This document shows, piece after piece, positions 1-39,213 of a stretch of DNA of 39,213 nucleotides. Each line of letters opens with the position of its first letter. Within the stretch, counting starts at the first letter, position 1. The position numbers and the translations under genes are program-made. The stretch lies in the IMG/VR virus record IMGVR_UViG_3300042898_005059, positions 1 to 39,213 of that record, one strand, 5' to 3'. The notes beneath the pieces are model-generated. The model had not been told where the DNA came from. It made no database searches and worked only from the letters and a program-made list of their open reading frames with translations. Origin of the DNA: a virus.

Positions 1-2263
1 ATCCTGGCATTTCGACAGGAATACTACGACCACCGGCCAATGGTATAACTGCTTCTGTACCATGCAATGTTGTTCTATAACCACTGGTCGGTCCAGACAT
101 TATTCCGCCGTATCTGGCACCTAAAATATCAATAACTTCTTTGCGGCTTACAGTAGCCCGGTTTAGTCCGCCGTACATAGAAGAACCGTTGGGCCCGGGT
201 AATCCTGCAAATTCTTCTGCTAAATTATTAGCAAATTGATTACCAGTAAGATTTCCCCGTTGATAGTCATAAAGACCTCTACGAGTCAATAATGCCAGTG
301 CAGCCTCGTCTTGAGTAGTTGTATTAAAAATATCACCAAGACCGACAACGCCTTGTCCGATCAAATCTTTCAGAGTTCCACGAGTAATTTGGTATTTGCC
401 TGCTGCTGAACTTTGAATACCTTGTTGTAACCTTTGATTTTGCAAAGACAAAATTTCCGAAACAGGCATACTTGACAATCCTGGAATTACTGTGCTAGGC
501 CATACTGCATCTGCATTGTTGTTGCTCTCTGCCCGCCCTATTAGATTTAAAATATCTCTGACATTTGCAGCGCGAGAAGCCGGGAGAGTTGGCTGTCCTG
601 CTTCGACTTCGGGTGCGATACTTGGCAATGTAGCTCTTTCCATAGTCGGCGATCGAAGAACAGGTTGACCACTTTCACGAGCTCTTTGCATTGCCTGTTG
701 TTGTCGTTCTGCCGCTCCTAGTGCTGCGCCCTGTAAAACAGGTAAACCAGCCTGTGATCTTGCTGCTTGTATCTCGGGCACAGTAGCAGTTGCACTGCCC
801 ATGGGTCCCATAGAACCTGCTGCAGGACTACCACGGAACGCACCAGTTCGCTGAATTGCGGGTAATTCTATACCTAATTTCTTTGCAATATAATTAACAG
901 CATTATTGACTGTACTGGCAAAAGCATCAACAGCCACAGCAGCAGATCCTAATGCCTGAAAGGACAGTAGATTAATTTGTCGATTTAAAACTTGTAATTC
1001 TTTGTTAGCACTTACAAAATTATTGGTTAATTTATTTTGCTCGCCTTGCTGTTTTTCTCTAATAGCAGCTAATTGTTTTTCTAAATCTGTTTGGTCTTTT
1101 ATACTGAGATTAGCTAATCTTGTTTGATCGGTGGCTCTTAGATAGACCCCAGAAGCCTCTCCGCCTACTCTGGCAAATTGATCAACTACTATTTCAAAAT
1201 TCTTAGCCGAACCGGACAATCTTCTTACTGCATCTATATCAGTGGTTCTACCTGAGCGCAAATCATCCAATACTCTCTGTGCTTCACCGCCGGTACTTTG
1301 AATTAATTTTTGAGCTTCTGCGGTGCCGGGAAAACCCGACATTAAATCCCTAAAACCCTGCGCTACTTCTGGGCTAACAAGTGATCCTAAAATGTTACTG
1401 GTATTTTGTATTTGTTTGGCAAGTTCTCCTTGCCCGGCTCTTTCCATTTCCCTTATTGATGCACCGAAAATACCTTCTCGTAATTCTGCTTCTCGCTGCT
1501 CTTGCAATTGTTTTCTATTCGCACCAGTGATTTTACCTAATCTATCCATTTCTAAAGCAAGATTTCGTGTACCATCAGTTAGGCTTTGCTGTGTAATAAA
1601 TTCATTTCTACCTAGCAATACCTGCTGTCTGGCATATGCTGCGCCGGTTTCTACTATATCTTCAGTGTTGAGACCTAATTTCCTAAGAGAATCACCTAAT
1701 GTGCTTGCTGGATCGGCTAACTTACCCACTGAACTTAAAAATGTATTTGCACCTTGACTTACGATCCCGCCGAACTGTGCAAAGGTCACGCTATTTTCTA
1801 TAATGGTTTTACGAAAATTCTGTAAACTTTGTCCAGATAGTTGAAATTGCTGACTTAGACCATCTAAATTTTCTGCAGTTAATGCACCAACTTTGCTGAA
1901 ATCAGCAAATATATCACCTACTTCATCTAATTGATCGATGACAAATTTACTAGCTTCCCCTAGCCCATCTGTAATACCTTTTACTATTCCGCCGATGACA
2001 GGAATAGACTGTGCTAGTTTTCCTAAAGTCGAGGTGGTGGCATCTATCACACCATTTAACGAAGAAAATTTTGTATTTCCTCTTCCAACAGTTAGTACAA
2101 AATTTCCAGTTGCTCTAGCTAAGTCGCTTATTGATGAGCTAGCACCTTGGCGAAAGTTTTTAAGGCTATTTGCAGAACTGTCAACATCTTGGCCAAACAG
2201 ACGCATAGTGCGTCTAAGTTCTTCAATCTCACGGTTAAAATCATCCAAATTATCAGCGGCCAT
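1..2263 (-). CDS. Tail tape measure protein with lambda-R-like muramidase domain (partial, C-terminus off the left edge)
   Basis: I translated the reverse complement from ATG at 2263. It stays open for 754 codons to the window edge, so the C-terminus is missing. The N-terminal two thirds is helical and rich in Q, A, R and E, as in tape measures, which set tail length and thread the tube. Residues about 567-700 resemble the lambda R endolysin fold: IGRAESNNN supplies a candidate catalytic Glu, followed by SSAAGKYQI, then TQDEAALALLTRRG, then EEFAGLPG. This would be a peptidoglycan-cleaving domain used at DNA entry. After it comes GGIMSGPTSGYRTTLHGTEA, a motif I recall from many tape measure C-termini. 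The gene diverges from the gp26-like gene, and a late-type box (CATAAATA, 2292-2285) lies 21 bases upstream. I infer the tape measure role from length, composition and motifs. The muramidase match is recalled, not searched. Confidence 0.85.
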   Translation of the reverse strand, partial: MAADNLDDFNREIEELRRTMRLFGQDVDSSANSLKNFRQGASSSISDLARATGNFVLTVGRGNTKFSSLNGVIDATTSTLGKLAQSIPVIGGIVKGITDGLGEASKFVIDQLDEVGDIFADFSKVGALTAENLDGLSQQFQLSGQSLQNFRKTIIENSVTFAQFGGIVSQGANTFLSSVGKLADPASTLGDSLRKLGLNTEDIVETGAAYARQQVLLGRNEFITQQSLTDGTRNLALEMDRLGKITGANRKQLQEQREAELREGIFGASIREMERAGQGELAKQIQNTSNILGSLVSPEVAQGFRDLMSGFPGTAEAQKLIQSTGGEAQRVLDDLRSGRTTDIDAVRRLSGSAKNFEIVVDQFARVGGEASGVYLRATDQTRLANLSIKDQTDLEKQLAAIREKQQGEQNKLTNNFVSANKELQVLNRQINLLSFQALGSAAVAVDAFASTVNNAVNYIAKKLGIELPAIQRTGAFRGSPAAGSMGPMGSATATVPEIQAARSQAGLPVLQGAALGAAERQQQAMQRARESGQPVLRSPTMERATLPSIAPEVEAGQPTLPASRAANVRDILNLIGRAESNNNADAVWPSTVIPGLSSMPVSEILSLQNQRLQQGIQSSAAGKYQITRGTLKDLIGQGVVGLGDIFNTTTQDEAALALLTRRGLYDYQRGNLTGNQFANNLAEEFAGLPGPNGSSMYGGLNRATVSRKEVIDILGARYGGIMSGPTSGYRTTLHGTEAVIPLAGGRSIPVEMPG

Positions 2264-2271
2264 AGGATCTC

Positions 2272-2279
2272 AATAAATA
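2272..2279 (+). promoter_or_regulatory. T4-type late promoter box (AATAAATA) for the gp26-like gene
   Basis: AATAAATA differs from the T4 late consensus TATAAATA by one base. It lies 24 bases before the ATG at 2304, giving a leader of about 19 bases if initiation follows T4 geometry. It faces the opposing box at 2285-2292 with a 5-base gap. Confidence 0.6.
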
Positions 2280-2284
2280 TACAT

Positions 2285-2292
2285 TATTTATG
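2285..2292 (-). promoter_or_regulatory. T4-type late promoter box (CATAAATA) for the tape measure gene
   Basis: On the minus strand CATAAATA lies 21 bases before the tape measure ATG at 2263. With the plus-strand box it forms an inverted repeat, so the two promoters point at each other and their transcripts would overlap at their 5' ends. Confidence 0.6.
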
Positions 2293-2303
2293 GTTACAAA
2301 AAA

Positions 2304-3146
2304 ATGCACTTTTCTGATAATCCCTTAAAGAAATATTTTCGTCAACCCAGCATTTACATAAGATTGCCTAGCCTAGGGCGATGGTATGAGCCCAATAGCA
2401 TTGTAATGCCGCCCAATAAGGATTTGGCAGTATTGCCCATGACAGCCAATGACGAAATTACTAGCCGTACACCCGATGCCTTATTCAATGGATCTGCTAT
2501 CGTTGACATTATTGGCAGTTGTGTACCATCTATTAGAAATCCCTGGGCCATACCCAGTGTTGATCTCAATGCCATACTGGGAGGAATACGAATAGCAACA
2601 TACGGTCACAGTATGGGTATTAGCAGTACCTGCCCAAAATGCGGAAACAGTCACGAATTTAATTTGGATCTTCGTACTGTTTTAGACACACTAAAATGTC
2701 CAGACTATGATGAAACTTTAAGTATTGATGACTTAATTATCAGTTTTCAACCTTTAAATTACAAGCAAATCAATGACAGTAACATACTGCAATTTGAAGA
2801 TCAAAAACTCATGCAGCTAGTGCAACAAAGTGATATTAACAATGAAGAAAAATTAAAAACCATCAGTGAAAGCTTTAAGAAAATAACCAAACTTACAATG
2901 AAAGCCATTGCACTATGTGTGCGATCTATTCAAGGGCCCGATTTTACTGTTGATCAATCATCTTACATAGCAGAATATTTGGAAAACTGCGATAAATCAA
3001 AATTCAACCTCATACGAGATCATATTGCAAAATTGAAAACAGCCAGTGACTTTCAGCCCTTACAAATCAAATGTGTTGAGTGTGAACATCAATATCAACA
3101 AGAATTTGTGTTAGATATGGCAAATTTTTTCGCAACCAACTCTTAA
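2304..3146 (+). CDS. 26: gp26-like baseplate hub / tail assembly protein (zero-frame product)
   Basis: The 280-residue product resembles the T4 baseplate protein family (gp26/gp51) in size, position beside the tape measure gene, and domain style. Two Cys pairs, C110-x2-C113 (TCPKCGNSHEF) and C257-x2-C260 (KCVECEHQ), could form a zinc ribbon. The middle is helical and charged. In T4, gp26 and gp51 act in hub assembly. By position next to the tape measure, a tail-assembly-chaperone role like lambda G is equally possible. The ATG at 2304 is chosen because the ATG at 2290 is in another frame and soon hits a stop; no good Shine-Dalgarno is visible. The 3' end carries a slippery heptamer and hairpin (see 3122-3179), so a longer 352-residue frameshift product is likely. 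The gp26 name is by recalled similarity. Confidence 0.7.
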   Translation: MHFSDNPLKKYFRQPSIYIRLPSLGRWYEPNSIVMPPNKDLAVLPMTANDEITSRTPDALFNGSAIVDIIGSCVPSIRNPWAIPSVDLNAILGGIRIATYGHSMGISSTCPKCGNSHEFNLDLRTVLDTLKCPDYDETLSIDDLIISFQPLNYKQINDSNILQFEDQKLMQLVQQSDINNEEKLKTISESFKKITKLTMKAIALCVRSIQGPDFTVDQSSYIAEYLENCDKSKFNLIRDHIAKLKTASDFQPLQIKCVECEHQYQQEFVLDMANFFATNS

Positions 3147-3179
3147 ATCTCAATGCCGAACAGATTTCAAAGTTGGTTG
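3122..3179 (+). promoter_or_regulatory. Candidate -1 programmed ribosomal frameshift signal
   Basis: In the zero frame the bases read A AAT TTT TTC, giving two overlapping X-XXY-YYZ heptamers (AAATTTT 3122-3128, TTTTTTC 3125-3131). Four bases after the first begins a perfect 9-bp stem: CAACCAACT (3133-3141) with AGTTGGTTG (3171-3179). Inside it is a second perfect 6-bp stem, AAATCT (3145-3150) with AGATTT (3162-3167), and an 11-base loop. The zero-frame stop TAA (3144-3146) lies within the structure. A -1 slip enters the frame that ends at 3361. Heptamer, short spacer and hairpin together are the standard layout of such signals. The 4-base spacer is slightly shorter than typical. Confidence 0.75.
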
Positions 3180-3361
3180 ACCGATTCGAAAACGAAGTAA
3201 AAATAATAAAAAAAGAGTTAATTAAGTTTTGCTGGTATATGCGCGGCGGGCTGACTTACGGCGAAGCGTTGAATCTCAGTGCACAAGAAAGAGAGATTAT
3301 TTCTGAATTGATCAGCGAAAACTTAGAGACAACAAAAAAGAGCGGATTGCCTTTCTTTTAA
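3128..3361 (+). CDS. -1 frame extension of the gp26-like protein (77 codons, probably made only as a fusion)
   Basis: After a -1 slip, residues 1-275 of the gp26-like protein continue as FRNQLLNLNAEQISKLVDRF, then a helical, charged segment with the motif WYMRGGLTYGEALNLS and an end of TTKKSGLPFF. The total is 352 residues. The frame has no ATG between 3128 and its stop. The only near start is TTG at 3173, which sits inside the predicted hairpin and lacks a convincing Shine-Dalgarno, so independent translation looks unlikely. The motif WYMRGGLTYGEA looks conserved in style; I cannot assign a function. By analogy with lambda G/GT, the long form could bind tube subunits while the short part holds the tape measure. 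This analogy is inference. The stop overlaps the stop of the opposing gene. Confidence 0.65.
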   Translation, partial: FRNQLLNLNAEQISKLVDRFENEVKIIKKELIKFCWYMRGGLTYGEALNLSAQEREIISELISENLETTKKSGLPFF

Positions 3362-3987
3362 ACCAAGTGCCAAATTGTCTGCCCAAAGTTTTCCGGTTCT
3401 ATACCAAAAAATAGACACTTCCATTTGCTCTGTTCAAAAAATTCCAAGTGTTCCCATTCATGTCTTTTACGATATACTCTTTGAGCCCAATCGTCCCAAT
3501 CGGCATTTAGAAACACAGATTCGTAACGAGACTTAGATTCTTCATACTGATTGTAATCAAAAAAATCATATTCAAAATGCAGGATTTCAAACATAACACC
3601 TTGGGCATTGACATATTCTATAGCAAAATCTACTGCCCATTTGGGGCGAATTTGCAGTAGTCTATGATAGACTGGATATTGACGAGCCCATTGCTGTAAC
3701 TGTTTAGCAGCTTCATGTTTATAGCTCTTTCTCCACAGTAAAAAACTGTGATTTAGAACTACGCCATCTACTGCGGGTTCTTGAAGAATCCAGTCTAATT
3801 TTGTGGCATTAGCATAGTCACTGTGATCGTTATTAGCTCGTTGATAATGTTTTTCCAATGGGCATAATTCAAAGCCATTGACAGAAAACAATTGTACTTG
3901 AGCAGAGCCATGTGTGATATCATGTTTGATAGGATCACAATAATAGCCATTTGGTGATATTTGATTTGTTGATAAATAGAGTTTCAT
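3358..3987 (-). CDS. Hypothetical protein, 209 aa
   Basis: I do not recognise this protein. It is rich in aromatic residues (W, Y and F throughout, for example EILHFEYDFFDYNQYEES), soluble in appearance, with no signal peptide, membrane segment or Cys motif. It starts MKLYLSTNQISPNGYYCDPI and ends EPENFGQTIWHLV. Its stop codon overlaps that of the converging gp26-like extension (shared TTAA, 3358-3361). Upstream on its strand, TGTAAATA (4000-3993) lies 5 bases before the ATG, a late-type box at a spacing that would make the mRNA leaderless. No Shine-Dalgarno is visible. It is separated from the nuclease gene on the same strand by 425 bases. Codon use and an open frame of this length support a real gene. 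Confidence 0.75.
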   Translation of the reverse strand: MKLYLSTNQISPNGYYCDPIKHDITHGSAQVQLFSVNGFELCPLEKHYQRANNDHSDYANATKLDWILQEPAVDGVVLNHSFLLWRKSYKHEAAKQLQQWARQYPVYHRLLQIRPKWAVDFAIEYVNAQGVMFEILHFEYDFFDYNQYEESKSRYESVFLNADWDDWAQRVYRKRHEWEHLEFFEQSKWKCLFFGIEPENFGQTIWHLV

Positions 3988-3992
3988 ACCAT

Positions 3993-4000
3993 TATTTACA
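3993..4000 (-). promoter_or_regulatory. Late-type box (TGTAAATA) 5 bases before the 209-aa gene
   Basis: TGTAAATA on the minus strand matches the T4 late box except at the second base. With T4 spacing (+1 six bases after the box) transcription would begin at the A of the ATG at 3987. Confidence 0.35.
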
Positions 4001-4008
4001 CACTATAG

Positions 4009-4027
4009 AGAACTGCTACGCAGTTCT
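4009..4027 (+). other. Perfect 8-bp hairpin beside the terminator
   Basis: AGAACTGC (4009-4016), loop TAC, GCAGTTCT (4020-4027). It abuts the terminator hairpin and shares base 4027 with it. No T-run follows directly, so it is probably a companion structure, or an end-protecting hairpin for transcripts read from the other strand. Confidence 0.6.
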
Positions 4028-4061
4028 AGGACTTCACTATCGTTCAGTCCTATTTTTTATT
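4027..4061 (+). terminator. Rho-independent terminator
   Basis: TAGGACT (4027-4033) pairs perfectly with AGTCCTA (4046-4052) around a 12-base loop, followed by TTTTTTATT. Read on the plus strand this fits an intrinsic terminator. It would stop late transcription from the gp26-like gene after that transcript has run antisense through the 209-aa gene, or end a short RNA started near 3984. Read on the minus strand there is no T-run. Confidence 0.7.
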
Positions 4062-4412
4062 ACTGTTTATGTTTTTATGACTCATCTAGATTAAGTGGTC
4101 ATACTTGCCCGTTACCGGGCAAGATGGACAGGTTCTCATCTGAGTAGCGCAGTCATTTGTGTAAGAAGATTTGTTTTTCAACAACGGAGGCGGTTGTGCT
4201 GTACCCCCTACTTCAGCCTTGTCTCACAACGGAACGCAGTTGACCCGACACAAACCCAAGTCACCGGCGGTGCGGTTGCTTCTTTTTCGCAGAGCCGCAA
4301 TCATTTCAGCCTTAGTTAGCTTTAATACTTTGACGCCCAAGATCCACCGGCAACGAGCATGACCTCGGCTGGTTCAATGGGGTTAAGCCATTTTAATCGC
4401 TTAACACAGTGT
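4062..4412. other. Intergenic stretch with GC-rich, hairpin-rich patch; no confident gene
   Basis: I counted 147 G or C in the 290 bases from 4091 to 4380 (51%), against 21 of 60 (35%) in coding DNA at 4441-4500. Structures include CTTGCCCG (4104-4111) with CGGGCAAG (4116-4123), whose loop on the minus strand is GTAA, a GNRA tetraloop. GTTAAGC (4382-4388) pairs with GCTTAAC (4399-4405). Two related sites begin ACAACGGA and close with GTTG, at about 4181-4197 and 4227-4242. Short open frames exist on both strands, none with a convincing start and Shine-Dalgarno. In an AT-rich genome a GC-rich structured patch suggests a noncoding RNA or recently acquired DNA. No tRNA fold was found. Confidence 0.5.
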
Positions 4413-4925
4413 CTAACTACAAATTCGTTTTAGAGTTTGGGAATTGGCAGTGAAAAAATTACCTAAATCAGTTACTATCCAAATACCGTGATGTTGACTG
4501 TTATAGATAAGATAATTTGTTAATTGAAATTGATTTTGCCAGACTTGTTGGAAAGCTACAAATGTGCCTTTGTGATTGAATTTCATGAATACAATGTTGA
4601 AATCACCGGGATCAGCTACAGTCAAACATTGATCTATCCATGAATCTAGTTGCCTAATATTGCCTTTGAATAATTGATGAAACGGAAAATCTGCGTAGTT
4701 TTTGCATTCACAATTGAATTTATGCCAGGAATCAGGAGGAATTATATCGCCTTTAAAGCCTCGAGTTTGATTTTCATTTAAAAACTGTTTTCTAACACTA
4801 TTTATACCACCGATAAAAGCACCTGAATTTGGCACACGAACAAAGGGTTCGTTATATAATTCTGATAGGAACTTAGCTACTTCTCTTTCGTAACCTGATC
4901 CTTTGCTTTTACTTCGCGATGGCAT
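4413..4925 (-). CDS. PD-(D/E)XK nuclease, Holliday-junction-resolvase-like
   Basis: The 170-residue protein opens with KSKGSGYEREVAKFLSEL, then VRVPNSGAFIGG, then GDIIPP, then NCECKNY. This is the PD-(D/E)XK order: an early Glu (E13 or E15), D60, and E73-x-K75, with a Ser-Gly pair after the first helix as in Hjc-type resolvases. Such enzymes cut branched DNA or act as structure-specific endonucleases. It lies 35 bases after gp46 on the same strand, so it probably joins gp46/47 in recombination and could stand in for the T4 resolvase gp49. The specific resolvase role is inference; a general phage VRR-NUC-like or RecU-like nuclease is the alternative. TATAAGTA lies 4 bases upstream of the ATG. 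No Shine-Dalgarno is visible. Confidence 0.75.
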   Translation of the reverse strand: MPSRSKSKGSGYEREVAKFLSELYNEPFVRVPNSGAFIGGINSVRKQFLNENQTRGFKGDIIPPDSWHKFNCECKNYADFPFHQLFKGNIRQLDSWIDQCLTVADPGDFNIVFMKFNHKGTFVAFQQVWQNQFQLTNYLIYNSQHHGIWIVTDLGNFFTANSQTLKRICS

Positions 4926-4929
4926 ACGA

Positions 4930-4937
4930 TACTTATA
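4930..4937 (-). promoter_or_regulatory. Late-like box (TATAAGTA) 4 bases before the nuclease gene
   Basis: TATAAGTA differs from TATAAATA at one base and stands 4 bases before the ATG at 4925. The same variant, again in TTTTATAAGTAT, precedes the gene at 37922. In AT-rich DNA a chance match is possible. Confidence 0.3.
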
Positions 4938-4960
4938 AAATTTTATTTTGTTTAAAAATT

Positions 4961-6715
4961 TCAGTCACCAAAGCTATAGCTAGTAAAACCACCGTCTTTG
5001 ATAACTTTTAAAACATTGGTAACTCGACCCAATAGTTCATCTCTGTGACTAACTAACCAAACACTTTTATTGCGTTCTCGACACATCATTTTTAATAATG
5101 CTAAACTGGCTTCTACACCCTGTGTGTCTAGTCCGGAATCAATCATTTCATCTATAAACAAGAGATTAATGGGTTGATATAGACTTTCCCAAACATCTCG
5201 GAACGCCCAACTCATACTTAAAATCAGTCGATTGCGCTCACCTCGACTGAGATTGTCAAAATCTAACTCTCTACCTAGTTCTTCAATACTGACAGAAAGA
5301 TCGTTTTGAAATTTTACAATATGTGGAAGACCTATACGGTCAAGATAAAAAGTCAATCTTGAATTGAGATAAGTGAGATTTTGATCAATGATCTTTTTTC
5401 TAACAAAACTGTCTTTGCTGGTCAGCAGTTTTAAGAGAAATTCTTGATGCTCCTGTAGTTTAGTAAGATAGTTCAGATGATCGTAGGATACCGTCTGTAA
5501 TGCTGAACTTTCCATTTCTGTAATCTGTTCAGTGTAGGGATTTACTGCTGTTTGTTTATTTTCTAAATCTTTAGCCAGACTATCTAAGGTGTTTTTGTGA
5601 TTGAGTGCTAATTCGATATTATCATAAAACACCTGAGGTTTTTCGGGTAAGATACCGATATTGTCTATAGTTCCAAGATGTTCGATTTTCTGCGATTCAT
5701 TAGCTAAAATCTGTAATGCAGTTTCTTGCAATGTGCGCTCTCGGGATTCTCTTATTTTCGATTGAGTTTGATCGTGTATGTCGTTTCCGCAGGCATAGCA
5801 TTTGTGTTGTTCCAATGCAGCAAGTTCTTTTTCTATCTGTGTGATTAGTTTTTGTTGTTTAACATTGTCTCGTTCAATCTGCTCAATCCATGTTTTGCAT
5901 TGTTTAATTTGTTTAGACTTGTCTTCGTAATCGGCGAGATCTCTGTGTGCCTGTATTTCTTGGTTGATGTTAATTTTGTCAAGTTCATCTATAGCCAACA
6001 CCAATTGATTAATTTCTTCTTGTTGATTAGTCTGCCATGTTGTCTGACGCTTTTTCAGCGAATCAATTTGCTCTTGTATTTTTCGATTGGATTCTATGAT
6101 TGCACGGATGCGAAATTCCTCTTGCATTATGGAATCTCGCGTTTCTTTGTTGAGTTCCTTAATTCGCTCTGCACGCTCACTAAGCAGGGTAATACCTAAC
6201 AACTGTTCAATGATGGATCTTTGATCGTTGCTACGCAAACTAAGAAATGGTTCGGTATAAGTGTTTAATGTCAAGATATGTTTGAACATTTCGTGGCTGA
6301 TTCCTAACATCTGTTCAATGTATTCTTGCGTTTCTCTACTGTCGCCCTGTGCATCATCAGTGATATCTTGTTCTTCGTTATTAACATAGAACTTCAGTAT
6401 ATTGGGCTTTCTACCGCGTATAATACGAAAGTCGCGGTCGTTGATAGAAAAATCCAAACTGACCATCATATTTCGGCCATTGGTTTTGTTTACTAAATTA
6501 TCTCTGCGAATATTGCTCAAGGCCTGACCGTACAAGGCATACGACAATGCATTAATTGCAGTGGTTTTCCCTGTACCGTTGCGAGATCCATCACCTCCGA
6601 GATCTAGATTTTCGCCCAATACCAATGTCAAATCATTGCGATCAAAATCTATAGATTGAGTGGCATTGCCCACACTCATGAAATTTTTCAGTGTAATAGT
6701 TTTGATTTTAATCAT
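4961..6715 (-). CDS. 46: gp46, recombination endonuclease ATPase subunit (SbcC/Rad50-like)
   Basis: The ATPase partner of gp47 in the Mre11-Rad50-type complex that resects DNA ends for recombination-dependent replication and host DNA breakdown. At 584 residues it is close to T4 gp46 (560). Walker A lies at residues 44-51 (SRNGTGKT). A long coiled coil on either side of a zinc hook occupies about 180-440, with CYAC at 306-309. The ABC signature LSRGERNR is at 489-496, Walker B LLFIDE at 518-523, and a switch His in WLVSHRDE near 553-560. It starts 2 bases after the gp47 stop, in the order 55-47-46 on one strand, so it is very probably in the same operon. No oddities are seen. Confidence 0.96.
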   Translation of the reverse strand: MIKIKTITLKNFMSVGNATQSIDFDRNDLTLVLGENLDLGGDGSRNGTGKTTAINALSYALYGQALSNIRRDNLVNKTNGRNMMVSLDFSINDRDFRIIRGRKPNILKFYVNNEEQDITDDAQGDSRETQEYIEQMLGISHEMFKHILTLNTYTEPFLSLRSNDQRSIIEQLLGITLLSERAERIKELNKETRDSIMQEEFRIRAIIESNRKIQEQIDSLKKRQTTWQTNQQEEINQLVLAIDELDKININQEIQAHRDLADYEDKSKQIKQCKTWIEQIERDNVKQQKLITQIEKELAALEQHKCYACGNDIHDQTQSKIRESRERTLQETALQILANESQKIEHLGTIDNIGILPEKPQVFYDNIELALNHKNTLDSLAKDLENKQTAVNPYTEQITEMESSALQTVSYDHLNYLTKLQEHQEFLLKLLTSKDSFVRKKIIDQNLTYLNSRLTFYLDRIGLPHIVKFQNDLSVSIEELGRELDFDNLSRGERNRLILSMSWAFRDVWESLYQPINLLFIDEMIDSGLDTQGVEASLALLKMMCRERNKSVWLVSHRDELLGRVTNVLKVIKDGGFTSYSFGD

Positions 6716-6717
6716 GT

Positions 6718-7734
6718 TTATAGATTTTGATAGATTTCTAAAAGTAGTTTGCTGTCGTAAAATTCACTGTCAATGCTGGTAATTTGATCTATGACAATTT
6801 GATCCACACTTTCAAATTTGATATCACCGGGTGCAATATTATTGTCCAATTCGCTGTTTTTGTTGGGAATTAATGACATTTCACGTAGATTGTATTGTGA
6901 TATAAATGTTTCTTTGATAAAGTTAGCTTCTTCATAGCTAACAGCAATGTCTAAGCTGACTTTAACATTCATTTTGGGTTTTAGCAAGTGCTCGGCACGA
7001 TCAAGTAAATCAGCTAAACCAAATATCTTATAAATCGGCTGATCTGGCCAAGCATGATATTCAGGATCGTCACCCCACGACAATATCATGCAACCGCGTT
7101 GGTCATCATTGACATCGGAATAATTATGTGGGAAACAATTTCCAATATAAGTGATGTTGTTTTTGGTTTGTCTACGATGGAAATGTCCGGTGTAGACATG
7201 ATCAAAGTTGTTAAAATGTTCTCTACGAACTTGTCCGTGGTCAGGCATTTCTACCATGGCATTCATTAGATAACCCGGCAACTCAAAATGCCCAAACATG
7301 TAGCGACCCTTCATACGGGGAATTTTCTTGTAGTCATCGCCCACTAGCCACGGTGCTACAACAACATCACCTTTTTGAAACCAATCATTGCAAATCTCAA
7401 TGTTTGGTAAATGTCGAGCCCAAGCTACACCATGTATGTCTCTGCGATCTCTATAATATAAGTCATGGTTGCCAGGAATAAAATAAAATCTGTCAAAGGC
7501 CGCACTGAGTTTTTCTAGAGCCTGTAAGGAAAACTGTAGAGTTTGTAAATTAATACTGGCTCTGTGATTGTGCCAATCGCCTAAAAAGAATCCAGTTTCG
7601 CAACCTTTTTGTCGTGCCAAGTCAATAAACCAATCTATAAACTTTTCGCAGTCTTGATTGTGTGTAAGACTGTTGGACTTTAGGCCAAAATGTATGTCAG
7701 TGATTATTGCAGCTTTTTTGAATAAATTTGCCAT
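6718..7734 (-). CDS. 47: gp47, recombination endonuclease nuclease subunit (SbcD/Mre11-like)
   Basis: A metal-dependent phosphoesterase that pairs with gp46 to trim DNA ends. At 338 residues it is almost exactly the T4 length (339). The calcineurin-like motifs are all present in order: D13 and H15 in TDIHFG, D53 in GDWHNH, N89-H90-D91 in PGNHD, H149 in FGHFE, and H184 and H186 in YTGHFHRR. These build the two-metal site. The rest forms the capping and gp46-contact regions. Its start lies 3 bases past the gp55 stop, so the genes are probably co-transcribed from the promoter at 8623-8652. Confidence 0.96.
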   Translation of the reverse strand: MANLFKKAAIITDIHFGLKSNSLTHNQDCEKFIDWFIDLARQKGCETGFFLGDWHNHRASINLQTLQFSLQALEKLSAAFDRFYFIPGNHDLYYRDRRDIHGVAWARHLPNIEICNDWFQKGDVVVAPWLVGDDYKKIPRMKGRYMFGHFELPGYLMNAMVEMPDHGQVRREHFNNFDHVYTGHFHRRQTKNNITYIGNCFPHNYSDVNDDQRGCMILSWGDDPEYHAWPDQPIYKIFGLADLLDRAEHLLKPKMNVKVSLDIAVSYEEANFIKETFISQYNLREMSLIPNKNSELDNNIAPGDIKFESVDQIVIDQITSIDSEFYDSKLLLEIYQNL

Positions 7735-7737
7735 ATA

Positions 7738-8601
7738 TTAATTGTCTGAAGAATGACCAGATAACATGCCCTGTCTTGTATAGCTGGGATTCAGTCCGTT
7801 GATTTCCAAGATATCATCGCGAATGTTTTGCATTTTTTTCTCAATATTCAATATTCTTGTAAAAGAATTTGTTATTGTAGCAGTAAAATAAGCAAAAGGA
7901 TTACTGCTTTTGCTCTCATCAAACTGTAGACCAATCTGACTGAGTTGCAGCAAGGCCTGTCCTTTCATTTCTTCATTGTAGGTATACCCACGCCAATTAC
8001 TGCGAGTAGCATATCGTTCACAGAGTTTTACAAACATCTCTGCTAAACGGCGTGTCATTTGCCCGTGATCTTTGTTGAAATGGCCCGAATCCAAATCACC
8101 TCTCCAGTGACTTTTACCTACAATATAAGGTATACGATGCTCGTTTACTCTATAATGAAAAAAAGGTGGAAAGTTTAACCGAATGTGCACACCATCTGTG
8201 ATTAATTGTTCAACTAACTCGTCTTCGGGCACATCAACTGGATCTTCCAGTTCTAAAATATCTTCTATGCGTTTTTTCTTTGTTGATGTTTTGGGAGTTT
8301 TTTTCTGTGCTAACGGGATATGTTCCCAAGTCATTACCCTGAATACCAAATCTGTTATAGAGATTTTTTTAGGATCTATGACTTCGCCGGTTTCTTTGCG
8401 AATTCTGTCAGACCGTAGTCGTCGTGCTTCGGATATGGTTCTTAGATTAATTTTGTCAACAGAAGGCAGTATGATATCGTATTGGTGATCATTTACTGGA
8501 TCATTGAAAACACAATAGCTGTTTTTGCTGAGATGTATTTCCTTTAGTATGTCTCTGTTGTTTAGATAGTTTATTTTTTTAGGTATAATTGTTGATGTCA
8601 T
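7738..8601 (-). CDS. 55: gp55-like late-transcription sigma factor
   Basis: Directs host RNA polymerase to TATAAATA late promoters, together with the sliding clamp and gp33 in T4. The C-terminal half has the sigma-2-like region seen in phage gp55 proteins: WRGYTYNEEMKGQALLQLSQ, FDESKSSNPFAYFTATITNS, then NIEKKMQNIRDD. The product is 287 residues, well above T4 gp55 (185). The extra N-terminal part includes a Lys-rich stretch (KKTPKTSTKKKR) and an acidic stretch (EDILELEDPVDVPEDE). I chose ATG at 8601, preceded by AGGAAA, because an upstream in-frame ATG at 8664 would lie before the promoter itself. No clear sliding-clamp-binding tail can be recognised at the C-terminus (MLSGHSSDN). Confidence 0.87.
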   Translation of the reverse strand: MTSTIIPKKINYLNNRDILKEIHLSKNSYCVFNDPVNDHQYDIILPSVDKINLRTISEARRLRSDRIRKETGEVIDPKKISITDLVFRVMTWEHIPLAQKKTPKTSTKKKRIEDILELEDPVDVPEDELVEQLITDGVHIRLNFPPFFHYRVNEHRIPYIVGKSHWRGDLDSGHFNKDHGQMTRRLAEMFVKLCERYATRSNWRGYTYNEEMKGQALLQLSQIGLQFDESKSSNPFAYFTATITNSFTRILNIEKKMQNIRDDILEINGLNPSYTRQGMLSGHSSDN

Positions 8602-8622
8602 CGATGATATTTTCCTAGCACT

Positions 8623-8652
8623 ATTATAGTATATAGCGAAACTGTTTGTCAA
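8623..8652 (-). promoter_or_regulatory. Consensus sigma70 promoter for the 55-47-46 operon
   Basis: Minus strand: TTGACA (8652-8647), an 18-base spacer, TATAAT (8628-8623). Both hexamers match the bacterial consensus exactly. The predicted start is near 8616, giving a 5' leader of about 15 bases that contains AGGAAA before ATG 8601. This points to early or middle expression by unmodified host polymerase. Confidence 0.85.
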
Positions 8653-8677
8653 CATCAAGATCACGGTTTTTGCAAAC

Positions 8678-8685
8678 GGTAAATA
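8678..8685 (+). promoter_or_regulatory. Late-type box (GGTAAATA) before the gp48-like gene
   Basis: GGTAAATA lies 23 bases before ATG 8709, with predicted initiation near 8691. The same variant occurs before gp25 (17066). It would start the long late structural transcription unit, divergent from the early promoter 26 bases away. Confidence 0.5.
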
Positions 8686-8708
8686 GTATTAGGGCAAAAA
8701 TACTTATT

Positions 8709-11039
8709 ATGACTTATGTGTCTCCAATTCAGCAAAAGGTTGATTTATACCTTAACTTGATCGATCAGGGCGTGCCACAGGCACAGGCATTACAACAGGT
8801 AGGATCAACCTTGGCAGAATTGTCGGCCAGCGGATTGGATTTGACTCACCCAGCAGAACTACGGGCCACAATTGAAGCCGCAGATCGACAATTAGACAAT
8901 TATGTGAGACAAGTAGACGCAGCTCGGGCAAGGGGGTTACCAGATCCGCCACCGCCCCCAGGGTACAGTTTGCCAGGGCAAACTGTAACTGCAAACAGTG
9001 GTTTTACTGCTAGATCTGCTGCTACAGAGCGGGCCGAGCCCACAGAACTGGAAGTTAATCCCAATAATTTACCTGTTGCTCAATCGGCAGATAGTGCTCG
9101 ATTTTTAAGACCGGGATCAAACAGTACCGCACCTGCTGTACCTACCACAACCAATGACAATAGCAGCTTCTTAACACCAGGCACAACCAGTACAGCAGCG
9201 GCTGTGCCAGTTGATCCAACTTTTGGCACAGCCGGTGCTGGAAATTTAACTGCTGCAGAATTGCAATCTGGTGTGATAGTAAGAAATTTTACAGCCAATG
9301 CCAATTATCAACAGGTACAGTTTAATAATGAAGAAAGACGGAGAATTATTCAAGAATATCAGGCAAATGGCAAATCGACTGCTGAGGCTTATCAAGATCC
9401 CAGATATCAGTCATTGGTTGCAGATGGTCAAAGACTGCGTCAGCAAGTAGATGCAGGTAGTACTGTAGAGTCTGCTGCTGAGTTTAGACAAACACCATTG
9501 GCACCTGGAGACTCGGTAGCCCCGGCTGATGGCAGAATAGCCACTAATACTCCAGTTCAAACAGACATTCCAGCACAATCTGCCCCTCGATCAATTAAGC
9601 TAGCACCGGTTACAGATGCAAATATAGCATCTGAATCGTTGGTGATTCCTGGGGAACCCTCTGCAGCAGAATTGAAAAATCAATTAAGTGTAGCACAAAC
9701 CAATATAAATTTTGATAATTTTGTTGCCAGCGAACTAAAAACAGAAATAAACGATATCAATCGAGAATTAGCAAATACTACATCACCAGCGAAAAGACAA
9801 GAATTAGAACAGCAAAGAAATAGTTTACAACAGGAATTGACAGTAACAGAAACCAGAAGAGATCAACTTATTCAGGAGCGGGATAACTTACAAACAGTAG
9901 TTGACCAGACTGGTATAAATGTTTCACCCACGCCAGTATCTGTGGCTGATGCTGAAATAGCCCAACTTGGCGAGCGAGTTGATCGACCTGTCGAACAGAC
10001 CCCATTTAATGGCACATTCAGTGCTACTTTTGATCCAGTCTCTAATTCTTGGGGAGTTTGGAATGATCAGACTGGTGCATTTGTAGTCACTGGACTGACA
10101 CAATCGCAGGCCCAGCGAGATGCCAACGAATTCACAGGTGGCGATTTTAGACCCAACCCGCCAATTGTAAATCCTGTTCTAACTCAGGCCAGTGCGGCAC
10201 AAGCTGGGGGCGAACAACAACAAGCCACACTGACACTAGCGCGTCAACAGCAATCAATTCGCGAACAGCGAGGTCAACAAAATCAAGGGGATTGGCGTGT
10301 AAAATTAAGATTGGCGCCTGGCGCCACTTATCTTTACAAGGCCAATGATCCGGGTATTTTATGGCCATTGATAGAAACCGACGGCGTGATATTTCCCTAT
10401 ACACCTAGGATAGATACCAGTTATCGAGCAGTATATGATGCCATTGATCTTACACATAGCAATTATCGTGGATATTTTTATCGCAACAGTTATGCGGATT
10501 TTGTGCAGGTACAAGGAACATTTACTGCTCAAGACACCTTTGAAGCTGAATATCTTTTGGCTGTAATCACATTTTTCAAATCATTGACAAAAATGTTCTA
10601 TGGACAAGATCCACAAAGAGGCAGTCCTCCCCCATTGGTATATTTGACTGGATTGGGTGAATATCAATTTTCAGAACACCCCTGTGTAGTCACGCAGTTC
10701 AATTATAATTTACCCGATAATGTAGATTATATCCGTGCGAGAATTGCCAATGTCAATGCTACAAATTTATTGACAAGACGAAATCGTAGTAGTGTGCCAT
10801 CCAATCCTATAAGTAGTGCAATACAAAGATTGGCCAGTTTAGGTCAGGGAATTAAGCCTGGAGCAATGACTAGTCCCCCACCTCCGCCGACTTTAGGAAT
10901 AGATAATCCCACTTATGTTCCGACAAAAATTGATATCAGTTTGCAACTATTACCTATGCAGTCAAGAAGACAAGTCAGTCAGCAATTTAGTCTTAAAAAC
11001 TTTGCCAATGGTAATCTTATTAAAGGAGGATTCTGGTAA
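8709..11039 (+). CDS. 48: gp48-like baseplate / tail-tube junction protein
   Basis: The 776-residue product has a long Q/A/P/T-rich N-terminal region, a coiled coil at about 338-398, and a C-terminal folded domain from about residue 529 (WRVKLRLAPGATYLYKAND). This domain includes FPYTPRIDTSYRAVYD, HSNYRGYFYRNSYADF, GTFTAQDTFEAEYLLAVITF and EHPCVVTQFNYNLP. I recall this domain from proteins labelled gp48 in T4-like marine phages. In T4, gp48 (364 residues) caps the hub and starts tube polymerisation. The N-terminal extension is not in T4. The start is ATG 8709, since the upstream in-frame ATG at 8646 would precede the late box. It ends TAATG, overlapping the next gene, with AAGGAGG just before. 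gp54 is the main alternative name. Confidence 0.65.
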   Translation: MTYVSPIQQKVDLYLNLIDQGVPQAQALQQVGSTLAELSASGLDLTHPAELRATIEAADRQLDNYVRQVDAARARGLPDPPPPPGYSLPGQTVTANSGFTARSAATERAEPTELEVNPNNLPVAQSADSARFLRPGSNSTAPAVPTTTNDNSSFLTPGTTSTAAAVPVDPTFGTAGAGNLTAAELQSGVIVRNFTANANYQQVQFNNEERRRIIQEYQANGKSTAEAYQDPRYQSLVADGQRLRQQVDAGSTVESAAEFRQTPLAPGDSVAPADGRIATNTPVQTDIPAQSAPRSIKLAPVTDANIASESLVIPGEPSAAELKNQLSVAQTNINFDNFVASELKTEINDINRELANTTSPAKRQELEQQRNSLQQELTVTETRRDQLIQERDNLQTVVDQTGINVSPTPVSVADAEIAQLGERVDRPVEQTPFNGTFSATFDPVSNSWGVWNDQTGAFVVTGLTQSQAQRDANEFTGGDFRPNPPIVNPVLTQASAAQAGGEQQQATLTLARQQQSIREQRGQQNQGDWRVKLRLAPGATYLYKANDPGILWPLIETDGVIFPYTPRIDTSYRAVYDAIDLTHSNYRGYFYRNSYADFVQVQGTFTAQDTFEAEYLLAVITFFKSLTKMFYGQDPQRGSPPPLVYLTGLGEYQFSEHPCVVTQFNYNLPDNVDYIRARIANVNATNLLTRRNRSSVPSNPISSAIQRLASLGQGIKPGAMTSPPPPPTLGIDNPTYVPTKIDISLQLLPMQSRRQVSQQFSLKNFANGNLIKGGFW
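11023..11029 (+). promoter_or_regulatory. Strong Shine-Dalgarno (AAGGAGG) for the gp53-like gene
   Basis: A near-perfect anti-16S match inside the end of the gp48-like gene, 9 bases before ATG 11039. It is one of the best ribosome sites in the window and suggests high independent translation despite the TAATG overlap. Confidence 0.8.
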
Positions 11040-11338
11040 TGAGTACATATAATTCTACCAGCCCTTACTATCTAACTGGTATAAACGAATTTTATCTTGA
11101 TGTCATGGTCAATAGACCTTTACCTAAGGAATCTGATGATCAAGTTATTGTAATTAACCAAACTTATCAATATCGTCCTGATTTATTAGCATTTGATCTT
11201 TACAATAATGCCGGACTTTGGTGGGTATTTTACCAAAGAAATCCTAATACTTTAACAAAACCGCCTTTTGATTTTTCAGCTGGTAAAACTATTTTCTTAC
11301 CAAAAATTTCTACACTTAAAACTGTGCTAGGATTCTAA
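11039..11338 (+). CDS. 53: gp53-like baseplate wedge protein (short form)
   Basis: A 99-residue protein with YRPDLLAFDLYNNAGLWWVF then YQRNPNTL and AGKTIFLPKIS. This resembles the gp53 wedge family, whose end has a LysM-like look (an aromatic segment followed by G-x-x-I-x-L-P). T4 gp53 is 196 residues, so this is about half length and would be mostly the conserved core. In T4, gp53 joins wedges into the hexagonal baseplate. It sits directly between the gp48-like and hub genes, consistent with a baseplate role. Start is ATG 11039 behind AAGGAGG. The name is by motif recall. Confidence 0.7.
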   Translation: MSTYNSTSPYYLTGINEFYLDVMVNRPLPKESDDQVIVINQTYQYRPDLLAFDLYNNAGLWWVFYQRNPNTLTKPPFDFSAGKTIFLPKISTLKTVLGF

Positions 11339-11341
11339 TCT

Positions 11342-14266
11342 ATGGCTACTAGGCAGGAAATTTTATCAGAACTGGCAGTTGTAGAAAGAGAACTAGCCGA
11401 AGCTGAAAGAGAATTACAAAGACTCAATGCTCTTTTTGTTGAACAAACTGATCCTGCAGCAATTCGTATAATCAGTCAGCAAATTGAACAAGTTAGTAGA
11501 ACAAGAAATACCTTAATTAATCGCAAAACTCAATTACAAAGACAGTTAAACAGTGCAGATGCAGCAGTAACAACATCTACTCCTACATATTCTACCGCAT
11601 CAGATACTCCCGGTGTTATAGCTGCTGGCGGTGCAGTAACTCCAGGAGCTGTCCCAGGGCCTACTACAGCACAGCCAACTCCTACTGCAGCCAATGGTGC
11701 TGTGGCTTTTGGAACCGACGGTAGAGTTTTGCCTACATCGGTTAGTCAAGCTCCTGCAGGAAATACTGTGATCAATCAAGGTCAAAGTATTAACAGAGAT
11801 GATGCCGAAGCAGTACAGCCCAGTGGAAATCAGGTTGGTGTAGGGGCCAGATCAGACGACAGTCAAAAAAATACTGTGCAGACTCGCGTAGATACTTTGT
11901 ATTCGCAGAATCAAACAGTATTACCTAAGCCCAATATTTTGGACAAATATGCCAGCTATACTTATAACATCAGTGTATACCTGATGTCGCCGGAACGATA
12001 CAAAGATTTTATCACAGGCAACATTAGCTCATTTGAGCCCAATACCCTGTTATTTCAAAGCGGCGGAGCACCGCCTGCACAACAAAATTACAGTTATTCA
12101 GGCCCCGAAGTTGGGTTGTCTTCGGGCATTATAATTAGAGAATTAAATGGCCCTTCTCGTAATCCCTATTTCAGCCAAGACTTTTTCATAGACAATGTTG
12201 AAATTAAAAACATTATAATGGGCAAAGGGCAAGGCAGTGCACATAATAGTGCATTGCTGAACTTTACAGTAACAGAATATAACGGGATTACGCTTTTGCA
12301 AAATCTGGATCGTGCCGTGGTTGATTATATCTATAAAGGTGAGCCTAGACTGAAACTAGCCTTGCAGCAAAATCCTGATTTAGGAACATGGGGCAGTCAA
12401 ATTTATATGATGGCTATAAGATTTTATGGTTATGACGACAACGGTAATTTGGTTTTCGGTGGAACCAATACTCCAGAATTCAAAACTGACCCACAAGCTG
12501 TGGTTGAAAAATACATACCATTTGTGGTAAGAAACATCACATTTAAAGTGGGAAATAGAGCAGTTGAATATCAATGGGACTGTGCCACCCCAGCAACTAT
12601 GGTTAATACTGGTCCTAATTCAGCTACTGTGCCTTATAACTGCCAACTATCGGGCAAATCATTGGCAGATGCTCTAGGCGGAAATTTAGAAACAGTGTTT
12701 CAACCGGTCAATCAACGAGAAGCAAGAGAACCCAATACCAGTGCTCCACCTCGTGTGGCAGGAGGTTCACCACAGATACAGCCCGCTTTTTCGATTCAAG
12801 CTTTTCAGGCAACTCCACCTCGAGCCACTACTCCAGTTTCAGCACCGCCCAAAGCAGATGCTGCCAAGTCAGTGACTGAAACTGTAACACAGGGGCTAAT
12901 GGCAGCAATGAATCGATATCAACAGGAAATTTTTTCTTTAGGTCAAATACAAATACCCAATAGATATAGTATAGAATTTACCAGTACAGCACTTAGTGAT
13001 GCCAAATTGACATATCGTGGTCGTACCGACAGAGATTTAGTACCTGCAGCAAATAACAATAATCCTAGAAATTTGTTACCGGAAACACAATCAGTAGATA
13101 CAGACAAAAAGACTTTTAGTGTAACCGCCGGGCAACAATTAGTACAAGTAATAGAAATGCTGGTTCGTAATAGCACTTATATTTCAGATCAACAATTGGT
13201 CATTATTGATCCTGTAACTGGAACTCAAACTCCCAATCCTGGGCGAACAAAAAATCTTGCTTGGTTTAAAATCAATATGACTGCCAGCCCAATTGGTTAC
13301 GATTTTAAAAGAAAAGATTATGCTTGGGATATCAAATATATCATCAGTGAATACAGAATTGTGGTGCCAGAAACTGGTTATTTTCCTATAGTAGATTTTC
13401 CAGGATTTCATAAGTCATACCCCTATTGGTTTACTGGTGAAAACACTGCAATTATAAGTTTTGAACAGAAATATAATTATCAATACAGTAGAGTGTTGTC
13501 GGGTGGCTTATTGACAGATACTACTAGTGCCAGTTATCAAGACTTTACTAAGACTGTATTTTATCCCCGTAGTGGCCAAAGTACACAAGGCGGCCCGTTG
13601 CGTACCAATGAAGCAGCAGCAAATTTAGCTGATTATTTTTACAGCCCTGGAGATCAAAAAACTGTCGAACTTGAAATCATTGGAGATCCAGCATGGATAT
13701 TTCAAGGCGAAGCCAGCGGCTCTTATAACTTGTTATTGGCTAACAATAATCCATTTTTGCCTGATGGGACTATAAATGTCGATTATGGTCAGATATTTTT
13801 TGAAATCAGTTGGAACAGCCCAGAGGACTATGATGTCAATGGTAATGGTTTGATTAATCCCGCAAAAAATTATACACAGGCTGCTAACGCAAAACAGAAC
13901 GCAGGTGTACCGAAGCAAAGCTATGCCTATGGTGCAAGAACTTGTACCAGTGTGTTTAGACGAGGTAGCTTTACACAGGTATTAGATGGATATTTGGTGA
14001 TTAAAAATCTCAATACAAAAGTCAATGCAGACAATCAAAGACAAATTGCTGCTGCCAGCGATCAACAATTAATAAGCAGAGTATCTCCGGATATCAACCG
14101 TGAACTCAATGAACGAGCCGATAGGCAATTAATCGCAAGAGTTCAACAACCTGTAAATAAACTGTCAAATGCAGGACTATCTAGTTCGGGTATTACGAGA
14201 ACATCCGAAGCAACCAGTCCCCAACAGGATCCTAAAACTAACCAAGTCATTGCAAAGGAAGAATAA
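11342..14266 (+). CDS. gp27-like baseplate hub protein, enlarged
   Basis: The 974-residue protein starts with a coiled coil (residues about 5-65, VERELAEAERELQRL), then a Pro/Thr/Ala-rich linker. A first domain follows at about 195-440 (YTYNISVYLMSPERY, then SALLNFTVTEYNGITLLQNL). After a second linker comes a domain from about 520 (IQIPNRYSIEF, then QQLVQVIEMLVRNSTYI). The RNSTYI region recalls hub proteins of the gp27 kind. Relatives in cyanophages are, as I recall, sometimes labelled VrlC. In T4, gp27 trimerises under the gp5 spike. Here the gene lies just upstream of the gp5-like gene and overlaps it as TAATG, supporting a hub partnership. The C-terminal ~70 residues are Q/S/N-rich. The exact family is uncertain. 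Confidence 0.6.
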   Translation: MATRQEILSELAVVERELAEAERELQRLNALFVEQTDPAAIRIISQQIEQVSRTRNTLINRKTQLQRQLNSADAAVTTSTPTYSTASDTPGVIAAGGAVTPGAVPGPTTAQPTPTAANGAVAFGTDGRVLPTSVSQAPAGNTVINQGQSINRDDAEAVQPSGNQVGVGARSDDSQKNTVQTRVDTLYSQNQTVLPKPNILDKYASYTYNISVYLMSPERYKDFITGNISSFEPNTLLFQSGGAPPAQQNYSYSGPEVGLSSGIIIRELNGPSRNPYFSQDFFIDNVEIKNIIMGKGQGSAHNSALLNFTVTEYNGITLLQNLDRAVVDYIYKGEPRLKLALQQNPDLGTWGSQIYMMAIRFYGYDDNGNLVFGGTNTPEFKTDPQAVVEKYIPFVVRNITFKVGNRAVEYQWDCATPATMVNTGPNSATVPYNCQLSGKSLADALGGNLETVFQPVNQREAREPNTSAPPRVAGGSPQIQPAFSIQAFQATPPRATTPVSAPPKADAAKSVTETVTQGLMAAMNRYQQEIFSLGQIQIPNRYSIEFTSTALSDAKLTYRGRTDRDLVPAANNNNPRNLLPETQSVDTDKKTFSVTAGQQLVQVIEMLVRNSTYISDQQLVIIDPVTGTQTPNPGRTKNLAWFKINMTASPIGYDFKRKDYAWDIKYIISEYRIVVPETGYFPIVDFPGFHKSYPYWFTGENTAIISFEQKYNYQYSRVLSGGLLTDTTSASYQDFTKTVFYPRSGQSTQGGPLRTNEAAANLADYFYSPGDQKTVELEIIGDPAWIFQGEASGSYNLLLANNNPFLPDGTINVDYGQIFFEISWNSPEDYDVNGNGLINPAKNYTQAANAKQNAGVPKQSYAYGARTCTSVFRRGSFTQVLDGYLVIKNLNTKVNADNQRQIAAASDQQLISRVSPDINRELNERADRQLIARVQQPVNKLSNAGLSSSGITRTSEATSPQQDPKTNQVIAKEE

Positions 14267-15789
14267 TGGCAGAGAATATTGAAAGAAGTACAGGACGACC
14301 ACGAGAATTTACCTTTGACAGGGGAGGTGTTCCTAGTGAAATGGGCCCTTACATCGGTGTGGTCACTAACAATATTGATGTCACAAGATCAGGAAAGTTA
14401 CAGGTCTATATTCAAGAGTTCGGTGCCATTGACAAAGAAGGCAAACCTTTACTGACAGACTCAACATTGTGGAAAACTGTCAAATATGTTTCTCCATTTT
14501 ATGGAATTACTCCCCTAAGTCAAACCAGTAACGAAAGTGTAGGGAAATATCCTAACAATCAGCAAAGTTATGGTATGTGGTTTACCGCTCCGGATGTTGG
14601 CACAAGAGTTTTATGTTTTTTTCCCGCAGGTGACGCCAACGACGGTTATTACATAGGTTGTATTCCTGAGACTGGCCTAACACATATGATTCCTGCAGTT
14701 GGAGCCACAAGTGAATATCAAACTAATAATGACACCCAACAACAATATTTTGCTGAGGCCACACAACTACCGGTTACCGAAATTAACGACAATAGTCAAG
14801 AAAACAGCAATGGTCCTAAATTTTTTGACAATATAAAACCTGTTCACAGTTATCAAGCAGCGACTTTTTTTCAGCAAGGGCTAATAAACGATACACAAAG
14901 AGGGCCAATTACCAGTAGCAGTCAACGGGAAACGCCCAGCGCAGTCTTTGGTTTCAGCACGCCAGGAAGACCAATCTATCAGGGCGGTTTACAATCTGAT
15001 GATATTCGTCAAAAATTATTAGGTAATCAGGTCTTACCACAAGATGTTGCAGTGACCGGGCGTGTCGGTGGTCATAGTTTTGTTATGGATGACGGTGATT
15101 TAGAAGGCAACGATAATCTTGTAAGAATAAGAACCAGCCAAGGTCATCAGATAACCATGAGCGACAGCGGAAACTTTTTTTATATTACACATGCCAATGG
15201 GCAAACTTGGATCGAGCTAGGAGCACAAGGTACTGTAGATGTTTTTTCTACTAACAGTATAAATCTAAGAACCAATGGCGACATAAATTTTCATGCCGAC
15301 AGAGATATCAATATGTTTGCTGGAAGGAATGTCAATGTCAAAGCCGAAAAAGAAACTAATTTGGGCGGTGTTGATGCTGTAAAAATTGCCAGTGATAAAG
15401 ATGTATCTATCTATGCAGGCATAAAATTGGGTATAAAAAGTGAAGCAATTTTGGCCTTGAAATCTGCTGCAGGTAGCTGGGACGCAGGAGGGCCGTTGAC
15501 ATTAAAAGGTAGACCGATTTTTCTAAATGGACCAGCAGCATTACCTGTAGAAACACCAAAACTCTATCCTAAAGTATTATTAGATGATACCACATATAAT
15601 TATAGTACAGGCTGGCAAGTCAAGCCCAATGGGTTGACTAGTATTGTTAGCCGCGCACCCACTCATGAACCTTATCCTTATCATAACACTGGGGTGGATG
15701 TGCAAGTATCTTTGGAAACTGGTAGCCCACCCCCACCGCCTGCTGCGGTTCCTGTGCCCGACGGATGGACAATTGAAGTAAAATCATGA
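14266..15789 (+). CDS. 5: gp5-like baseplate spike (VgrG-like), without lysozyme domain
   Basis: At 507 residues it begins with an OB-fold-like domain at about 25-155 (YIGVVTNNIDVTRSGKLQVY, then MWFTAPDVGTRVLCFFPAGD, then GYYIGCIPE). From about 286 to 425 it has the repetitive beta-helix spike: ITMSDSGNFFYIT, then IELGAQGTVDVFSTNSINLR, INFHADRDINMFAGRNVNVK. The tip region is followed by a proline run (PPPPPA) near the C-terminus. T4 gp5 carries a lysozyme between the OB fold and the helix. Here that interval (about 155-265) is Q/S/N-rich linker with no catalytic motif I can recognise. The spike pierces the outer membrane. The ATGA overlap with the next gene suggests coupling. Confidence 0.85.
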   Translation: MAENIERSTGRPREFTFDRGGVPSEMGPYIGVVTNNIDVTRSGKLQVYIQEFGAIDKEGKPLLTDSTLWKTVKYVSPFYGITPLSQTSNESVGKYPNNQQSYGMWFTAPDVGTRVLCFFPAGDANDGYYIGCIPETGLTHMIPAVGATSEYQTNNDTQQQYFAEATQLPVTEINDNSQENSNGPKFFDNIKPVHSYQAATFFQQGLINDTQRGPITSSSQRETPSAVFGFSTPGRPIYQGGLQSDDIRQKLLGNQVLPQDVAVTGRVGGHSFVMDDGDLEGNDNLVRIRTSQGHQITMSDSGNFFYITHANGQTWIELGAQGTVDVFSTNSINLRTNGDINFHADRDINMFAGRNVNVKAEKETNLGGVDAVKIASDKDVSIYAGIKLGIKSEAILALKSAAGSWDAGGPLTLKGRPIFLNGPAALPVETPKLYPKVLLDDTTYNYSTGWQVKPNGLTSIVSRAPTHEPYPYHNTGVDVQVSLETGSPPPPPAAVPVPDGWTIEVKS

Positions 15790-17060
15790 ACATATACGAA
15801 TTTACTGAAAACGGTGTTACTTATGTTATTAAAGGTCCTGCGGGATCAACTGCAGATCAAGCCCGACGAGTGTTTGAACAACAATCTCGCACAGGAAGTC
15901 TTGTTGGCTTAGAAAAAGGATCGCAGCTAAATTCCATAACACAGGCCGCTCAGGGATTACCCGCAGCACTAGCTCAGGTCAGTCCAACTAATTTAGCTCA
16001 AGCAGTAAAAACTTCTACAATACAAACTAATCTCAGTGAAGTACCTTTACAAAATCCCATACAAGTCAATAACTTTGTCAAACAAGGTGCCACTACCGCA
16101 AAAATTGGAAATCTTGACAGTTCAACAGTGCAGGGATTGTTAAGTCAAACAGCAAAAACAGTAGGACAAACCGCCAACCAAATTTCCAATAGTGCCGGGG
16201 TAGGCAAGTATGGTTTAAATGCTGAACAATTAGAAAAACAAGGATATTTAAAACCCACAACTGCTGCATTGGTCAAAAGCAGTGGAAACTTAATTAGTAA
16301 CTTATCTAGTCCAACAGTTTGGTCGGGACAAATGGGTGTGAGCAATGTAACAAATTTACTCAGCAATGATAAAATGCAAACTAATATACAGACCAATGTT
16401 ATGTCCACGGCCTTTACTTCCTTGCAAAAAACCGGTCAGATACAAAATCTTGTATCAAACAAAGAAGTGGCTGCAGTAATTAATACGGCAGCAAAATTTG
16501 GTAACGATTCTGCAGTTAATTTAATTAAAGGTAATTTGTCTGGCGGTGCTGCACCAATAGTAGCCGGTTTCGCCAAATCTAGTGAATACTCAGCATCATT
16601 TGGAAAAATTGCAGGAACAGTCGGTAATCCTTCGGGGGTTATATCCGGCCTAACCGGCGATGTTTCTAAATCAGTTAGTCAACTTACTTCTAATCTTACT
16701 GCAGGATCTCTGTCAGGACTAAACAATTTAGCCGGTGGTATAGGCGGTAAAGTTACTGGCCAATTAAGCGGAATAACCAGCGGGTTGACAGGCCAATTGA
16801 GCGGAATAACCAGCGGGTTGACAGGCCAATTGAGTGGCATTACCAGTGGCCTGACAGGACAATTGAGTGGTGCGTTGGGAGGGCTTGGTGCACTAGGCGG
16901 ATTGGGTGCATTGGGTGGATTAGGCGGCGGCAATCCTTTACAGTCAGGAACTCGACAAGCCAAGGCAGTTGTAAACACCACAAATAGGAAAACAGTTGAT
17001 GCATCATTTAAAAACATTGTAGGTGATAATAAAGTACCTTTACCGGATTATGGTGCCTAA
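15786..17060 (+). CDS. Gly/Ser/Leu-rich virion protein with 11-residue repeats
   Basis: A 424-residue protein of unknown function. The first ~45 residues form a small domain (MNIYEFTENGVTYVIKGPAG, then DQARRVFEQQ) that I recall as a recurrent N-terminal module in T4-like marine phage structural proteins. The body is low-complexity, rich in S, N, Q, T, A and G. Near the C-terminus, GQLSGITSGLT is repeated three times plus a partial unit, followed by ALGGLG repeats. There is no signal peptide. It lies between the gp5-like spike and gp25 and overlaps the gp5-like stop (ATGA), so a baseplate or spike-tip accessory role is plausible but unproven. Confidence 0.75.
   Translation: MNIYEFTENGVTYVIKGPAGSTADQARRVFEQQSRTGSLVGLEKGSQLNSITQAAQGLPAALAQVSPTNLAQAVKTSTIQTNLSEVPLQNPIQVNNFVKQGATTAKIGNLDSSTVQGLLSQTAKTVGQTANQISNSAGVGKYGLNAEQLEKQGYLKPTTAALVKSSGNLISNLSSPTVWSGQMGVSNVTNLLSNDKMQTNIQTNVMSTAFTSLQKTGQIQNLVSNKEVAAVINTAAKFGNDSAVNLIKGNLSGGAAPIVAGFAKSSEYSASFGKIAGTVGNPSGVISGLTGDVSKSVSQLTSNLTAGSLSGLNNLAGGIGGKVTGQLSGITSGLTGQLSGITSGLTGQLSGITSGLTGQLSGALGGLGALGGLGALGGLGGGNPLQSGTRQAKAVVNTTNRKTVDASFKNIVGDNKVPLPDYGA
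16758..16871 (+). repeat. 33-bp in-frame tandem repeat (about 3.5 copies)
   Basis: Units at 16758-16790, 16791-16823, 16824-16856 and a partial unit 16857-16871. Units 1 and 2 differ at one base (TTAAGC against TTGAGC). Unit 3 has drifted at several silent positions. Each encodes GQLSGITSGLT. Confidence 0.95.
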
Positions 17061-17065
17061 AAAAG

Positions 17066-17073
17066 GGTAAATA
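17066..17073 (+). promoter_or_regulatory. Late-type box (GGTAAATA) 4 bases before gp25
   Basis: GGTAAATA then CATC then ATG 17078. At T4 geometry the transcript would begin at or within the start codon, so it would be leaderless, or the box may serve only downstream genes. Confidence 0.4.
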
Positions 17074-17077
17074 CATC

Positions 17078-17452
17078 ATGACAACATTTATAGGATTTAG
17101 CACCATTGGTCGTAATAAAAAATTTACATTAGTAGATTTTGAATTAATCAAACAAGATCTATTAAATGCATTCAACATTAGACAAGGTCAACTACCTGGA
17201 CGACCTGAATATGGCACAAGACTTTGGGATTTTGTCTTTGAAAATCTTAATCAAGCCACAGAACAGGGCATTTTAGAAGAAGTACAACGAGTAGCCGGCG
17301 GCGATCCTAGAATTTATTTACAATCAGTTAATGTTTATCCACAGGATAACGGATTGTTATTAGAACTTACAATACAAGTAATACCAACAAATAACGCTGA
17401 AATATTATCTATATTTTTCGACCAGATACAGAGAAATGCCACTTACATATAA
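17078..17452 (+). CDS. 25: gp25 baseplate wedge protein
   Basis: A 124-residue protein of the gp25 / GPW-gp25 family (T4 gp25 has 132). It shows the family features RPEYGTRLWDFVFENLNQAT, an acidic helix (EQGILEEVQRV), DPRIYLQSVNVYPQDNG and an LELTIQVIPTN strand. gp25 is the conserved wedge subunit that contacts gp6 and the sheath and helps prime sheath assembly. It is followed directly by gp6, as in T4-like phages. A late-type box stands 4 bases upstream; no Shine-Dalgarno is visible. Confidence 0.92.
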   Translation: MTTFIGFSTIGRNKKFTLVDFELIKQDLLNAFNIRQGQLPGRPEYGTRLWDFVFENLNQATEQGILEEVQRVAGGDPRIYLQSVNVYPQDNGLLLELTIQVIPTNNAEILSIFFDQIQRNATYI

Positions 17453-17472
17453 ACTACATAGTTTATAAAAAC

Positions 17473-17480
17473 GATAAATA
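17473..17480 (+). promoter_or_regulatory. Late promoter box (GATAAATA) before gp6
   Basis: GATAAATA with TTTTG after it, 22 bases before ATG 17503, in the 50-base gap after gp25. It has good T4-like geometry, with initiation near 17486. Confidence 0.6.
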
Positions 17481-17502
17481 TTTTGAACCGAGAAACTCAT
17501 AT

Positions 17503-20500
17503 ATGGCAAGAACCACTAGACAAACTGTAATTTTCGGGGTCGAAGACTGGAAAAGAATTTACGAAACTTTTAGAGAAGCAGACTTTCAAAGTTATGATTT
17601 TGAAACACTAAGAAAAAGTTTTGTAGATTATCTCAGACAATACTATCCTGAAACTTTCAATGACTATATTGAAAGCAGTGAATTCATTGCCTTGTTGGAT
17701 GTTATTGCATTCATGGGTCAAGCAATGGCATTTAGAAATGATCTCAATACCAGAGAAAATTACATTGACACTGCAGAAAGAAGAGACAGTGTTGTAAGAT
17801 TGGCCAATCTGGTAGGATATACTCCTAAACGCAATGAAGAAGCGCAGGGGTTTCTTAAAGTTTTCAATGTACAAACCACTGAAAATGTCATCGACTTTAA
17901 TGGAATAAATCTCAGCAATATAACAATTAATTGGAACGACCCCACAAATCCCAATTGGCGTGAGCAGTTTACTGCTATAATAAATGCTGCATTGATAGAC
18001 AGTCAAAAAGTTGGCAGACCCGGTAATAGACAAACTATCTTAAATGTCGTCACTGATGAATATAGTATTAATTTAGTGCCGGGATTTTTGCCTATTGTCA
18101 GTTATAACAGCACCATAGATGGTGTTCAAATGCCATTTGAAGCTGTTAGTGCAACTAGCGTAGGTCGAGATTATGTGTATGAACCTAGTCCCAATATAAA
18201 TTCTGTTTTTAACATTCTTTATCGCAATGACAGAATGGGATTTGACAGCGCCAATACCGGATACTTTTTTTATTTCAAACAAGGAGTATTGACAAATCAA
18301 GATTTTAATTTGCCTGAACAGATTTCCAATCAAACAGTAGCAATTAATATCGAAGGTGTTAATAACGAAGACCGTTGGTTATTTCAACTTGATAATGTAG
18401 GTAATACCACCGACGAATGGCAATATGTTGACAATGTCTTTGCTGGAGCAGTCGAGCAGATAGATCCAGAACAAAGAAAATTATTCAGTGTTGCCAGCAG
18501 AGTCAATGATCAAATTACACTGATTTTCGGTGATGGGGTTTTTAGCGCCATCCCGGTGGGACTATTTAGATGTTATGTCAGAGCCAGTAACGGATTAAGA
18601 TATATCATTAATCCCGAAGAAATGCAAAGTGTGGTAATACCTATTACCTATACCAGCCGAACTGGGCAAGTTGAGACTATAACATTTACTTGCGGTATTA
18701 CGCAACCTGTCAGCAATGCACAACCTAGAGAAACGCTAGACGAAATTAAACAGCGTGCACCTGCTAGATACTACACACAAAATCGCATGGTAAATGGCGA
18801 AGATTATAATAATTTTCCATTTACACTGTATAACAGCATTATTAAAAGTAAAGCAGTGAATCGTGCCAGTATAGGCACCAGTCGTTGGTTAGATCTTGTT
18901 GACAATACTGGAAAATATTCCAGCACAAACAGTTTTGGTAGTGATGGTGCATTATGGGAAGATAATGCTTTACCGACATTTACTTTCACTTGGTTAAACC
19001 TCAATGATGTAGCCAGTGTTATTAATAATCAAATCGAACCTACTATTGCAGAAGATGAATTTGTTCAATTTTATTATGCAAATTTTTCAAGACCGTCGCT
19101 GAGTGCACTCAATTTAACTTGGCAACAAAGCACTACTCTTTTAAACGAAACCACCGGATACTTCAAAGATAGCAATGGTACTCCGGTAGCAGTGGGCAGT
19201 TTTAGCAGCACAAATACCAAATATATTGTTGTGGGTTCTTTGATTAAATTTCAAGCACCAAATGGACAATACTTTGACAGTGAAAATAAATTACAGGTTG
19301 GTACGCCGAACCAGGAAGGCGACAAACTAGTCATATGGGCCAGCCCACAGTCCATAGTAGGAAATGGTACTAATGGTGGGCTGGGTAATCTCAGTGACGG
19401 CACTGGTCCCATAACTCTAAATAATTTTGTTCCTACTTCGGCGATTCCTGTAGAAGTTATACCAGTTTTAGTGACATCGTTATCAACGGCTGTAGTGAAT
19501 TCAATTATAGATCAAATTACACTTTACAGAAATTTTGGACTAGGTTATAACAACTTAACCAGTACATGGTATGTAATTACCAGCAGTAATTTAGCAGTTG
19601 ATGCTGAATTTAGTTTGGCTAATGCCCAGAGTACAGCAGGAACCAACAGTGATGCCAGTTGGCTTATACAATTTATAACCGACGGCGAAACTTATACTGT
19701 TTCAACAAGATTTTTGGTGTATTCTTTTGGTAGTGTAATTCAAACGAGATTTTTCTTTGAAACCAATCAAAATATCTACGATCCGAGAACTGGCACTACC
19801 ATAAAAGATTTTGTCAAAGTTTTAAGATCTAATTCGCAGCCTGACAGTAATCAACCATTAACAACTGATTACCCCTTGAGAATAATTGGACAACCAGTGC
19901 TTAGTGATGGTTTAGTTGATGACTTTCAAGTCACAGTGAGTTTTGAAGATAGTGATGCTGATGGTATCGCAGATAATCCTGACTTTTTTGATGAAATTGT
20001 CAACCCCGACGATAATACCGTAAACAAAACTGTATTCTTCGAAAAAACAGTAGACTTTGACAATCTCGAAAGATATCTGTTAGTTGCTGCTGACCGTGTC
20101 TACAGAGATCTGCCAACTTTAGATAGCATAGAATTAGTTAAGACTGAATTCAACCCAGATCAAATATTTTATGCTTATGCTCAAGTAACATTATCTGGTT
20201 CAGTGGGTGCATTTTATAGATTAGATTTCATAAATGATCAGCGAGTAATAACTGATGTTTCTAGCTCGTGGATAGTGAAAACAGGTAGACAGAGTCTGTA
20301 TTATCAATACAGACACAATGCACCATTGACTAGCCGAATTGACCCAGGAACAAGCAATATCATTGACTTGTATGTAGTCACACAACAATACTATATTGCC
20401 TATCAAAACTGGATACGAGATACCACTGGTACAGTACCTGAGCCTTTACAACCTACAATCAATGAATTATCGTTGGCATATCAAGGGCTTGACAATTACA

Positions 20501-20928
20501 AAATGATCAGTGATAACATTGTATTAAACAGTGTTACTTTCAAACCCTTATTTGGCGAAAAAGCTGCCAATGCTTTAAAGGCCACCATTAAAGTAATTAA
20601 GGCCGCTAACACATCGGCCAGTGACAGCGAAATTAAAAATCTTGTTGTACAAAATCTCAATAATTATTTTACCATAGACAAATGGGATTTTGGAGCTACA
20701 TTTTATTTCAGTGAATGTGCTGCTTATGTTCACAGAAATATAGGTGGTTTAGTAAGCAGTGTTGTTATAGTACCATTAAATCCCAACAAGAGTTTTGGTG
20801 ATCTCTACGAAATCAGAAGCGCACCTAATGAAATTTTTGTAAATGCAGCAACAGTAAATAATGTCGAAGTTATTTCAGCCTTGACAAGTACAAATATAAA
20901 AACAGCACCTGGTAGTGGGGTAATTTAA
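17503..20928 (+). CDS. 6: gp6-like baseplate wedge protein (baseplate J family), enlarged
   Basis: A 1141-residue protein against 660 in T4 gp6. The N-terminus has features of gp6/J-type proteins: FVDYLRQYYPETFNDYIESS, then DVIAFMGQAMAFRNDLNTRE, then AERRDSVVRLANLVGYTPKR. The middle (DQITLIFGDGVFSAIPVG, then RETLDEIKQRAPARYYTQNR and VNGEDYNNFP) is the baseplate-J core. The extra length lies in inserted beta-rich segments at about 480-800. gp6 dimers form the inner iris ring joining the six wedges and drive baseplate opening. The gene sits after gp25, and its TAATG end overlaps the giant gene. Confidence 0.88.
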   Translation: MARTTRQTVIFGVEDWKRIYETFREADFQSYDFETLRKSFVDYLRQYYPETFNDYIESSEFIALLDVIAFMGQAMAFRNDLNTRENYIDTAERRDSVVRLANLVGYTPKRNEEAQGFLKVFNVQTTENVIDFNGINLSNITINWNDPTNPNWREQFTAIINAALIDSQKVGRPGNRQTILNVVTDEYSINLVPGFLPIVSYNSTIDGVQMPFEAVSATSVGRDYVYEPSPNINSVFNILYRNDRMGFDSANTGYFFYFKQGVLTNQDFNLPEQISNQTVAINIEGVNNEDRWLFQLDNVGNTTDEWQYVDNVFAGAVEQIDPEQRKLFSVASRVNDQITLIFGDGVFSAIPVGLFRCYVRASNGLRYIINPEEMQSVVIPITYTSRTGQVETITFTCGITQPVSNAQPRETLDEIKQRAPARYYTQNRMVNGEDYNNFPFTLYNSIIKSKAVNRASIGTSRWLDLVDNTGKYSSTNSFGSDGALWEDNALPTFTFTWLNLNDVASVINNQIEPTIAEDEFVQFYYANFSRPSLSALNLTWQQSTTLLNETTGYFKDSNGTPVAVGSFSSTNTKYIVVGSLIKFQAPNGQYFDSENKLQVGTPNQEGDKLVIWASPQSIVGNGTNGGLGNLSDGTGPITLNNFVPTSAIPVEVIPVLVTSLSTAVVNSIIDQITLYRNFGLGYNNLTSTWYVITSSNLAVDAEFSLANAQSTAGTNSDASWLIQFITDGETYTVSTRFLVYSFGSVIQTRFFFETNQNIYDPRTGTTIKDFVKVLRSNSQPDSNQPLTTDYPLRIIGQPVLSDGLVDDFQVTVSFEDSDADGIADNPDFFDEIVNPDDNTVNKTVFFEKTVDFDNLERYLLVAADRVYRDLPTLDSIELVKTEFNPDQIFYAYAQVTLSGSVGAFYRLDFINDQRVITDVSSSWIVKTGRQSLYYQYRHNAPLTSRIDPGTSNIIDLYVVTQQYYIAYQNWIRDTTGTVPEPLQPTINELSLAYQGLDNYKMISDNIVLNSVTFKPLFGEKAANALKATIKVIKAANTSASDSEIKNLVVQNLNNYFTIDKWDFGATFYFSECAAYVHRNIGGLVSSVVIVPLNPNKSFGDLYEIRSAPNEIFVNAATVNNVEVISALTSTNIKTAPGSGVI

Positions 20929-23900
20929 TGTCCTTCAGAACTGTAGATTTTTTACCTGAAATATTTCAAACTCCGATAAATCGGCAGTTTCTTTCTGCTA
21001 CATTAGATCAACTTACGCAAGAACCTGAATTTAAAAGAACACAGGGCTATATAGGTCGTAAAATTGGCCCTGGTGTAAATCCCAATGACAAATATGTCAT
21101 AGAATTAGATAAGATACGCAGTGACTATCAACTTGAACCAGGGGTAGTTTCGTTGCGAGAAGATCGAACCAAAATTAAAGATGTAATCACTTATCCTGGT
21201 ATGGTAGATGCATTGGCTCTGCAAGGTGCCAATACTTCAAGACTTGATAGGTTATGGACCAGCGAATATTATTCCTGGGATCCTTTTGTTGATTTTGACA
21301 AGTTTATCAATTTCAGCCAATACTATTGGTTACCAAATGGTCCAGACGCCGTAGATATCAGTTCATCTGCTATTCCATTAACTGACAGTTTCGATGTAAC
21401 CAGAACTAACAGGGGTTATGAATTTTCGGGTATAGCAGGAAACCGCCCTACAATTTATCTGCTAAGAGGTGGATCTTATACATTCAATGTCAATCAAGAT
21501 CCTCATAAATTTTGGATACAGTTAGAGCCTGGTGTCAATGGTACCCTTAGTGCCACACCTAACATTTCCGGCAGAGATATTTTGGGTGTTGAGGACAACG
21601 GTCAAAGCAATGGCACAGTGACATTCAATGTTCCTCAAGCCGATGCTCAGCAGTTTTATTATGATTTACCTTTGTTGGGTTCCGTTGATTTATTGACTAC
21701 TACACTGACTTATGAAGATATAAACAATGTCTATCTTGATAATTTTTTAGCCGCTTATCCCAGTGGTATTGATGGAATAACTAGTTTAGATCAGAAAACT
21801 ATTATTTTTACAACGGAACAGGGCTGGTTTGAATCTACTAGATTTGATCCCTTACCACAGGATCCAGCATTCAATGGACAAGTTGGCAGTTTTGATACTA
21901 CACTCTATGATCAAGAATTAGAGATACCTTTTGAAGAAAGATATAAGGTCTGGAGAATTGTCTACAATTATGACACAGACAATCAAATTTATCTAACAGT
22001 AGAACCATATATCCCTATTGCAATATTTGATAAAGTTGATATTTTATTCGGCGCCCAATGGAGCAGCACACAATGGTACAAAAACTCAGATGGTTTTATA
22101 GAAAAGATCCCATTACTATCGGCAATCTTTAATACTCTTTACTATCAAGACAGTACCAATCCAAACTTTTTTGGTGTTATACGACTGTTAGAATCCACTG
22201 ATAATGATACTATTTTCATAGATAATATTTTAGGCAAACCAAACTATACCAGTCCTACAGGTGTGGTCTTTACTAACAATTTAAAAGTTGTTTTTCGTGG
22301 GTCAGTTGTGCCTGACAGTTATCAAAATAATGAATACTATGTTTCGGGTGTGGGTACTGCTATCAAGTTGCTGCCTGTTACTGATTATATCACACCCGAA
22401 ACTTATATTGACAGCACCGAGCCCAATCAACCGTTAATACCTGACTATCTATTGATGTCTTTAGATTCACCTAGCCTCAATGCGTGGTCGAGAACCAATA
22501 GATGGTTTCATATAGATGTCATTAACGCTACTGCAGAATATAATAATACTGTTGCTGTATTCGACAATAACTTCAGAGCTAAAAGACCAATTTTAGAATT
22601 TCGCGGTGGTTTACAATTATTCAATAATGGTACCGCAGCAAAACAACCAGTAGATATAGTAGATTTTGTTACCACTGACGCATTCAGTGAAGTTAATGGT
22701 GCAACTAGTTATCAAGTTGACGGATATGAATTTGTCAACGGAACAAGAGTAATATTTGCCATTGATAATGAGTTAGACATTAGAAACAAAATTTATATAG
22801 TTTCTTTTATTGAGCCAACCGGCGATAGTTCTTCTGAGGTTATATTATTAACACCAGCCGAGGATGCTAATGTTCTTGTTAATAATTCAGTGCTAGGCCT
22901 TAACGGACAAACAGAACAGGGCCTAACATATTGGTTTAATGGATTAACTTGGAAATTAGCACAGGAAAAAACACAAGTTAACCAGGCACCACTCTTTGAT
23001 GTTTTTGATCTAAATGGTATCAGCTATAGCGATCAAGACCTATATATCAGCTCTAACTTTTTCGGTAGTAAGGTTTTTAGTTACCAGCCCGGCGAAGGCA
23101 GTAAAGACCCTGTGCTGGGTTTTCCATTAAATTATCTAACATTGGCCAATGTGGGCGACATTGTCTTTGACAATAACTTTTATACGCAGTCGTTTGTTTA
23201 TCTCAAAGACAAATCAAGTGTTACCCAGAATATCAGCAACGGTATATTAAAAGAATACAGCAGCCGTACAGATTTTGTTCCAAGAATTGGTTGGCAAACA
23301 GCAGCCACTCGACTGCAAGTTTATCAACAATTTAGATTTGTCTATGATGGCAGCTCTACTTTGCTGTTAGATATAGCAGTGAAAAACCAAGAAATCATTG
23401 ATGTTCCTGTTGTAAAAATCTATATCGGAGAAGATTTTCAAGTACCGGGTACTTTCAGTTATACTACAACAGAAAATTCAACTACGATTACACTTAACGA
23501 AACTGGTATTCCTATCGGGACTATAATTGAAGTGCAAGCTCTGAGTGATCAAATCAGTGAAGTGGGATTTTACGAAGTACCAAATAATTTAGAAAATAAT
23601 CCATTCAATGAAAATTCGTCGATTTTTACATTAGGTACTGCTAGACAACATTATCAAAGTATCGCCGAAAATCTCTTAGATTTTCAAGGCAGTATAAATG
23701 GTGCTAATAACACCAGAGATTTAGGTAATATCTTACCTTATGGTCTAATAATAAATCAGCAAAGCAGTCCATTATCTTTGGCAGGATATTTTTTAAGAAG
23801 TCAGCAATTTAACATATTTTCTGCTCTTGACTATAACAGTCGTGAATACGAAAAAATCAAAGCACAGATATTAAATTTAGCAGTTACCAATGATTACACC

Positions 23901-26900
23901 AATCTTACAATACCAGAAATTCTCAATGACATTTTAACTGAATTAGGATTTGACAAAACTTCCTCGCAGCCATTCTATTGGTCAGACATGCTGCCATTCA
24001 GTAATGTCTACACAGAAACTGTGTATACTTGGACACCGGTAAGTGTCAATGTCTTTGATACAACGCAGACCTATGATTTTACTTCGGCCAATTACCTAGG
24101 TTTACTAGTTTACTTAAATGGTGTTCAACTACTGAGAGGTAGCCAATATACAGTGGGAATCGACAGCCCCACTATTACTGTAACAGCACCATTGGCAGTA
24201 GGTGATACTATTACTATCAGAGAATATCAAACCACAGCAGGTAGTTTTATACCCAATACTCCTACCAAACTGGGTCTTTATCCTGCCACAGAACCTGAAA
24301 TTTATATTGATGAGACTTATATTGAACCTACATTGGTGATTAGAGGACACGACGGTAGCATCACTGTGGCATTTGAAGATTTTCGTGACGAACTATTGTT
24401 AGAATTTGAAAAGCGAATTTACAATACCTTGAAAGTTGACGGAAACCCTATACCGTTAGTAGCTACAGATGTTATTCCGGGACAATTTAGATCAACTGAT
24501 TACAGTATAGAGGAAATAAACGAAATACTGGCTTCTGACTTTTTCAGTTGGGTAGGGTGGAATAAATTAGATTTCCGTACACAAAATTATATCAGCTCTA
24601 ATAAATTTACTTACAATTACAGTCAGTCTGGCAATAAACTAAACAATACCAGTTTAGATATAGGTGCTTGGCGTGGCATTTACAATTATTTTTACGATAC
24701 AATCTATCCCAATACCAGACCATGGGAAATGTTGGGATTCAGTGTTGAGCCCAGTTGGTGGCAATCACAATATGGTCTACCTCCTTATACCAGTGGTAAC
24801 TTAGTTCTGTGGGACGATTTAGAAGCTGGGTTGGTTCGAGATCCTAACGGCGAATATATCATTGAAAAATATGCCAGACCTGGACTTACTCAAGTTATTC
24901 CAGCAGGAACAGAAGGGCAGCTAGCAAGTCCGTTTGACAGTGTTGTTGGAAGTTACAGTCAAAATTCATTTCGGTTAAACTGGAAGTTTGGTGACGACGG
25001 TCCAGTAGAAAATGCCTGGAGAACTAGCAGTAGCTATCCATTTAGTATAATGCGGTTATTGGCCTTAACTAGACCAGCTGAATTTTTTACCTTATTTGCC
25101 GACAGAGATCTGTATCGCTTCGATAATACTTTTGATCAATACCTGTTAAATGACAGATATCGTTTAGATGCCAATGGGGTGCAAGTCTACGGTAATGGTA
25201 TTAGTAAAGCCAGTTACATTGACTGGATTGTAGATTTCAATAGGCAGTCCGGTCTTGACAGCACAGATATTTTAACTGAAGACCTAGCTTCTTTAGATGT
25301 TAGATTATGCTATAGATTTGGTGCATTCACAGCAAAAAATCTCTTACAGGTCTTTACAGAAAAAAGCAGTCCACAAAGCATTAATAGTGGCTTACTATTA
25401 CCCGATGAAAGTTACAATTTATTTTTATATAAAAATGTTCCATTTAATCAGGCTATTTACAGCAGTGTCATAGTACAAAAAACCAATAATGGTTATAGTG
25501 TCTATGGTTACGGTACATTAAAACCCTACTTTGAAATACTGGCTAGTCAAAATGTAGGAATACCAGTGGCTATCTCAGCAGGTGGCAAAACAGTCAATGT
25601 CAGTGTATCGCATAGTGATACTATCATACAAATTCCCTATGGATTTGAATATACCACAACCAGTGGTGTTGCTGACTTTCTTATAAGTTATGGTGTTAGA
25701 CTGCAGCAATTGGGATTTATCTTCGACGATTATGAAAATGGCTATATTCTAAATTGGCAACAAATGGTCAAAGAGTTTCTCTATTGGGACGCACAAGGTT
25801 GGGGTGTAAACAGCATTATCAATCTCAACCCATTGGCCAATAAGTTAGTATTAGAAACACCATTGGCTATCGTTGATGACATCAGTGTTCAAACACAAGA
25901 AAATCTTGTATTGGATCAAGAGAAGTCTCCATTGACAACAAAAAATCTTGTTGTTGACAGAGAAAATAATCGTTTTAGTTTAGTACCTACAAACAATCAG
26001 ACTATAAATTATATCAGCGTAAATCTTGTCAGTTACGAGAACATTATGGTTCTCGACAATCGCAGTATATTTGCTGACTTAATTTACGATCCAGCAACTG
26101 GCGCAAGACAGGACCGAATCAAGATATCTGCAGTAACTAGTGTCAATTGGAATGGACAGCTGAATGCTCCTGGATTTATACTTAATCAAGACAATATACA
26201 AGATTGGACACCGTTACGCAAATATGCCAAGGGCGAAATCGTCAAATATAAAAGTCTCTATTATAGTGCTATAGACATTATACAACCCAGCGAGACATTT
26301 AATTTCAATCTTTGGAAGCGCAGCGACTATACTGAAATACAAACTGGTTTATTGCCTAACTTGGCGAATAAGAGTAACCAATTAGAAAATAGTTATAATG
26401 TCTACACTGCTAATCTTGAGCGTGATCAAGATTTATTCAGTTATGGTCTAATTGGATTTAGGCCAAGACAATATATGACCGCACTAAATCTAGACGATAT
26501 CAGTCAGGTCAATCTATATAGACAGTTTTTAGGTACCAAGGGCACTGTTCAGGCTGCAGAAATATTTACTTTTGCTGATCTAGGCAAAGGTGTCGCACAA
26601 TTTGACATTTACGAAAATTGGGCTATACAAAAAGCCACTTACGGTGCCAATGCCAATAGAAATTACTATGAAATACAACTTAACGAAGCCGATCTAAATG
26701 CTAATCCCAGTACGGTACAAGTTATTTTCCCTGGACAACAGACTTTAGCCAACCAGTCTGTGCAGGTCGGTGACATTTGGAAATCTAGCACTTTAATATC
26801 TAACCCTGACATATTAACCACAAGATCAAACTTGCCTCCCGATGCTGGTTTACCTACTGCGGGATTCGTCAATTTCAATGATGTTGACATCACAGTGTTT

Positions 26901-29900
26901 AGTCTAGAAGATCCCACAGTACTAAATCCCTATCTCAGCGAGTTAGCAGTCGGACAACTAATTTGGGTAGCCAAGGTCAATAACTATGACTGGGATGTCT
27001 ATAGAGTTTATGGCGTACCGGGCAAAGTCATTGAGGTTCGTGATAATTTAGATGGTACTGCTCAAGTCATATTCGATCAAAATCACAATTTGTTACAAAA
27101 TCAACAAGCTATTATAAAGTTCTTTGATCCTTCCATTGATGGGGTCTATAGAGTCCTGGCTGTACCTGCACCTAATGCTATTGTTATTGCCTACATATTT
27201 GTCAATATAAATCAAATATCTATATTTGGCAATGGCGTAGCATTTACTTTGAAAAGTGTTCGTGTTTCACAGCCCAGCGATATTATTAATACAGATTTTG
27301 CCGATGACTTGAATCTGGGATTTAAAATTTGGGTGTCTAATTCAACCTCACCCTGGGAAGTCTTAGAAAAACAAGAAGTCTTTGACGAAGATCAAACTAT
27401 TCGACCCGATTTGCCAGTACAAGATGGTCAATATGGAATCAGTGCTGATCAATCACAGCAAAACTTATTTACTTTAGTTGGTAGCCCAGGGTATTCAGTT
27501 GAGGGAGCGGTTTATACCTATGTGAAAAATAATTTTGGCAATTACATACCCAATAGTGTGTTAGAATGCTCTGCAGTTGGTACACGGGATTTTGGTAGAA
27601 GCGTCAGCATTGGCAACACAACTTTTAGTGCAGTGGGCGCACCACTTAGTGACATTAACGCAATCACAGATATGGGATTGGTCGCTGTCTTAGAAAAAAT
27701 ATCGGGGTCCAGCACTTTTGAATTTATACAGTTATTGTTACCCGAGCAAGATCTCGGAGACAGTGCAGAATTTGGTCACAGTATAAAAATCAGCCAGGAC
27801 GAAAAGTGGATGTATGTCGGTGCTCCGGGAATTAACGCGGTTTACGCATTTGCACAAATCCCTGTACAAAGACAAACTGTCAGTTACAAAACTGATGGTA
27901 GTACCGATACATATAACTTTGGTGATAGTATTGTTATAGATGAAACTAAACCTAATCAGATAGTCGTTATTTTAAATAATCAATTACTATTGCCGGCAAG
28001 CTATTCTCTAAGTGGCGGCGAAATTACACTGAATAGTACGCCGGCTGATAATTCGGTGTTGTCGATTACAAGAAAAAGTACCTATGAATTCGATGGCAAT
28101 GGTGGCTCTGTATACAATATAGGTGATTATCTCTATACTGCACAAAACATTTATTCATTTAGTGTATTGGTAGATAATGTTCTTCTGAGACCATTCGTTG
28201 ATTATACATTTAATACCACAACCAAAAACATTACCTTCTCGACTGCGAAAACTTCTAGTAACAAAATTATAGTTCGCAGCGGTAGTTACTATCAATATAT
28301 TGAAAAACTAGAACCACCAACACCTGTGGTAGGAGCTAGATTTGGTCATAGTATAGATTGCACATTAGACGGATCTCAAATACTAATAGGTGCAAAAAAT
28401 GATGATGTGGTAGCAGCTACCACTACAAATAATGCCGGTGCTGTTTATATCTTTGAAAGAAATATAGAAAGATTCACTGTTACAGATGTTGATCAAACTG
28501 AATATTCTACCACTGTTAATTTTGTTCAACCATTGACTGTTTCAGTAAATGGACAAAATCTGATCAATACTCAAGACAACATAGGAGGTCAATTTACTGT
28601 TATAGATTCCAATACTGTAGATATTGATTATAATTTCACTGTAGGTGATGTTGTTGAAATTTCGATCAATACATTTAATTTCTTACAAAAATTATCTCAG
28701 ACAACTCCACAGGAATTTGCCGAGTATGGATATTCAGTAAAAATCTGTAGCAATAGTTGCAGTGTGTATGTTGGTGTACCGGGAAATAACAGTGAATTAC
28801 CACAGTCGGGTATGGTAGAAAGAACTGTTAATCAAGCAAGAACTTATGGTACAATATCTTCAACAATAGCTAATCCTTCGCTGATATCTGGTAATAGCCT
28901 AAGAATTAATAACATTGATGTTGTTGTACCTGGGCTATGGGTAGGAGCCAACCCTTACACATTCCGCACTGTGGTATATACTTTATCGTCGGGCATTTAT
29001 AGCATATATCAGGCTCAACAAGATGTACCGGGCGGTACAGATATATCTGATTCTGATTATTGGAAATTAATAGATACAACTGCCTTTGGTTATATTATAA
29101 ACCTTATAGCATTCCGACATCAGGTCAATGCTGTTGTGCCAAATGTTTCTGCAGTATTATCATCTAATATACAAATTACCCCCAGTGGTTTAGATAGAAC
29201 TTATTCGATTGGTACAGCCTATCAGGATGTGGAAAGTTATACACCTTTGGTCTATGTCAACAATGTATTAAAAACTCTTAATGTCGACTATACATTGAAT
29301 CTCACAGCTAAAACTTTGACATTCACAACACCTCCCCCATCTACTGCTGATATAACAGTTGTAACTGGTGTATTGAGTTTCAATACCATAAATGAAACAT
29401 TAAATTATCTCAATAAACTTAATATCAGCTTGGGATTTGTCAATCCCGCGTCGGTATTTGACGCACTGGGTTTAGAAATATTTGTACATACTCAAGATAT
29501 TTACAGTCCACGGCCCTCAATCACTGCGAGATTCGGTGAGTCCATTTCGCTTAGTAATTCAGCCAGAACCTTAATAGTAGGTGCACCCAGAGATAGTGCC
29601 TATATTGTTAATATCTATGACAACGGGTTGACTTATTTTGACAGTAAAAAAACCACATTTTACAGTCAACCCACCGAAAGTGGTGCAGTATACAGTTTTG
29701 ATTTATTGGATACACAATCGCCTAGTGTAACTAATCCTAACCTGTTTGTCTTTGGGCAGATAATTGTACCAAATGTCTTGGAAAGTCTTGATCAATACGG
29801 CAAAGTAGTAAATTATGTTAATAACACATTATTAATAACAAGTCCAGGCAGTGATTTAGGGGACAGCGTTCTAAGTGAATTGAACTATGGTAAATTCATT

Positions 29901-32900
29901 ACATTCCTAAATGAAAATAGTAGTGCCGCTTGGGTTGTAATTAGAAGAGAAACACCAGTAGTAGACATAAGATTAATTAACAGTGTATTTGCTTATGATA
30001 TATTGCAAAGCGCCGAGGCTGAATACTTTGATTTTATTGACCCATTACAAAACAAAATACTAGGTGTGGCCAGGCAAAATATAGATTACATAGGTGCAAT
30101 AGATCCTGCTAGTTATAATGTTGGATCGATTAATAATTATGGAAGAAGGTGGGGTGCTGCTCAAGTTGGCAAAATTTGGTGGGATACTGCTAATACTAGA
30201 TTTGTTAATCCCAATCAAAATAATATTGAATATGCAGCAGCCAGATGGAGTCAATTATTTCCTGGCAGCACTGTTGAAGTCTATCAATGGACGGTAAGTC
30301 CTGTTCCACCTGCACAGTATACCGGTCCGGGCGTAGTTAAATCATTGGCATCATATACTGTAGTAACCGCAGTAGATTCCACAGGAGTATTAAGAACCAA
30401 TTATTTCTTTTGGGTTCGCGGTAATGAGTTTATCAATTATAATTTAGGAAAAACACTCAGCACTACTTCTATAGAAAGGTATATAGAAGATCCCAAGAGT
30501 TCCGGTATACCGTTTGTGGCATTTTTAAGCAGTAGTGCCACAGCGATTTACAACAAATTTGGGATTGTCAACGCTCAAGATACTATTCTGTCAATTGAAT
30601 ATGACAAGGAACTCAATGACAATGCCGTACATGTTGAATACGAGCTTATACCGCAAGATCGTGCAGATGGTTTCTTGAGTACAAATTTATATAGAAAACT
30701 TCAAGACAGTTTTTGTGGGGCCGATACTCAAGGCAACATAGTACCTGATCCTTTATTAAGACCAGCTAACAGATATGGAGTAAATTTCCGCCCCAGACAA
30801 AGTATGTTTATCAATCGCTTTGCAGCATTGCAAAACTACTTAACACGGGTCAATGAAATTTTAGCCCGATATCCAATTAGTGAAAATCGTAATTTCAGTT
30901 TGTTAAATAGCAGTGAACCTATACCATCAAGTAATTCCGGGGCATGGGACGATCGCGTTGCTGATCTAGAAGAACTTAGTTTTCAAAATTTATCAGCAGT
31001 ACCTGTGGGCTACAAATACCTAGTCGAAAGTAACAGCGAACAATTTGGTTTTTGGACAATAAATCAAGTAACTGCAGCAAAAACACTAGAAACTTTACAG
31101 TTGGTAAGAGTGCAGAGTTATGACACACCGAGATATTGGAGTTACATCAATTGGTATCAGCCCGGTTACAATAGTTCGATAACACCAGTTGCGGTGATTA
31201 ATTATGCCAGCGAGCTAGATTCATTGACCGTACCAGTTGGTAGCAGTGTCAAAGTCAGATTCAATGCTAACAATAAATTTGAAATATATCTGAGAACAGA
31301 AACAGGTTGGGTTAGGGTTGGATTACAAGATGGCACAATTGAAATTAGCCGTGCAATTTGGGACTATGCATTCGGTAAATTTGGTTTTGATGTTGAAGTC
31401 TACGATAGCCAATATTTTGATCAAGAACCGGTAACTGAAACTAGAAAAATCATACAGGCCATAAACGAAGAATTATTAATCGATGATTTATTGATTGAAA
31501 GAAATCGCTGTTTGGTATTAATGTTTAACTTTATCTTGTCAGAGTCGTTGGCTCCTCAGTGGCTTTTCAAAACCAGTTTAATTGATGTTGATCATAGAAT
31601 TCGGGAACTATTACCGTTTCAAATCTATAACAGAGATAATCAAGAATTTGTCATTGATTATATTCAAGAAGTTAAACCTTATCATGTGCAAGTTAGAGAA
31701 TTGAATTTGCTATATAATGGCTTTGATCAAGCTGGGTTGGCAGTTAACGATTTTGATTTACCTGCTTACTTTAAGACCAGTTTAGTAACACCAAAATTCG
31801 TCAGCCCGATACTTACCCCCTATACATTAAGTTCAGCAATAGGAACTGGATTAGCTAATCTAGACAGTGATACGCCCCCAGATTCGCAGTTGTGGACTAC
31901 ATTGCCCTATGTCTATTGGTTTGATAACTATAAACTCAGTTTAGAATCTGTGAATATTGTCAATGGTGGCACAGGGTATTTAATCCCACCTGAAGTGTCT
32001 GTAGTAGGGGATTGCATAACTCCTGCTGTGATTACAGCCAATATTAATATCTTAGGGCAAGTCAGCGAAATTGAAATACTAGACCCCGGCAGCGGTTATA
32101 CCAGCACCCCAACCATTGTAGTAACCGGTGTTGGTACAGGTGCAATGTTAACTGCTAACATGGGCAATCAGTTGATAAGACAAATCAAAACTACTATAAA
32201 ATTTGACAGATATCAGCATCAAAGCAATATAACTGATTGGCAGGCCGGTATTACTTATATTACTGGACAAAGAGTAAGATATGCCAACAGGGTTTGGCAA
32301 GCTACAGAAAACAATAGTTCTATGACATTTAATTTAGCTCAATGGACCAGTGTTTCTGCTAATGTTTTAAGTGGGGTAGATAGAACTCGTGGGTACTATG
32401 CGCCCACTGCTGAACAGTTTGGTGTTGATTTGAATTTATTAATGTCTGGAATAAGTTATCCTGGCGTACAAGTCTACGGTTTATTGTTTAACGATAATAT
32501 CACAGAGTTAGACACTGTGTATGAAAGCAGTTTCCTAGACAGTTATCTAGGAACAAGACTCAGTGATATCAATGTGGTAGGTGGAACATTTGTAGACACT
32601 TATAGTAGTCATGCACCCGAAGAGCTAGTTCCTGGCAGTATATTTGATACTTTGGATTTTAGAGTCTTTACAAGACCAGGAGCAGATTGGCAAGGCGATG
32701 GTCACGGTTTTCCTTTGAATTATATAAGATTCACTTATAATTCAGCAACATCAACTGAAGTAAGTTTTGCTAATCTAATCAATGACCCTATAGGAATAAT
32801 TGTATCTAATCAAACACAGCAAAGAGACCTTATATTAGGAGTTCATTACACTATAGATTGGGTAACTCAAACAGTTTCGATTGTGAATAATGTTAGTTTT

Positions 32901-34697
32901 CCTGCTGCCAGTAACGGTGATATAATTACAGTCTCCGTTTATGGTATAGGTGGTGGTAATCAGATCTTTAGACAGAGTTACAACGGTCAGCAAGTAGGCA
33001 ATCAACTAACTATTCCTGTACTTTACGACGAAATTGATGATTTAGTAATTTTTGTCAATGGCGAATTAACAACCGATTTTACTTATTCTGCAGATGTGGT
33101 GGGATTCACTGTGATTAATTTTGCAACAACCTATACTGCAGTTGATTACATTAGTATTACCGCACTTAGTGAAAGCTATTTTGCCGAAGGTATAAGTTGG
33201 TCGACACCGATTACTGAATACTTTACTGCAGATGGCTCAACTTTAAGTTTTATATTATCAGCTGACATGGGTGGCATAAATGCCGGTGTTGCCGTTGTTG
33301 AACGCAATGGTATCAGGGCCAGGCCTCCGGCCGGAGCAAGTTATATTGCCGACGGATCTAGTGCTTTTGCATTGCCTACTAGATTAGGATTTAATCAGAG
33401 CACCATTTCCGACAGTGATGTAGTGGTTTGGCTAAACAATGAATTACAAGTACAAGGGGTTGATTATATTGTAGAACCTTATGTATCTGACGAAGATCTT
33501 AGAGAGGTTATTTTTGCAGTCGAACCCAACGACGGAGATAGTATTTATATTGCAGTATTTACTGATGCTGATTATACATTTTCTGGATTGGGTACCAGTA
33601 CAGTTACTTTAGATTGGAATCCTAGTAGTAGTTTCTTACCTTTAACAGGTGATATCATATCAGTGATATCCTGGAACGACACACAACAACAGAATCTTTC
33701 AACCAAGGTCTATGTTGGACCAGTTACTACAGGTATAACAGTAAATCAACCCTATGATAGTACTCCATTCAGTTATGCCACAATATCGGGTGATCCAGGC
33801 AGTTACGATTATACCGAAGGCATTACACTTGTGGTTAATGATTTATTTTTAGATAAAGTCTATACTAAACCTGAAAGATTATGGGTAACTTTAAATGGCG
33901 ATAGACTTTTTTACGGTGCAGGATTTACTGTCAACGGTCAAGAATTAATTCTAACCTCGGGTGTAATTAGTGTAACTGATGTAGTAGTCATTACCGAAGT
34001 CACCGACTCTGTAACTCCGGATCACATGGCATTTAGAATTTTTCAAGATATGCGCGGATTACAATTAACATACAGAATTACAGAAAATTCAACTACTGAA
34101 TTGGCCTCTGCGGTCCTAGTAGACGATGACGAAATTACAGTTAAAGATGCCAGCAGATTAGAAATACCTAGCCCAACACAAAATCTCTTAGGTGTAGTAA
34201 CCATCAATGGCGAAAGAATTACCTACAGAGAGATTGATTTCAACTCAAATACAATCAGTGGATTAAGAAGGGGTACTGCCGGAACTGCTGTAGCAGCCCA
34301 TGCAGCAGATTCGATAGTGTATGATATGGGTATTGGTAATTTATTAGAAGCACAATATCAAAATAGACTGGTCCAAAGCACTAGTATCGGCGACGGATCT
34401 ACTATTAAATTTACGGCGGATGATATAGATTTAAATTACTATGCAGACAGTTCGGGCTTTATTGAACTAGCAGTCCGTGTATACGTGGGCGGAATTCTAC
34501 AGTCCGGAAATTATTTTATAAGCAATTACAATCCTATTAGCGTAGAATTCGATACTGCACCTGCCGACGGTCTGGAAGTTGTAATTGAAATTTTACAGGG
34601 ATTAAGCTGGTATGAACCCGGCCCCAATACCGCTAGCAATGGGTTGGCATTGCAAGAAACAGATACCACAGCGGCAAGGTTTTTTAGAGGATTCTAA
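20928..34697 (+). CDS. Giant multidomain baseplate-associated structural protein, 4589 aa
   Basis: One uninterrupted frame of 13.8 kb. The start MSFRTVDFLPEIFQTPINRQ and the segment SWDPFVDFDKFINFSQYYWL resemble large proteins that follow gp6 in T4-like marine phages, in the gp7/gp8 wedge position. Residues about 160-260 look cupredoxin-like (TIYLLRGGSYTFNV, then HKFWIQ). About 2185-2980 holds seven FG-GAP-like blades (VGAP or IGAK motifs). About eleven copies of a fibre module (pattern V-x-V-N-G-x-x-L then D-Y-T) lie at roughly 828, 1047, 2347, 2413, 2538, 2775, 3955, 4041, 4166, 4319 and 4516. Three stretches resemble CBM5/12 at about 1759, 2669 and 3768. A G-x-G-Y repeat pair sits near 3676-3750. 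Likely roles are the baseplate periphery and host-surface binding; this is inference. Confidence 0.85.
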   Translation: MSFRTVDFLPEIFQTPINRQFLSATLDQLTQEPEFKRTQGYIGRKIGPGVNPNDKYVIELDKIRSDYQLEPGVVSLREDRTKIKDVITYPGMVDALALQGANTSRLDRLWTSEYYSWDPFVDFDKFINFSQYYWLPNGPDAVDISSSAIPLTDSFDVTRTNRGYEFSGIAGNRPTIYLLRGGSYTFNVNQDPHKFWIQLEPGVNGTLSATPNISGRDILGVEDNGQSNGTVTFNVPQADAQQFYYDLPLLGSVDLLTTTLTYEDINNVYLDNFLAAYPSGIDGITSLDQKTIIFTTEQGWFESTRFDPLPQDPAFNGQVGSFDTTLYDQELEIPFEERYKVWRIVYNYDTDNQIYLTVEPYIPIAIFDKVDILFGAQWSSTQWYKNSDGFIEKIPLLSAIFNTLYYQDSTNPNFFGVIRLLESTDNDTIFIDNILGKPNYTSPTGVVFTNNLKVVFRGSVVPDSYQNNEYYVSGVGTAIKLLPVTDYITPETYIDSTEPNQPLIPDYLLMSLDSPSLNAWSRTNRWFHIDVINATAEYNNTVAVFDNNFRAKRPILEFRGGLQLFNNGTAAKQPVDIVDFVTTDAFSEVNGATSYQVDGYEFVNGTRVIFAIDNELDIRNKIYIVSFIEPTGDSSSEVILLTPAEDANVLVNNSVLGLNGQTEQGLTYWFNGLTWKLAQEKTQVNQAPLFDVFDLNGISYSDQDLYISSNFFGSKVFSYQPGEGSKDPVLGFPLNYLTLANVGDIVFDNNFYTQSFVYLKDKSSVTQNISNGILKEYSSRTDFVPRIGWQTAATRLQVYQQFRFVYDGSSTLLLDIAVKNQEIIDVPVVKIYIGEDFQVPGTFSYTTTENSTTITLNETGIPIGTIIEVQALSDQISEVGFYEVPNNLENNPFNENSSIFTLGTARQHYQSIAENLLDFQGSINGANNTRDLGNILPYGLIINQQSSPLSLAGYFLRSQQFNIFSALDYNSREYEKIKAQILNLAVTNDYTNLTIPEILNDILTELGFDKTSSQPFYWSDMLPFSNVYTETVYTWTPVSVNVFDTTQTYDFTSANYLGLLVYLNGVQLLRGSQYTVGIDSPTITVTAPLAVGDTITIREYQTTAGSFIPNTPTKLGLYPATEPEIYIDETYIEPTLVIRGHDGSITVAFEDFRDELLLEFEKRIYNTLKVDGNPIPLVATDVIPGQFRSTDYSIEEINEILASDFFSWVGWNKLDFRTQNYISSNKFTYNYSQSGNKLNNTSLDIGAWRGIYNYFYDTIYPNTRPWEMLGFSVEPSWWQSQYGLPPYTSGNLVLWDDLEAGLVRDPNGEYIIEKYARPGLTQVIPAGTEGQLASPFDSVVGSYSQNSFRLNWKFGDDGPVENAWRTSSSYPFSIMRLLALTRPAEFFTLFADRDLYRFDNTFDQYLLNDRYRLDANGVQVYGNGISKASYIDWIVDFNRQSGLDSTDILTEDLASLDVRLCYRFGAFTAKNLLQVFTEKSSPQSINSGLLLPDESYNLFLYKNVPFNQAIYSSVIVQKTNNGYSVYGYGTLKPYFEILASQNVGIPVAISAGGKTVNVSVSHSDTIIQIPYGFEYTTTSGVADFLISYGVRLQQLGFIFDDYENGYILNWQQMVKEFLYWDAQGWGVNSIINLNPLANKLVLETPLAIVDDISVQTQENLVLDQEKSPLTTKNLVVDRENNRFSLVPTNNQTINYISVNLVSYENIMVLDNRSIFADLIYDPATGARQDRIKISAVTSVNWNGQLNAPGFILNQDNIQDWTPLRKYAKGEIVKYKSLYYSAIDIIQPSETFNFNLWKRSDYTEIQTGLLPNLANKSNQLENSYNVYTANLERDQDLFSYGLIGFRPRQYMTALNLDDISQVNLYRQFLGTKGTVQAAEIFTFADLGKGVAQFDIYENWAIQKATYGANANRNYYEIQLNEADLNANPSTVQVIFPGQQTLANQSVQVGDIWKSSTLISNPDILTTRSNLPPDAGLPTAGFVNFNDVDITVFSLEDPTVLNPYLSELAVGQLIWVAKVNNYDWDVYRVYGVPGKVIEVRDNLDGTAQVIFDQNHNLLQNQQAIIKFFDPSIDGVYRVLAVPAPNAIVIAYIFVNINQISIFGNGVAFTLKSVRVSQPSDIINTDFADDLNLGFKIWVSNSTSPWEVLEKQEVFDEDQTIRPDLPVQDGQYGISADQSQQNLFTLVGSPGYSVEGAVYTYVKNNFGNYIPNSVLECSAVGTRDFGRSVSIGNTTFSAVGAPLSDINAITDMGLVAVLEKISGSSTFEFIQLLLPEQDLGDSAEFGHSIKISQDEKWMYVGAPGINAVYAFAQIPVQRQTVSYKTDGSTDTYNFGDSIVIDETKPNQIVVILNNQLLLPASYSLSGGEITLNSTPADNSVLSITRKSTYEFDGNGGSVYNIGDYLYTAQNIYSFSVLVDNVLLRPFVDYTFNTTTKNITFSTAKTSSNKIIVRSGSYYQYIEKLEPPTPVVGARFGHSIDCTLDGSQILIGAKNDDVVAATTTNNAGAVYIFERNIERFTVTDVDQTEYSTTVNFVQPLTVSVNGQNLINTQDNIGGQFTVIDSNTVDIDYNFTVGDVVEISINTFNFLQKLSQTTPQEFAEYGYSVKICSNSCSVYVGVPGNNSELPQSGMVERTVNQARTYGTISSTIANPSLISGNSLRINNIDVVVPGLWVGANPYTFRTVVYTLSSGIYSIYQAQQDVPGGTDISDSDYWKLIDTTAFGYIINLIAFRHQVNAVVPNVSAVLSSNIQITPSGLDRTYSIGTAYQDVESYTPLVYVNNVLKTLNVDYTLNLTAKTLTFTTPPPSTADITVVTGVLSFNTINETLNYLNKLNISLGFVNPASVFDALGLEIFVHTQDIYSPRPSITARFGESISLSNSARTLIVGAPRDSAYIVNIYDNGLTYFDSKKTTFYSQPTESGAVYSFDLLDTQSPSVTNPNLFVFGQIIVPNVLESLDQYGKVVNYVNNTLLITSPGSDLGDSVLSELNYGKFITFLNENSSAAWVVIRRETPVVDIRLINSVFAYDILQSAEAEYFDFIDPLQNKILGVARQNIDYIGAIDPASYNVGSINNYGRRWGAAQVGKIWWDTANTRFVNPNQNNIEYAAARWSQLFPGSTVEVYQWTVSPVPPAQYTGPGVVKSLASYTVVTAVDSTGVLRTNYFFWVRGNEFINYNLGKTLSTTSIERYIEDPKSSGIPFVAFLSSSATAIYNKFGIVNAQDTILSIEYDKELNDNAVHVEYELIPQDRADGFLSTNLYRKLQDSFCGADTQGNIVPDPLLRPANRYGVNFRPRQSMFINRFAALQNYLTRVNEILARYPISENRNFSLLNSSEPIPSSNSGAWDDRVADLEELSFQNLSAVPVGYKYLVESNSEQFGFWTINQVTAAKTLETLQLVRVQSYDTPRYWSYINWYQPGYNSSITPVAVINYASELDSLTVPVGSSVKVRFNANNKFEIYLRTETGWVRVGLQDGTIEISRAIWDYAFGKFGFDVEVYDSQYFDQEPVTETRKIIQAINEELLIDDLLIERNRCLVLMFNFILSESLAPQWLFKTSLIDVDHRIRELLPFQIYNRDNQEFVIDYIQEVKPYHVQVRELNLLYNGFDQAGLAVNDFDLPAYFKTSLVTPKFVSPILTPYTLSSAIGTGLANLDSDTPPDSQLWTTLPYVYWFDNYKLSLESVNIVNGGTGYLIPPEVSVVGDCITPAVITANINILGQVSEIEILDPGSGYTSTPTIVVTGVGTGAMLTANMGNQLIRQIKTTIKFDRYQHQSNITDWQAGITYITGQRVRYANRVWQATENNSSMTFNLAQWTSVSANVLSGVDRTRGYYAPTAEQFGVDLNLLMSGISYPGVQVYGLLFNDNITELDTVYESSFLDSYLGTRLSDINVVGGTFVDTYSSHAPEELVPGSIFDTLDFRVFTRPGADWQGDGHGFPLNYIRFTYNSATSTEVSFANLINDPIGIIVSNQTQQRDLILGVHYTIDWVTQTVSIVNNVSFPAASNGDIITVSVYGIGGGNQIFRQSYNGQQVGNQLTIPVLYDEIDDLVIFVNGELTTDFTYSADVVGFTVINFATTYTAVDYISITALSESYFAEGISWSTPITEYFTADGSTLSFILSADMGGINAGVAVVERNGIRARPPAGASYIADGSSAFALPTRLGFNQSTISDSDVVVWLNNELQVQGVDYIVEPYVSDEDLREVIFAVEPNDGDSIYIAVFTDADYTFSGLGTSTVTLDWNPSSSFLPLTGDIISVISWNDTQQQNLSTKVYVGPVTTGITVNQPYDSTPFSYATISGDPGSYDYTEGITLVVNDLFLDKVYTKPERLWVTLNGDRLFYGAGFTVNGQELILTSGVISVTDVVVITEVTDSVTPDHMAFRIFQDMRGLQLTYRITENSTTELASAVLVDDDEITVKDASRLEIPSPTQNLLGVVTINGERITYREIDFNSNTISGLRRGTAGTAVAAHAADSIVYDMGIGNLLEAQYQNRLVQSTSIGDGSTIKFTADDIDLNYYADSSGFIELAVRVYVGGILQSGNYFISNYNPISVEFDTAPADGLEVVIEILQGLSWYEPGPNTASNGLALQETDTTAARFFRGF

Positions 34698-34701
34698 TAA
34701 A

Positions 34702-34709
34702 GATAAATA
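34702..34709 (+). promoter_or_regulatory. Late promoter box (GATAAATA) after the giant gene
   Basis: GATAAATA, then 5 bases, then ATG 34715. Initiation at T4 spacing would fall on the A of that ATG. It could also serve the gene at 34858. Confidence 0.55.
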
Positions 34710-34714
34710 ATTAA

Positions 34715-34861
34715 ATGGAAAAACAGCAAAAAAATATTCAAAAACAGAAATCTGTTGAAAAAACAAATGCCAGACGAGATCATGCTGCATTAACTTTTTC
34801 TGGATATGTGAAAATTTTTGATCCAAATACTAAAAAAGTGTTTGTGGAGAAAAGGTCATGA
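34715..34861 (+). CDS. 48-aa protein, partial paralogue of the next gene product
   Basis: Starts MEKQQKNIQKQKSVEKT (basic, helical) and ends GYVKIFDPNTKKVFVEKRS. The last 17 residues match the start of the following protein (GFVKIHDPKSGEVFVEK) in 11 positions by my alignment. The stop overlaps the next ATG (ATGA). No Shine-Dalgarno is visible, and a late box lies 5 bases upstream. It is either a small coupled leader peptide or the remnant of a duplicated copy whose C-terminus was lost. The open frame, paralogous end and overlap argue for a real coding region. Confidence 0.6.
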   Translation: MEKQQKNIQKQKSVEKTNARRDHAALTFSGYVKIFDPNTKKVFVEKRS

Positions 34862-35463
34862 TTTTACCTATAAAATATAATATACAGGGATTTGTCAAAA
34901 TCCATGACCCCAAATCCGGGGAAGTTTTTGTGGAAAAAAAGAATGCTATTCATTATGAAAATATGAGTATCAGTTTGGCGCAAACACTGGCTAATCGTGA
35001 TATCGGTTATATTTACACAATGGCATTTGGAAATGGTGGTAGCAGTGTTGACCCCACTGGTGTGATTACATATTTGCCGCCTAATGTAACAGGACAAAAC
35101 ACAGATTTGTACAACGAAACATATTTTAAAATTGTCGACGATACTGCAGCAGCCAATTCAGATCCGGCCAATAATAAAATGACTGTGTTGCACACTTCTG
35201 GACAAGTATACACAGATATACTTGTTAGTTGTTTATTAGATTACGGCGAACCAGCCGGACAACAAGCGTTCGATAATAGTACTAATTTTAATGGAGAATT
35301 TGTCTTTGATGAATTGGGGCTTAAAGGATATACCGGTGATGGGCAAGCTACCCGTTTGCTAACACATGTAATTTTTCATCCGGTGCAGAAAAGCCTAAAT
35401 CGTCAGATACAAATCGACTACACCATTAGAATACAGACCTTAACGAATTTGAGTACAACATAA
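34858..35463 (+). CDS. Virion structural protein, 201 aa (baseplate or fibre associated)
   Basis: Conserved style with T4-like marine phages as I recall: GFVKIHDPKSGEVFVEKKNA, then IHYENMSISLAQTLANRD, then YTMAFGNGGSSVDPTG, then YLPPN, and a C-terminus of THVIFHPVQKSLNRQIQIDY. These relatives are usually labelled virion structural protein, without a known role. It is beta-rich, with no signal peptide or membrane segment. Preceding sequence GTGGAGAAAAGGTC gives a usable GGAG, and ATGA coupling to the 48-aa gene is likely. It lies between the giant protein and the tail fibre, suggesting a fibre-attachment or distal baseplate part. The function is not known. Confidence 0.8.
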   Translation: MILPIKYNIQGFVKIHDPKSGEVFVEKKNAIHYENMSISLAQTLANRDIGYIYTMAFGNGGSSVDPTGVITYLPPNVTGQNTDLYNETYFKIVDDTAAANSDPANNKMTVLHTSGQVYTDILVSCLLDYGEPAGQQAFDNSTNFNGEFVFDELGLKGYTGDGQATRLLTHVIFHPVQKSLNRQIQIDYTIRIQTLTNLSTT

Positions 35464-35466
35464 ATA
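35459..35466 (+). promoter_or_regulatory. Late promoter box (CATAAATA) before the tail fibre gene
   Basis: CATAAATA followed by TTTAAAA overlaps the stop codon of the preceding gene. Initiation would be near 35472. The leader then carries TTGGAG at 35491-35496, a good Shine-Dalgarno 6 bases before ATG 35503. Confidence 0.65.
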
Positions 35467-35502
35467 TTTAAAAATATGTCTAAAAACATATTGGAGTAAG
35501 AA

Positions 35503-36891
35503 ATGGCCTATACAATTAATTTAACTGATGGATCAGTATTTGCAGTAGTAGCCGACGGCACAATTAATACCGCTAGTAGTATGACATTAGTAGGTAAAAA
35601 TTATGCCGGTTATGGTGAATTTCTAGATGAAAACTTTATTCATCTTTTAGAAAACAGTGCAAATAGCACATCGCCGGGTGCACCTTTAATAGGACAGTTA
35701 TGGTTTGATAAAAGTTCCAACACACTTAAAGTCTATAATGGTACTAGCTTCAAACGGCTTAACGGTGCTCAAGCAGCAACTAGTGCTCCATCTAATAGTA
35801 TTGCTGGCGATCTATGGTATAATAGTATAAATGAACAGTTATATGTCTATACTGGATCAACTTGGATTCTGGTAGGACCAGCATTTACAGCAGGCACAGG
35901 AACTACCGGTGCTATTGTCGACACTATTCAAGATACTAGTTTAGTTGACCATGTAGTTATAAAATTATTTGTTGCTAATCAAGTAGTTGGCATAGTCAGT
36001 AAAGATGCATCATTTACTCCACAAGTGGGTATATCGGGTTTCAGTAATGTCAATCCAGGTATTACTCTAGCAACCAGTGTCAGTGGCGTTAACCAATTTT
36101 TTCAGGGAACAGCAACGAATAGTCAATTATTGGAAAATCTAAATGCCAATGCATTTATGCGTGCTACTGCAGTTTCGGGTAATGTAACTTCGACCGTTAA
36201 TGCAGTTACTATAGACAACGATAATGGCTTGGAAATTGGTGTTGATGGCGATCTTTCAATGACAGTATCGGGATCTACAATTACTATTGCTAATAAGACA
36301 AATAATGGAAATATTGCATTTAATGTCAACGATGGCGGTGTAGACACTACTGTGTTTACCTTATATGGTGCCAATGCGGTGGCTGGGTTTGGCAACGCAC
36401 TTGAAGTCAGCAGTATTGCCAAATCAGGAAGTAACACTGTGGGCAATATCGGTAGTTCAAGTAATTGGTTTGACACAGTTTATGCTACTGCTACAGAAGC
36501 TCTATACGCTGACGTTGCTGAACGATTTGCAGCAGATAGATTTTATGAACCCGGAACAGTGGTTGAATTGGGCGGTACAGCAGAAATTACAGAAGTAAAA
36601 GATCCGCTCAGCAACAATGTTTTTGGTGTGATTAGTACAAGAGCTGCGTTCTTAATGAACGGCGGCGCAGGGAATAACGAAACACATCCGCCGGTGGCAA
36701 TGACCGGAAGAGTTCCTGTACGAGTAATAGGAGCAGTAAAAAAAGGCGACAGACTGGTATCAGCAGGTAATGGGTTGGCTAAAGCCGCTAGTTTCAGCGA
36801 TTTAACTGCGTACAATAGTATAGGTAGAGCCTTAGAATCTAAAGATTCTCTTGATATTGGCTTAATCGAAGCTATTGTAACAATAAAGTAA
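35503..36891 (+). CDS. Tail fibre protein with C-terminal chaperone/protease-like domain
   Basis: 462 residues. Two copies of a short fibre motif stand near the N-terminus: IGQLWFDKSSNTLKVYNGTS (about 63-82) and AGDLWYNSINEQLYVYTGST (about 101-120). The centre (about 130-330) is beta-rich with repetitive S/T/N, typical of trimeric fibres. The C-terminus from about 335 (YADVAERFAADRFYEPGTVV, then VPVRVIGAVKKGDR, then IGRALESKD) resembles, from recall, the peptidase-G2 / intramolecular chaperone domain at the end of many phage fibres, which helps trimerisation and may be cut off. The late box and GGAG are well placed. The fibre role is likely; the self-cleavage is inference. Confidence 0.78.
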   Translation: MAYTINLTDGSVFAVVADGTINTASSMTLVGKNYAGYGEFLDENFIHLLENSANSTSPGAPLIGQLWFDKSSNTLKVYNGTSFKRLNGAQAATSAPSNSIAGDLWYNSINEQLYVYTGSTWILVGPAFTAGTGTTGAIVDTIQDTSLVDHVVIKLFVANQVVGIVSKDASFTPQVGISGFSNVNPGITLATSVSGVNQFFQGTATNSQLLENLNANAFMRATAVSGNVTSTVNAVTIDNDNGLEIGVDGDLSMTVSGSTITIANKTNNGNIAFNVNDGGVDTTVFTLYGANAVAGFGNALEVSSIAKSGSNTVGNIGSSSNWFDTVYATATEALYADVAERFAADRFYEPGTVVELGGTAEITEVKDPLSNNVFGVISTRAAFLMNGGAGNNETHPPVAMTGRVPVRVIGAVKKGDRLVSAGNGLAKAASFSDLTAYNSIGRALESKDSLDIGLIEAIVTIK

Positions 36892-36901
36892 AGGTATTTC
36901 C

Positions 36902-37882
36902 ATGACTTACACAGTTGGTGGTTTAATAGAAGCAAGCGACTACAATGGATTTGTAGGCGACAGTTCATCGGGCCTCAACCGTGTATGGGCCACCGGTTCT
37001 ACCAGCTTTGGGTATGGACAAACTGCTTTATCACAGGTCGCAGTAGGAGATCTAATATCTGCTACAAATTGGGCAAGTCTGGTCAATACACTTGCTACTA
37101 CAGCAAGCCATCAAGGAACATCTATTACTTCAAGAATCGCCCCAGTAACTGGAGATTTAATTACGATATTATCGAATGTCGCTACTGATATTACAAATTT
37201 AACAAATAATAGAGGCAATGCTGTAGCTTCGGGTAGTCAATATACAGCCTGGACCGGTACTAGTAGCAAAACTTCTAGTACTGGCAGCGGTAGTAACCCT
37301 TGGACAATAACCTTTACTCATACAATTACTTGGGCCAGTGCCGCCGCTGCTAGATATTTTTTCAATGCCGGCGGTAGAATAAAGTGGGAAACGAGCAAGA
37401 CCTCCACCGGGCAATTGGCTGATGCAGAGTGGAATGATTTAGCAAACACTCTAGTAGGAGATATCTTTATCACTGGTGGTGCGCTAACGCAAACCATAGC
37501 AGGAACATCATATACCGGTGTGACTAAAAGCGGCGGAACCGGAACCCCGACATCATTGTTCACTACGAGAGGGTGGTTTAATTTAACTACCTCGGATCAA
37601 GAACTTTATCTTCAATATGCAGATACGGCACCTTATACGGGACAATATATTCAACTTTTGGCACGAACAGCCGGGGCAGGAACACAATTAATACTTACTA
37701 CTTATTGGGTCGACCCGGGCGGCAGTGCATTTGGTAGTAGCGATGTTATCAGCGGAGGTACTGCTACTTCGGGTATTACATTTGGTACTGCTCCTGCAAC
37801 TGTGGTTACCTATTTTCCTCCTAGTATTTCATATTTAAGTAACAGTTGGGGGACTCCTACTGTTGCTGCTACTGTAGCTTAA
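36902..37882 (+). CDS. Fibre-like or virion structural protein, 326 aa
   Basis: A beta-rich, Gly/Ser/Thr-rich protein without Cys. The N-terminus MTYTVGGLIEASDYNGFVG and the stretch GYGQTALSQVAVGDLISATN are typical of fibre or decoration proteins in T4-like marine phages, as I recall. A later segment (AARYFFNAGGRIKWE, then DAEWNDLANTL) repeats the same theme of a short turn plus a W/N-rich helix. It lies 10 bases after the fibre gene; AAAGG is 6 bases upstream of the ATG. Probably an accessory fibre or receptor-binding subunit. I cannot name a family. Confidence 0.75.
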   Translation: MTYTVGGLIEASDYNGFVGDSSSGLNRVWATGSTSFGYGQTALSQVAVGDLISATNWASLVNTLATTASHQGTSITSRIAPVTGDLITILSNVATDITNLTNNRGNAVASGSQYTAWTGTSSKTSSTGSGSNPWTITFTHTITWASAAAARYFFNAGGRIKWETSKTSTGQLADAEWNDLANTLVGDIFITGGALTQTIAGTSYTGVTKSGGTGTPTSLFTTRGWFNLTTSDQELYLQYADTAPYTGQYIQLLARTAGAGTQLILTTYWVDPGGSAFGSSDVISGGTATSGITFGTAPATVVTYFPPSISYLSNSWGTPTVAATVA

Positions 37883-37905
37883 ATTTACTAGAAGATCGAC
37901 AGTTT

Positions 37906-37930
37906 TATAAGTATTCATACTATGAATACT
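37906..37930 (+). promoter_or_regulatory. Late-like box plus hairpin covering a start codon
   Basis: TATAAGTA (37906-37913) overlaps a perfect 9-bp inverted repeat, AGTATTCAT (37910-37918), loop ACT, ATGAATACT (37922-37930). The second arm begins with the ATG of the next gene, so in a transcript from further upstream the start codon would be paired. A transcript starting at the box (near +1 = 37919) would lack the first arm. Confidence 0.5.
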
Positions 37931-38227
37931 GATTCTCTTGTTGAACAGGCTCGAGCAAGATTTGACCACCATGCTGCTAAAAAACTGATAGCAGAAAAAT
38001 ATCAATCTAAAATGTTTTTTGCCTATAATGGCGGCATGTGGCAAGCCGGGCCCGAATTACAGTTAACACTGCTTTCTTGTCCAGATCAGACTGCAGTACT
38101 ATTAGATTGTTATGGTAACCCGGTAAAAGTTAATAAACAGGAATTAATGATATTAAGCCAACAGCTTTGGCAAGAACAAATGAATGCTTGGTTACTTGAA
38201 TATACAAAAAACTGTCAACAAAGATGA
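37922..38227 (+). CDS. Small conserved-looking protein of unknown function, 101 aa
   Basis: Reads MNTDSLVEQARARFDHHAAK, then YQSKMFFAYNGGMWQAGPEL, then DCYGNPVKVNKQELM, then a C-terminal helix with W and Q. I recall similar small proteins near fibre genes in T4-like cyanophages, with no known role. The protein looks soluble, with no signal peptide, no Cys pair and no nucleic-acid motif. Its stop overlaps the next ATG (ATGA), so it is coupled to the glycosyltransferase. There is no clear Shine-Dalgarno, and the start lies in a hairpin, suggesting translational control. Confidence 0.7.
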   Translation: MNTDSLVEQARARFDHHAAKKLIAEKYQSKMFFAYNGGMWQAGPELQLTLLSCPDQTAVLLDCYGNPVKVNKQELMILSQQLWQEQMNAWLLEYTKNCQQR

Positions 38228-39018
38228 CTGCCGGTATCGTTATTTTTGCTATCAACAATGAGCTCGTTGATTATGTGTCAATGGCTGCGTGGTCAGCTAA
38301 AAGAATAAGACATTTTCTAAATTTACCAACAACAATCGTAACTGATAACCCTGTTGATAATAAAAATTTCGATCAAGTTATTGTCGTTGACAAAGACACC
38401 GGCAATAGAAAATTCTATCATGAATACAATAAAGTCAGCAATTGGTATAATACTTCCAGACCTTCGGTCTATGACCTAAGTCCTTATGATCAAACCCTGG
38501 TTATAGATGCTGATTATGTTGTTAATAGTCAGCAACTTTCTAAATTATTTAACAGCGATAGAGATTTTTTGTGTCATCGATTGGCCTACGATGTCACAGA
38601 ATCTACCACCGACAGTTGGTTAAATCAATTTGGAAAATTTAAGTGGCCAATGGCCTGGGCCACAGTTATGTATTTTAAAAAATCTCTTTACAGCAGATCT
38701 GTATTTGATGTTATGACTATGGTCAAAGATAATTGGCAACACTATAGAAATTTATATCAAATATCAAATCAATTATATCGGAACGATTTTGCATTAGCTA
38801 TTGCACTAAACATTGTAAACGGACACAGTGGAAATTTTACGGCTATTCCCTGGCCGTTAATAACATTGGTATCTGACTATAAACTGAAATTAATAGAACA
38901 CAATAAGTTCTGCCTGGAATATAATCAAAGCCAAAATCGCAAATATCTTTTTTTAGCTGATCAAGATTTTCATTGTCTAGATAAATTACAATTAGGAGAA
39001 ATAATTGAACATTCTTGA
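38224..39018 (+). CDS. Glycosyltransferase-like protein (GT-A fold)
   Basis: 264 residues. The N-terminus GIVIFAINNELVDYVSMAAW and the segment LPTTIVTD fit the first beta-alpha units of a nucleotide-sugar-binding GT-A fold. TLVIDADYVV places a D95-A96-D97 motif, the DxD metal and sugar-nucleotide site, at the expected distance. YRNDFALAIALNIVNGH near 181-197 resembles the acceptor-side helix seen in such phage enzymes. Substrate unknown; glycosylation of fibre proteins or of modified DNA bases are both possible. It is coupled to the preceding gene by ATGA and followed by a second related gene. There is no membrane segment, so it is cytoplasmic. Confidence 0.75.
   Translation: MTAGIVIFAINNELVDYVSMAAWSAKRIRHFLNLPTTIVTDNPVDNKNFDQVIVVDKDTGNRKFYHEYNKVSNWYNTSRPSVYDLSPYDQTLVIDADYVVNSQQLSKLFNSDRDFLCHRLAYDVTESTTDSWLNQFGKFKWPMAWATVMYFKKSLYSRSVFDVMTMVKDNWQHYRNLYQISNQLYRNDFALAIALNIVNGHSGNFTAIPWPLITLVSDYKLKLIEHNKFCLEYNQSQNRKYLFLADQDFHCLDKLQLGEIIEHS
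38994..38998 (+). promoter_or_regulatory. Shine-Dalgarno (AGGAG) fixing a TTG start
   Basis: AGGAG lies 6 bases before TTG 39005. The reading frame of the next gene has a TAA directly upstream (39002-39004), so TTG is the earliest possible start, and this site supports it. Confidence 0.75.
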
Positions 39019-39213
39019 TCAAAAAGGATTTTTAATTTTAGCTGCTAATACTGAAACCACGGACTATATTCTCTGCGCTGAAAAACTTGCTCAAAGCCTT
39101 CGTTACTGGCACCCAGATATACCTATCTGTTTATTGACCGACCAAATTATCACAAACAGTAATTTTGATTATATAAAAGTTTTCCCCTACGGAGATAAGG
39201 CAGTTGGCCAGGC
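39005..39213 (+). CDS. Second glycosyltransferase-like protein (partial, runs off the right edge)
   Basis: Translation from TTG 39005 gives NILDQKGFLILAANTETTDY, then ILCAEKLAQSLRYWHPDIPI, then CLLTDQ, and stays open to the edge. The pattern (hydrophobic strand, N or T rich turn, Y, helix with A-x-x-L, then P-x-x-x-L-T-D) parallels the start of the gene just upstream (GIVIFAINNELVDYVSMAAW, then PTTIVTD), suggesting tandem paralogues. The catalytic DxD region lies beyond the edge, so activity cannot be judged. It overlaps the previous gene's end by 14 bases, with its Shine-Dalgarno inside that gene. Confidence 0.7.
   Translation, partial: MNILDQKGFLILAANTETTDYILCAEKLAQSLRYWHPDIPICLLTDQIITNSNFDYIKVFPYGDKAVGQ

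What the first reader, a model, noticed from the sequence alone, without database searches (positions are those of the whole stretch)
3122..3361. Programmed -1 frameshift in a gp26-like gene next to the tape measure
Seen: overlapping slippery heptamers (A AAT TTT and T TTT TTC) in the correct zero frame; 4 bases later a perfect 9-bp stem (3133-3141 with 3171-3179) containing a second perfect 6-bp stem; the zero-frame stop inside the hairpin; and a -1 frame open for 77 codons with no ATG of its own. Known: long-tailed phages such as lambda make tail assembly chaperones G and G-T by -1 frameshift just before the tape measure gene. I know of no described frameshift in the T4 gp26/gp51 family. Inference: this phage uses the lambda-like trick in a T4-type module, with the tape measure on the opposite strand.
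Basis: partly seen in the sequence, partly recalled or inferred. Interest (0 to 1): 0.88.

Follow-up and report, generated by a model that had tools for sequence, protein, structure and literature searches.

The report
Frameshifted tail chaperone in T4-type phage
A giant T4-type phage very probably makes a short and a long version of one tail-assembly helper protein by having some ribosomes slip back one base at a fixed spot (TTTTTTC), a trick known from phage lambda that these data show is nearly universal in this branch of the T4 superfamily and has only partly been described before.

Summary
The zero-frame gene (2304-3146, Pfam T4_baseplate) ends ...GCA AAT TTT TTC GCA ACC AAC TCT TAA, followed by a perfect 9-bp plus 6-bp hairpin and a 79-codon open -1 frame. 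Homologues decide it. All 97 loci whose 3' end is present (53 non-redundant, mostly 25-73% identical to the window) carry in-frame NNT TTT TTC/T near the stop, and a 72-81-codon -1 extension with coding-type conservation that begins upstream of any start codon. Codons and residues at the junction are constrained in both frames (P about 1e-18 for each of two tests). T TTT TTC, not A AAT TTT, is the conserved site. A stem starting about 6-7 nt downstream is common and covaries in a subset, but is not universal; the window's own stem is shared only with its closest relatives. Cyanophages, HTVC008M, Cr30, phiM12, phiW-14 and KVP40 share the arrangement. T4 instead has two paralogous genes: gp26 (short) and gp51 (long, extension fused in frame). 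Best explanation: a lambda G/GT-type tail assembly chaperone made by -1 frameshifting. The class is not new: Vladimirov et al. 2022 identified T4-like chaperone genes, and papers citing it mention poly-T slippery sites and T4's two-gene solution.

The parts
2304..3146 (+). zero-frame gene, 280 aa: short chaperone form (TAC-N; gp26/gp51-type, PF12322)
   Evidence: PF12322 E=3e-13, phrog_150 baseplate hub E=2e-14; AlphaFold model pLDDT 88 matches T4-like baseplate hub assembly proteins in BFVD, E to 4e-25
3125..3131 (+). slippery heptamer T TTT TTC, the conserved shift site
   Evidence: in-frame NNT TTT TTC/T in 97/97 loci with 3' end, 53/53 non-redundant; also P-SSM2, S-PM2, HTVC008M, Cr30, phiM12, phiW-14, KVP40
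3122..3128 (+). overlapping heptamer A AAT TTT; gives the same fusion protein; present in only part of the relatives
3144..3146 (+). zero-frame stop TAA
3131..3361 (+). -1 frame extension read after the shift (76 residues after FF; fusion of 352 aa); C-terminal domain of the long chaperone form (TAC-NC)
   Evidence: open in all homologues, substitutions concentrated at -1-frame third positions; AlphaFold pLDDT 90.6, helical; tblastn to Atu_ph07 and Phosso
3133..3141 (+). 5' arm of outer stem (CAACCAACT)
   Evidence: p=0.01 versus shuffles
3171..3179 (+). 3' arm of outer stem (AGTTGGTTG)
   Evidence: also in L014 and L021, 8 bp
3145..3150 (+). 5' arm of inner stem (AAATCT)
   Evidence: MFE structure
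3162..3167 (+). 3' arm of inner stem (AGATTT)
2..2263 (-). tape-measure-like gene, divergently transcribed, start codon 40 bp from that of the chaperone gene, runs off the window
   Evidence: 754 aa, C-terminal TLHGTEAVIPLAGGRSIPVEMPG and a lysozyme-like stretch; only weak family hits; gene in the same place annotated 'putative tape measure protein' in Erwinia phage pEa_SNUABM_47

Best explanation
The gene makes two proteins from one message. Most ribosomes stop at 3146 and give the 280-aa short form. A minority slip back one base on T TTT TTC (3125-3131), helped by the downstream hairpin, and make a 352-aa form with a helical C-terminal domain. By analogy with lambda gpG/gpGT, the short form would coat the neighbouring tape measure protein and the rarer long form would recruit tail tube subunits, so the shift fixes the ratio of a transient tail assembly chaperone pair. 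Shown: conserved shift site, protein-coding selection on the -1 frame across the junction, family membership, independent folding of the extension (prediction). Inferred: that slippage occurs and how often, that the hairpin stimulates it, and what the two proteins bind.
For: 53/53 non-redundant homologues (97/97 loci) keep in-frame NNT TTT TTY although the amino acid before FF varies (N, H, D, S, R, G, L); log10 P = -18 given codon usage. The zero-frame codon after the heptamer starts with G in 47/53 (background 31%, P=4e-18), which makes Arg in the -1 frame (FFR): dual coding across the shift site. The -1 frame stays open for 72-81 codons in all, with substitutions at its third positions (window vs L021: 9/4/28 at positions 1/2/3). 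As a rule there is no start codon with a Shine-Dalgarno upstream of the conserved part. Downstream RNA is more stable than control segments of the same genes (75 nt: -15.4 vs -10.4 kcal/mol, p=6e-8; stems at +6/+7), with compensatory changes in a seven-sequence subset (5 of 10 pairs, 0/500 shuffles). The same layout occurs in cyanophages, pelagiphage and KVP40. T4 gp51 is the domain plus the extension fused in frame, and gp26 the domain alone. In PA5oct two neighbouring proteins carry an ESI-MS/MS note and this one does not, as expected of a chaperone absent from the virion.
Against: No measurement of frameshifting or of either protein. The hairpin is individually significant in only 22/53, and in the window it starts 1 nt after the heptamer, closer than the usual 5-9 nt (own knowledge). 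Vi01 lacks a canonical heptamer. The jumbo and cyanophage/T4 extensions match each other only weakly (hhalign E=2e-4, probability 47%). No solved tail chaperone structure matched the zero-frame model. The tape measure call for the minus-strand gene rests on motifs and position.
Confidence: 0.9

Rival explanations
1. The extension is a separate small gene translated from its own start, by coupling at the stop, as database annotation ('gp51', 'baseplate hub assembly catalyst') implies.
For: Annotated so in many cyanophages and in Phosso, 121Q and pEa_SNUABM_47; some homologues have an ATG a few codons into the -1 frame.
Against: Many homologues have no start in the first 25 codons; -1-frame conservation (FFR..LL) begins at the heptamer, upstream of possible starts; coupling would not require TTT TTY; T4 gp51 has the same domain fused in frame.
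Confidence: 0.05
2. Polymerase slippage on the T run makes mRNAs with an altered frame (transcriptional slippage) instead of ribosomal frameshifting.
For: The run is 6-7 T; slippage on homopolymers is known in bacteria (own knowledge).
Against: Slippage usually needs longer runs (about 8-9 or more; own knowledge); the exact phase NNT TTT TTY and the downstream hairpins point to tandem tRNA slippage.
Confidence: 0.03
3. The frames are split by a sequencing error or a decaying gene.
For: None beyond the split itself.
Against: The same split in 97 loci including cultured phages, with coding-type substitutions on both sides.
Confidence: 0.005

Closest known systems
Tail assembly chaperones of T4-like phages (T4 gp26/gp51; Vladimirov, Gautam, Davidson 2022, Virology 566:9-15, pmid 34826709, seen only through citing papers)
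   Same: Same gene family (PF12322; that T4 gp26/gp51 are the genes named there is recalled, not read); short and long forms; poly-T slippery sites reported for TAC-N genes of T4-like phages (PMC12846349)
   Different: T4 itself uses two separate genes. Here one gene, with T TTT TTC, in a jumbo-type lineage and with the tape-measure-like gene on the opposite strand. Whether that paper covers this lineage could not be checked
Lambda gpG / gpGT
   Same: -1 shift at the end of a chaperone gene, extra C-terminal domain, next to the tape measure
   Different: Works alike; no common descent tested or shown. Heptamer T TTT TTC not G GGA AAG; the tape measure is divergent, not downstream; ratio unknown
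Pakpunavirus (phage Adele) / Andersonviridae chaperone frameshift (PMC12846349, 2025)
   Same: Conserved GTTTTT-type site, open -1 frame in every genome
   Different: Different phage group and gene order (tape measure downstream)

Membership tests
T4 gp26/gp51 family (PF12322) | Profile match above the curated cut-off | tested here: met
   50.4 bits against a cut-off of 24.5
T4 gp26/gp51 family (PF12322) | Fold shared with T4-type hub assembly proteins | tested here: met
   BFVD match to a T4-like baseplate hub assembly protein, E 4e-25, TM 0.89
Programmed -1 frameshift site | X XXY YYZ heptamer in phase, conserved | tested here: met
   T TTT TTC/T in 53/53
Programmed -1 frameshift site | -1 ORF under coding selection across the junction | tested here: met
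Programmed -1 frameshift site | Downstream stimulatory structure | tested here: inconclusive
   significant as a group and covarying in a subset, not universal
Programmed -1 frameshift site | Measured frameshift product | not testable with these tools
   needs a reporter or mass spectrometry
Tail assembly chaperone (G/GT type) | Short and long forms sharing the N-terminal domain | tested here: inconclusive
   encoded so; proteins not observed
Tail assembly chaperone (G/GT type) | Adjacent to the tape measure gene | tested here: inconclusive
   divergent tape-measure-like gene 40 bp away, identified by motif and by annotation in one relative
Tail assembly chaperone (G/GT type) | Binds tape measure and tail tube protein, absent from the virion | not testable with these tools
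   only indirect: no MS note for the PA5oct homologue

The most novel reading that the evidence does not exclude
A -1 frameshift at T TTT TTY is the ancestral way in which the T4 superfamily makes its tail chaperone pair, retained in jumbo phages, cyanophages, pelagiphages and KVP40, with a rapidly turning-over stimulatory hairpin; T4 lost the slippery site after duplicating the gene into gp26 (short) and gp51 (long). This would correct the review statement that G/GT frameshifting is conserved 'except T4' and the annotation of 'gp51' in many cyanophage records.
Probability: 0.6. Interest if true: 0.55.

Novelty: new member of a known kind. Interest (0 to 1): 0.42.

Why it matters
It brings a large set of T4-type phages, including jumbo phages, into the rule that long-tailed phages make their tail chaperones in two lengths. 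It suggests how the same two-protein outcome is reached by frameshifting in many lineages and by gene duplication in T4. It also corrects gene models: the extension is missing, or annotated as a separate gene, in the phage records examined here.

Tried and rejected
A AAT TTT as the main shift site: present in only part of the relatives, whereas T TTT TTC/T is in all. The window's exact hairpin as a conserved element: only L013 (identical protein), L014 and L021 share it; L015 has no such stem. Pfam and PHROG hits for the extension alone: none significant. Solved structures by sequence or fold: nothing useful. Fold search of the extension: no match below E=0.001. The full text of Vladimirov 2022 is not held.

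Full report
What is there. The window is an IMG/VR virus contig with T4-type late genes (sigma factor, gp46/47-like SbcCD, baseplate wedge and hub genes). The gene at 2304-3146 is a PF12322 T4_baseplate protein. Its last codons are GCA AAT TTT TTC GCA ACC AAC TCT TAA. Slippage on either heptamer yields the same fusion protein, 276 residues to FF plus 76 in the -1 frame.

Homologues decide the question. tblastn of the extension found Atu_ph07, Phosso and, weakly, SCTP-2. tblastn of the gene found 97 phage records. Scans of IMG/VR gave 91 loci; together with the window and nine annotated phages, 97 loci have the 3' end (a few are the same phage held in two collections). Every one has an in-frame T TTT TTC or T TTT TTT close to the zero-frame stop and a -1 extension of 72-81 codons starting FF. 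The scan patterns did not include the heptamer, so this is not built in by the search. Among 53 non-redundant members the codon pattern NNT TTT TTY has log10 P = -18 given the amino acids and codon usage. The next zero-frame codon begins with G in 47 of 53 (background 31%), which encodes Arg in the -1 frame. These two P values treat the 53 members as independent, which related sequences are not, so they overstate the strength; the unbroken pattern at 25-35% protein identity is the firmer argument. In close pairs, substitutions in the extension fall mostly on -1-frame third positions. This is what translation through the junction predicts, and a separate downstream start does not explain it.

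RNA structure. Downstream of the heptamer the RNA is more stable than control segments (p = 6e-8 at 75 nt), stems most often start at +6/+7, and 22 of 53 members have a stem with shuffle p <= 0.05. In a subset chosen because a stem with a span of 68-74 nt exists, 5 of 10 pairs show compensatory change and the score is reached in 0 of 500 shuffles; that selection leans towards the structure. The window's own stem (p=0.01) starts at +2 and is shared only by L013, L014 and L021. I conclude that a hairpin is a common helper, not an obligatory or positionally conserved one.

Wider family. Searching 11 T4-related records with PF12322 and reading the junctions shows the same site in P-SSM2, S-PM2, HTVC008M, Cr30, phiM12, phiW-14 and KVP40. 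The S-PM2 extension is found in 590 phage records, where it is often annotated as 'gp51' or 'baseplate hub assembly catalyst'. T4 has two PF12322 proteins. gp26 is the domain alone, with no heptamer. gp51 is the domain plus a C-terminal part matching the cyanophage/KVP40 extension profile, built without T4, at residues 200-247 (19.5 bits). Vi01 lacks a canonical heptamer, and Campylobacter phage NCTC12673 has two copies. That T4 replaced frameshifting by duplication is an inference consistent with these data; the match between jumbo-type and cyanophage-type extensions is weak.

Function. The zero-frame model (pLDDT 88) matches T4-type hub assembly proteins and the extension is predicted to fold on its own as a helical domain. 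The divergent neighbour is tape-measure-like by motif, and the gene in the same place in pEa_SNUABM_47 is annotated as tape measure. T4 gp26 and gp51 are listed as hub assembly chaperones (PMC3004832). The most likely role is that of lambda gpG/gpGT.

Literature. Atkins et al. 2016 state that G-T frameshifting is widely conserved 'except T4' (PMC5009743). Vladimirov et al. 2022 identified T4-like chaperone genes. PMC10885494 and PMC12846349 report from it that some T4-like phages use short and long genes, and that poly-T slippery sites occur in TAC-N genes of T4-like phages. The paper itself is not held, so what it covers is second-hand here.

Noticed in passing
window 20928-34697 (+): A single open reading frame of 4589 aa with FG-GAP repeat and weak carbohydrate-binding-module (CBM_5_12, below cut-off) matches: a giant, probably host-contact, virion protein.
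   Followed up: no
window 2-2263 (-): The tape-measure-like gene carries a lysozyme-like stretch (IGRAESNNNAD...AAGKYQITRGTL) in its C-terminal part, by eye only.
   Followed up: partly
phage records, e.g. S-PM2 LN828717, S-ShM2 GU071096: 'gp51 / baseplate hub assembly catalyst' in many cyanophage records is the -1 frameshift extension of gp26, not an independent relative of full-length T4 gp51.
   Followed up: partly
L119 (Salmonella phage Vi01): A PF12322 gene with an open frame downstream but no canonical -1 heptamer (GAA ATT TTC ATT TAA); how a long form would be made is unclear.
   Followed up: no
L123, L126, L127 (Campylobacter phage NCTC12673): A second PF12322-like stretch downstream of the first, reminiscent of the T4 gp26/gp51 pair, with a stop between its pieces.
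   Followed up: no
BFVD fold matches: The zero-frame fold is also found inside much longer uncharacterised proteins (384-686 aa) of other large myoviruses such as phiRSL1, phiEaH2 and RSF1, which may hold unrecognised tail chaperones.
   Followed up: no
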